From: Tricholomella constricta
Lineage: Eukaryota > Basidiomycota > Agaricomycetes > Agaricales > Lyophyllaceae
Length of the DNA stretch: 64,000 nt
Reading direction: 5' to 3'
Assembly (NCBI GenBank): GCA_013368375.1
Contig: JAACJP010000021.1
Coordinates: 186,001-250,000, forward strand
This document shows, piece after piece, positions 1 to 64,000 of this stretch. Each line of letters opens with the position of its first letter. Within the stretch, counting starts at the first letter, position 1. Position numbers and translations under genes: made by a program. The notes beneath the pieces are model-generated. The model was not told the origin of the DNA. It saw only the letters and a program-made list of their open reading frames with translations, and did not search any database.

Positions 1-23
1 TTAAGTCTAACCACACCCTTACA
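1..23 (+). repeat. 3' end of the Gypsy 5' LTR
   Basis: These 23 bases match 10113-10135 exactly and end in the same terminal CA. The rest of this LTR is outside the window. Confidence 0.85.
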
Positions 24-79
24 GTTTTTTAAACACCCTTACTTCAAGGGAACACCCCTAAAACATTTCAATTCCAAAA

Positions 80-1651
80 ATGTCCAACAAAAAGAAGACT
101 TCGAAACCGAAGCCTTCTGACCAAAACCGGTCGGGATCCGTGGCGCCGGACAATCCGAAGCCGCGAGAAGAGAATCCACCGGGAAGTGGAGTCGCCGGGA
201 GCGGCGACAGAGTGGAGCCTACGCGTGACGTGGCAAAGTCACACCCAGATGATAGAAACTATCATCTAGAGGACGAGCGCAGCAGCGCTCGACCTCAGAG
301 CGCTATCTTGACAAGGCCCGTCAGTATCCGAGAAGGAGGCCCCCAGGGGGGACCCGGTTGGAGCGACCGGAAACCCAAAGAGGAACCCGTATCGGGCACC
401 TCGCAGGAACGCCAGGGCGTGTTTCCTGCGCCCTTCGATAATATATCGAGGAGCTCAGTAAAGATGCGGGATGACGAACATGGTCACCCAGCAATATTTG
501 GCACCAGTGAACTCACTGATGTGCCCGCATCGCGTTCGTCAAAGATGATGTCGACCGCAGCCCGACGAAATCGCCGGGCTGAGAAGAAACCAGCGAAACG
601 AGAAAGCAGCGGAACGCTGCCTTCGTCATCTGTGGTGGATGACCGTGATTTATTAGTGGAAAGCATAGTATTAAACATACGGATGTTTAGCAGGGACGGC
701 ATTATGCCTCCCCGAGATGTGCTAGTTAATCTAGTAAACAACGTGTTTGAAAAATGCGTCGAAGCGACCGGGGGACAATCGGCCCTCCAAAAAGACCAGG
801 AGATAGTAGTAGAATCCATCGTTCTACAACTAAGATCGGGAAGCCGGAAGGGAGTAACTCCCTCCCGGGCACAGCTCAGCTCTCTTGTGGAAGAGGGGCT
901 GAGGACGTATGATGAAGTGTTCGAGCAGGTGGAATCACCACTCGTACAGCAGGAACACGAAGAACCATACCGCCAGGTTGTAACCCAGCGGGACGTAGCC
1001 TTACCATCGTTAGATACGATGGAAGCCGTAAACCAAAGTTTGCGGCAGCCTCGCCAGCAAGACGAGACAAGCTCGCAGGCGCGCAGGAGACACGCGGCCT
1101 ACGAACGGGCGATGAACCCACCCAAGGCGGAACCAGCAGCGACTTCATACAGTCGGACCTGGGATTTATCAGGAGAAGGCCCGACGTCATATAAACGAGG
1201 GCCCTCGTGCGACGACGAAATCGTTACGCACTGCGCAGAACTGCCTAGTGGGCGGGTTACCGAGGCGGTGAGAGGTAGCGGACGCAACAGTGTTGCGACC
1301 ACAAGGCCGCATCCAGACCCACGACTGGAGGCGGCGCACCCAGGCGGATACGGTGGAGAGGAGGACAACTCGGAAGCCGAGGAGAACTCGGAAAGCGAGT
1401 TCGAAGGAGGGCACACTAATGCGCCGCCTGCACCAGTGAGACCGGAATATGGGTCCGGTGGGCGAGGAACGACGACGCCACGCCCAACTCACGCTAGCCA
1501 CCCAACGGGCGGCTGGGATGGACGGAGTAATCCGCCGAACAACCCACAGTACTACAGGGGAATACGACTACCTAGTCGTACTACGGGGGAATACGACTAC
1601 CTAGTCGTACTCCGGGGGTACACTATGGAGGAGGCCAGCAGCAGTTGGTAA
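80..1651 (+). pseudogene. Gypsy gag, disordered N-terminal part
   Basis: The 523-codon frame starts at an ATG 57 nt after the LTR end. It encodes a Lys/Arg/Glu/Pro/Ser-rich, mostly disordered protein with two related helical stretches around residues 195-225 and 245-275. No catalytic motif is visible. It ends just after two copies of a 29-bp tandem duplication. Because 29 is not a multiple of three, the duplication throws the frame. Removing one copy would place this ORF in frame with the gag ORF that begins near 1645, so the ancestral gag was probably one protein of about 1,030 residues. The role as a gag N-terminal region is inferred from position. Confidence 0.75.
1557..1618 (+). repeat. 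29-bp tandem duplication causing the gag frameshift
   Basis: Two adjacent copies begin at 1561 and 1590 (period 29). Copy 1 in the upstream frame and copy 2 in the downstream frame both read IRLPSRT, as expected if one copy is new. Confidence 0.9.
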
Positions 1652-3198
1652 CTCCACAACGGCCGGTAAGGTCGTTCGGGGCGAGCGGACTGCAGCGCCA
1701 AGGAGAGTATCTCCTGAAAGTGCATGGTCGATACCATGCAACGATTGATGAAAAGTTGGATAGCATTATAGCTATGCAACAGGGAGGAGCGAGGCCTGGA
1801 GCACTGCGAGTGCCCATGCCCGAGGAATATAATGGGGCGCCAAGTATGGAAGAATTCGATACATGGCTATATAGTGTGCTCCGCTGGATGGAGATCAACC
1901 AGCTTGGGGGACAGGACCGGGAGCGAGAGCGAATCTCGTACGCAGGGATGTACCTCAAGGGTGCCGCCGCTGTGTGGTTTACGGACAACGTCGACGGTAT
2001 TCACCGGCGACGTCGAGACTGGACGTTCAAGGACGTCATTACCGGATTATATGACCGGTTTATTCATGAAGCATCGTTGCAGGATGCTTATGTAGGGTTC
2101 GAACGCGCTGTGTATAGCGCAGATGGCGGAATAAATGAATTCTTCCATCAATTAAAGAGATATGCGGAACGGATGGTAATGCCACCCGACCCGTATACAT
2201 TCAAACGGCGGTTTATGACCGGTATCCCAAGATACCTGCGCAAGGAAATCTTGAACAGGGGATTCACGGCGGAGACGTCGCGAATGCGAGAAATACTCGA
2301 AGCTGGGCTCAAAATTGAGCAGGCAAACCGAGTACTTCGCGGATACGATGATTATGAGGCAGTAGCCCGAAAATCATCGGAAAAGAAGGATACCGCTGTA
2401 GCGCGGGCTCCAACGAGAACGTACGAGGGTGGGAGCCGACCACCCTACAAGCCGACAGGTCCGGGAGGACAACGGTCAGAACCGAAATCGGACGGTAAGA
2501 AACCGCCAGCAACGCCTGCGAAGGGCGTAGACAGAGGGACGAAGCCCTCAGGCGAGAAGCGGCTAGCCTGCTTCGATTGCGGCAGCCTGGAGCATTTTGC
2601 GAGAAGCCGCAAGTGCCCCAAGAACAAGGGCAGCACTGCGCGACTGAACGCGGTGCGGGATATCGTGGACGATACGTCGGACACGGAAGTGGCTGGACGC
2701 AGCCACGATGTACGATGCAGCGGCGAACGACCAGCAGAAACGGCGCCCGTAGAACCAGAAGAGAGCGAGACGCCCCTTCTGGGGGAGCAATATGAGTCCG
2801 AAGGGGAGGACTATGCGTTGGAACAGTACGAGGAGTACGGTTCCGACAACGACAGAGACACAGTCGAACGACTGTGTTTCGGGAGGACCCTCGAGGATGA
2901 CTCGGGGGAGGAGGGACTTCCACTATTAGTGGAAGTCAGTGATAGTGAGTCGGAAGACGAGGGAGAGGCCGCACAGATGTTCGCGGCGAATACAGCGGCT
3001 GGGACGGGGACGGGAACCCGACCCATTGTGGTTAAGAAGTCTACACGACTTCTTAAACGTCCAACGCGCAAAGCGCAGGAGCGCCAATGCTTTACGGCAT
3101 TGGTAGAAATTAATGGGCTGAAAGCTTTCACCCTATTTGACTCGGGATGCACGGCGGAGGCTGTGTCCCCCGAATTTGCCAAAGTGGCGAAAATGTGA
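1645..3198 (+). pseudogene. Gypsy gag core, zinc knuckle and start of protease
   Basis: The frame is open upstream through the second 29-bp copy, so the first codon here (TTG) is not a real start. It encodes a retrotransposon-gag domain (residues about 50-220, with a WL..V..WMEIN and KGAAAVWF core). A basic linker follows, then a zinc knuckle near residue 305 (C-x2-C-x4-H, with six rather than four residues before the last Cys). An acidic region precedes the aspartic protease start with the active-site triplet DSG (LFDSGCT). The frame stops at 3196-3198 a few residues after the catalytic Asp, while the rest of the protease continues in the next frame. A small net deletion is the likeliest cause. 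Confidence 0.88.
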
Positions 3199-5599
3199 AC
3201 TGGAGGAAGTGGTGCCACTACAGTTGGGAACGAAGGGTAGTCGATCAGTGATCAACTACGGAACGACAGTCCCAATGAAGTATGAGGCGATAGATGCGCA
3301 AGTTTACTTTGATATAGTAAACTTGGATAAATACGACGCTATTATTGGCGTCGCATTGATGAGGCAGCTGGAAATCGAACTGGATTTCCGGCATAACTGT
3401 GTTCGGATAAGCGGGAGTCCTGCTCCGACGTTTACGGTCGAGGAGGAGACCCGAGAAATGGCGCGACGAAGCGCATTGAGGCGCAGCGACGCAGGGTATG
3501 GTCAGGAATGACTACTGCGGGAAGGCAGAGTGCGCGTGGTCGACGATGTAGACGAGCGACCACGGTATCGGGGACTGGCAACGAGCGAGCCTCTGATAGT
3601 GTGTAACGACGAACGGTCGGACACAGACGGGAGGGGGTTGGGAATAACCCCGGAAGAGAAGCCGAGCGAAGGCACGCGGACGTCGGAAGGGCGACGGCGA
3701 GTGAGGATCGAGGAGGAGGAGGACGTGGATGCGCCCACTCCGGGAACGGAATTACCGAGGTCATTCCCGGTAATCATGGAGGACGACGATGTGTTGTCGA
3801 CCGAAGACATTGAAAGAATGGTGGACGAAGCACCCGACATTCTTAGAAGCGGACGAAGCCGCTACCACACACTGAAGGATCTGCGCGAACTCGAGGAGAT
3901 CATACAGGAATTTACAAGGACGCAGTACCCGGAACGGGTACCACGGGAAGCAATACGGGCGGTATTCCCGGTAATACCGGAAGTGGATGATCCGTTTACG
4001 GATGAGCACGTCAGCGAGTCGCTGCGTGCGGTGACGGAGAGACACCAAAAGCGGGTAGCTCAGATGGGCGCCCTTACAGAGGAGGATATCCCGAGATTGC
4101 GGGACGCATGGATGGAGTCCTGTAAGGACATCATGAATGGGGTACCGGAGGAACTACCTCCGGTACGAGGGGTTAATCACCACATTAATCTCGTCGACGA
4201 TGACAAGCAGTACCATTACCACTTGCCACGGTGCCCGGATTCACTTCGGACACAACTGATGGAGAAGATCGCGCGGTACACACGCGCGGGATGGTGGGAG
4301 TCGGTGCAGACGTCACAAGCTGCACCAATGCTTTGTATACCAAAGAAAGATGGCCGACTGCGAACAGCAGTCGACGGTCGGAAAAGGAATGCGAACACGA
4401 TTAAGGACGTGACGCCGTTCCTGGACCAGGACCAGATCCGACTGGATGTGGCACGAGCAAAAATTCGATCAAAAATCGATTTTTCGGATGCATACGAGCA
4501 AGTACGCGTCCATCCGCCGGACGTGCGCAAAAGCGCGTTCGCAACTGTGTTTGGCACATTCGTGAGCCACACAATGCAGATAGGGGACTGTAACGCGCCA
4601 GCGACGTTTCAGAGAGTCATGACGATGATATTTCGAGACTTTATCGGAATATTTCTACATGTATACTTGGACGACTTGTTCGTATACAGCGCTACGGTAG
4701 ACGAGCACGAGAAGCATCTCAAGCTCGTTTTTGACAAGATAAGGGAGAACAAGTTCTACCTTAAGAAGGAAAAGTGTGAACTTTACTCCGATAAAGTCGA
4801 TTGCCTAGGGCATGTAATCGACGACAAGGGATTGCACGCGACAGCGGACAAGATGGCGCGTATCCGCGAATGGCGGAGACCGCGAAACTACGGCGATATC
4901 CAGAGATTTCTGGGTCTTGTACAGTATCTGGCGCACTTTCTGCCAGATATATCGTCGTATACGACACCACTGTCAGCAATGACACAGAATGGACAGGCCT
5001 TCGCATGGAGGCCCATCCACGAGTCATGCTTTCAAGCAATTAAGGACGCGTGTTGCAAAACACCTGTCCTGGTGCCATTGGACCATAGCAAGGATGAACC
5101 CATATGGGTTATCTGCGACGTGTCGGTATCCGGCGTGGGCGCAATGTACGGACAGGGACCGACATGGCAGACATGCAGGCCAGCGGGATTTATGTCCCGC
5201 AAATTTACGGATGCTCAAAGACACTATCGTGTGTTCGAGCAAGAGACGATAGCGATACTAGAAGCCCTCCTTAAGTGGGAGGATAAGCTTATAGGGTACC
5301 GCATACATGTGGTAACCGACCACAAGGCACTGGAGTTCTTCCAGACGCAGAGGCGGCTATCTAGCCGCCAGACGAGATGGATGGAATATCTATCTTGCTT
5401 TGACTTTGACATTCGTTATGTCAAAGGATCACTAAATAAAGTAGCGGATGCGCTGTCCAGATATCATGAGAGTGATGTCTGGGATGACAGATTTACGATG
5501 AACGACTACGTTAACGCAGACGTTCGACTCGACCCAAGACACGACGACTTGCCGTGGGATAGGGTACGAGAAGTGGTGGATAAGGTCGTGGAACGATAG
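3183..5599 (+). pseudogene. Gypsy pol: end of protease, reverse transcriptase and RNase H
   Basis: One frame carries the protease C-terminal half (YDAIIG motif near 3336), a linker, the reverse transcriptase and the RNase H. The RT active site YLDD is at 4664-4675, followed by the connection domain. RNase H begins near 5115 and runs to LNKVADALSR near 5450. An in-frame TGA at 3509-3511 splits protease from RT, and a TAG at 5597-5599 splits RNase H from integrase. The TGA lies in a context compatible with loss of a CGA codon, and the TAG with CAG or TGG. The catalytic motifs are retained, so decay is through stops rather than active-site loss. Confidence 0.9.
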
Positions 5600-7418
5600 A
5601 TCCAGCAAAAAGCATTCAAGCAGGAGCACAGCAGAATAGCGGTGCTCCGGGATTTGGTGCAAGAGCGAGATGTGAGGGCGGCAGAGCTAGCGGCTGCCGC
5701 TGAGAACGGCGACGCGGGGGAGTCGGTCGCGAACAGTGCGGACGACCCCACCGTATTTCAGTCTCGGGAACGCGGAGCGGACCTGAGAGCGACAGTCAAG
5801 AACGGGGAGGGGAATGAGATATTCCTCTCCGCGGTGAAAGCGGGGTACGAGACGGACCCGCTGTTTAAAAAGATAGTGAGCGCACCCGCTCAGCATCCAT
5901 CCTTTCGGGTAAAGGAAGGACTGGTGTGGGGGAAGAATAGAGGCGGAGAGGAGGTGCTATGCATCCCCTCCGCAAAGAACGGGGCACAATCACTGCACGG
6001 GCAAGTAATTGAACGTGCGCACCGAGTAGTGGGCCACTTCGGTCCACAACGAACCGCCGACTATGTGCGATGGTAGTACTGGTGGCCACGACTTCAGCGT
6101 GAAGTCGAGGCGTTTTGCGCGTCCTGCCAGACGTGTATAACGACGAAAGGAGAGTACCGAGCACCGGTGGGGCTGGTGCACTCGTTACCGATACCCACGA
6201 AGCCATGGGAGTCGATCGGGATGGACTTTGTAGGTCCGTTCCCGGAAGTGGATGGATACAACTACTTGTGGGTAGTGGTATGCCGGATGACGTCCCAGGT
6301 GCACCTAGTACCACTGAATACGAGAACGACGGCGTCACAGCTGTCGTGGATTTACATGAGGGAGGTAGTGCGACTGCACGGTCTCCCGAGCTCGATCGTA
6401 TGCGACCGGGACCCCAAGTTCACATCCAAGTGGTGGAAGGAACTACACCGACTGATGGGGTCGACGCTATTGATGTCTACAGCGTTCCATCCTCAGACGG
6501 ATGGTGCCACAGAGAGGGCGAATCGGTCGATCGTGCAGATCATCCGATCATGTATACGACCAGACCAGAGGGACTGGGTCGTAGCGCTGCCGATGGTCGA
6601 ATTCGCAATTAATTCGAGTATTAGCGCGGCAACGGGGTTCGCCCCGTTTGAGGTTAATCACGGCTATATGCCAACGGTGATGACGAAGATCGACCCGGGG
6701 ACGAAAGCGCCACCGGGGGTTCAGGAGTTCGCAGCGAATGCGCTGCGAAACATGGCAGCGGCGCACGACGCGATTATCGCGGCACGCACATTTCAGCGAC
6801 ACCACGCGAACACGCGGAGGAGACCTGATCCAGTGATAGGTAAGGACGACCTTGTCTATCTATCAACGGATAACCTGTCCCTACCGTCCGGGAGGGCGGG
6901 TAAACTACTACCTAAATACGTGGGCCCGTACAGGGTCCTCGAGGTGTTTCCGGAGACGTCCAACTATGTGTTGGAGTTACCAGAAGCTCTTAGGAAGCGC
7001 AGGATACACCCGCGTTTCCATATATCGAGGATTCGCCCACATCAGGCGAATGACGACACTCTGTTTCCTAACAGAGCGACGCCGGAGGCCTATGATTTTG
7101 GGGCCCCCGACGAAACCGAGATACTATGTCGACGAAATTGTCGGGCATCAGTGGACCGGGAAGGAGGTGTCCTTCCTGGTCAAGTGGACAATGGGCGACT
7201 CTACATGGGAGCCGCTCAAGACATGTGAGGAGCTCGAAGCGCTGGACAGCTACCTCGAACTCATTGGGGTGAAGGACTGGACAGCCCTTCCCCGGCGGGC
7301 GACGGTGACGATGCGCGCTAAGACGGGGGCGCGACGAATGGCGTCGAGACATACGGCCCGCGAGGGCGCAGTCACGGGACCGAACAGGTCTCAGAGTGGG
7401 AAGAAAAAACCGGCATAA
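5600..7418 (+). pseudogene. Gypsy pol: integrase and chromodomain
   Basis: This continues the pol frame. The HHCC zinc-binding region (H..H near 6020-6040, C..C near 6120-6135) is cut by an in-frame TAG at 6074-6076, where a Trp or similar is expected before YWWPR. The DDE core follows: Asp in GMDFVGPFP (about 6219), Asp in CDRDPKF (about 6400), and Glu in DGATERANR (about 6505). After the GPY/F-like region the frame changes near 7110-7125. The next frame reads a chromodomain (YYVDEIVGHQW to STWEPL, about 7122-7220) and stops at 7416-7418. The chromodomain is the element's presumed chromatin-targeting module. Confidence 0.9.
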
Positions 7419-7480
7419 GCCGAGCGTCACAAACACGACAGTGTGACGTGTTGAGATTTTTTCTTCAGCACCATCAACCG

Positions 7481-9730
7481 ATGGAGCGACCACCGCGCGA
7501 TGACCGACCAGACAGGCCGGACCACCCAATGGGTGGTCCCGATAACAACGACAATGCAAGGGGCGGAAGAGAATTCCGTCCCAGAGACAGCCGACGGGAT
7601 GGGGAGCGTGACCGAAAGCGGTCGCGATCCCCAACGAGAGGACGTGAACGGTCCCGAGAGAGGGATAGCGGTGGCAGATACCTGTCGCCGCAACGAGAGA
7701 GTGGGAGTGGCCGCGCGCGAGAGCGCTCACGGTCAGTGGAACAAGCAGCGAGCGCAAGCGAGCTGAGGTGGACCTACAATGAGCAGGTCAACCTGATCAG
7801 TCACCCGAGAGGGTGTACGACGTGCACGGCGTATGCAGCGCACATGCTGATGGATTCCATCACGGAAGCGGAGGGCTTACAGAGAGCCCACCGCAAGCAG
7901 AAGGAACATATTAAGAGCGCCGACTTGGCAGCTCTTAAGGTTGAGAGGGAGGACTTGCGCAACAAGTTGCGGTCCTTCGATACGGATTATCGACGCTTGT
8001 GCGCCGATTATGATGAGCTTCGCGAGCAGTTCTATGCTCGCAAAAACGAGTGTAGGGAGCTGCGCGGGCAGTTGGAGGCTCGCGACAAGGAAGATGGAGG
8101 CGGGAAGCGAAAGCGCTCCCGCACCGACGACGGTGAAACCATCGCGTCGTACGAGGCAGGACCGACATCGTCGAGACTGTCTCCAGCGAGTCAGCTGCCG
8201 GTCAGACTACCGGCAGAACATGAGGATACAGACGCCAGTCATGGCGACTATATGGATATCGATGTGGGGACGTACCCGACCCCTGTCGAGGCGTACGGGG
8301 TATCCGCGCCCGTCGGGGCGCAGAATACGATGCCGGCCATTTGTAGGCCGGCGCCAGTCAACCTGGTGGCGCCGTTGGGGTCTACGGACCACATCAGGCT
8401 ACCCGGCGGGGCTCATCTGAGCGCCGTCGATCATACGCTCCGATTTGGGAAGCGAGCGCAACGCGCCGCCGAGAATGAGCGAATGGGGCTGCCTCCCCCG
8501 CGGATGGGGATGCCTGCAGGAGGAACCGGGATGCCCGCGTCAGCGGGAGAGCTGGAGGCGTGGATAGCCGCAGCCAATATCCCAGGCAACGAGTTTGCGT
8601 TGCAGCGAATGAAAGCATTCGTTGCAGTCTGCCAGCAGATTGCAGACGCCAACCGCACAGAGGTGATGCGGTCGGCAATGACACAATGGCGACTCCCTAC
8701 ATGGGCGAAGGCAAAGCAGGCTGCCGTGACGGCGAAGTACGCCGTGGGCAAGGGGCCGAAACCTGTGAAGGTTCCGAACCCGAACTATGGTGACCCAGCG
8801 GAGACCTGGGCAGCATGGTTGTACCGGAATCGGGCAACCATCATTAACAATGGCCGACCCCAGTATCCGGGGACGGTAGTAGGACCTGGGGGAGTGTCCT
8901 TGACGCACATTCGCGGCATGAACATCATCATGCCACGCGCGCCGAGGCGTGTTGCCGACCTGGCGGCAATGAGGAATCGAACTCGATTCCTCCAAATGGC
9001 CTGTGAGTTGATGGGTACAGTGAATCTGTACCGCAACACGCTGCAATTGCTCGGAAGGAGCGTTGCAGAAGTCGAGACAGTCGAGCGGTTCGCACAGCCG
9101 CTCGACAATGTGACAATGGAAGACATCACCGCATTTTTCGCTCAACAAGGAGTAAGCGTCGAACGTTTCGTCGACGCTCAGCCTTTCGGGATGGAGTGGC
9201 TCCGGGATTACCAGGGCGGCCACACCGAGGATCCCGAGGCCAGTGCCGTGTTTTCACGGATGGCCAACTATGCCTTGACCCAGCATGACTGGACTCAAGA
9301 CATGTTGCCGGGGGAAGCGACGTGGTGGTATCCACCATCACGACGAACTAACGTGCCAGTAGCTGGCGCGAGTGGAGTATCGATGATGTCGATGTCCAGT
9401 ATAGCAGGGTCATCGGCCGTAGGGTCGGTGACCGCGTCAAGAACGCCGTTGACGGTGGCACACCAGTTGACGGCGGGAGTCCGGGCGGCCCTGAACTATG
9501 GGTCATCCGAGGCCGGACCCTCGGGGTCAGGCGCGGGGCCGTCGGGAAGTGCGACGACCTCAGGAGTAGCAACAGCGGCGGCGGTATCGGCGCCCACACC
9601 AGGTCTCGGGGCTGGGGTGGGCAGTGTAAACGAAGGGCCACCCGCAAACACGGGGGGGCCCAGTGACCAGATGCAGGGGACTGGCGGAGAGGTGCCAGAC
9701 GACCCCATGGACGGCTCGGTCTCAGGGTGA
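7481..9730 (+). CDS. Gypsy third ORF: RS-rich, coiled-coil protein of unknown function
   Basis: An intact frame of about 750 codons lies on the element's own strand between pol and the polypurine tract. The first ATG is at 7481; the frame is open slightly upstream. Visible parts are an Arg/Asp/Ser-rich N-terminal region with RS/RD dipeptides (about residues 10-95), a short Cys motif (HPRGCTTC), a charged heptad-rich probable coiled coil (about 130-210), a basic patch, a more ordered helical region (about 350-610), and a Gly/Ser/Pro/Thr-rich tail. No signal peptide or membrane segment is seen, so it does not look like an envelope protein. I do not recognise the family. An RNA-binding or nuclear-targeting accessory role is only a guess. 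It is the one undamaged ORF in this copy. Confidence 0.8.
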   Translation: MERPPRDDRPDRPDHPMGGPDNNDNARGGREFRPRDSRRDGERDRKRSRSPTRGRERSRERDSGGRYLSPQRESGSGRARERSRSVEQAASASELRWTYNEQVNLISHPRGCTTCTAYAAHMLMDSITEAEGLQRAHRKQKEHIKSADLAALKVEREDLRNKLRSFDTDYRRLCADYDELREQFYARKNECRELRGQLEARDKEDGGGKRKRSRTDDGETIASYEAGPTSSRLSPASQLPVRLPAEHEDTDASHGDYMDIDVGTYPTPVEAYGVSAPVGAQNTMPAICRPAPVNLVAPLGSTDHIRLPGGAHLSAVDHTLRFGKRAQRAAENERMGLPPPRMGMPAGGTGMPASAGELEAWIAAANIPGNEFALQRMKAFVAVCQQIADANRTEVMRSAMTQWRLPTWAKAKQAAVTAKYAVGKGPKPVKVPNPNYGDPAETWAAWLYRNRATIINNGRPQYPGTVVGPGGVSLTHIRGMNIIMPRAPRRVADLAAMRNRTRFLQMACELMGTVNLYRNTLQLLGRSVAEVETVERFAQPLDNVTMEDITAFFAQQGVSVERFVDAQPFGMEWLRDYQGGHTEDPEASAVFSRMANYALTQHDWTQDMLPGEATWWYPPSRRTNVPVAGASGVSMMSMSSIAGSSAVGSVTASRTPLTVAHQLTAGVRAALNYGSSEAGPSGSGAGPSGSATTSGVATAAAVSAPTPGLGAGVGSVNEGPPANTGGPSDQMQGTGGEVPDDPMDGSVSG

Positions 9731-9907
9731 GCACCGTCGTGGTTGGAGGACGGCGAGGTGGAGGGCGCGGCGTGAGGGGCGGGACGACAGTACCACCCGC
9801 GAAAAAAAAAAAAAAAAATTCAGACATATAAAGGTATATGTCTATAGCCATAGAGAACACGATGGTGGACTTACACAAGTCTACTATCCAAACAACGGAA
9901 TTGGGAA

Positions 9908-9943
9908 TAGATCGAGCCGGGGGCTCGATCTAGAGGGGGAGAG
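9908..9943 (+). other. Palindrome abutting the Gypsy polypurine tract
   Basis: Perfect 11-bp arms (9908-9918 and 9922-9932) with a 3-nt spacer sit directly against the purine run (9932-9943) that precedes the 3' LTR. The purine run is the expected plus-strand primer. Whether the hairpin acts in priming or packaging is unknown. Confidence 0.7.
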
Positions 9944-10135
9944 TGTAACGGGCGTTACCGAATATGGTAGCGATCATTGTTTGTCTTTGTTTATTTCTAA
10001 AGGTGCTGGCCATATATAGCCAGCACCTCTGTATTATATAATCTTTAGACTTATACATACCTACATCTACACACAATCCAATCAGTGGTCGTGTTTAGTT
10101 TGGTGTGAACTCTTAAGTCTAACCACACCCTTACA
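9944..10135 (+). repeat. Gypsy 3' LTR (192 bp)
   Basis: It begins TGTAACGG directly after the polypurine tract and ends CCTTACA, giving TG...CA ends. The last 23 bases match window bases 1-23. TATATA and TATATAA strings near 10012-10040 could serve as core promoter. Confidence 0.9.
10001..10028 (+). promoter_or_regulatory. Perfect hairpin with a TATA loop inside the LTR
   Basis: Ten-base arms (10001-10010, AGGTGCTGGC; 10019-10028, its complement) enclose the loop CATATATA. The TATA string in the loop could be the LTR promoter, or the hairpin could act near the RNA 3' end. Function is inferred. Confidence 0.55.
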
Positions 10136-10728
10136 CAGAGGCTGCAAATGATTCTTCAACAATCCTTACACCACTGGAGGCTGCAGAAGTTTTGGCACAT
10201 GCAACATCACTTGTAGACGTGGAGTACACTGCATTGCTTTCCTATCTTCAGCAAACTGGCCAACCATACCGTGCTTTCGATAACTTTCCACACCCTCCCA
10301 ACTCCAGAATTCTACCTCCTCATGTCCAGCAAGCTTCACATGTGAACCGTGACGGATGCACCTTTAGCTGCATCCAGTCTCACGTAGGAAATAGTGCCGT
10401 ACGGTATTATAACCCCTTGATGCAATCTCACAGCACTGGCTACATCAAGAGGATTTGGAAGATGCCGCTGGAGTCAATGCTGCGCACATTCATAATTATA
10501 TGCCCACATCGTTTGCTTTCTCCTGAAGAAGAGAGACAAGCTCCATTCCCTCATTATCCTGGATTTCTGGTACGCCTTGTGGATGCCATGCCTTCGAATC
10601 AGCTGGTCATTGTTGAGCCCAACCACATTATATGTCATTTAACCACTCTCCATCGGAAAGTAGGTACATATGGTATTGCTAAAGATACTCTAGTAGTTTG
10701 CTGGGCTCTAAATCGAGGTCGCCGTTGA
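10136..10728 (+). pseudogene. C-terminal fragment of an unknown ORF split by the Gypsy element
   Basis: The frame is open from the LTR junction to a TGA at 10726-10728 and has no convincing start codon of its own, so it is the downstream part of a gene whose upstream part must lie before base 1. The roughly 195 residues contain the patterns GNSAVRYYNP, QAPFPHYPGF and IICHL, and end CWALNRGRR. I do not recognise the family. The layout resembles C-terminal tails of transposon-encoded proteins in mushrooms, but this is an impression only. Nothing shows that the fragment is expressed. Confidence 0.5.
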
Positions 10729-10904
10729 CCGCTCTTGAAAATCACAAATCACAAATGTTTATGTAGAATGTTATTGTTGAATAGTAGAATAAAATTGGTT
10801 TTGCCATCAGTCAAATTTTTTTCAGTAATAAATTTTATTAGAAGGTATACAAAACATTATATAACAAGCACTGTACTATAAGCAGTCATGGGGAGTGTCT
10901 GAGC
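10729..10904. other. AT-rich spacer
   Basis: An AT-rich stretch between the broken ORF and the minisatellite. I see nothing in it beyond A/T runs. Confidence 0.6.
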
Positions 10905-12690
10905 TTAGGCGGGAGGTCTGAACAATTGATGGATGGCCAGTGGGAGGTGGTGGGAGGTGGCGGGGGGCCGAAGAGCGTGTCGAGAGGCGTCGGGGCGCTC
11001 GACAGCACCGGCGACGACGAGCACGCCATTTGGCAGCGTGCTCGTTGTCGGAGTGGGTGTAGAGAGGCCTGTGGGAGGTGTTGGTGGCGGTGATGGGGTT
11101 GTGGGAGGTGGTGGGAGGTGGTGGGAGGCGGTGGAGGGCCGGGGGCGGTCGATGATGCCAGAATCGACGAGCACACCGCTTGGCAGCGTGCTCGTCATCG
11201 GAGTGGGTGGGGAGGGGTCCAGGGGGGGTGTTGGCAGTGGTGGGGAGGTTGTGGGAGGTGGTGGAAGGTGGTGGGGGGCCGGGGAGCGGGTCGAGAGGTG
11301 TCGGGGCGCTCGACAGCGCCGGAGTCGACGAGCACGCCATTTGGCAGCGTGCTCGTCGTCGGAGTGGGTGGGGAGGGGTCCAGGGGGGGTGTTGGCAGTG
11401 GTGGGGAGGTGGGGAGGTGGTGGGAGGTGGTGGGAGGCGGTGGGGGGCCGGGCAGTGGATCGAGAGGCGTCGGGGCGCTCGACAGCACCGGCGACAACGA
11501 GCACGCCGCTTGGCAGCGTGCTCGCACTCGTCGTCGGTGGGGAGGGATCCAGGGGGGGTGGAGGTGGTGGTGGGGAGGCGGTGGGAGGTGGTGGGAGGCG
11601 GTGGAGGGCCGGGGGCGGTCGACGATGCCGGAATCGACGAGCACGCTGCTTGGCAGCGTGCTCGTCATCGGAGTGGGTGGGGAGGGGTCCAGGGGGGGTG
11701 TTGGCAGCGGTGGGGAGGTGGTGAGAGGTGGTGGGAGGCGGTGGAGGGCCGGGGGCGGTCGACGATGCCGGAATCGATGAGCACGCTGCTTGGCAGCGTG
11801 CTCGTCATTGGAGTGGGTGGGGAGGGGTCCAGGGGGGGTGTTGGCAGCGGTGGGGAGGTGGTGAGAGGTGGTGGGAGGTGGTGGGAGGTGGTGGAGGGCC
11901 GGGGGCGGTGGACGATGCCGGAATCGACGAGCACGCCGTTTGGCAGCGTGCTCGTGGTCGGAGTAGGTGGGGAGGGGTCCAGGGGGGGCGTGGGCAGCGG
12001 TGGGGAGGTGGTGGGAGGTGGTGGGAGGTGGTGGGAGGTGGTGGGAGGTGGTGGGGGGCCGGGCAGCGGATCGAGAGGCGTCGGGGCGCTCGACAGCACC
12101 GGCGACAACGAGCACGCCGCTTGGCAGCGTGCTCGCACTCGTCGTCGGTGGGGAGGGATCCAGGGGGGGTGGAGGTGGTGGTGGGGAGGCGGTGGGAGGT
12201 GGTGGGAGGCGGTGGAGGGCCGGGGGCGGTCGACGATGCCGGAATCGACGAGCACGCCGCTTGGCAGCGTGCTCGTCGTCGGAATGGGTGGGGAGGGGCC
12301 TGTGGGAGGTGTTGGTGGCAGTGGTGGGGTTGTGGGAGGTGGTGGGAGGTGGTGGGGGGCCGGGAGCGTGTCGAGAGGCTTCGGGGTGCTTGACGATGTC
12401 GGAGACGACGAGCACGCCGCCCCATGGCGTGCTCGCCCTCGAAATGGGTGGGGAGGGGCCTGTGGGAGGCGTTGGTGGCAGTGGTGGGGTTGTGGGAGGT
12501 GGTGGGAGGTGGTGGAGGGCCGGGGAGCGGGTTGAGAGGCAGCGGGGCGCTCGACAACATCCGAGACAACGAGCACGCCGTTTGGCAGCGTGCTCGGTCT
12601 TGTTGTTGGTGGGAGAGGTCCAGGGAAGGCGTTGGTGGTGGTGGGCAGGCGGTGGGAGGTACTGGGAGATAGAGGAGACCATTTGCCACA
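10905..12690 (+). repeat. G-rich minisatellite, 11 hairpin-bearing units
   Basis: The array is built from a 140-181 bp unit. Each unit has a G-rich part (runs of GGTGGGAGGTGG and GGGGG) and a core where CGAGCACGC and GCGTGCTCG form an inverted repeat around CGCTTGGCA or a variant. The right arm starts at 11036, 11186, 11347, 11516, 11656, 11796, 11946, 12127, 12267, 12427 and 12588. Unit length changes mostly through the number of GGTGGGAGGTGG sub-repeats. Long open frames run on both strands because the composition lacks stops, and none looks like a gene. The strong G/C strand bias and G runs would allow G-quadruplexes on the + strand. Confidence 0.93.
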
Positions 12691-12797
12691 GTCGCGAGCT
12701 GTGGACAAGTCGAAATGCGATATAGTGGACATGGATTTTCACGCCTTGTGTGATTCTTGACACAATGCGACCAAACAACATCCAAATCCTTAGTTGT

Positions 12798-13100
12798 AAA
12801 AGGTATAGTTGCTCACAATTCGAAGTCGTCTTTTGTATTGATTCATTCTTTCATTAGCTCCAGGTCAATAAGAATCTGTTCTTTTCAAATACAAGGTACA
12901 GTCAGTTACATTTTCAAGTTCGACATTTGTATTCATTCATTCATCAGCTTTCGATATATAAGAAAACTTGTTTCACTTAGGTACAGTTGTTTACATTTTG
13001 AAGTCAACGCTGTTGACCTTCAAGTACACTTGTTTTTGTTTACATTTTATTGACCTTCAAACAAACTACACTTGTTTACATTTTGAAGTCAACCATTGTA
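12798..13100 (+). repeat. Degenerate AT-rich tandem repeats
   Basis: Three to four diverged copies of a unit built on GGTACAGT-(T)TGTTTACATTTTGAAGTC start near 12798, 12893, 12978 and 13065. No coding signal. The surrounding 12691-13267 holds nothing else I can name. Confidence 0.6.
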
Positions 13101-13267
13101 TCGAGTTGTATTATAGTACATTTACATACATTTGCCCTTCTACGTTAGGACCGATTTCTTGACTCTTTAAATGAGGCATTAGAACGGACTCATTAATTAG
13201 CTCTTTCAATACATAAGGAATCTGTTTGAAGCGCGCTGCACTATTAGATACAAATTGTTTGAAACAG

Positions 13268-14810
13268 TTACTCGTCTCCTTCTTCTTCCAATTCTTCCTC
13301 TGCTACAAGTGCCGCTACGTCCTCCTCATCCTGCCACTCCTTCAGTTGGTCTATCTCCTCTTTGGTTGGCATATTGTAGTCCCGTAGCACGTCATTACCA
13401 TACTTCGCCATGAATTCCACCTCTGATAAGTTCTTCCACTTTGCGCAATCTGCCCAAGTCCTACAGAATTGTGAGTGAGGAAGGGCAATGGAAATTCCCT
13501 TGTCCGTGTACGTCAGTCGCTCGCGAACAGTCAGACTGTTCCAATAGTCCGGTTCAAACCAGTCTACTGGAATGCTTTGTGGGAGTGTGTTGAGCTCAGG
13601 GACTCTTGGCATCTGAGGGTCTTCACGCCGACGGTCTGATCTAAAATGAGTAAATTAGATCCTTTGTCTTGATGTAGTACGTAGTTGAAGGAGGTCCAGC
13701 GGGTAGAGGTTCGTCCAATTCATCGTCAGAATGGGCTTCAGTAGGAGAAGCCAGCGAGATAACCCTGTTGTTGAATCCGTGTGCTTTGAAGACTCCAACT
13801 TTGTCGTCAGCAAGCTAAGAAGAGTGTAGTGTGGCATAGTGAGAATTGAAGGAAGACTGGAATGAAATATAAGACTATACCTTGGTGCGGCGTTTGTAAA
13901 CGCCGTCCATCCGCGCAGTCTTCACCATACTGCCAGGACTCTTGGCCTCTGATTTTGCAATACCATGCATGTAGGAATAAGTGAAATTGCGATAAATCTT
14001 GCGCATGAAGGTGAAATTGTGAATGAGTGATAAGTTGACTCCCATATGAGAGTAGCCATAGGAAGACGCGACCTGCTCGAATGTAGTGAAGGCGATGTAT
14101 TCGTGAAGAAGGTTATACATGGATTCGGCGTCTCCACCCAAGATATCAGGAGCCCAGCGACGAAGTCCCAGGCAGGCGACAGTTCTGTAAATGAGCAGAA
14201 GATGTGTTTCTGACATCCGCTTGATATTGTTAGAGATAATCCCGCCCGTTGGAAGGGATTCCCTGAGTTGCTGGACCTTCGAACGCGTGAGTTGTATAGT
14301 GTTCGCGTTCTGATCCAGGCTAGCAGTGACAGAGGCCTTTACCTGCTCTTCAGATCTGAAGCGTCGGTTGAATGGCTCCATATCAGCATCAGTGAGGGTA
14401 GGCGGAACTGAGTGTTGTTCTGGTAGCCCCCAGAGAACGCGAATATGGAGCTCCAAAGCCAGCTGATGGAAAGGTATTAGCAAGCGTATTCATTAGAAAG
14501 GCAATGGATAAGTACTTACCTTTGTTCTCTCCGTTTCCTTTGGTAGCTCTCCCTTTCTAATATGCCAGTCACTGGGTTTCCTTGGTTTCTTGGGTGTCCT
14601 GGGTGACCCTAAAGTTCGAGACTTCTTTGCTGAACGTGAAGGAGTGGAAGGGACAGCTGGATCCTTTGATCCTCCAGCAGTCCCTGAGCCACTTGCTTGA
14701 GGAGTGGGTGACCGTTTGCGCTTTCCCTTCTGACGGACAGAAGGGCTGGAGGTGAATGCTTCCTCAGTAGGAGGAGGAGTTAACATATCGGCGTCTTCAA
14801 GTTCAGACAT
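13268..14810 (-). CDS. Unknown protein, four exons, 459 residues
   Basis: Exons 14810-14520, 14462-13881, 13814-13681 and 13640-13268 join in phase through GT-AG introns of 57, 66 and 40 nt. The start is the ATG at 14810. The N-terminal 95 residues are Ser/Pro/Lys-rich with a bipartite nuclear-localisation-like run (GKRKRSPTP, AKKSR). The central part is helical (ALELHIRVLWGLP, FNRRFRSEEQV). The C-terminus has a DWFEPDYWN motif and a very acidic tail. I do not recognise a domain. The central motifs resemble an uncharacterised protein group I associate with mushrooms, but I cannot verify it. It lies beside mobile elements and may belong to one. The third intron is short. Confidence 0.6.
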
Positions 14811-15079
14811 TACGAAGGATGAAGGTAAAGGTCAAATAACTTGCATTAGATATATGTACCTAGAACATGTGTACGTTGCAGCGTGTTCTGCCTACAAAGA
14901 AATTCAGACGCGTCGAAACAAAGAGATTCCAGCCACAATCGCGTCAGTCACATCAGTCACATCAGTAACACATCAGTCACATCAATTACATAATTACGTG
15001 GACTGCGAGTCAACCACAAGTCAACCACAAGTTAACCGCCTTAGGGGCGGTTGATATCCAACCGCCTCGCCTTTTGCGG
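14811..15079. other. Spacer with short tandem repeats and a hairpin
   Basis: Holds a CATCAGTCA-type microsatellite (14944-14992), two copies of GTCAACCACA near 15010-15030, and a 7-bp-arm hairpin at 15034-15052. No gene seen. Confidence 0.6.
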
Positions 15080-15178
15080 GATAACCGCTGATGAAATAAC
15101 ACAGAATAAGATATCCTTGTTATGTCCGGAATGACCCATCCTCGTTATGTGCAGAATGAACTGAACACGTGAATCCTG
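15080..15178 (+). repeat. Left arm of an imperfect inverted repeat bounding the KDZ block
   Basis: It matches the reverse complement of 27712-27802 at about two thirds or more of positions, with shared blocks AATAACAC, CGGAATGA, CAGAATGA and CGTGA in the same order and spacing. It may be a diverged terminal repeat of the KDZ-bearing transposon. No target duplication was found. Confidence 0.5.
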
Positions 15179-15642
15179 TGAATTAATTTCATTCTTCCTT
15201 AAGTACCCCAGGCTCAATCCAAGATCTGCCAACCCCCAACCCGGGGACACTATCACATTATCCATCTAATTCGAATTCCCGTGAGGCCTCCCGACCCGCC
15301 GTTTACCACGACTCACCACTTTACCAGAACTCCGCTCGGCTTTTCCCGCCGCTGGTTGCGCGGACTGGTTGCGCGGACGCGTTAAAAGTCAACACCCTCA
15401 TTTGCTCTCATCCTCCCTTCAGGCCCTCGCACATCCCACGATAGTGATGCATTCCTACAACAGCTGCCGCTGCCTGGTTCAGTGGTGTGTTTGTCATCCA
15501 TCTTCTCACGACAAAAACCTCGTTAACATTGACAGTGATTTCACAATAACCAACTGTGGACGGCCGTCTGAACTACTTACGGACTCGAAGCTGATTCGCG
15601 TGCTTATGACAGGTGGACTCGGCGACGGTGTGATAAGATGGA

Positions 15643-16151
15643 ATGATGGACAATTATTTGCTCGAAGTACGTGTGTAGTCTGACATTTGTATTCCCTTTT
15701 CTGACGGCCGCTGGGGGCACATCTTCCGATTACAGGCTGATCACAACTTTGAGTACCTCAGATACACCGATATTTTGCTGAAGGCTATCATACGCATGGT
15801 GAGTCCCATATCCTCTTCACTCTTTTCCATTTTATTCCATTTTTACGCTTTGCCCCGCCTGTTCTCATTTGAAAGATCTGGGCGCGAACACTAACAACGT
15901 CTATTCAGACCAGTTACCTACTTCAAGACTGCGAGTTTACGATCGGCGTCAGGTGGGATTTGGGAAATGTGATGGATGATGAGCCGTGGTTGTATGTACG
16001 TGTCATTCCAGGCCTTTGCTCCCGTTCATCCTTACTGCCTCCTTTTCCTACTCCTCTGTTTGCTCCTCCCCCCGCCATCTTTCCTGTGTTTGACACGGCA
16101 GCTAATGTGTAACGTGAACAGGTTTTCTTCGGCATAAATGGAATTCTATGA
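15643..16151 (+). CDS. Possible small four-exon gene, about 67 residues
   Basis: Four short exons (15643-15666, 15736-15798, 15909-15995, 16122-16151) join in phase through GT-AG introns with good donors (GTACGT, GTGAGT, GTACGT) and pyrimidine-rich acceptors. They give a 67-residue product with no recognised domain. It lies just upstream of the KDZ transposase gene on the same strand. It may be a truncated N-terminal remnant or have further 5' exons, since the frame upstream of the ATG is closed. The splice signals are better than chance, but the product is unknown. The stretch 15179-15642 holds only a weakly supported open frame from 15447. Confidence 0.35.
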
Positions 16152-17554
16152 AACTACGAAAAAGGTATGTAAGTTGTGGTTATGGGCTTGACGATGATTG
16201 TTGAACATAGATTGTTAGGGCTGTATGTACTGTTATGTATCAATGACATTTAACGTAGCGTGGTGTATAGTTAGAGTCCAAGGCACACGTGGTTTACCAT
16301 CGGACTCATGTTGTCCACGTTGAACATCAAAAATTTCACCGCTGTGCCATTCCCCTCCCCCCCTCGCTCCGAGGACTCCCAAATGTCAACCCCAGGCCGC
16401 AGGAAGGAGCCGCGCAAAGGAAGCCTCCTGAGGATCGAATCCTCTAAATATTCTCGCCCAACAGCAACCACACGCTCAAGATCAAGTCCGCTAATCACTC
16501 AGCAGCCTCCTTCTGTGGTACTTTCTGCAAGTACTTCTTCTCGGGAGAACCCAACCCAACACAATCAGCAACCACAGCCCGATGTACTGGCTGGAGTGTC
16601 ACAGGCTGCTGGTAGATATCCGCAACGTCTACCATGAGATTCAACTGACAAGTGTGATCAGAAACAGTACCAGCCTCGAATCCATGGTCATTCGATTCGG
16701 CTGGTCTACCGTTCGACGAAGACCTTTTTGGACTCAATTTGGAGGCGACAGAACAGCTGCCTGAACCGCCGCAACGCCCACTCGACAATGCTGATGCCGA
16801 GTACTGGTACGCTTTGTCAAATGTCGGTGCCATATTTCGTCTCGACAAATATATGTTCGTCTTTCAAAATTGGGATGCGACGTCCCGAATGCTTGAAGTT
16901 TGTCTCATCTTCAACCAATTTATCTTCCACTGATTTCGAGTCTAGATTGGAGTCTATTACCACATCACACGGCTGCCACGAAGCGAAGAAATTTACGGTA
17001 TTACTTGCACATGCCCTGGATGGAAAGCACGCTACACGTGCTGTCACCAACGCGTTCTGGCTCACTGTGTGGCCGAAATCGAAGAGCTGCCTCATCTCGC
17101 GCCTTTTCCTGCCCCCCCTGCTGTCTTTCTCCAATTTACACCTTTCCAAGATCGTCTCATCTTCTCGTGTGGTTCCGTATCTAGCGGGAGCCGCTATGAT
17201 TCCACAAAACGTTGTATTGTCACATTTCAGCGGTCCGGCCGCTGGCATTGCCAATCGTGCCGTTATTCTGACATGTGTAAACATCGCCCGCATGCCCTCG
17301 CCTTTGCGGCCGAGGCTTCTCTCATCCCAGAAGGTCTTCAAGCGGGCATTGATACCCATCTTGCAGCTGATGGCAGCGAAAACGATTGTGAGAATGCGTT
17401 ACTCATTCAAGCAGCTGGACGCGACGATGGCTTGGGGTTACGGGGTTCTATATCCTGTTTACCGATACCTCCACCCCGCTGGTGCTCGCTTACATCAGAA
17501 CCGTCATACAGCGCACCAAAGGTGTCATTTCACGGCCCTTATTTGGCTCTTGAC

Positions 17555-17834
17555 TGTTGGCCCTCTGGCCTATTTCTCATCGCTTACGTTACCTCTCGCA
17601 CGTGACTGTCGGTACATTTGCTTCCGTTCCATCGCCTCCATCCTCAGTCGTCTTTCCTTCATTATCAGGACACTGAGGATGTGAGTTATACCTCTCTATC
17701 ACTTACTCTTTCTTATATCTACTAATTGACTTGTAGAATAACTTGTTTCCATTCTAGGTATAGAATGAATAGTCGTCTTTCCTTCATTATCAGGACACTG
17801 AGGATAATAACTTGTTTCCATTCTAGGGCCATCA
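17555..17834 (+). repeat. Copia 5' LTR containing a segment and its spliced copy
   Basis: Begins TGTTGGCC and ends GGCCATCA. Inside, 17646-17680 plus 17737-17758 recurs without interruption at 17771-17827. The missing 17681-17736 starts GTGAGT, contains TACTAATTGAC and ends TTGTAG, so it has the form of a spliceosomal intron. Confidence 0.95.
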
Positions 17835-17983
17835 GGTTATGGGCCCCGGCCTAGATTTGGACTCAATTCGTTTGCCTCGTTTCCTAGATACCTCGGCGAT
17901 CTCACTGGATCCTTTCCAATCTCTGTAAATTTCCGCATATAGTCACCTCGATCTCACACGATCGACAATTCAACTCCGCGACG

Positions 17984-20900
17984 ATGACGGAACCTTTTCA
18001 TCCACAGGCCCAGGGGCATGCTCAACCGGCTCAGTCCACTTCCCTTGGGTCGCACCCGTCAAATCGTCGTACTCTGTCAGTTCCCAATGTACTTCCGAGT
18101 GGACCTTGGCTCGACCCGGTCGTTCCCCAGTCGTTCGCCGTCACCTCCGCTCCAGTTTCACCTTATTATAACGTTCTGAATTCTTGGTCTCAATCGCATT
18201 TTCCTTCTCAGTCCCCGTCTCATCCTATTTCTGTTCCTTTACTTCAACCGCCTCCCACTTTTACTGGCTACGCAGGACCTGGACTTTTTCCTTCGCAGAT
18301 ACCTCTTCATACTTCGTCTAATCTTCGTCTTCGACCACCGACTGCTCCACTCTCTTCTATGGGACTTTCATACGCTTCATCGAATCATCTTCCTATTATT
18401 CAAACCCCTGCTCCCACTCCCGTTGCACCCTCTTCCACGGCCCACGGTACCTCTTTACCTTCGCATACGCTTACTTCTCCATTTTCTGTCGAACATCCTC
18501 CTCGTCACTTATCACCGCATAATCCTGTTGCCCCCATCCCTTTACGTCCTATTCCTTTTGTTAACCGTGTCGTGTCCCCCTCTTTTCACACTCCCCTTGC
18601 TCCTGCACCGCCTTATTTCCAACACCAATTCAACCCTGTACCAAATTTCCCTCAACGCATACATTCTGCTTCCCCTACTTTGACTCATAATTCTCTCTTA
18701 CGATCACTTACCCCTTCTGCGTCTTCCCTTCACTTGCCCCGACCCGCATCGATGCACCGTCTATCTCCCCTTTCTCCCTTTCTACATCAGCTACCGCTCC
18801 CTGCTCCTACGCCTCCTCCTTTACCCTTAGATCCGCCTGCTTTACCTTTAGCTCATGCCACTCTACCTACTCCCTTTAGAACGATTTCCACTTATACCAA
18901 GCCTGATTTTCCTAACTTATCCAGTATCCCCCTTCTTTCCTCGGCGAACGACTGGTCGAAATGGCACTCGGCGGTCCTCCAGGTCATCGAAGCAACCGGC
19001 CTTTATGATCACATCGTGGACGTTCTTCCTCACAACGTTTTACTTGATCCTACGGCCTATCCCTCCCTTCCCCCAGTCATCGACAGAGCCAATTACACTC
19101 CGGAGCAACTTGAACATTACAAAACTTGGTGGGCCCAGGACGACATCGTCTCTTTCGTTCTAGTCGGCAAACTTGGTTCTACTCCACAGTCCTTGATCCC
19201 TCCGAAGCGTGATGCCTGGGGAAACCCCCAACGTACTGCTCGGGATGTCCTTCACATCCTGCGAACCAAATACGGTGTCTACGATGCTAATTCTGCGGCC
19301 ATCGTCAGGGAATCTGTTCTGTCGAAGAAGGTTATCGGAAGTGATGTCTCCTCATACGTCGATCTTTGGCGTAAGGCGGTACTCCAGGTTGAAGGATCAC
19401 ACTGGGATTTTTCTTCATACGAGAAAGTCCAACGTTTCGCCGATGGTCTCCCTCGCACATACGAATACGAAGCTTTGCGTGTTCTTATCCGTGAAGGATT
19501 CAATTCCCATCCTCCACATGGTGTCATAACTTTCCACGACGCTTCCCAAGCCGCCCTCAATATTGAACAAGCGAGCCGTCGCCTTTCGGCCTCTCATGGA
19601 TCCACTCCCCGCCGTTCGCAGGCTCCTCCCTCCGTTCCAACCTCTAATCCCACTCAAAACTCGTCGACGAATCCTCCTGCTGATCCTACCAACCCGTCCA
19701 CTTCCAATACTGCCACGCGTCCTCGCTGCTCGAACTGTGGTGCTTTAGGACATGTTGCTGGAAACTGTTGGGAACCGGGTGGCGGCGACGTTGGGGGAAG
19801 GGATCGTTACCTCGCGGCTAATCCACCACGCCCTCGTGCTCATATTGCTACTGCCTCTGATACGTTGCTTGAACCCGTCGTAGAGACCGTCGAATCCGAA
19901 ATTGAATCGGCCCCCGAGCCCATTGCCTCTTACCCATCGTCTGATGCGCCTCCTGTCAATCTTTCGGATTCAGCTTTATATTCGGATTTCACGCAAGTCA
20001 CCAGTCCAATTGTTCTAGCATCTCTCGCCGACCGCTTTAACGCTATCCTCGACTCCGGCTGCACCGTCCATATTATCCGCGACCGAAGATTCTTTTGGAC
20101 GTACGACACGTCCCTTGCTGTCCCCGTTGGTACCGCAAACTGTGGTACTCTCCAGACTTTAGCTAGAGGCGAAGTGCGTTTCCGTATCGTTCTGGATGGC
20201 ATCGAACAGATTATCTCCCTCCCGGATTGTCTTCACGCTCCGGATGTACCCATTAATCTTCTCTCGGTTGGGTCCATGACCGAGAAGAACGTGCGCCTGG
20301 TCTTTGAGAAGGATGCGACCTCCATCCAATTCCCAGATGCTTCTCCTTCTCCCACCTCGCACACAATCGAAGCTACAGTAGTCCGTCGACTCTCCTTCCT
20401 CCACTTGGATTTCGTACTCCCTCCGTCCTCACCTGTTCCTCGGTTAACCGAAGACCTGATCGCGTTTCCTGCTGTTGAACAACGGGATTCGGACCTTCGA
20501 TTCCACCGCGTCGACCTCACCCCCAATCTATGGCACCGTCGATTCGGCCATTTAGGTCTTGACGATACTCGAGCAGTCCTTACGAAATCCTTTGCTACTG
20601 GTGTCAAATACCAGGGACCTTTCCTCGACACTCACTGTATCCCTTGCCTCATTGGCAAACATCCTCAACGGCCTTTTGATCGTTTCGCTCGTCGAGCTAC
20701 TCGTGTATGCGACCTGCTTCACATGGATACATGTGGCCCTTTCCCGGTGCAAACACCTCACGGGAAAAGCTTCTTCCACACCATCCTCGACGATTTTTCC
20801 AATTATGGATCCACTTCTCTCCTCGCCCACAAGGATGAAGCAGTCGCCCACTATCTGACTACAGAGGCTTCGTGGGAGCGTAAATCTGGTAACTCGGTTC

Positions 20901-23530
20901 TTGCTGTTCGTTCCGACGGCGCTGGCGAGTTCACCGGAGGTGAATTAAAAGCGCATTTCTCTTCCCGCGGCATTCAGCATCAAGTTACCGCTCCGTATGC
21001 TCACGCTCAGAATGGAAAAGCTGAGAGATACATCCGTACACTCGAAGAAACAGCACAGACACTTCTTGCCGAGTCTGGTTTACCTCCATCCTTCTTCGGT
21101 GATGCTGTACTTACCGCACAATATCTTCGGAACCGCCTTCCTACCTCGACTCTCCCCGCAGATTCTACTCCGTACTCTATCATGGAAAACTCGAAGCCGG
21201 ACCTCTCCCACCTTCGCGTATGGGGTTGTCAGTGTTTCGCTCTGATTCCAGCGGAAACTCGTACGAAAGGCGGTCCAAAACGGTTTGAAGCTATCTTTGT
21301 TGGATATGAAGACAATCGCATTGGCTGGCGATTACGCGACCTAAATGGTCGATACCATTTCTCTCGGGACGTCGTCTTTAACGAGAACGTCCGAGGCTCG
21401 CTTCGCCACAGCGCTATTGTCCCATCGTCTCCGATAATTACTTCTTCCCCACCTGAATCCCAACCTGGCTCGCCTCTTTCCGACGAACCTGAGCCAACAT
21501 CATCTTCGTCCATCGAACCTCAACCGACCGCGTCTCTCCCCGTCGAGCCGTCCCCTCCGGTTCCAGCACCTGCACTTCGTCGAACTGCCCGCGTCCAAAA
21601 ACTTACAGTCCCCGGTGTAGACCACGCAACCACCATTAAGAACCGCGATGAACGACTTACTCGCCTCCGGGCTGCCCGCGCATCTCGTTCTGGGGTTGTT
21701 CATCCCCAACAAACCCTACCAGCTATCGTCGACTTCCTCTCCATCCTCTCTGCTCAATCCTTTGACACTCCTGATGATGACCTCGTTTTCCATGAAGCCG
21801 AAGTCGTCTCCCTCTACAAATCTCTCATCGCCCACCCTGATCCTCTTCCCTGGCAAACAGTCCCGCGCACCTTCGACCTCGATCGTCCTCCTGCAACCTA
21901 TGAAGAGGTTCTTCTGCGTCCGGACTCCGAGGTATGGAAAGCGGCAATGCAAAGGGAATATGAAAGCCTTCAGGAACTCGGCGTATTCAAACCTACCATC
22001 TTACCTCCAGGACGCAAAGCCATTGGTCTCCGCTGGGTTTTCGACTACAAGTACAATCCAGACGGCTCCATTATCCGCGGGAAAGAGAAGGCTCGCATTG
22101 TCGCCCGCGGATTCGCTCAACGTCCAGAGGATTATGGGACCACTTACGCCCCAGTCGCCAAACTCACTAGCATCCGCATTGTTTTAGCTTTTGCCGCACA
22201 ACACAACTTTGAACTTCGGACGTGCGATGCTAAGACCGCTTTCTTAAACGCTCTCCTCGCGCATAAAGTCTTCGTCAAGCAGATACCTGGCTTTCCAGAG
22301 GCCGATCCCCTCCTCGTCCTTCTTTGCATCCGAGCGCTTTATGGGTTAAAACAGTCCTCGCACGAATGGTATAGCCTGCTTCGTCGAGTTCTCGAGGACA
22401 TTGGTTTGATTAGATGCGAGGTTGACCACGCTGTCTTCTATGCAAGGTTTTCCTCTCCACCCCACCCGTCTATCCCCATGCCGGTTGATGGTTCCGACCT
22501 CATCATCATCATGCCCATCCATGTCGATGACGGCCTCGTCGCTACGAACTCCGAGCCTTTGTATTTCTGGGTCCTCCAAGAGATGAATCGCCATTTCACG
22601 GTCGTCGATCTTGGCGCCGCCTCCTTATATTTGGGAATTCGCATTACCCGTGATCGCCCTAATCGCAAGCTCTGGCTATCCCAGCGCCCCTTCGTCGTCG
22701 ATCTCCTCACCCAGTACAACTTACTCAATGCTCATCCCGTATCTCTTCCTCTTCGACAGAAGCTATCTTCGTCATCACTAGCTCCTCCCAACTCTCTTCC
22801 GGATATCGCTGATGCCGACGTCAAGGTTCATTACCAACGTCTCGTTGGCTCGATCCTTTACCTCTCTCTTTGTACGCGACCCGATCTAGCTTTCACTGCT
22901 ATGTCCTTGGGCCAGTTCAATGCGAATCCTTCCCGTCATCATCTCCTCGCCGCAAAATCCGTCCTCCGATACCTCCTGGGCACTGCAGACTTAGCCCTAG
23001 AATACAACTTCGGTCAAGCTCCGGTCGGACCTCCGCTCAGTGTCCTTATTCCCAAAAATTGTGGCATGATGGACGCTGACTGGGCTGGCGATGAAGACAC
23101 TCGGAGGAGCGTATCGGGCTACGCTTTCTTCATTTACTCTAGTCTCGTTTCCTGGAGCGCAGTTCGTCAACGCACGGTCGCTTTATCTTCGACGGAAGCA
23201 GAGTACATGTCGATTTCTCATGCCATGAAAGAGGCCCTCTGGATTCGTCAATTCATGCGCTCGCTTTCGCTTCCCATCCCCGATCCTTTTCCCCTCTTAT
23301 GCGACAATCAAAGCGCACTCGAAATTGCGAACTCGGATAGCACCTCCTCCCGCTCCAAACACATCGACATCCGCTATCATTTTATTCGTGATCATCTTCG
23401 CGCTGGTTCTTTTTCGACTGCCTGGATTCCTACTACGGACATGACGGCCGACATACTTACTAAACTTCTTCCGCTCCCTCTTCATCGCAAGCACTCCCGC
23501 GCACTTGGCCTTGTTCCTTTGACACTGTAA
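17984..23530 (+). CDS. Copia gag-pol polyprotein
   Basis: A single 1,848-residue frame from ATG 17984. Residues 1-300 are Pro/Ser-rich and disordered. The gag domain spans about 310-530. A zinc knuckle of exact C-x2-C-x4-H-x4-C form (CSNCGALGHVAGNC) is near 580. The protease active site is DSGCT near 685. The GAG-pre-integrase region has LWHRRFGHLG and a CxxC. Integrase catalytic residues are seen in HMDTCGPF, VRSDGAGEF and QNGKAERYIR. After a Ser/Pro-rich linker, reverse transcriptase runs from RWVFDYKYNPDG to HVDDGLVATNS (VDD in place of the usual YVDD). RNase H has DADWAGD, SSTEAEYM and LCDNQSA. No stop or frameshift was found. The frame starts about 150 nt after the LTR. Confidence 0.96.
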   Translation: MTEPFHPQAQGHAQPAQSTSLGSHPSNRRTLSVPNVLPSGPWLDPVVPQSFAVTSAPVSPYYNVLNSWSQSHFPSQSPSHPISVPLLQPPPTFTGYAGPGLFPSQIPLHTSSNLRLRPPTAPLSSMGLSYASSNHLPIIQTPAPTPVAPSSTAHGTSLPSHTLTSPFSVEHPPRHLSPHNPVAPIPLRPIPFVNRVVSPSFHTPLAPAPPYFQHQFNPVPNFPQRIHSASPTLTHNSLLRSLTPSASSLHLPRPASMHRLSPLSPFLHQLPLPAPTPPPLPLDPPALPLAHATLPTPFRTISTYTKPDFPNLSSIPLLSSANDWSKWHSAVLQVIEATGLYDHIVDVLPHNVLLDPTAYPSLPPVIDRANYTPEQLEHYKTWWAQDDIVSFVLVGKLGSTPQSLIPPKRDAWGNPQRTARDVLHILRTKYGVYDANSAAIVRESVLSKKVIGSDVSSYVDLWRKAVLQVEGSHWDFSSYEKVQRFADGLPRTYEYEALRVLIREGFNSHPPHGVITFHDASQAALNIEQASRRLSASHGSTPRRSQAPPSVPTSNPTQNSSTNPPADPTNPSTSNTATRPRCSNCGALGHVAGNCWEPGGGDVGGRDRYLAANPPRPRAHIATASDTLLEPVVETVESEIESAPEPIASYPSSDAPPVNLSDSALYSDFTQVTSPIVLASLADRFNAILDSGCTVHIIRDRRFFWTYDTSLAVPVGTANCGTLQTLARGEVRFRIVLDGIEQIISLPDCLHAPDVPINLLSVGSMTEKNVRLVFEKDATSIQFPDASPSPTSHTIEATVVRRLSFLHLDFVLPPSSPVPRLTEDLIAFPAVEQRDSDLRFHRVDLTPNLWHRRFGHLGLDDTRAVLTKSFATGVKYQGPFLDTHCIPCLIGKHPQRPFDRFARRATRVCDLLHMDTCGPFPVQTPHGKSFFHTILDDFSNYGSTSLLAHKDEAVAHYLTTEASWERKSGNSVLAVRSDGAGEFTGGELKAHFSSRGIQHQVTAPYAHAQNGKAERYIRTLEETAQTLLAESGLPPSFFGDAVLTAQYLRNRLPTSTLPADSTPYSIMENSKPDLSHLRVWGCQCFALIPAETRTKGGPKRFEAIFVGYEDNRIGWRLRDLNGRYHFSRDVVFNENVRGSLRHSAIVPSSPIITSSPPESQPGSPLSDEPEPTSSSSIEPQPTASLPVEPSPPVPAPALRRTARVQKLTVPGVDHATTIKNRDERLTRLRAARASRSGVVHPQQTLPAIVDFLSILSAQSFDTPDDDLVFHEAEVVSLYKSLIAHPDPLPWQTVPRTFDLDRPPATYEEVLLRPDSEVWKAAMQREYESLQELGVFKPTILPPGRKAIGLRWVFDYKYNPDGSIIRGKEKARIVARGFAQRPEDYGTTYAPVAKLTSIRIVLAFAAQHNFELRTCDAKTAFLNALLAHKVFVKQIPGFPEADPLLVLLCIRALYGLKQSSHEWYSLLRRVLEDIGLIRCEVDHAVFYARFSSPPHPSIPMPVDGSDLIIIMPIHVDDGLVATNSEPLYFWVLQEMNRHFTVVDLGAASLYLGIRITRDRPNRKLWLSQRPFVVDLLTQYNLLNAHPVSLPLRQKLSSSSLAPPNSLPDIADADVKVHYQRLVGSILYLSLCTRPDLAFTAMSLGQFNANPSRHHLLAAKSVLRYLLGTADLALEYNFGQAPVGPPLSVLIPKNCGMMDADWAGDEDTRRSVSGYAFFIYSSLVSWSAVRQRTVALSSTEAEYMSISHAMKEALWIRQFMRSLSLPIPDPFPLLCDNQSALEIANSDSTSSRSKHIDIRYHFIRDHLRAGSFSTAWIPTTDMTADILTKLLPLPLHRKHSRALGLVPLTL

Positions 23531-23586
23531 TTTTCCCTCTTATTTCTTTTTCTTTGCTCTTTCTCACTCCCGCGATGATGGGGTTG

Positions 23587-23866
23587 TGTTGGCCCTCTGG
23601 CCTATTTCTCATCGCTTACGTTACCTCTCGCACGTGACTGTCGGTACATTTGCTTCCGTTCCATCGCCTCCATCCTCAGTCGTCTTTCCTTCATTATCAG
23701 GACACTGAGGATGTGAGTTATACCTCTCTATCACTTACTCTTTCTTATATCTACTAATTGACTTGTAGAATAACTTGTTTCCATTCTAGGTATAGAATGA
23801 ATAGTCGTCTTTCCTTCATTATCAGGACACTGAGGATAATAACTTGTTTCCATTCTAGGGCCATCA
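23587..23866 (+). repeat. Copia 3' LTR
   Basis: Same 280 bases as 17555-17834 as far as I can compare, including the internal unspliced and spliced segment pair. A short G-rich stretch (GATGATGGGGTTG) just upstream is the likely polypurine tract. Confidence 0.95.
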
Positions 23867-25699
23867 TTGACAGTGGTGCACAATGCTGCTGTGGATTTTC
23901 GTGGTCTGCTGCTCTTTTTCACAGTGAACTGTCAGCACACGCATGTGTGGCTCCATTGTCTCAAGTCGAGATCCAAACCGCGGTACTCTTTGACCTCACG
24001 AATTGCCGTGAGGTCTCTATCGAACTAATTCCTTGCCCAACGTGTCGCCACAGTCGCCGCTTTATTGGTCCAGATTTGAGTCCTCGTGGCATCTTCAACT
24101 GGAACAATACAATGTTGTTCACTCATGATCTATTGAACAGCTTCACAAATGCATACACGGCATCAGAAACCCCGTTCTCTGCCTTCTGTCTAACTGTCTC
24201 GCGCATGTACATGGAACATGGCATTGATGTCAAGTTTTGTTCTGACGACACCTTCGTTCGTGTTTGGTTCGCATTTATCCGCCTTCAACAGCTCGACAGT
24301 GGTATGAAATGTACTACTTGTGGGCCATCGCCAGCAATTGTTATTGCAAATGGAATAAGTCTCGCAACGAGTACTTCCAAGCTGAACCACCGACGTGTCC
24401 GACCCCCCACGTTTACAGATCAATTGAGCCCTTCCATCGAGTCGATCTCCACCTACAAGGCTCGAGGCCTACCTGCTGTCACGCAGCCTAATATACGTTC
24501 TCTGGTCAATAAGTTGCTCGAAATTTCGATTGCCCATGCCGCATGCGATTTACCAAACACACAAGACCTTGAAACACTCTACCCAGAGTTGTATGCATTG
24601 ATTGACTTGTACTTCCGTCTTGGTGTGGCCTCCCCCCATCATAAAGCCTATCGAGGACTCCTACAGCAGATCGTGGCTCCTGATATTGTCCTTCAACTCA
24701 TTCCTCATGCGGCAATTGCAACACTCCAAGAAATAGCACATTCAGACGCTCAAGTACCAGAATGGATTCAATTTCTAGTCCCAGCATTTGGTCGCGTTGT
24801 GAATGGATATCGCAGCAAAGAATCGTTGATCCCTCGAGAGGTGCGCAGTATTGCAGGATGGCTTGCCAGACGTGCAAATACAGTCTTTGCACAACTCGCT
24901 CAACACGAGCCCGCACCTCCTGATCTCACAATGCAACCAGAGCAATGGGAGACTACAGGCACATATTATGGTCTTCCAGCCATACGCCGCCGTCGCGCAT
25001 ATCCTAAATTACGAAACGACTCATCTACACTCGATCGAGATGCTGAGGAGATGGGTGACTGTAACAAATTTTACAAGACTTACTCGAAAAATAATCTGAC
25101 GGGTGGAATACTTGTCCTTTGGTGTACCCATTCTATTTGCCTTGGTTTCCACTCAATCCCTGTCGCGGAGGGCCGAAACGACGTTTTTTCCGCAATTTAT
25201 ACTCGTTTCCCCACAGCACCAGAAATCATCGTCTATGACTTTGCTTGTCAGCTGGCTCCATACTGCCTTGTTCGCGAGGCATCATACTTCCGCAACACCA
25301 AATTCCTAATCGACGAAATGCATGCTCATGATCACACCCGATGTGGGCAGGCATGCTTCGCCAGTAATTCCATGCAATTTGATGACCGCATGCGTTCTAT
25401 AAACACAAGTGCTGCAGAATGCGGGAACAAGGGCATGAAAAGGATTAGAAAGAGTGTAAGCTTTATGGCATTTGAGCATGCTGTACTGTTTACAAAGGCT
25501 TTTCTGGACGTGTGGAACCGGAATGCTATTAATCGTCTAGAAAGAGTTTATTCTACGTGATTATATGTAGCTTTAGTACTTCTATGTGCGTACAATTATA
25601 GGAATTACCCTGTGCAGTATATGTGATGCATGGCTCATTATACTTATACGTACGTAGAATCTTTATGTCAGTAAATCTTCGTTACTGGTCAGTCCATGT

Positions 25700-27729
25700 T
25701 TATTGAGTTGCCTGCATTGAATCGAGCTGTGACTCAACCCCAGCCCTATGTGCCCTCTCATCCTCCATCTGTTTCTGCAGCACTGCAACTTGATGCTCCA
25801 GCTTACGTCGTTCCTCTTGGGCAGCATGCACCTGTTGGTTCAATGCCGCAATCCTTTCTGGGCTTGCCATTTGATGCTCTGTATGGCCACGTGCAATTGC
25901 ATGCAGGCCATCAGCGAAGTTATCACCGTTGGCTCCCAAAGCATCTTTCATGACTCGAGATGTCCAGAATCGTGCTTTTCCATTTCTCATGAGGATAGAC
26001 TCCGGCCTATTAATTTTGTTAGGAGACAGTCATAATAAAAAATGGAAAGATCTCACCTTGCTACGTAGAACAGAATATAAGGTCGACACTTTCGATCAAG
26101 CTTCTCAATCTGCCGATGAGCGTAAGTTCATGAACAGTCTTACAGAGATAAAAGTCATGTACAGAATTCACGATTCGTTGTAGACGCTCGCTGTGACGTT
26201 TTGCTCTGCGTATATCATCCTCGATGTAGCCCTCATCGGATTCTTGATCTGAAGAGCAACATTGGAAATATCTTAACAGTAGCTTGACAGTAGCAATGGC
26301 AGCCACCTACCCAAGTCACCGTCACTTTCAAAATCTGAACCCTTGCTGCGTGAAACCTTCTTGCGTTTCTTAGCACGACGAGCAGTGACTTTATCAGCCG
26401 CAATGGGCAAAGTCTGCGATGCCTGGGCCTCATCAACGATGCGAGCCTCCCCAGGCACCGAAGGGACACCCTCAGAACATACATCTACTACAAGCAGGTA
26501 CAGGTCAGCCACAACGTACATAAGTAATGATTCATAGCCTCAGCCCACACACACGGGACAGCAGCGGACACGGTCAGGAAATCGAGAAGTGATGCCACGT
26601 CATCCGAAAATGGCATGGAAGCCTGAAAAACACATCAGTTTAGAGATGACTTGGAAAAGACTAGACAAACCTCATGAAATGATGGCATAGCCTCGAGTGA
26701 GGACAAAATCTCTGTCAGGTCAGCTTTGTCAAATTGCTGTAGTGCTGGAGCACAAGGACCATCCGAAATGGTGTCCATGTTGAAATCAGAAGAGTCCGGG
26801 GTCACGGGTGGTAATGATCCTGATTCGGAGGATGAAGGCGGAAGCATAGGGGACGGTGGCACGAAGACGTCAGAATCGAAGGAGAGAGGATCGAACATGC
26901 CGTCTGAAGTCCCTGCACCATCAACCGTGTCCTCTAGAATGGGAAGATTGACCGAATGGTCCCACGTAACGGGCCAGTCGTAAGCGCGGTCAGCTGTTAC
27001 CGTCGGGACTGCTGGTTCACTAATCAGCAAGTCGAAGTTGAAATTGTGAAGCTCGGCCGCAGGCATTGGACTCGTGGAAGTACGAGGTAATGCAGGAGCA
27101 GATGGTCTTGAAGGGGATGTAATGGGGGGTGCGAAACGCGGTAGGCCGTTGATCCCACATCCAGATGCATCGGGAATAAAGGAGGGGCCGTCTTCAGACG
27201 TGGCGGCTGGCGCGGTCTTCTGAAGGGTCGGTACCAATCAACACAGTACATTCTGAGAGAGACTGTATATGCACCTTCGTCTTCCTGTGTATACAGCCTT
27301 CCCCTTTAAAGGGCACCGCATTTCCCGCCTCGTCTACACATCCTTGACGGCAAAAGCGCCGCCTTGCTGTTAAGTGATGAGAACCGCTATTGAAAAGCCA
27401 CGGATGATCCCAAAGAATTAACGTACGCATACTGAGAAACTCTTCGAAAGATAGTTCGAGTCCCGAGGGCTAGTGTTTCGAGGTTGAGGTCCTGCAAAGA
27501 AACAAAGTGGAAAAAGACAAGGAGGGAGAGGGAGAAATAAAGGAGTGTGTAAGAGAACGACAATGTCAATCAATCCCAGCACATCATGGCTAACGGTTGC
27601 CTCGTTCGCAAGCAGCAGGACAGGATGGATGGTTGGGTGAGTGTTGGTGAAGTCGGATTCTGGCAAGTGTACATATAACGCGGGAGCCGCCAAACTCCGA
27701 TGGTTTGCTGGCATCACGCGATCGATCAT
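25700..27729 (-). CDS. Unknown multi-exon gene convergent to the KDZ transposase
   Basis: Open stretches in series on the minus strand suggest a spliced gene. They are 27729 to about 27560, a short exon after TTTCTTTGCAG near 27495, a Cys-containing exon (CRQGC...GCIHR) ending at a GTGCAT donor, then a long Ser/Pro/Asp-rich exon from CCCTTCAG (about 27226 to 26670). Further exons hold a basic run (RRAKKRKK near 26370) and a coiled-coil C-terminus (25990-25700). The GTGCAT...TTCAG intron is well supported; other junctions are not resolved. It ends 139 bp from the KDZ stop, tail to tail, and its start overlaps the right inverted-repeat arm, so it may be a second gene of the same transposon. No domain is recognised. 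Confidence 0.45.
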
Positions 27730-27802
27730 TCTGTGTTATCCACAGCAGAGTCATTCCGTGCATAGCAAAGATACTCTATTCCGTGTTATTACATCAAAGG
27801 TG
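27712..27802 (-). repeat. Right arm of the imperfect inverted repeat bounding the KDZ block
   Basis: Reverse-complement partner of 15080-15178. The two arms point inward and enclose the KDZ gene, the Copia insertion and the convergent unknown gene. Confidence 0.5.
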
Positions 27803-29674
27803 GTCCCCCTTTTGCCCCTTGTGTCATCTGCTCGTCGAGCGTACCTTCCCACGGCCAGCGCGTCAATTTGCAAAGCCACCTAGCATGATCGCAGAGTCCT
27901 GCGGTCCTCCATCCAAGCGCGTCTCTCCAGAGGACGCGCCAGCAATACAAAAGGCCCGGAAAGCACGCGCCTCTGAGTCCGAGATTCTAGAGACCCTCAT
28001 CATCTTATGATCAACACTCAAAACTTCGGTAAATTGGAGGCCTCTAGTATTCGAAATCGACTCGGGACTAGGCTAGGCTACATGCTCGTCACTGATGACA
28101 CGGGTTCAAATGAACTGTCAGTCGTAAAATTCCGACCAAAGGCGACCTCGACGCAACGCATGTCTTGTCAAGTCCAGCAGGCATAGCGGTAGTGGTGCAG
28201 CCGTAAATTTTATTTTATTATTTGCTCTTATTTGTGCTTTTGGAGAAAGGGCAGGTAGTGGCGTTGTCATTCTTTTTGTCATCTAACGCTTCAATTGCTG
28301 AACGATCACGGGGACACTGCGGCGACGGTCACCTGGGCCTTGGATATACTATCTTTCAGGAAGACTGATGAACAGGATTCCAACGCGCCCGAGATCGTCC
28401 TGGAAGGCAACTTTCACAGCCATGGGAAGACGCACGGTGAAAAAAATCACCCAAGGAACAGCCGAACTGGCCTCCACAAAGCAAGTAACCCATCGAAAAT
28501 CATGGACCACGTTCAGCTGATGTATAAGAAGCAGAAGTCCCAAATAGAGCACGCCTCCGCCCACTGGCCCATCGAGAAACGCCAGGCCGGGGCGACTTGT
28601 GTGAGGTGGTGGTTCGACCTTTTCATTCTATAGCGTTCGTAAACCCAGTTTTTGCCGTTTTGGATGGACCAAGGGCGGTTTCTTGATGTGACCCACCTGA
28701 GGGAAGCGGGTCCAACGAACATAATTTATCTTTCGCTGGCGCAACCCATAAAGTATGCGAATAATGATGCACGAATACGCGAGATTGATGTTATGACTCA
28801 CATGGAAGGTGGGAGAGGCAGCGAACTGTTTGGAAAGACTCCTGAAGCCCGAAGCATCCGTGTTCCTACCGTTCACTGCACTTCGCAGTTGGATACTCCG
28901 CCACCCTCATACCCTCTTGAGAGATACCCATACACTCCACGATTGTTTTTTACCATCAAGCTATGTACACATTGTTGTGTCTTGTGAACAATATGCCGTT
29001 GTCTTCGCATGTAGATAAAACCTTCATAATTTTCAGGCTGTATCCTGACTATAGTAACACCGTTAGCAATGATTCGGATACATACTGCTCCACAGATAAC
29101 GAAGAGCCTCGGCTTACATCCTACGAAATATTCCACGAGCCCCGGGCATAAAGCCATCACCTGAAAGCATGAAATAAATCGCGATAGATACGGAAGGATG
29201 TCGTGGTTACCAATATCAAGAATTATCATTGGCCTCATTCTGCGCACTCGCACTTTTAACGTTAACGCACCCAGCTCAACGCGTAATGACGCGTTAAAAT
29301 GCCAGTCGTATTGACCGTATTCAAGGTAGACTAATGCCTTGATCTGCGTGGTGCACCGAGCCAAGCTCCGTTGCTTGCGTTGAGACTAGGGACTCTCGAA
29401 GTTATTCACCATTTTCAGAACGTGCTTTAGAAGGTGCGGCTCCTGGCCAGGGGGCCTGTTCAGCATGAATGAGAAATACAACGCCGGCTTGTACAAGTCA
29501 TAGGAGATATACAGGCCCCTTAATCAACATTAATCAACGCTCGTTTGGGCCCGTGCAGCCACACCGCAAACAGGACCAAATACTGTAAGCTTTCTCGCCC
29601 CATTTTTGCCAAGTTGCAAGTTCGCTTTTTCGCTCGTCGTACTCGCCGCCGTCCACGTCGTTGAAGCATTCAAA
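27803..29674. other. Intergenic stretch
   Basis: Only short frames are present, some without an ATG, with no recognisable motif and no consistent splice series. The last 100 bases are the septin 5' leader. I see no repeat or RNA gene. Confidence 0.6.
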
Positions 29675-31235
29675 ATGGCCGCTGTCCCCTCTTCTGTTGA
29701 TGGTATTGGTATCGCCAACCTCCCAAACCAGGTTAGTATCGCTCTCGCTTTTCATTGAAACTGGTTTTTTTGACACGAAGGCACTACAGAGGCACAAGAT
29801 TGTTGCCAAACGCGGGGCCCACTTTACCATCATGGTAGTCGGTGAGCTCTGTCAAGCTCTTGAGTATCTTTGAACTTGTTCTAAGCCTAAAGACCAGGCG
29901 AGTCGGGGTTGGGCAAGACGACGCTCATCAACACGCTCTTTTCGACCGAACTCTCCCCCCCGAAGAACTACTCACGGCGCCACCATAAGCAGCTGGACAA
30001 ACTGACTGAGGTGGAGATTATCAAAGCTGAGTTGGAGGAGAAGCAGTTCAAGGTCAAGCTCACGGTCATCGATACCCCCGGATTTGGCGACTACGTCAAC
30101 AACCGCGACTCGTGGATGCCCATCGTTGAGTTCATTGACGACCAGCATGAAGCGTATATGCGCCAGGAGCAACAGCCCCAGCGTCATGAGAAGACCGACC
30201 TGCGTGTCCATGCGTGTCTTTACTTCATCAGGCCGTCGGGTCACACGTAAGTGGACAAGTAACTTTGACTCATCGCCAACGACGGCTCTAATGCATTTTT
30301 TTCACCTTCAGACTCAAGCCCTTGGATATTGAGATTATGAAGCGTCTTGGGACACGCGTCAATCTCATCCCCGTCATCGCCAAGGCCGATACTCTGACCC
30401 AAAATGACCTCTTCCTTTTCAAGCAACGGGTACACACATTTTATCCATTTTCATAGACTGGCATGAATTGAAGTGTCTCTCCAGATTCGTGAAGTCATTG
30501 CGGCGCAAGGCATCAGAATTTATACACCTCCTATCGACCCCGAAGACGAGAACGCGGACCACGCACGTGTGCTGATCGATGCCATCCCCTTCTCCATCAT
30601 TGGTTCAACTGAGGACGTCAAGACCCCCGATGGCCGCGTCGTCAAGGGTCGCGAGTACATTTGGGGTGTTGCTGAAGGTCTGTAGTTACTCATCCTCTAC
30701 CCCGGTGTTCTTAATCCTGATCGATATCCTCATTCGCACAGTCGAGAACGAGAACCACTGTGACTTTAAGAAGCTGCGATCACTTCTGATTCGCACGCAC
30801 ATGCTGGACCTGATCTCGACGTCTGAGGACTCTCACTATGAGAACTACCGTCAGCAGCAGATGGAGACGCGCAAGTTCGGCGAGCCCAAGGTCAAGAAAC
30901 TCGACAACCCCAAGTTCAAGGAGGAGGAGGAGCAGCTCAGGAAACGCTTCACCGAGCAGGTCAAGGCGGAGGAGGCACGATTCAGGCAATGGGAGCAGCA
31001 TGTACGTGTTACCTTCGCGCTTGTCCTCTCCTTTCTCCAAAACATCATCAAATCAATTACGTATTTGATCAATTCCCTAATACGGTGACTGACGAATCTT
31101 CTTTCTTTGCAGCTCATTGCAGAGCGCGACCGTCTCAACAAAGACCTCGAGACTGCACATAGCACCATCAAGCAGCTTGAGGCCGAGCTCGACAACCTCC
31201 AGGTTGGCTACGGTCGCAGCACCGGCAGACGATGA
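29675..31235 (+). CDS. CDC12: Septin, CDC12/AspC type
   Basis: Seven exons (29675-29731, 29790-29841, 29898-30246, 30312-30429, 30485-30677, 30742-31001, 31113-31235) join in phase to 383 residues. Septins are filament-forming GTPases acting at septa, hyphal tips and bud-neck-like sites as hetero-oligomers with CDC3, CDC10 and CDC11. Visible are G1 GESGLGKTT near residue 37, G3 DTPGFGDY, G4 AKAD, the septin unique element ([14 protein letters not shown]) and a C-terminal coiled coil (about 310-375). The N-terminus [15 protein letters not shown] and the short segment before the P-loop fit the CDC12/AspC group better than CDC3, CDC10 or CDC11. No defect seen. Confidence 0.95.
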
Positions 31236-31737
31236 TTGCATCGCGCCTTTTGATCTATCCCCTCCCTATCTGAACCTTTCTTGGACCATCCATACCTTCG
31301 CGTTCCGCAAAACACCCCTGGTAGTCGCTTCTCGTATACCCCCCCACCCCCCACAACCGTCCACTCATTTCATTCACTTGTTCACTTTATTCACAATCAC
31401 TGCTCCATGGATGGATTATCGCTGCTGTTGCTGTCCTTGTTTTTGGGAGTGATCGGATAGGATACCGAGGCGTGCTTAAACGCTGTGAAGTACATATGGT
31501 ATGACTCTGATTTGACGCGTCGTTGTTCTTTTCTTTTCTTATATTGGAGATAATATATCGATATCGATCCTGCTATACCCGCCCATTTCGTGTATTATGT
31601 TGAGATCCATGCTTCAAGTTTGAGTCTGAGCTTCACAAGGTGCGTTTCATCAATCAAAGCATCAAGCTGGATCTTCAACTGCACCCTCTATTCTTTCCCT
31701 GACTCCGTGCAAGTATCTCCTGGCCCCAGGACCCATC
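31236..31737. other. Septin 3' flank
   Basis: Pyrimidine-rich 3' UTR-like sequence between convergent genes. No gene or repeat seen. Confidence 0.6.
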
Positions 31738-32274
31738 CTACTCCCTCCGCAGCCCTGGCGTCGGTGGCACGAATCCCGACGCATGCTGCGTCACCCGCCG
31801 GTGCGTCGAGCCCTCTTCCACCTCGATTTCCTTGGGGATCTTGCCCTCCTGCGCCACGGTGCTCGCCTGCACCCCGCGCCGCAGAATCGCATCCTGCAGC
31901 GCAGGCATGAGCCCGGGCGCCTTGACGTTTAGGTGCTGCTTCTGTGCGCGAGAGAGGTCGTCGCGCGAGTTTGGAAGGGGGTCGGCCGCGGTGGCGGGCC
32001 CGGGGGAGCGTGGATTGATATTGATATTGGGTAATGAGTGCGCGGGCGTGTTTGCGGTGCTCGTGCCGGAGGGGGAAGAAGGGGTTACGTTGTTGTGTCT
32101 TTTATGCTGGTGGTGTTGGTGCTGGGTGGGATGATTTGTAGGTGATGTGTGGAAGAAGACGAGGCGGCGGCGGGGAGAGAGAGCGGTGTGCGCTTTAAAC
32201 AGTGTTGAGCGACGCGGTGAAGTTGACCAGAGGAGGCGGAGCATCGTGATATGAAGTTTATCTGTGCTGGACAC
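31738..32274 (-). CDS. Small protein with a mitochondrial-type presequence, unknown function
   Basis: A single-exon frame of 178 codons. The second ATG (codon 11, MLRLLWSTSPRRS) makes a better start because it begins an Arg/Ser/Leu-rich, acid-free amphipathic presequence ending near a VFFHTSP motif, typical of mitochondrial import and cleavage. A His/Asn/Pro-rich linker follows. Then comes a compact stretch (SRAQKQHLNVKAPGLMPALQ to EVEEGSTHRR) that looks like the conserved part. It ends GFVPPTPGLRRE. I do not recognise the domain. It is convergent with the septin gene. Confidence 0.6.
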   Translation of the reverse strand: MSSTDKLHITMLRLLWSTSPRRSTLFKAHTALSPRRRLVFFHTSPTNHPTQHQHHQHKRHNNVTPSSPSGTSTANTPAHSLPNININPRSPGPATAADPLPNSRDDLSRAQKQHLNVKAPGLMPALQDAILRRGVQASTVAQEGKIPKEIEVEEGSTHRRVTQHASGFVPPTPGLRRE

Positions 32275-33014
32275 TGGAGAGTTGGAAAGTGAAATTGTGT
32301 CTTTTGTGGAGCGAAATATCTCAAATAATAGTTATGGTCTCAGACCCGCCGTATTGGCCGGATCGGGTAACAGGCGGGAGGGCGGGATTCGCAGGGTAAA
32401 TAAAAAGCATTACACCACCAATTCATTTCATCCATCACTGGAATATTGAACGGCTGATTGCCTGCCAGTCTTGGCCGGATATGTCCAAATATGGCTCAGA
32501 CGTCCGCCGAATGTTGGATCATAATTTGGTGGATATTCCTTGAGACTCGAATTCATAGATGTCTGCGCCAGAATGTTAGCTAGGTATCTCAACTTCCCTG
32601 ATGTTGAACATTGACCTCTCGGTGACCTTGAAGAGACAGGGCCTGGACCAGTGGGAATTCTCGCATTGCTGGCAAAAATAAAATAAAATTGTGGATTACG
32701 AACAATGTATTGGATGAAACTACATAGATACACTGGCCTACAAAAATTCTATAGATGGTAGGTAGCATGGCCGTGTCCATATAACAACTCCTGTACCCAC
32801 TTGCCCTGCCTGCATGTCAGAACCCGCTAATCTCCCGCTCACCCAGTAATCACATCTGTATCCACCACTCGGCTCTCCAGCCCCCCGTGCCCGCGGTCAT
32901 TTGTCCTTGAAATAGTAGTGCGTGACCGTCCCCTCAGTGATGCATCTGCCCTGTAACAAAAGCAGAGTCAGTTCGAAAGACGGTTTCAAGGAGGAAATGT
33001 AAGAGTACATACAA
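32275..33014. other. Intergenic stretch
   Basis: Promoter side of the mitochondrial-type gene, then sequence with no convincing frame. No repeat seen. Confidence 0.6.
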
Positions 33015-34240
33015 AACCATAACCTGACGATCGCACTCCGGGTCCTTCGCGAGACGTCTCTTCTTGAACGGCGGCAGTCCAGCTTCTTTGTTCTGCCCGT
33101 TATTCGAGTGTACGTCCTCGACCCTTCCCGCTTCTCCCCTAGAGTACGCATCGCAATGATTGAATCGGCGTGCCTTTTCTTGATGAAGCACAAATCATCC
33201 CCGGGGGATGCTTCATATAAGGATGACGCCACAGCCCTAGCAGTGGAAGAAGGCAATTTCCAGACGATCCTACTCGACGCGATAATACCTGACACAAAAT
33301 TAATCGAGGCTCTTCTTGTATTGGCCTCCCACCAAGGAGCGACGAGACCGCGAGAGGAGGTCATCGAGCATGCCTTGAAACTCGTGCACCAAATGGACGC
33401 TCAGATGCTTCTCGGTGACGCCCTATATTGCCACGCAAAAATCCTCTTTGGCTCGACAGAACTAAAGACGCTTTGACAGTGCTCAACCTTGTGAAGCATT
33501 TCTGAAAGTTCAGTCGAGAGAGCGGGCTGCTCAATGCTTGCTAGATTTTGTCGACGTTCAAATTCATGACCCGTGTCGATGCGACGAATCCGAATTGCAT
33601 CAAATTCATGACCCGTGTCGATGCTGGGAATCCGAACTGCGTCTAATAGAACTGGCTAAAATTGAATTTGAGGAGTTCGACAGTGAGCAGGGTATCGCTC
33701 GCAGCGTCTGTTATCTTGGGTTCGTCCTGTGCCCGGGTTTCGACATGGTAGAGGAGGGCATTGAACTCCTTATTTTCGCAACGGATCTGCTTCAAATTCT
33801 TCAAGATCCGCTGTATCAAGCCCGCTGCGCATACTTTCTTTCAATTGCCTACTTCTGGAAGGGAATGTACGACGACGCACTCAAATGGGGAGTTTTCGCG
33901 GCACAGGAGCATAAGTCTCTCGGGAAATACAGGCGACGAGAAACCGCTCGTTGCGCAAGTCGAGTTCGCGAAGGGTGACTATACCGCTGCGCTCGAGATG
34001 TCGGTCCAGAGTCTTGAGAGCTGCATATCGTATGGCCGTCACGGGGACATCGCTCAAACACTAGAATTGATCGGTCGCGCCTGGGAAAAGCTAGGGAAAA
34101 AAGGCAGATGCACAGAGCGCCTATGACGAAGCCATGCAGTATTTCAGTACTGCGCGACCCGAGTTGGGAAGGCATGGCGCGATGCGCTGTCAAATGTATA
34201 TCGGATTGTTGGGAGAGCCAACCTCAAAGCCGACCGATGA
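33015..34240 (+). pseudogene. Broken inverted copy of the neighbouring NLR C-terminal half
   Basis: Translated pieces in three frames match the downstream NLR (34788-37836) in order: NLT.AL.VLRE, SFFVLPVI, MIESAC.FLM.HKS.PGD.SYK, EALLVLASH, VIEHALKLV, ARSVCYLG, ARCAYFLSIAYFW, VEFAKGDYTAALE, DIAQTLELIGR. This covers the end of the NB region and the TPR region only. The NB motifs are absent. It carries a stop at 3474-relative position 33474-33476 and at least two later frame changes. A 42-nt in-frame tandem duplication (33563-33646 area) repeats the peptide IHDPCRC. It lies tail to tail with the intact gene. Probably a dead partial duplicate. Confidence 0.85.
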
Positions 34241-34787
34241 CGAGCGCAACTCCTTGGTTGGAAGATATTGATTCAACTTGGTTTAGAATACAATAATTTG
34301 AACATCTTATGATTGGACATAGATCAGAATCGAAACTCAAATTTACTATTATCTTGACAAGGTTACCTGATGATGACCATGTCGCATTAAGCACATAGTA
34401 AATCCGTGACCCTGAGACTTGAAAGCCAACCTCGAATTTGGCCATGGATCGAGAGTTGCACAATCACAGAGGCATGCATGTCGTGAGATGAAGACGAAGT
34501 GTGTTGCGTCTGATAAATTTCGTCTTGGTGTTTGCCCACACTCAACAGAACCTCATGTCGCATCTAAGCATTCCGGGCCAAGCACAATCCACTACCGCTT
34601 CGGCGGATTACTACAAATACCAGCCAACTTCCGGGCGTACATAGGGCAATGGACACTTGAGTGGACTAACCCCAGAGTCATGACGGAACGCTACATACAA
34701 ACAACGGTGAATAGGAGAAGCGACACGTTCCCGAATCGCCCCCAAGGGGCGAAGAAAGAAAAGAAGCGCAATCCAATGTGAGTCGAG
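34241..34787. other. Spacer between the NLR pseudogene and the NLR gene
   Basis: Axis of the inverted pair. Short open frames only, and no repeat seen. Confidence 0.6.
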
Positions 34788-37700
34788 TCAAACGTCATGA
34801 TAATATCCATCCAACGCATCTCTCTCTTCACCAGTCGGCTCCAACAGCGGATCCTCCAACATCCTGGAATACATCCGACAGCGTATCATACCATGCTCGC
34901 CCAATTGCGTCTGGGTGGTGTTATAATATCGCATAGCTTCAACATAAGCACTCTGCGCATCCGCCTGCCGGCCCATCCTTGACCAGGTGCGTCCAATCAT
35001 CTCGAGCGTTTGAGCAATATCCAAAGGACGGCCATACGACTTGCAGCTCTCAAGACACCGCCTCAACGTCTGAAGAGCACCTGCATAGTCACCTTTTGCG
35101 AATTCCACATGCGCCACAAGCCGCGTTACATCACCCGAATATTGCCCATAACGATCATATTCTTGTTCCGCCAATTTTCCCCATTCTTGAGCATTATCGT
35201 ACTCTCTGTCCCAGAAGTAAACAAGTGAGAGGAAGTACGTGCAGCGTGCATGGTACCGCGAATCCGAGGGATTCTGGAGCATCTCCCTCGCGCGCGTGAG
35301 GAAATCAGCGGCCTCTTCGTACCTGCCAACCTGCGCATGTACGATTCCGAGATAATAGAGGCTCCGAGCGACACCACTGGTATGATTTAGCTCCTCGAAA
35401 GACGTTTTTGCCTCCTCGGCCAGGCGCTGGTCCCGATCGTAATCTGGGTCCGCTAGGTGGTGCACTTCGACGAAGTCTAGGAAACACTCAGCTACTCGCT
35501 CTTTCGCCTGAATTGCTACGAAAGCTTCTTGTGCGAGACCAAAATGTTTCAAGGCCTCATCGTAGCGATCTAGGTTCAAGAACATCTTGGCATAGGTACG
35601 CAAGACGTCGCCGAGAAGGGCCTGGTTGCTCTTCATCTGGCGCACAAGCTTCAAAGTGTGCTCGATGACCTCCATTCGTGGTCTAGTCGCTGCGTGATGT
35701 GACGCTAGTACAAGAAGGGCTTCAATCACGTTGGTTTCAGCGACTTTGACCTCAAGGAGAATTGCTTGCAAGTTGTCTTCCTCCACCGTGAGTGCTGCGG
35801 CATTCTCCTTGTAGGAGACATCTCCAGGCACAGACTTGTGGTGCATGAGAAATTTGCACGCCGATTCGATCATCGATAAGCGCACTGCATTCGGGAATCG
35901 GGAATGGTCGAGGATGTACGCCTGTATGACCGGGAGAACGAAGAAGTATGACCGCCCTCGTTCTATTAGGCACGCCTCGCGCAAGACTTGAAGTGCGCCC
36001 GTAAGATTTGGTAAGTTTCGCGCCCACCACTTCGCGAGAACGTCGTATGTGGTGCCAACGGGCAGCATGGCGAGGGTGGCGAGGAGCTCGTACGCCTCCG
36101 GGTGTTTCTTCATTGCTGGATTGTCGACGGAGAGGCTGATACAGATATCCATGCTATGCTCGGCGTCCGATCCCTGTCCAAGCATCGCAGTGCCAGTTCT
36201 CTTGTACTCCTTGACCAGCTCCTCCGCTCCCAGTCCAGTGACTTTGCCGACGGTGGCCATCAGTGTAACTGCCAACGGCATATTCCCTACAACTTTGAGC
36301 AGGTTGGGGAGCTTGGGATCGTTGCTCCCCTCCGTGTTGATGTCCGTGTAGATGCGACGCGCGGCATCCTCGTCGATCGCTCGGAGATCAACCGAATACC
36401 ACTGGATGTCATTGCAGGGCGCATTAGAGGATCTCATGGTGAGGAATAAAGTGACATGCGGGATGCGTTCGATGTCGCGAAGGATCCTTTCTGTCTCCGA
36501 TCGCCGCCCGTCCACGTTCCATGGCGTCTCGAAGTTGTCGAGTAAGAGTACGAGGGGGTCCGATGCGTTGAGTTCAGAGAGGATATCCGCAAGTGCATTC
36601 CCAGTATTCTGGCTTGTACCCAGCGCGGCGTACAAGGTGTCGAGCAAAAGAGGAATCGATGTCGCTTGGACACATGGCACCCAGATCAGGCTACGGTCCG
36701 AAAATTGCTTCTTCAGGTCGGGGTGCGACATGACTGCAAGAGCGGTGCAAGTCTTACCCATGCCGCCTGGGCCCAGAAGGCAAACACGGGGCCTCTTCTG
36801 ACCCTCTGAGGCAGCCGTCAAGGTGCGGACGAGATCTGCCACAGTCGCATCACGGCCATGGAAGATATCCGTGTTCGCAGGGATGGTACCGCGCGAGCGT
36901 GGCTGTAAGGAAGGGGAGGTCGTTGACAGTCGTCCTTGCAGGATAGCTTTGACTTCGTCCATTGTGACTTGGAGTTGTTCGAGAGACTTTTGATGGCTTT
37001 CATGGAAGCTGAATATCTGTTTTTCCAATTTATTGAGAAGATTCGTATCGTTGATCTGGCGCACTAGCTTCAAAAAAGTGAATTTTGAACGCCAGGGTAT
37101 AAGGCACTAGCCAAGGTCAAGAGCTTACATTGAAACTTTCTAGCGCGCTCTCAAGACGGCCGACGCATTTCCTAACCTTGTCTTCATTGAAGCTTCTGAA
37201 TAGAATCAGCAGCAGGGCATGTTGGGATGCTATTTCATCGAGCTTCGTTTGAATATACGTTAGATCCCTGCAATGTGTTCTCAACATAGAATGCATTGTG
37301 AGCTGAGGGATCGCAAAATTACTTCTCAAGGGATTTAATGTCCTGTTTGAGCTTCTCCTGGATCTCCTCTGCCTTCTTCCCCTTCAATTCATGGACCAAG
37401 ATCGTCACGAGCGTCTTTATGCGCAGCTTCAACTCTTCTGCCCGCTCCAACGTAGCGTGGCTATCCTACATTTCCAACACAACTCGTTATCCAAGAGGGA
37501 GATCTCTCAGAGGCCACTGGACTATCCGCTTACATCACATGCCTGGATGAGGTTTGTCGCGATTTTGACGGCGGCGCCAACTCCGGGAACGGGGATTTGT
37601 TCTGCCACGGCCGCGAGGACCTTGAGGAACTCCTTCGCTGCTTCGCCGGTATACTCGCTAGAAGTAGGTTTTCCGAGCCCGTCGTCAAACTGCAGCTTAG

Positions 37701-37836
37701 CCTCCTTACTGGAAACCTGTGGGTCGAAAACAAAAAACGTTGCTCAGTCCTGGGCCAACGGAGGCGCAGTAGAAGTAGCCTTCCCTTTTGATCGTTTTCG
37801 GGCTCGAAGTGAGACGCAGCATTCGCGGGCGAACAT
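34788..37836 (-). CDS. NLR-like STAND protein: four-helix N-domain, NB-ARC, TPR
   Basis: Exons 37716-37534, 37465-37323, 37267-37129 and 37067-34788 join in phase. A first exon starting near 37836 is likely, but its donor is unresolved. The N-terminal region (QIPVPGVGAAVKIATNLI, then a helix-rich 150 residues) resembles the four-helix domain of MLKL/HeLo-like proteins. The NB-ARC follows with FHGRD, Walker A GPGGMGKT (residues 101-108 of the last-exon frame) and Walker B LVLLLDNFE. The last 350 residues are TPR-like (ALKHFGLAQEA, GRYEEAADF, GDYAGALQTL). In fungi such proteins are thought to sense non-self or stress and trigger regulated cell death. That role is inferred from architecture. No damage seen. 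Confidence 0.88.
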
Positions 37837-38153
37837 GGTAAGCAGAAACCGAGCCGCATGGTTCAGGGAGAGAGTGAGATGGGAGAAAGAAGCGATGTGT
37901 GCTTGCCATTCAAATCCTTACGGCTATATGCCTCGCCTCATGGCCTTCGCACATCAGATGACAAGAATAAAGTGGGTCAATTTGAGAAAATCGCACAGCC
38001 ACCGTGACAAACGAGCGCTTGGACAATGGAGGGACGTTAAAAGCGTTCATTATTAGGTAATACAAGCGCCAGCGTCGACAAAAAGGTAAAGCCGTAAGTA
38101 AGTCAAGCAATAAGATTTCGGTGATAAACAGCGTACTTAACCAAAGCATTGAC

Positions 38154-40693
<2,540 letters not shown>

Positions 40694-41999
40694 CGTGTCT
40701 GCCACACAGAGAGCAGGAAGGCCAGAGCGACCGACCCCGAATGGAAGTTTGTGCTTTTAAGAGAAGCATCATGCCGCATTTTGATCCATCAAAAGTACGG
40801 TCGAATCGGGAGCTTGTCCGGGTTGTGGGGCAAGCAATGAGGAGACATCAAACGCCAGTGCGAAGTCATCGCGGAGCTCAAGATCGGCTTATGAGATCCA
40901 GGTAGGTCTAGGTGGGTATTTTTTTAGATTTTTTTTTCAAGGTACCACCATGCTACCATATAGAGGAGATCCTTGTCCTGTATTTTTTGCTATGAGATTT
41001 GGAGACGGGTGTGTGTGTCGAGCAGGTGAAGGACGCGAACAGGCGATGCTCAAGCCAAACACGCGTTTGCCAAATATCCACATCGGGACACTCGTCCTCG
41101 GCAATCAAACGGCTGAAGTTCCACGGCGCACTGTTCAATGTTGAATTCAATAAATTCAATGTACTCGAGCACGAATTGTCGCTCATCGAGAGTAGATATC
41201 GATGCGTACGAATGGAGAACTCTCTGTCACGACGAGGCTTTAGCTTTTGGAACGAGGATGGCAGATGGATGATCCAGCGCCCAGGGGTGAGCATGTGCGC
41301 CCAGTGGAGTCGGCCAAACTTTGTGAGCTTCCATATCAAAAAATTACATCACCGCAGAACAATTTTCGAAGATGTTGTCGCATGTGGTATGCCTGATTGT
41401 AGTGCACCTGAGAAAGCGAGGGTAGGTAGGGTTTAAGCCCGGCAGCGAGCCCGGAACTCACTTCCTTAAGAGTCGATGTGAGTCTTTCTATCTCGACCCT
41501 GCAGTGTATTTGCGATAATCCCGGATGCGCAGGTCACAAACTTCAAAGATCACCTTGAAGGACCTTTCAAAGTTGTTTGAAGATATGATAGCTAGTTTTG
41601 TGATCAGGTTGGCGCCGCAGAATTCCCCGCCACCAAGAGCTCGCTGGTGAAAATTGCAAAGTACCCGAAAAGAGGAAAAGAAAGTTGGCTGCCATCAACT
41701 GTCATTGCGCTTCGTGACGACGCTTTTATGATCGGTTTGATGATCGCTAAGCCTCGGTCTCAAATGACATGACGAGGTCAGCTCGTAAAGGAGGCCATTC
41801 AGAGGGCGATAGGGTCACACCATGTTCATGAAACCACGCAAGTGGTGGACTGCGGGCGTACAAAACAATCAAAATGGCCTACGTACACCCTGACTCGCAA
41901 TATACACACAAGTCGCTCTACTAGCATCTACAAAGAATCCTCCCCCGAAGGACCAATTACAACCAGGTACTCAAGTAACGCTCATCCCTTAGAGCCCGT
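40694..41999. other. Intergenic stretch
   Basis: Promoter side of the transporter and 3' flank of PRP43. Two frames over 100 codons (40953-41339 minus, 40999-41436 plus) overlap each other, lack motifs and are not supported. Confidence 0.6.
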
Positions 42000-44865
<2,866 letters not shown>

Positions 44866-45181
44866 GATATCAAAGGAGAGAGGAGGAAGTTTGTACAGTG
44901 ACAGTTGTGACTCCAAAATCAATATTTGTCACACGCTCGCACCGGCTATCATTCCTCGCCACCATCACTCAGGAATATACGATAATTACTGTCAGCCTCA
45001 CTCAATCCCGATCCTTGCAAGATGTACGGTCAGCCTCAATCCCTACAAAAGGGCGTTCCGCTTCTAGCAATTCCTCGCCATCTCCAACATCCTCACCACC
45101 ACCCCTCCCCCCTAAACAAGTAGGTCTTACGATCTCCCACCTCCCTCGCTTGCTTACCCCAGTCCAAACATACATCAACAG

Positions 45182-45453
45182 ATGTCGTCATCGCCACCCA
45201 GTAAGTGGAGTTGGCATCCTTCAGGTATATACTTATTTTATATTTTCAGTCTCCGCCGACGTCGCAAGACTCAAAATCGACCTCGCAAAACTGAGGCTCG
45301 AGATGGTTGGCCTGGAGCAAAAAGGTTAGTATTTCTTTTCTTCAATATCACTATCGATATCATTTCCTAATATCGCTGCCACTATTAGTTAATCTCAATC
45401 TGGCTCTTTCTGGCTTGACCTTGATATATATGATGTATTCACAGCGGAGATAA
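45182..45453 (+). CDS. 52-residue predicted single-pass membrane protein
   Basis: Three exons (45182-45200, 45250-45324, 45389-45453) join in phase through introns of 49 and 64 nt with good signals (GTAAGT...TTTTCAG, GTTAGT...TATTAG). The product starts MSSSPPISADV, continues as a charged heptad helix (ARLKIDLAKLRLEMVGLEQK), and ends with one hydrophobic segment (NLALSGLTLIYMMY) and a basic tail SQRR. That layout fits a small tail-anchored or inner-membrane protein. I do not recognise the family. It is divergent from PRP43, whose start lies 316 bp away, so they may share a promoter region. A short upstream frame (from 45022) may be leader sequence. Confidence 0.55.
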
Positions 45454-45938
45454 TTCATTTTTATTTTGGATATTGGATAATCTATTGTCATTGTAATAGT
45501 CGCATGCCAATCTGCCTCCACCCATGCTGTCGTCAACGTGCTACTTGGGATACAGTCACTTTCTCGGAAAGCTCAATGCTTGTCTCTCTTTCTTGCCCGA
45601 CCCCCGCTCAGAGTCTCGCGGTATGCCCATTTCGCGAACAGTACTGTATGTTTTCCATCGTCAGAACTTCGTAAAGATTATTGGCGTCGCTGAAATGCCG
45701 GTAGTAACTACTAGTGGCTACTTTTGTATCAAACAATAAGTGAGCTACATAAAATGTAAGAAGAGATGTATAAAATACGAGAAGCGTCCATGCCTACGAC
45801 TCGATTTCTGGAGATGATTGGATCTAAACGAGGAGACAAACAATGATCGAGATAATGCTGGCGATCTGACTCACTTCGATCCCTGCCAAATTTTGCGCGG
45901 TCTCCTTCCACTCTCTCTCTTTATCCATAACCACGAAG
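45454..45938. other. Intergenic stretch before TyrRS
   Basis: Contains the promoter side of the TyrRS gene. No gene or repeat seen. Confidence 0.6.
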
Positions 45939-47638
45939 ATGGCAGCAGCGACTGCAGACGAGAGATACGAGCTCATCACCAGGAGATTGCAAGAGGTACT
46001 TGGGGGCGATTCTATCAAGGCGATCTTGGCAGAGGGTCGGTCGCCGAAAGCCTACTGGGGTGCGTTATCATCTCTTGTTACATCTAAGTTGTATCTTGGG
46101 CTGACGGCTCTCTTGCGATATAGGAACGGCACCTACTGGACGACGTAAGTATTGATGATATGTCGAAATCGCGGCGATTGGACGCTGACGTGCGGTGGAC
46201 AGCGCATATCGGGTACTTTGTGCCCCTAGCGAAGATCGCTGATTTCTTGCGGGCGGACGTCGAAGTAAGTCTCAAGCTCACTTCGTCGTGTTTTTGATTT
46301 ACTTCCTTTTGAAATCATTCCGCGCCCTGATCTTGTATGCTTATAATCATATCTCTTAGGTCAAGATTCTGCTGGCAGGCAAGCACAAACAACTCTTTTC
46401 GCGAAAGTCCTAGCAATCTAATAGTATCGGCATCTAGACGTACACGCATTCCTTGACAACCTCAAAGCACCTTTAGAGCTCGTCGCACATCGGACAAAAT
46501 ACTATAAACACCTGCTGCTCGCAGTGTTTACCTCCCTTGGGATCCCTACCTCGAAACTGCATTTTGTCGAGGGCTCATCCTACCAACTCACCAGGGAATA
46601 TAACCTTGACAACTACAAGCTCTGCGCAACGGTGACAGAACACGATGCGAAGAAGGCTGGTGCGGAGGTCGTGAAGCAGGTGGACAGCGCCCTGCTGAGC
46701 GGGCTGTTATACCCCGGACTCCAAGCTCTTGACGAGCAATACCTCGATGTGGACTTCCAATTCGGTGGTGTGGACCAAGTGGGTCCCTTCTCATCTTCTT
46801 GTATAATCATCACGACGCTCATCACAACGCCTGCCTTCAGCGCAAAATTTTCACCTTCGCAGAACTCTACCTCCCGCGCCTCGGCTACCGCAAGCGCGCG
46901 CACCTGATGAATGCCATGGTCCCCGGCCTCGCAGGCGGCAAGATGTCGTCCTCGGACCCGAATTCCAAGATCGACTTCCTCGACGCGCCCGAGGTCGTGC
47001 GCAAGAAGCTCAAGCTCGCGTTCTGCGAGGAGGGCAATGTCGAGGAAAACGGCGTGCTCTCCTTCGTCGAGGCCGTGCTGATCCCCATCAGCGAGCTCCG
47101 CGCCGCGCGCCTCACGGGCGATGTGCTTCTCGAGCACGGCACCGGCGCCCAGAAGCCGTTTGTAGCGGCGGGCGCGCCGGAGGGAACGGTATTCAGTATT
47201 GAGAGGGACGAGAAGTTCGGGGGGTCGACGCATTACAAGTCGTTTGAAGATATGAAGCTGGACTTTGCGGCCAAGGCGCTGCATCCGAAGGATCTTAAGA
47301 CGGCGGTGGCGAATGGAATCATCGATCTGCTCGCGCCGATACGGAAGGCGTTTGAGGAGAATGAGGAGTGGCAGAACATTGAGAAGCTGGCGTACCCTGA
47401 TCTTAATGCGAAACCCGAGAAGAAAAAGAAGAAGGTTCGTTTTGTCGGTGTTTACGGGTCTTCTGATATACTGAGATTGCGCCCGCAGGAGAAGGTCTAC
47501 CATCCACCCCCACCTGGCAAAGGCAAGAACGCGAAGCCGGTCCTTGATGGCGCTGCTGCGCCTGTAGACGGCTCAGCACCTGAGGTGGCACACGCCGCAG
47601 CGGAGGCTGCAAAGCAACAGCCAGAGGCAACTTCGTAG
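45939..47638 (+). CDS. TYS1: Cytosolic tyrosyl-tRNA synthetase
   Basis: Charges tRNA-Tyr with tyrosine in the cytosol. Seven exons (45939-46059, 46124-46144, 46203-46264, 46360-46378, 46438-46778, 46841-47434, 47489-47638) join in phase to 435 residues. Exon 2 (21 nt) and exon 4 (19 nt) are microexons; exon 2 encodes most of TAPTGR, next to the HIGH-type sequence HIGYFVP. The intron after exon 4 starts GC (GCAAGC), a GC-AG intron, and no GT donor nearby would keep the frame. The class I KMSSS signature is [35 protein letters not shown] contacts substrate. A Lys run and an Ala/Pro-rich tail end the protein. Archaeal/eukaryotic-type, not the mitochondrial form. Confidence 0.95.
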
Positions 47639-47846
47639 CATGAGCAGGACATGAGAATTTAAAAGTTGTAAGTATGTATATGAGTAGTGCAATGCTGTCT
47701 GATTATCGTGTACAAGTGTGGGGGGTCGTACATTACGGTAGTGCCTGGTTTCCAATAGAATGGAACGGAGATGAATGTGGGATGCATGCAAAGAGCTGAT
47801 AACGATGAAACTGTAGGGGATTATCTCCGAAGAAGAGTGGTGTGGA

Positions 47847-49590
47847 TCACGATAACGAGCTCGAAATAGACGACGCGGAAAAGTATTTCATCGTTTTTCT
47901 CGCGCACGGCTGTTCTTTGTTTCGACTCTCACGTACTCGCTGTCCTCGCTGTTGGGCTGATCCTCCTTCTGTGCTGCCATGAAAGCCTCGCCAAGTATCT
48001 GGAGCGCAACCGCACGAAGCTGTGCCTTGTCGCGAGTGACGCTGGGGTCTTCCAGCACCCTGTCGCAGGTCTCGCGTAAGACAGACTCAATTTCCAGCTT
48101 CGTTCCCTAGACAAACATAAGTAAAGCCTGCGAAACTTCATAGCAAGTTCTCACCTTGAAGAGGGCCTGCAGACCTTTCTCAGCAGCCTGCTCTTCCAGC
48201 TTCTTCTTCTCCTCTGGGCTCAGATTTCCTGCTTTCTCTGCCGCCTGGATTTGATCAAACACGGCTTTCAATTCAATGGCTGACCGCAGGGTTGATACAC
48301 TGTAGGAGATTTCCTAAGAATAGATAGAGCAGTAGGTGAGAGGAAACTTACGTCTCGCTGAATACATGGTATTTGCCCTGCACGTTGTGGAGCCACCCGC
48401 CAACCCCGAATAGCGTCTGGTTTGTTGCGAGGAAGTGCTTCGCTTTGGCTGTATATACGAAGCCGACGGCATGAAGTAGTTCTACGCCGTAAGACTCGCG
48501 TTTCAGTTCCCTGAAAGTTCATCAGAACATAACGTTATGGAAGAAAGGAATTTACTCACTCAGCCTCAAGCTCGCATATCGTGCGCCAACTATTCGAGAC
48601 ATCAGGATCATTGGGCCCCGTCGCCGATTCCGTAAAGATCCCGAGCTTCCTCTCGAGATTATCCACCAGCTTCTGTACGCGTTCCTTGCGCACGGCAGCT
48701 TTCTGCCCTGTATTTCAGCATCCAATATAGTTTTCAACCGACGGTGAGAGCTCACTTCGGCAGCTTTCTTGCGCTCACGTTCATCCTTCTGCGCCTTCTC
48801 TTCTTCACTCAAGATCTCCCGCCCCTTCGCGTCCCTAACCCGCTTGACGTCACCCTCTTCATTCTCTGCATCTTCTGCTTCCTGCAATGCGGCCTTCATG
48901 TCTCTCGCCAAGCTTATCTGCCCAATGATCGACGAGAATCGCTCCCCACCGAATATCGCACCAAACACCTCTTCAGGGTCGACAAACCCGCCCTCTGGTG
49001 CACTCTCTTTCGACCCGAATTCGTTGTATTTTTTCCGCAATGTATCGTCCGAAAGCGTCTGATACGCGATTGCGATCTCCTTGAACCGCTCTTCTGCGTG
49101 AGGATCGTCGGGATTCTTGTCTGGATGATGCTTGATCGCAAGCCGGCCTGACGAAGGTGGTCAAAAGATATCCCCGTAATATATGTTCGAGAGAAGACGC
49201 ACGATATGCTTTCTTTATGTCGTCTGTGGTGGCATCGATTGGCACCCCCAAAATATCGTAATACCCAGTTTCTAACGGACGCTCCTGGGTCCCTATTTTC
49301 CTGCCTCTACGTGGTGTTGCGCCGCCTTGGCTAGACGACGGCTTGTGGCCCGCGTTGAGCGAATCCTGTGTCCCCGTGTAGTTGCTCGACGAGGGTACTT
49401 GGCCCGAATAAAATGCATGTGAGATAATATTTTGACACGAAAAACACCGGATTTGGAGCAAGGTTCCTGGGCGGGGAAGGGGCAGCGGAACGGGGAACTC
49501 GAGCTGGGCGTTGCACCTGGTATTCGAGCAGCTTGTGGGTATATGTGGTGCTAGGGGCCTCGAGGGCAGGATGGGGTACGACGAGCTCAT
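47847..49590 (-). CDS. DnaJ (Hsp40) co-chaperone with DnaJ-X domain, Caj1/Djp1-like
   Basis: Starts at ATG 49590 and ends at TGA 47847, with several short introns. The N-terminal 90 residues have two CxxC-type pairs ([20 protein letters not shown]), suggesting a small zinc ribbon. The J domain begins [12 protein letters not shown] and contains the HPD motif in [14 protein letters not shown], so it should stimulate an Hsp70 ATPase. Then comes [10 protein letters not shown], an acidic/Lys-rich linker and the DnaJ-X region ([18 protein letters not shown]). The layout matches yeast Caj1 and Djp1, the latter linked to peroxisomal import; assignment to one of them is not possible. The N-terminal Cys pairs are an addition I do not associate with those proteins. 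Confidence 0.88.
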
Positions 49591-50346
49591 CGTGGTTGAC
49601 TTTAGAAAAACGTCGCCGAGGCTCTGCTCAAGTGCTAGGTCACGTGGCACGCAGTCGCTCCAACTTTTAAAGTTAAATGCCGCTTGGACTTGCTTTATGA
49701 GATTTATCACTAGCACCGTCCCTTACGCTGCGGCTCTGCGTCACTTTGCTTGAATTTTAAACTCTTTTCCGGATCTCTGTGAGCTAACGCTGTCAATGAT
49801 CTCGACCAAGAATTTGCTGTCTTTTGTGACCGGCTAGTTCTTCGTTTCGAAATTTGGTCTCATGGAACTACGCCTATTTACTCGCGCCATAGAGTTATCT
49901 CAGTGGATTGGACTTGGCGAGAGGTGTTGGACTTTTGAAAGCGAAGACGGTCAACCCCAACTGCGAGTTCTGTCAGCTGTCTGGCCGGGATAATGGAATC
50001 TCGTCTCTCCGCAGGATGATGCAATTTTTGCAATCCGAACACCTTGTTCAGGCGTTGGTCTTCAAAATAAACAAGTCCGATGTCAAATGACTGACATTCC
50101 GGTTGGTGGAGAAGCCTAATTCTCGTTGAATGGATACGCCTGAGGGCGAAGAAACACCGAAATCATCGCGCGCCTACTACCGTGCCGTTTGAGATTTACC
50201 AGCGATACCGCCGGGCCGGCTAGGACAATATGTTTTTCTCCTTCGTTTTCCTAGCGGCCCGCCATCGTGACGTTGTTTCTCCAACGAACCTCTTGGAAGG
50301 TATAAAGAGAGCGAAAACTCTACCCAGTGAATCATACTATCGAACC
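49591..50346. other. Intergenic stretch
   Basis: Shared upstream region of two divergent genes. No supported frame or repeat. GGTATAAAGAG near 50300 is a TATA-like site about 50 nt before the LPMO-like start. Confidence 0.6.
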
Positions 50347-51321
50347 ATGTTATACCTCAAATCCCTTGCATCTACTCTGGGTCTGTTTACCCTCTTGGCA
50401 GCTGGTCATGGAATTGTGACCAACCCTGCTCCTCGAGCAGTATGTTTTCGTTTCCGTGGCGTGGTGCTCGCCGCCGTCTGACATTTAAGCTTCTTAGATT
50501 GGAGACGCGAACCTCGCAGCCTGTGGTGCTGCCGTTAACAAAGTTTTGAAATCAGGTATTTCTGTCGCTATTTCATCCAGGAATACGGCTAATTCGAATG
50601 TCAGACAAAGCTGGTCCTGTACGTCGGTGACCTTGTCAGGATAGTCGCACAATTTAAATGCACTCAAAATGCAGATCGAAAACGCCGCCGCCAAGATTGA
50701 TGCCGCCTATAACGCCGCTGCTTGCCATCTTTTCTTTTGCAGAGGCCTACAGGTATGTCAATTATGTCAACAAATCGCGTTGCACCACTCAAAATTTCAT
50801 GTCCAGTACGAAGACAACAAGAGCAACACTCGTGTCTACAAGCCTGGCACCGTCGTTCCATTTCATATCGATATCATAGCTCATCACACAGGGTACGCTG
50901 TAAGTCATTTGTTTTCATTTAGAATAGAGTGGACGGCCCTAACGCTGGTATTTACAGAACGTTTCTGTTGTAAGCAACCACGGCATCTACTGCATCCGGT
51001 TCCTCGTCACTAAATCAACCGGTTCCGAAAGGTAAATCTCGCGACGCAGAAACCCATCGGAACCCCGTTGTTCCTTTGGCCGGTATACACCAACAACTCG
51101 CTTGGCCCTCCTGATTGGCCCAAGAATGAAAGTACGTTACTTTGACGCGGCCATCTTCACCCTGCCCCTGGTATTGATATGAATTTATAGCCGATTTCGA
51201 GGTCAAGATTCCCGACCTAGGGACCCAATGCACAAAAGGCGGTGCATGCGCAATTCAGTGGTGGTGGTATGCCTACAATGGACAGACGTACCAGAGCTGC
51301 GTCGACTTTACCACAGTCTAA
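50347..51321 (+). CDS. Small secreted LPMO-like protein (chitin-binding type-4 like)
   Basis: About eight short exons join in phase to roughly 192 residues, from ATG 50347 to TAA 51321. A signal peptide (MLYLKSLASTLGLFTLLAAG) is followed directly by HGIVTNPAPRA, so His would be the first mature residue, as in the copper histidine brace of lytic polysaccharide monooxygenases. A second His candidate is in AHHTGYANVSV, and an aromatic patch QWWWYAYN lies near the C-terminus. Cys residues (AACGAAV, CHLFFCRG, TQCTKGGACA, SCVDF) could form disulfides. If active it would oxidise a polysaccharide outside the cell; a copper-handling role without catalysis is possible. No binding module or GPI signal is present. 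Confidence 0.7.
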
Positions 51322-51611
51322 TGAGGGTACTTTGCGGGCGATTAAGACTTCTGTCTACACACACATCGCATTCTGCCAAGCTTATGTTACATACTGCCAA
51401 ATGACGCAAGCCTGGACCGGGCGCGTTCAAAGCCGACGGACATAAAAGCGAAACAGAGTTCATGGGTTTAAATGAGTATACCCTGGCGATCCCTGTGTGT
51501 TCCCTGGAAATAGAAGGGGCAGTGTGCCGTGAAGCGCTGAAAATCGGTGATGATGTTTAGGCTTCGTGGTGAGGTATGCAAGAGATGAGTGCACAGGCTA
51601 TAAGTCCGGGC
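51322..51611. other. 3' flank of the LPMO-like gene
   Basis: No gene or repeat seen before the MULE target site. Confidence 0.6.
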
Positions 51612-51620
51612 CTATCTTAG
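51612..51620 (+). repeat. MULE target-site duplication, left
   Basis: CTATCTTAG, repeated at 57526-57534. The exact edge is uncertain by one base because flanking bases also match. Confidence 0.85.
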
Positions 51621-51651
51621 GGCTTATTCTATCCAGCAACCCCTCTTCGTT
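51621..51651 (+). repeat. MULE left TIR
   Basis: Begins GGCTTATTCTATCC. Inverted partner of 57495-57525 with one mismatch at position 24. Confidence 0.9.
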
Positions 51652-52402
51652 GGACTAACCCCCCTTCGTCAAAACTCCTTATCCAGCAACCCACTTGGTA
51701 TGCCCGCCGCTGCTGCCGGCCTCCTCCGAAATAATACTTTTAGACGTGACACCTATCATCAATTCACACGCCCCTTCCACTCTGCTCGCAACTTTTTTTC
51801 CTGAGCTTTCATGCGGCAGGTCTTTCATTCGGTTCCTCTTGGACGCAAGGCCACTCGTCAATCACTGGGTTGATCAACAGCGGCTGCGAGACTGTCGAGG
51901 TGTGTAAGGAGGCCCGAGGAGCAGGAAACCATGGTGCGCTCTGTTTTCTCCTTTCGCATCTCTGCCTTACATCTTGGCATGTACCAGCCCCGTGTCCCTC
52001 TAGTCATTGCGTGGAACTGCCAGCACGGCTGGAGGACGTAGCAGTACACTGACCACTCACGTCTTGGCTGTGCCGGATCTTCGGGTGGTCTATTGCTGTC
52101 ACTGTCGTCCTTGACCTGCATCACCGTGCAGCCATGCTGGCGTTGCTAGTGCCTCGACCGACTCCCAGTGGCTTATACATTGCTCCTCATCACCGAGACG
52201 CCTGCCATTGCAGGGCTTCTTGGCGACAGGAGCTGTTGCAAAGCTGGAGGACGGTGACTCTGGCAAGAAAGGGGGCATTATCCAAGTTTTGTGAAACCTC
52301 AGCAACATCAGGACCCCGGGGGCTCTCGGTGCGCTCTCTCGACATTATTTAAATTCAAGTTCTCTAACATCATATCTAGTTAGCTGTACGCCAGTGTGCA
52401 GT
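51652..52402. other. MULE non-coding part, 3' side of the gene
   Basis: No supported frame; presumably 3' UTR and subterminal sequence. Confidence 0.6.
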
Positions 52403-55400
52403 TTATTCCATATCATTCTCGGTCAGTGGACATGTCAAACGATTGTGGCCTTCCCGGCGACATAAGGTGCAGCGCCGAACATTTCTCTGGCCTGAGTCAA
52501 CTCCACCGCTGTTACGCACGGGCCCAGTCGGACGTGTCCCAGCACCTCCACCTCTTGCTCGACCCTCCTGTGCTCCAGTGATGCGTTCAGTTCGAGGACG
52601 CCCTTTGTGCTGTATTGCTGGTGGGTCATTTATTTTTTCGAGTCTTCTTTCTTCATCTTCAGCTCGTCTACGTGTTCTCTAGATAAACGCGAAAAGCCAA
52701 ATAGTACAAATAGACTAACCGTATATCATCGATACGCTCAACAAGATCATCCAATTGCTCCTGAGTTTGGACGCGAGAAAGTAAAGGACGAAGCGCCGCT
52801 TGGGCCTGATGGTAGACTTGGCGAGAGCCGATGGTCTCTGTTGGTTGGGCGGGGGTGACGGCCCGAGAAACATCAATAGGGTTGGATAAAAGGTGGGACG
52901 TTGCCGCTGAGATAGGCAAGTGCTTTGGAAGCTCGTTAATTCGGACAGTGTGCTCGCGCGTCACCGCCTCCACTGCCGCAAGGTCTAGCAGAGGATTCTG
53001 ATACCATCTATGTACAATAAACCTGGTAAATGCCCGAAAAGAAACCCAAAACCTGTCAGGAAAATCCTACCGTGGCCGTATCAAACCCAGATGAAAAGGC
53101 AGCCCTGAGAAGTCAATCCACACTCTGAAGTAGTGGCGGCAGGGTATGCCAAGGTTGGCGCCCATCATGCAATCACAAAGGTAGCGCCTATCTCGAAGAA
53201 TCGCGAGGTGATGGACAGCTCCAGTTGCAGTATGAGTGACCCGCAAGAGATGCTCAACATGAAGCCCCCGATTGGTGATTAGCTGAAGCAGCCACCGAGT
53301 TGCTATGTACGCGTTGTCATTCTCAAAATTGTTTAACATGCGCTGAAGGAAAAGTTTGAGTACGTGAAGAACACAGTATGTCTTTCATGTTACCTCTTGT
53401 TCATTTCCTATCCACTCATATCCCTCCTCAGTTTCCGATTTTAAAAAATATTGATCCTTTCCATTTTCTCGTCAGTGGCTTGTTGGGGCGAGCATAAATA
53501 GTACATTTACTTACCCATCTCCCAACTCCAGGTGGGCGTTGAAGAACCTCAGTACAGTAGTACAAACTAAGCTGCATCTGCTGATAACATGTATGGTATG
53601 CAAATGGTCCGGTATGTTCTCGAATCAATCGAAGAGATCGCCCAAACAGCCTTTCAAGCTCGCCGTTGTGGTGACGCCTTGAAGACTATGACAAGTCAGA
53701 TCAGTCACTTGAAAGATAAATGTGTAAAATGGTTTACCTCTCGGACCCGGATAAGATCTTGAGCACTTTGATCCCGTGTTCGTTGATTGAGACCGTGGAA
53801 CACCTGCAAGAACAAATTCTTCCCTGTCCCGATGGCTTTGTTGGTCTTGTTTTCAGCCTCTGCACGCCCGTTAGTTCTGACTCCCGCGGTAAACTTTGTC
53901 ATGACCCATGCCCATGCCCACTTGTCACGGCATGGGTAAAGTTCAGCTTGGAGATATTGTCGAGTTGTTGGGTAACACGTGATGAGGCAGTCCCAGAGTA
54001 TATCAAACTGCTCAGGTGAGACCGCACGATATGTAGCCCAGAAGTCTCGCTGGAAGTTTATCCATTCTGCACCCAAAGCAGGTCGAAGGTGAAGGCCAGC
54101 ATTCCCAGAAAGGTGATGAAGGCAGTAAACGTGATCACTCAGAGGAAAGACCTGAGCAACCGATGAAATGAGAGATGCATGCATGTCGGATGCAATCACC
54201 TCGCACGGCCTGCCAGCACTGTCCAGATGTGCTTGGAAAACCCAGGTGTGCGTGGCATGGTCTTCGGAACGATGGAAAGCATACCATATGTTCCTTGACC
54301 TTCCAAAATTGTCGATGATGATGCCAATGTTTAAGGGGTACCCATACTGATTTCGGTTGAAGGAGTTATCTGTGATGAGGACATCGTAATATCTCTGCGT
54401 GAGAGCTGCTTGCTCGGGCGACTGCCACCAAAGGCCTGTAAGGACCTGATCTGCGTCAAGTCGAACATGATGGCGCCATCCATGCTCATGTTCATTTTTT
54501 TCTCGTAAGCTGTCCAGAATTGCCATAGCGTCACCACCTAGAGATGAAACATGATCGCGAGCCTCTTTTCGAGCACTGTTTATCATATTTGTTACTTGTC
54601 GAGGCTCGAGGAGATGGTCAGGAAAGCGCTCTTTCAGGATAGAGGTAACATGGCCACGTGAAAATTTGGGACCAGAAAATTGTTCCACTATGTCTCGCTG
54701 GGCTTGCGTCGGAGGGCGCCGAATCCTACCACCTGGAGGAATTTCACGTTTGTGGTTATGCTCCCAGACAGCTTTTGTAACATGCCACATAGTGTCTCGG
54801 CAGCTGAGATTGACGTGAGCAGGACATTCAGTCTTGATAGTTTTCCCGGCGCGATGATCTGATGGGTCGATGGATAATGAATGGACAGGTCTGTATTGAT
54901 GGCAATGGTTACAGCGCAGAGTCATTTTCTTCAGCACTGTGGTACCGTGTTTGCACTTCGATTGTCCCTTGCGCCAAATATGGCCCAGCCGTTCCTCGCT
55001 GGCATAAATAGCTTCCATGGCCTCCTCAAGGGAGGAGAACACAGAACCTTCACAGATGTTGCCGAGTATTGTAGGAAGTGGTCGGTTAGGCACACCAGAG
55101 AATGATGGTGGCTCCTTGACCTTGAGGCTACCTGAGATTGCTATGATATCATCATCAGAAGTGCCGTGATCCAGTGGCAGAGCAGTGAGGTCAAGGACAT
55201 CAACTTTCGAGATGGGCACTGGAGATGACACAAGGATAATGTCGGGAGATGAAGGAGCCTTGACAATAACGGGAGCCGGGCTAGAAAAAGAAAGATCGAT
55301 GATGGTGGCAGCTGCGGATGGATTTTTGTCCTGACTGGGAGCTAGAATTTTTTCGATCTTTATCTTCTTGCGCGGTGGACACCTGACGGGACTAGAAGAA

Positions 55401-56915
55401 AGGTCGATAATGAAAGGAGGGGAGTTTCTGTTGTTTTTAGGGGTCATTGCACGATATTTCGTGGTCTCCTCTTTTGCGATAGTTCTCAGGGTGAATTTGA
55501 TAGGTGGTTCATTCTTGACAGCTTCAAGAAAGGCATAAATAGGATGCTGGGACTAAGGAACAGTTCAGTACAAAAGGTCCAGTACTGATCAGAGGAAACT
55601 TACAAGAGGCACATAAATATTGTAGTCCGTGTAAACATAGGGAGAAATCATATCTTGATGTTTATCGGAGGGTTCAACTCTGCAGCACGGCACAACAAGA
55701 TCATAGTAGGGCTAAACGAGGAAATTAATGATATATTCAATTTGCAGGCTGAATGGTGGACTTACCCCTTTTTCCGATGCAGTGAAATGATATAAAATGA
55801 GATCCCGTAACGCTTTGTTTCGAAAAACTGGCGAGTCCACATTTGACCAGAGTGGAGCTGTTACATCAGTGCAAGCCTCTACGAAGGCCATAGCAGCAAT
55901 TCCACAGCTCCCAGAACCAGGGCTTTGTTTTGTGACTGCGGATGAGACAATACTGCATGGTATCACAAAGTTGATGTCCAATCCTGACATCACCCATTGA
56001 ATAATGGCGAGCATATCAGGTGCTGGTGGGCCCCCCAATGAATCAGCGTGTTCGAGGAAAAGGGTGTTGGCTGCACGGTACACAGTGTAGTGGCCATCAA
56101 CACAAAGAAGGATGGAGATAGCGGAGCAGCGTGTAGCGAGCAAACGCTCTCGCAAGGCAATGATATTAGAGCTGAAGAGTCGAGGATCTTGTAAAAAATG
56201 ATACCGTGCATCGTTGAAAAATGATGTCGGAAGAAACAAGAAACGAGGGTACAGCTCGCCTGATGTGGCTGAAATGCGAAAATATAGAAGCTCGAGGAGA
56301 CTGTTCAGAACATCCTCCTCAAGCCAATTCTCGGAAAGGAGGCATCCAAGTTTCCACAGTGGATAGTCGGCCACACCGAAGCCAGCGACGGATGTGCGGA
56401 TGGCTGAATCACCTAACTTTGTGACCAGAGTATCGGAAAAGGAGGGATGTGATGTTATGTAGGAGAGAATTTCGCGTGAAAACTGCACGGACTTCTGATT
56501 ATTGTTGATCATGACAAAAAGTCGAAGCTTATGCAAAGGTCAACATTAGAGTACACGAGAGGATATATCACGGTGAACTGACCTTCGTAAAATGGCACAA
56601 CTGCTCAGATGTGTCGTCAGATCCAGGATAGCGACGGTACAGGAGAACAGAGCGGCGGCCGAGTTTGTATTGATCTTCGAGTTCTCGCATGATCGGAGAC
56701 AGGTCGGTGAGATCAGGGATAATTTCGTGAGGTGCTATGATCGTTGCAGCTGCAGTAAGGGGGACAGAATCTGTGAATTCCCATGTTTGAATGGTGTGAG
56801 GTGCAATTGTGGGGTAGGTGAGCTCAGATGCTTGTCTGAAGGTCAGCTTTTGGAAAAATTGGAGAGAATAAGCGGCAAATGTGTTTGGGTTGGAGTAGGA
56901 CTGAAATGCACTCAT
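52403..56915 (-). CDS. ULP1 cysteine protease-MULE transposase fusion
   Basis: Nine exons (56915-56583, 56527-55766, 55711-55604, 55552-53738, 53685-53515, 53456-53394, 53342-53071, 53007-52689, 52609-52403) give 1,349 residues in one phase. Only the last intron has a weak donor (GTTTAT). Residues 112-365 form a ULP1/C48-like protease with His257 (VDGHYTVY), Asp273 (EHADSL), Gln312 and Cys319 (GSGSCGIAA). Then come a disordered linker with repeated IIDLS-type motifs (possibly SUMO-interacting) and a zinc-binding region CKHG...CNHC. The MULE DDE domain follows: Asp in ITDNSFNRNQYG, Asp in ASDMHASL, CLHHL, and Glu in GRAEAENKTN. After it are a SWIM finger (CDCMMGANLGIPCRH) and a zinc knuckle (CTLCRREGHNRLTC). 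It should move the element. Plant Kaonashi MULEs also carry ULP1 sequence. Confidence 0.85.
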
Positions 56916-57494
56916 GGTGGGTGGCGGAGCGATGCTATGGGCATTGGCAGAAGCTGTTTATACATTCTCGCTCCTGCTGATTTTCACAGTCAGTTCACCG
57001 TCGGCGCGGCCATGTAGTCATGATGCCTTCCAGTTACAACCAACGAGATGGGCAGCAAAGGAATAATTAACACAAAAGGATAGATTAAAGGCTTTAAGAT
57101 CTATAGAAGACAAATAGAAGTTATCTTGAAGGTGTTTCAGTACGAGAAAATGCGCGGAGAGGTAGTCGACGCACCAGATACAAATTCACATCATAACCTG
57201 TCATTTCTAAACACCGAATTGGCACCGAGATTCGCATGAATGAGTATCCTGACGAGCAGCAAAAGACATGTGAAGAGATAGTTGAGCGCGATCCAGCGCC
57301 TGTGGACCAAGTGGTCCGAGTCCAGACAGAGAGTCAACTGACGTGACATAACATGGACGAGTGACTCGGATTATATCCTGAAAATATACAACTATAGTAA
57401 TTTCCCTCTACATCAGGATCCCGTCGCCGGCCGTCACCAACCCCTTTGCCAGATAACAAATTCGAGGGGTTCGTTGACGAACCCGGGTTTCGTT
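56916..57494. other. MULE 5' leader and promoter side
   Basis: Non-coding sequence between the transposase start and the right TIR. No other signal seen. Confidence 0.6.
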
Positions 57495-57525
57495 AACGAA
57501 GGGGGGTTGCTGGATAGAATAAGCC
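57495..57525 (-). repeat. MULE right TIR
   Basis: Inverted partner of 51621-51651. The second CTATCTTAG target copy follows at 57526-57534. Confidence 0.9.
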
Positions 57526-57534
57526 CTATCTTAG

Positions 57535-58717
57535 TCTCTCGTCGATATATACCTAGGTTGATAAAGATAAATGCTATAGCACCCAAGTGTAGCCCTCCAT
57601 TGTGTGTTTTTGCTTGATACTTCCCGATCAAGAGGCCCGATTGGCATCTATAAACAGGGCCAAGCACCTGAAAAGAAAAAGGTTCCGTTGCGACCGCGGC
57701 AGCAGTGTATCAGGTGTTATCACTGAACTTGCGAATTCGAAGCCAGAGCTATTTCTTTTGTTTCTCATGGATTTCGTCATCTTCTTACTGGTCAATATAT
57801 TCAACTCTACCGTTGAACGCGGATAATATGCCATTCCAGAGCCTAGACCGACCACTCGGCGAAAAGACACGGTCACGGACGATTTTCCCTTAACCTGCTG
57901 ACTAAGGTACGCCACTCGAATGTAGGCGTGTCCGGCTCCGTCGAGCGTTACGGTTGCCACGTGGAGTACGAATCAATTAACAATTCCATTCCCGTCGGGA
58001 GGGTCACCGTCTCATGCTTTGGCGGCTCACAAACCAATTACAGGCAGATCAAACAACCGTGGTAGACAGTGACACGTGGAAACTTTCAGGTGCATTCAAG
58101 AAACACCTCGAAACACAATATGCCATAATGTTAGAAACGTTTTGACTGTGATTTTCGTCGAGATTAACGCATGGTGCCCGACAAAGATCTGCCTCGATGG
58201 ATAGAGATGGATACGAAGGAAGGTCGAGGCCTATTTCTCAGTTTCAAGTCAGCGACGATCGTGGCAACGTCTTCTTTCTTCATGCGAAATCACTGCATTC
58301 CCACTGCTTCGTCTTCCGAGTCAATGGTTAAGGACACGCACGTGGCTGAAACAGCCGATGGCGTGTTGCCCTTTCCATTTGATTTTTACCACCGTCCGAT
58401 TCCACGGTACGGAAGCTCTACAGGCTGAAGTCAAAACGACGATGAAAGGTACCTAAAGGCTAAACATCAGAACGCAGAGAACCTGAGTATACCCGATCAT
58501 TTTCCGTCTTTTCCCGGTATTACTTACAATGAGCACCGCACCCCTCTCCTTCAAGTTACTTATCAGATATAACAGCTCGAAACGCGTGGAAAGTGCGATA
58601 AGAAGTCTCTCAAAATAACCTAACCTATCTGACAGCTTCACACCAGAGTTTACGAGAGGTGTGTGGGTTTTCTTTTTCAGGCACGCACATTTGGAGCCAA
58701 GGATCTCGCGAGCCTAT
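57535..58717. other. Intergenic stretch between two transposons
   Basis: Several frames of 60-110 codons overlap on both strands with no motif. No gene supported. Confidence 0.6.
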
Positions 58718-59307
58718 TACAGTCAAAGCTGTCCTAACCCATAGCCCTCGGTGGAAGCCGAAAAGTATGGGTTATGACAGATTATGGGGTAGTACAGATG
58801 TTGTTGTAGGGTCGTCAATAAGGCCTTACAAGAACATGACCACCATTAACCTCTCAACTGTCCTCAGGCACCCTATAAGATCATCCTTACATGCCTTTAT
58901 TTGCTGCTTGAGAAATGTTAGGCCTGCCATGAGCATATCGAGAGGTTTTATCGACATTGTAGGTCGTCGGGAATTGCCGATGGTCAGTCTCGTGATCCGA
59001 GGCCGTCCATATTTGGACAAACTGGTCACCTTTTCAATCCTGTGGAACGGCTGCAGGTAATACATCCATCCATCCATCCATCTGCAGAGGGTCAGACACT
59101 TTTCAAATGGTGGTGTACCATATTGTGGGTGATAAAAGCGAAATTTTGATGGAATTATGGGTTACAAACCCCCGAAAATCCTATGGGTTATGGGGTATGG
59201 GAATGTGCCTCAATTTCCCTGCAAACCAAGTCGGTGGAGGCAAAAAACTATGGGTTACAGCAAATTATGGGTTAATACAGCTATGGGTTAGGACAGCTTC
59301 GACTGTA
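58718..59307. mobile_element. Tc1/mariner-like MITE, about 590 bp
   Basis: The ends are 28-bp inverted repeats (58718-58745, 59280-59307) with one mismatch. Reading inward after TA they start CAGTC, matching the TA target and CAGT start usual for Tc1/mariner. The interior has no transposase and carries several direct and inverted copies of TATGGGTTA near the ends. The TA itself is inside the repeat as drawn. Confidence 0.75.
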
Positions 59308-59622
59308 TATCTCGGATTTTTTAACCCAGGGATGATTTGCCGATCGACGCGTGGTCTATTTTCTCTACGTCGGTATCAATGTGTGGCGACATTCGGGACG
59401 CGCATCAATTGCGAAAGCAATCCTACTTTCCGTGACTCCTACATGGGATCGAGTTACCGTGAGTTTACATCCCTGATACAGATTCACACAATATTTCCAG
59501 TTGTCAACCACTTTTCGAAACATCGTGAATTCGGCCGGACCGATTCGATGTTACCAGGACCACATAAAAAGCCGAACTCTCCACGAATGGCTTGAGCATC
59601 TGAAATCCCTCCTTTGTCTGCA
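59308..59622. other. Upstream region of the prenyltransferase gene
   Basis: No gene or repeat seen. Confidence 0.6.
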
Positions 59623-61534
59623 ATGGCTATTCTCTCCCAAATTGAGACTCTCACTAGCGATCCTCGCTTCTTTTGTAGGTGTCATCAATTTTTAGTGGTC
59701 TCTTAAGTTTATTAATCATGACGTTGCAGCCCAGACCACTTCCACTTCACGCAATAGACCGTTAGAGTGCATCAACGGCGATGCCCGTGACTATGTGATG
59801 AAGGCAGCCACTTCTGTCCTAGGCGCAGATTTTGAATTCAATCCACCGACCATCATTGACGACTCAGAGGCTACTGGTCTAGCCATCTATGATGCTCTAA
59901 CCAAAGTAAGTATATTTCACGTTGACGTTGTGGCTGAGCTTTCTTAATTGTTCCTATAGCTGCTCCCGGCCCGCTCACCCCAAACGACGTTCTTCTGGAG
60001 GAAAATTGGGAGATGTTTCGCGTCTATGCTTGATACTGCATCGTTCCCCATTTCCTCGCAGATATCATTTCTCACCTTCGTCTATGCTCGCCTACTTGGC
60101 ATGATGGGCCCTCTGGAGGCTACCGGCCCTGGTTCTCTCATGACGTTCGACGGTAGTCCAGTGGAGTTAAGTTGGGTAATTCCCAGCAACGTCAAGTCGA
60201 GCGACAGCAGCTCAAGCCGACAACTGAGGTTTGCCATCGAACCTATGTAAGTCATTCTAATTTGCCCTTTACGGATTTACAGCTGATGACATGGCCGTGT
60301 CAGCGATCCGCGATCCGGACGACTTCTTCGAGGAAATGAAGTTCTCAGGTATCTCACTTCTCCGAAAGGTGGCCTTGGCCTCGTGAGATGTGACCGCAGT
60401 GCGCTTGATTGGTCGATGATCACACAACATTTTCTGCAACCTGATAGCGATCGAGGAGGCAATAATGATTCCGGAAAACGATTCTTCATTGGTATGTGCT
60501 TATCAACTCAGGCCCAACAAAAAATGCAAGGGACTGATAATCTTTAGGCTTCGACTTTTCGCGCTGTGGCGATATTGTCTTGAAGACATATTACCTTCCG
60601 AGTCCTCGACCTACATCCGACATCTTTCTTCGTAATGTCAAAGCCCCGAGGGTATGCCTCTGGGATGCCGACTACAAACCTTTGCGAGGCCTCCTAGCCT
60701 GTCTTGATCCCAGTCTTGTCGCGTCATTGAATATGATGATATCTTACGCCGAGGAAGTCGATGTCCTATCTAAGCCCCGGTTGCAGATCTTGTCAATGGA
60801 TTGTGTACCAAACGAGGTTAACAGGCTGAAGGCGAGTCCATCACCGTTTCATGATATCATTACCGGTGCCTGACCTCAGGCTCCCGCTACAGTTGTATTG
60901 TCGCCCCACGCGTGGAAACTCTTGGAATGATGCCCTGCGTACATTCACTCTCGGAGGACGCCTCGCGTCTCCGAAAATGAATTACGCATTGTCTCGGCTT
61001 GAGACCCTCTGGAACCTCCTCTTCCCTTTCGCCCACTCGCAAAGCAATCGCGATCTTGATGGGGCTCTTCTCCAGAACAGGCGCAGCTGTCACCGTGCAA
61101 CGGCCGACCACCCGACTGGCGGACTACTTTATTATTATTCGCTTGTTCCTGGTAGCGACATGGTCCTACCGAAGATATATCTTCCGGTCGCGTTCGTGTT
61201 GTTGAATTATATTCCTTCTGATGAGATACTGACTTTGCTTTAAAGGCGGTACTGCTCGAATGACCTCGTGATTGCTCAAGCTTTGGAGAAATTCCATGCC
61301 ATGGACGGGCGGGGATCTGGAGAACGCGGCTGGGTCTCGAGAGAGGTTTCGGCAGCTTAGTGAGTTTTTCCACATGCGGATGTTGAACCGCTGCTGATGC
61401 TAGCTCCATCCAGCAACCATCGTAAATTAGATGAAAAAAGTGGAATCCACACTTACGTGACTTTCGCCATCAAGAAAAACTTTGATTGGGAGTTGACCAG
61501 TTATTTCTCCCCCGAGGTCTGGGAGTCCACTTGA
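59623..61534 (+). CDS. DMATS-type aromatic prenyltransferase
   Basis: Eight exons (59623-59674, 59730-59905, 59960-60246, 60304-60491, 60548-60831, 60893-61191, 61246-61359, 61414-61534) join in phase to 506 residues. DMATS-family enzymes attach a dimethylallyl group to indoles or other aromatics with the ABBA barrel fold, without a DDxxD motif. Family-like stretches are LTFVYARLLG, GSPVELSW, RFAIEPID, GFDFSRCGDIVLKTYYLP, VNRLK-LYCRPT, TFTLGGR, YSLVPGSDMVLPKIYLPV and THTYVTFAIKK. The intron at 60832-60892 uses a GC donor (GCGAGT); the alternative GT donor would lose the RLK motif. No other biosynthetic gene lies within the window, so its substrate is unknown. Confidence 0.85.
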
Positions 61535-61729
61535 TTGATCCAAGCTTCCCTCTATCCACTGTATCAATAGCCCCTTCTCACTAGAATCTCCGGTCGGTTT
61601 TAGAGACCGATAATTATTTCCTTCGCAGCTGGCAGATAGATTTGACCTAGCTTTGTATTAATAACACTCTGTCTGGATAGCTATCGTTGCCAATCGTACA
61701 GTCACATACAACCAAAGGATCCGTCGACT
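61535..61729. other. Spacer between convergent genes
   Basis: Nothing seen. Confidence 0.6.
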
Positions 61730-62521
61730 TCAGACCATGGATAGCATCTCCCCAAGATTTCGAGCCTCCGCTTCCGACATTTCACACCGCTTGACCAGTT
61801 CCTCGATAGCGGACCCAGCGACGGTTCTAACGTGCCGGTGTTCGATAGGATCCCGGAGGTACCGGCTTTCGTAGCTGACGGTGACAATATCCCTAAACCA
61901 CTCGATTGGCTGAACCGCCCACGGTTGTTCGCGACACTGGGATTCAATAAGCTTCCGCATCTTCTTCATCGACTCCTCGTACTCCTCATCTAACCTATGC
62001 GCACCAGACTTCAGGAGCTTCCCTCGCGTCGCAGTGATGCACGCCACACCCTGCGGGTACATCTCATACCGCTGGAAGGCGCCTTTGTTCCGAACCCACC
62101 AGTCGTCCATGTCGGTCTCTTGCTCGAGTCCTGTGACGGCAAGGATGATGGGCACCTGACGACGGCAAATAATCTCATGGAAGAGGCGCCAGTTTTTATG
62201 CGCGGCCTCCTTGATCCTGGGCCCCCGCATGCAGAAAACGAGAAGGTTGACGCCCGTGTCGAGGCTTTTCAGGAGGCGAAAGAGCTGTACGATAGCCTTC
62301 TGTTTCGGGACTGTGCCGGCCTCGCCCTCGTCAAGACCAGCGGTGTCGTAGACGTTGAACTTGGTGTCTAAGAAGTCGATGGTGTAACGTGCGCTGGTAA
62401 AGGTGCAGCCATTCACGCTGCTGGAGACGGTGGCTAGATGGCGTTGGGCTATCATGTTTACGATCGAGCTCTTTCCGGAGCCAGATTCTCCGAAGAGGAT
62501 GATGTTTGGAGTAGGAGCCAT
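61730..62521 (-). CDS. P-loop G-domain protein (AIG1/septin-like)
   Basis: A single exon of 263 residues from ATG 62521. G1 is GESGSGKSS (residues 11-19). G3 is DTAGLDEGE. A hydrophobic strand NLLVFCMRG precedes the switch helix, and the G4 position reads VTGLEQ rather than NKxD or TKxD, so guanine specificity is doubtful. The C-terminal 90 residues are helical. No membrane segment or lipid motif is seen. It is paired head to head with a clear paralogue at 63366, suggesting local duplication. Cellular role unknown; the family belongs to the TRAFAC GTPases that often assemble on membranes. Confidence 0.75.
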   Translation of the reverse strand: MAPTPNIILFGESGSGKSSIVNMIAQRHLATVSSSVNGCTFTSARYTIDFLDTKFNVYDTAGLDEGEAGTVPKQKAIVQLFRLLKSLDTGVNLLVFCMRGPRIKEAAHKNWRLFHEIICRRQVPIILAVTGLEQETDMDDWWVRNKGAFQRYEMYPQGVACITATRGKLLKSGAHRLDEEYEESMKKMRKLIESQCREQPWAVQPIEWFRDIVTVSYESRYLRDPIEHRHVRTVAGSAIEELVKRCEMSEAEARNLGEMLSMV

Positions 62522-63365
62522 GAGCTGAAAAGCGTCGCGGAAATCGTCGAGAAATAAGTAAAAGGGAAACCTTAGTAAGATGGCTGCTCACACTGTCGTT
62601 GGATCAAGAGGTACGTAAAGGGTGCTTATGCTTGTGGCGGGGTCTCTTTGGAATTGAATTATATGTATGGCGTGTTGGCTGACGTTCTAGCATCGGTGGC
62701 CAAACCCTGGGCCCTGTCCAGAATATCACAGAAACTGGAGAAGCCTTGAAGGCATCAGAGCGCCATGCATATCCAGCGTGTTCGTAGCCACCCGCTAAAG
62801 ATCGAAACTGCCTGCTGGCACTTACGGCACCAAAGATAGTACCGATCAGCGCTACAAGTGACAGTTCAGAGGGAAACGCATTGCTCCCGCGTGCACGGCC
62901 CAATGCGTCATCTGTAGAACGGAAGAGTGTACGAAGTGACGAGTTGCTGAGCGGCCATGATTTGATCGGACAAAAGCAGGCTGTCAAGTATCGCAGAATT
63001 TATATTGTGTCGAGGCCTCGTGTAAGTACGAGGTTCTGAACGCCCAAGGTTCGAGATGTGCTAAAGAAGGGAGAAAGTTGATCGGTCCAGAGGCATGGCG
63101 GCAGTCACCTCCAAAAAACATTTTGTTTCAATGTGACACGCGCATTTGACTCGGGGAGCTGCCCTATTCAACACGTTGGAAAGATGCGCCGCTAGATGGT
63201 ACAAAAAAAAGCTATATCACAGATTGCGGACGCAGCATTCGGAAAATCTGGACTAAATCCTCCTCTCCAGGACCTCAGTCGATTAAAAACTGTACTTCCA
63301 GAAATTGCGAGAAGACCAGTGTGAGTGCCCTATTGTGCCAGACATATCGCAGCCTGACGTACTAG
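62522..63365. other. Divergent intergenic region
   Basis: Shared upstream region of the two G-domain genes. A 127-codon minus frame (62604-62987) has no motif and is not supported. Confidence 0.6.
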
Positions 63366-64000
63366 ATGGCTCAGACTCCCAGGGCAACCTCAAAGCGGGC
63401 GCAAGCCGTCGCACACGGTCGAACAAACAACCCAGATATTCCGCCACTTCAGACACATCACCTTACCTATTCAACTCGTCCAGCAAACATGTTACCGGCT
63501 AACATCCAGGCTCCTCCTCCTGCTAGGACAACCCAAGGTATAGCAGAGGCGCAAAAATATTCATCCAACCCAGCTTACGGTCAAGCGGCCACGAGTTATC
63601 AAGACAGTCGCATCTCAGATCATATTCGCCACCTCGGAAACAGTGCCATCGCTTCCAATCAAGCAGAGGGACAAACGCTTAGGACGAGAGGATCCTCTGC
63701 AGAGAACACCATTTTTAGCGGCGCTCTCCGCCCTGAAGGCACCGTCGGCGTCCCTAACATTCTCATTTTCGGGGAGACAGGCACAGGGAAAAGCTCTGCC
63801 ATCAACCTAATCGCAGGGCGCGCCATTGCGGGTGTGTCCGGGGACGCCCAGGGCTACACGTTCGGGAGCACCGCGTACACTGTTTTCATCGACGACGGCA
63901 GCGGTACGATGCAGGTGACGTTTTGGGATACCGCAGGGCTGAACGAGGGCGAGCACGGCACGGTCCCAGCCGTCCGGGCGATGAAGAACCTGCAGGAGCT
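63366..64000 (+). CDS. P-loop G-domain protein, 3' end beyond window
   Basis: The frame is open from ATG 63366 (MAQTPRATSKRAQAV) to the window end, 211 codons, with no stop. A disordered N-terminal extension of about 125 residues precedes the G domain: GVPNILIFGETGTGKSS, then DTAGLNEGEHGTVP. The G1-to-G3 region is clearly related to the minus-strand gene at 61730-62521 (shared NI.LFGE.G.GKSS, GCTF/GYTF, DTAGL.EGE.GTVP). The paralogue has no such extension. The G4 region is outside the window. Confidence 0.75.
   Translation, partial: MAQTPRATSKRAQAVAHGRTNNPDIPPLQTHHLTYSTRPANMLPANIQAPPPARTTQGIAEAQKYSSNPAYGQAATSYQDSRISDHIRHLGNSAIASNQAEGQTLRTRGSSAENTIFSGALRPEGTVGVPNILIFGETGTGKSSAINLIAGRAIAGVSGDAQGYTFGSTAYTVFIDDGSGTMQVTFWDTAGLNEGEHGTVPAVRAMKNLQE

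Follow-up and report, generated by a model that had tools for sequence, protein, structure and literature searches.

The long terminal repeats (LTRs) of a Copia element in the genome of Tricholomella constricta hold a segment interrupted by an intron-like insert and, beyond a short spacer, a second copy of the same segment from which the insert is missing. The reading preferred here, to which a probability of roughly 0.7 is assigned, is that replication of the element remakes this second copy from spliced RNA, by way of a cDNA of the spliced leader (A-B-e in the lettering used below) that would land on the downstream repeat A'.

The Copia element and its repeated LTR segment

The element lies in the window, that is, the whole stretch of 64,000 nucleotides that was analysed, and the order of its LTR is U3-A-[intron 1]-B-s-A'-B'-e, with the parts located as follows.

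17550..17554 and 23867-23871 (unstranded): target site duplication TTGAC, flanking the Copia insertion
17555..17834 (+): 5' LTR, 280 bp, equal to 23587-23866 at 280/280 positions
17555..17645 (+): U3 of 91 nt, putative promoter; about 33 nt ahead of A it has a TATA-like motif, TACATT
17646..17680 (+): A, first exon piece, 35 nt, where copy-to-copy identity begins
17646 (+): putative transcription start, the first base of A (TCAGT)
17681..17736 (+): intron 1, 56 nt, GTGAGT...TTGTAG (GTGAGT...TACTAATTGACTTGTAG), intron-like and missing from copy 2
17737..17757 (+): B, small exon, 21 nt, AATAACTTGTTTCCATTCTAG
17758..17770 (+): spacer s, GTATAGAATGAAT, A+T-rich; holds a putative 5' splice site for intron 2 and a putative poly(A)-like signal
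17758..17826 (+): putative intron 2, s-A'-B', 69 nt, GTAT...CTAG, judged by its sequence ends
17771..17826 (+): A'B', second copy, which is copy 1 without the intron (A' 17771-17805, B' 17806-17826)
17827..17834 (+): e, LTR end piece, GGCCATCA, read from the sequence
17835..17846 (+): candidate primer binding site (PBS) GGTTATGGGCCC, directly after the 5' LTR
17984..23530 (+): gag-pol open frame, 1848 aa, with domains Pol_BBD, gag_pre-integrs, rve, SH3_retrovirus and RVT_2
23574..23586 (+): GATGATGGGGTTG upstream of the 3' LTR, likely the polypurine-tract region
23587..23866 (+): 3' LTR, the same parts at an offset of 6032
23678..23858 (+): A-intron1-B-s-A'-B' within the 3' LTR, with the putative poly(A) site in its A'

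The element at 17555-23866 is a member of Ty1/copia; a profile search with the frame in three pieces returned gag_pre-integrs, rve and SH3_retrovirus followed by RVT_2, which is the Ty1/copia domain order, and the closest Pol protein matches, at 77%, are from Hypsizygus marmoreus. It is also young, its two 280-bp LTRs being identical and flanked by the TTGAC duplication. The candidate primer binding site is presumably the complement of the anticodon arm of tRNA-iMet, of the half-tRNA type; the arm sequence TGGGCCCATAACCCA gave 0 matches when it was searched as a tRNA gene motif. The Copia element seemingly sits inside a KDZ transposase gene (window flanks 17069-17554 and 23881-25557): the downstream flank, 23881-25557, has a CxC4 match from profile position 17 and a KDZ match below the cut-off, and the upstream flank, 17069-17554, has no profile match. 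Elsewhere in the window, positions 11015-12668 form a GC-rich minisatellite whose units, each about 140-170 bp long, are based on GGGAGGTGGT steps.

In the first-pass annotation, a 35-base flank and a second flank had been described around a 56-base insert running from GTGAGT to TTGTAG, and this arrangement was recovered at 17646-17757. B had been given 22 bases, of which 21 (17737-17757) stand; the 22nd, the G at 17758, does not belong to it, being a base common to both copies that opens s (GTAT) in the first and e in the second. The same segments do stand joined next door without the insert, A' (17771-17805) and B' (17806-17826) together equalling A+B at 56/56 sites, and the pair is indeed present in both LTRs. 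An exact split repeat of such a type arose in 0/200 base shuffles (50 each of the loci L148-L151), so that chance is no explanation for it.

Genome survey and concerted evolution

Searches of the same genome gave at least 33 matching places, and 80 of 88 LTR loci parse in the layout of the window element, a proportion biased towards matches since the repeat was a requirement of the parser and conserved motifs served as seeds. The pattern GACACTGAGGAT had 94 matches, some of which are not LTRs, versus 5 for its reversed control; patterns for intron-bearing first copies and for intron-less second copies had 69 and 72 matches, respectively, each with 0 in the controls and with a few judged by eye to be unrelated. 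With 85% identity over U3 and copy 1 as the threshold, the 80 LTRs fall into 38 families. The eight unparsed loci are decayed (L026, L029) or truncated (L037, L076, L104, L109), or carry damage at the intron end and an insertion within A' (L108, L117). Excluded beforehand were pattern matches other than LTRs of this type (L070, L078, L079, L086, L089-L094, L102), single-copy LTRs (L084, L131, L133, L134, L136, L137), the fragments L075 and L135, a decayed LTR (L143), a long stretch (L132) and duplicates of places (L001-L008, L040-L069), and L145-L164 stand outside the family and divergence counts. No relative was found among viral contigs, searched by RT piece, DNA pattern and alignment A1, or among prokaryote genome contigs. 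At one locus (L125; C11:856404 and 856997), two LTRs of the same family lie less than 600 bp apart, and the two elements L096-L099, on the separate contigs C36 and C37, have identical A, intron, B and s and differing flanks.

The pair, first noticed in a single element, thus recurs genome-wide with a family-specific sequence, A being distinct in 38/38 families and B likewise in 38/38. Copy 2 is closest to the spliced form of its own family's copy 1 in all 38 of 38 families, at an identity with a median of 1.00 and a minimum of 0.889, versus a median of 0.667 and a maximum of 0.930 when it is compared with the copy 1 of other families; the families themselves are about 33% apart. Across the 77 LTRs with a complete A, 43/4031 sites differ between the copies, and 50 of these LTRs are without any difference. 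In 27 nearest pairs, which were drawn from 50 elements with equal A and B lengths only and some of which share a member, 183 differences occur in both copies, 31 in one copy and 2 otherwise. As viewed by eye, several differences between copies are C versus T at TCG near the start of A, with T in the second copy (L012, L018, L027/L028, L032/L033, L095, L100), a pattern such as methylation of cytosine or a process resembling RIP would leave.

The age of the copies was compared with that of the LTRs in 28 elements with both LTRs, matched by position and strand, of which 25 carry a 5-bp target duplication (TG/CA ends, shifts of up to 8 nt allowed). Copy 1 and copy 2 differ at 20/2931 sites (0.68%) and the 5' and 3' LTRs of the same elements at 46/7717 sites (0.60%), and the two divergences are correlated (Spearman 0.57, p 0.0015). 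In two cases a copy difference is common to both LTRs of an element, i.e., it was there at its birth. Such closeness of the copy-copy and LTR-LTR values indicates that the two copies trace back to a common sequence roughly when both LTRs are produced by reverse transcription, and rewriting must be frequent, since cycles without it would accumulate differences. It may not be needed in every cycle, because an unspliced leader placed on the first A also rebuilds the LTR. A single template-switching accident, as initially proposed, is therefore not borne out, given that copy 2 follows copy 1 through 38 families and shares the clock of the LTRs.

More distant relatives were sampled from the at least 142 RT matches in the genome, eight elements being taken from tiers with 34-60% RT identity, and the full two-intron layout, with differing A and B, was found in five of the eight.

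L146 and L147 (59 and 60% RT identity): full layout; the repeats abut in L147
L148 (44% RT identity): full layout; LTR pair identical over 343 aligned nt (cut by the stretch end)
L152 (41% RT identity): full layout; LTR pair identical over 448 aligned nt
L150 (34% RT identity): full layout; LTR pair identical over 330 aligned nt
L145 (59% RT identity): single-copy form
L149 (37% RT identity): simpler A-s-A'-e, with one intron-like piece, GTATGT...CCCAG
L151 (36% RT identity): no such repeat found

The A-s-A'-e form also occurs in L154, the partner LTR of L149, and in the relatives L156-L158; substitutions and small indels of the L149 lineage are present in both copies, with one mismatch between copies in L157. 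Throughout this one-intron Copia lineage (L149, L153, L154, L156-L158; contigs C53, C9, C39), s begins with GTATG. The layout is either old in the Tricholomella constricta genome or of repeated origin.

Splice-site-like signals and the proposed rewriting model

The earlier proposal that the insert is an intron of the LTR leader gains support from its ends, and the insert looks like a spliceosomal intron: it starts with GT in 37/38 families and ends with AG in 38/38 (79/80 and 80/80 of the LTRs, from a parser that favoured GT and AG), the opening hexamer being GTGAGT in 16, GTACGT in 13 and GTAAGT in 4 of the 38 families. The joined A'B' has just the sequence to be expected at a spliced A/B junction. 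Removal of intron 1 alone leaves A-B-s-A'-B'-e, so that a second copy placed directly before e needs a further step. A feature beyond the first reading is the second-intron signature of s-A'-B' (GTA...YAG), which is needed for A-B-e. With a length of 52-71 nt, s-A'-B' looks like a second intron, in which case the fully spliced leader would be A-B-e, and the end of B would appear to act as an exon end in copy 1 and as a 3' splice site in copy 2.

The signature consists of several parts. The spacer s begins with GTA in 37/38 families and in 78/80 LTRs. Among the families L101 stands apart, its cut being displaced by one base; among the LTRs, L101 and L114 do. The exact match between copies stops 0, 1 or 2 nt past AG in 22, 13 and 3 families, respectively; this AG is YAG in 37/38 families, and the 12 nt ahead of it are 77% pyrimidine. 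Because B was trimmed to its last AG, the AG itself is uninformative, and the informative features are the closeness of the match end, the preceding Y and the following GTA. The second 5' splice site is weak, being GTATAA-like with the usual G at +5 missing in most families, and YTRAY branch motifs are unenriched, with 14/38 in intron 1 and 17/38 in intron 2 versus 14.6 in shuffles. Moreover, s is 80% A+T and holds an AATAAA-like hexamer in 24/38 families, versus a shuffle mean of 9.4 and a maximum of 17 over 500 shuffle sets. A TATA-like motif of a loose set lies 29-37 nt before A in 26/38 families, versus a shuffle mean of 2.6 and a maximum of 10 over 300 sets, a spacing that fits a transcription start at A.

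In the proposed cycle, transcription would begin at A, and the host spliceosome would excise intron 1 and s-A'-B' from the 5' leader to give cap-A-B-e-PBS. The transcript of the 3' LTR would be cleaved and polyadenylated within A', guided by the A+T-rich s, and the RNA 3' end would read U3-A-intron1-B-s-A'; in the 5' leader, the poly(A)-like signal of s would fall within intron 2. A PBS-primed minus strong-stop cDNA of A-B-e would then move to A' at the RNA 3' end, and its extension across s, B, intron 1, A and U3 would yield U3-A-intron1-B-s-A-B-e, with copy 1 derived from the parent 3' LTR and copy 2 from the spliced copy 1 of the 5' LTR. Copying of spliced leader RNA into the LTR through reverse transcription, as the first-pass annotation had suggested, is the best explanation for the second copy.

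When leader states were enumerated against 3'-end states, the observed LTR resulted from an unspliced leader on the first A, which involves no rewriting, and also from doubly spliced A-B-e on the last A, which does; half-spliced leaders resulted in A-i-B-e or A-B-s-A forms. In the genome, the A-i-B-e form was found 0 times, with 55/80 LTRs detectable by motif content, and the A-B-s-A form 0 times, with 66/80 detectable. Three observations together favour double splicing: the termini of s and B resemble splice sites, no half-spliced forms turned up, and the copies keep the clock of the LTRs.

The same enumeration gives U3-A-B-e as the product of a doubly spliced leader on the first A, and this form occurs at L084, L131 (a single-copy 5' LTR), L133, L134, L136 with L137, and L145; in the one-intron lineage, a U3-A-e form occurs at L155, L159 and the pair L160/L161. 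Whole insertions of single-copy form are L136/L137 (duplication AGCCT) and L160/L161 (GGAAG, by eye), and mixed elements, in which the 5' LTR is single-copy but the 3' LTR is full, are L134/L100 (duplication ATCTC) and L159/L158 (TATCC). U3-A-B-e was considered as proof of doubly spliced cDNA and rejected, because a deletion between A and A' leads to this product too and because mixed elements occur; the single-copy form is supportive of double splicing, not decisive. In both mixed elements the copy loss falls in the 5' LTR. Within about 9.2 kb upstream of L084 there is no 5' LTR, and in the single-copy-form element L136/L137 both LTRs run on past the usual CATCA for seven more bases, GCCATCA.

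Other routes to the same LTR have to be weighed against rewriting by double splicing. An unlikely one is slippage, in which intron 1 alone is spliced, the leader is A-B-s-A'-B'-e, and reverse transcriptase leaves B' or A' for the first copy, dropping one repeat during strong-stop synthesis. Direct repeats about 10 nt apart invite such jumps, and the weak second 5' splice site also speaks for them, but near-constant jumping would be required with no A-B-s-A form found among the 66/80 detectable LTRs, and the GTA start of s (37/38) and the pyrimidine tract and YAG that end B would be left unaccounted for; at the same time, the sole intron-like piece in the L149 lineage is s-A', GTATGT...CCCAG. 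Distinctly improbable is an intermolecular route, with polyadenylation in the first A and a spliced strong-stop cDNA that is first transferred to A' of an unspliced leader packaged with it, extends to the cap and goes on to the 3' end. It yields the same LTR, and a passage of PMC12789967 gives two RNAs per retroviral-type particle; an extra transfer is nevertheless needed, and the poly(A)-like signal in s (24/38 families versus 9.4, maximum 17) stands against it, in a count that covers s.

Genomic gene conversion or unequal exchange is a very improbable way of keeping the copies alike. Tandem repeats do homogenise, and losses of a copy from one LTR exist in the mixed elements, but conversion would have to act on a B of 10-24 nt amid unlike DNA without ever carrying the intron to copy 2 (0 found), and it would have to match the 5'-3' LTR clock; the old LTRs L026/L029 and L143 show decayed copies, not copies kept identical. 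Almost no credence is given to one ancient spliced-cDNA insertion, or a small transposon in a tandem repeat, inherited ever since: it accounts for one family taken alone, but the copies should then diverge with the families, and 183/216 differences in the 27 nearest pairs are concerted. A single ancient event is excluded on this count, and so is insertion of the 56-base piece into an older tandem repeat, which had been named as the finding that would overturn the original reading.

Known systems and biological meaning

Introns in the RNA of LTR elements are known from several systems. For SIV and HIV-2, a passage of PMC1766366 deals, in connection with RNA packaging, with a functional intron located in the R-U5 part of the leader that derives from the LTR; the likeness is a putative intron in the LTR leader, read here from the sequence, whereas that passage mentions neither a spliced second LTR copy, as found here, nor a rewriting, as proposed here, and the window element, not being a lentivirus, is not a member of the SIV/HIV-2 type. 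EVADE (Ty1/copia) and Ogre have functional introns in LTR-element RNA that serve subgenomic RNAs, according to a passage of PMC12786077; here, by contrast, it is the LTR leader that contains the introns, and the replication template would be its spliced form. The same passage describes intron-marked Ty reporters, in which a spliced intron is gone from the new DNA copy; those reporters are artificial and record plain loss, whereas here copy 1 retains the intron whose loss is recorded in copy 2.

Priming and strand transfer can be compared similarly. In Drosophila copia, a half-tRNA primes minus-strand DNA (PMC5371799); the PBS here looks to be of the half-tRNA type, and the LTR architecture is absent from the passage in question. 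In retroviruses and Ty elements, strong-stop cDNA is transferred onto a terminal repeat, as passages of PMC12789967 and PMC5371799 describe, whereas the matching 3' repeat here would be the downstream A', which would be spliced out of the 5' leader. A passage of PMC5542766 deals with a vector and has no bearing on this comparison. In searches of open-access literature, no description of an LTR carrying its own spliced leader was found, subscription journals being mostly uncovered. Membership in Ty1/copia is of a known kind, and the rebuilding of an LTR from spliced RNA, as proposed from the sequences, appears to be new.

LTR elements need the same sequence at both ends of their RNA, together with a poly(A) signal that is ignored at the first end and used at the second, and in the usual picture spliced RNAs are excluded as the replication template of retroelements. 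Both of these LTR-end problems, the matching ends and the choice of poly(A) site, look solved by introns here. The LTR would preserve, as cDNA, how its own leader was spliced, and thereby splice sites, start site and rewriting would become readable from genomic DNA. The finding suggests that spliced RNA can be a standard template for retroelement replication, contrary to the usual picture. A broader proposition, for which the chances are put at about even, is that nuclear splicing belongs to the regular course of LTR regeneration across a broad range of Copia lineages, in which splicing of the 5' leader would make the repeats for transfer, the 5' poly(A) signal that must be ignored would be spliced out, spliced RNA would be the normal template, and each LTR would be a fresh cDNA record.
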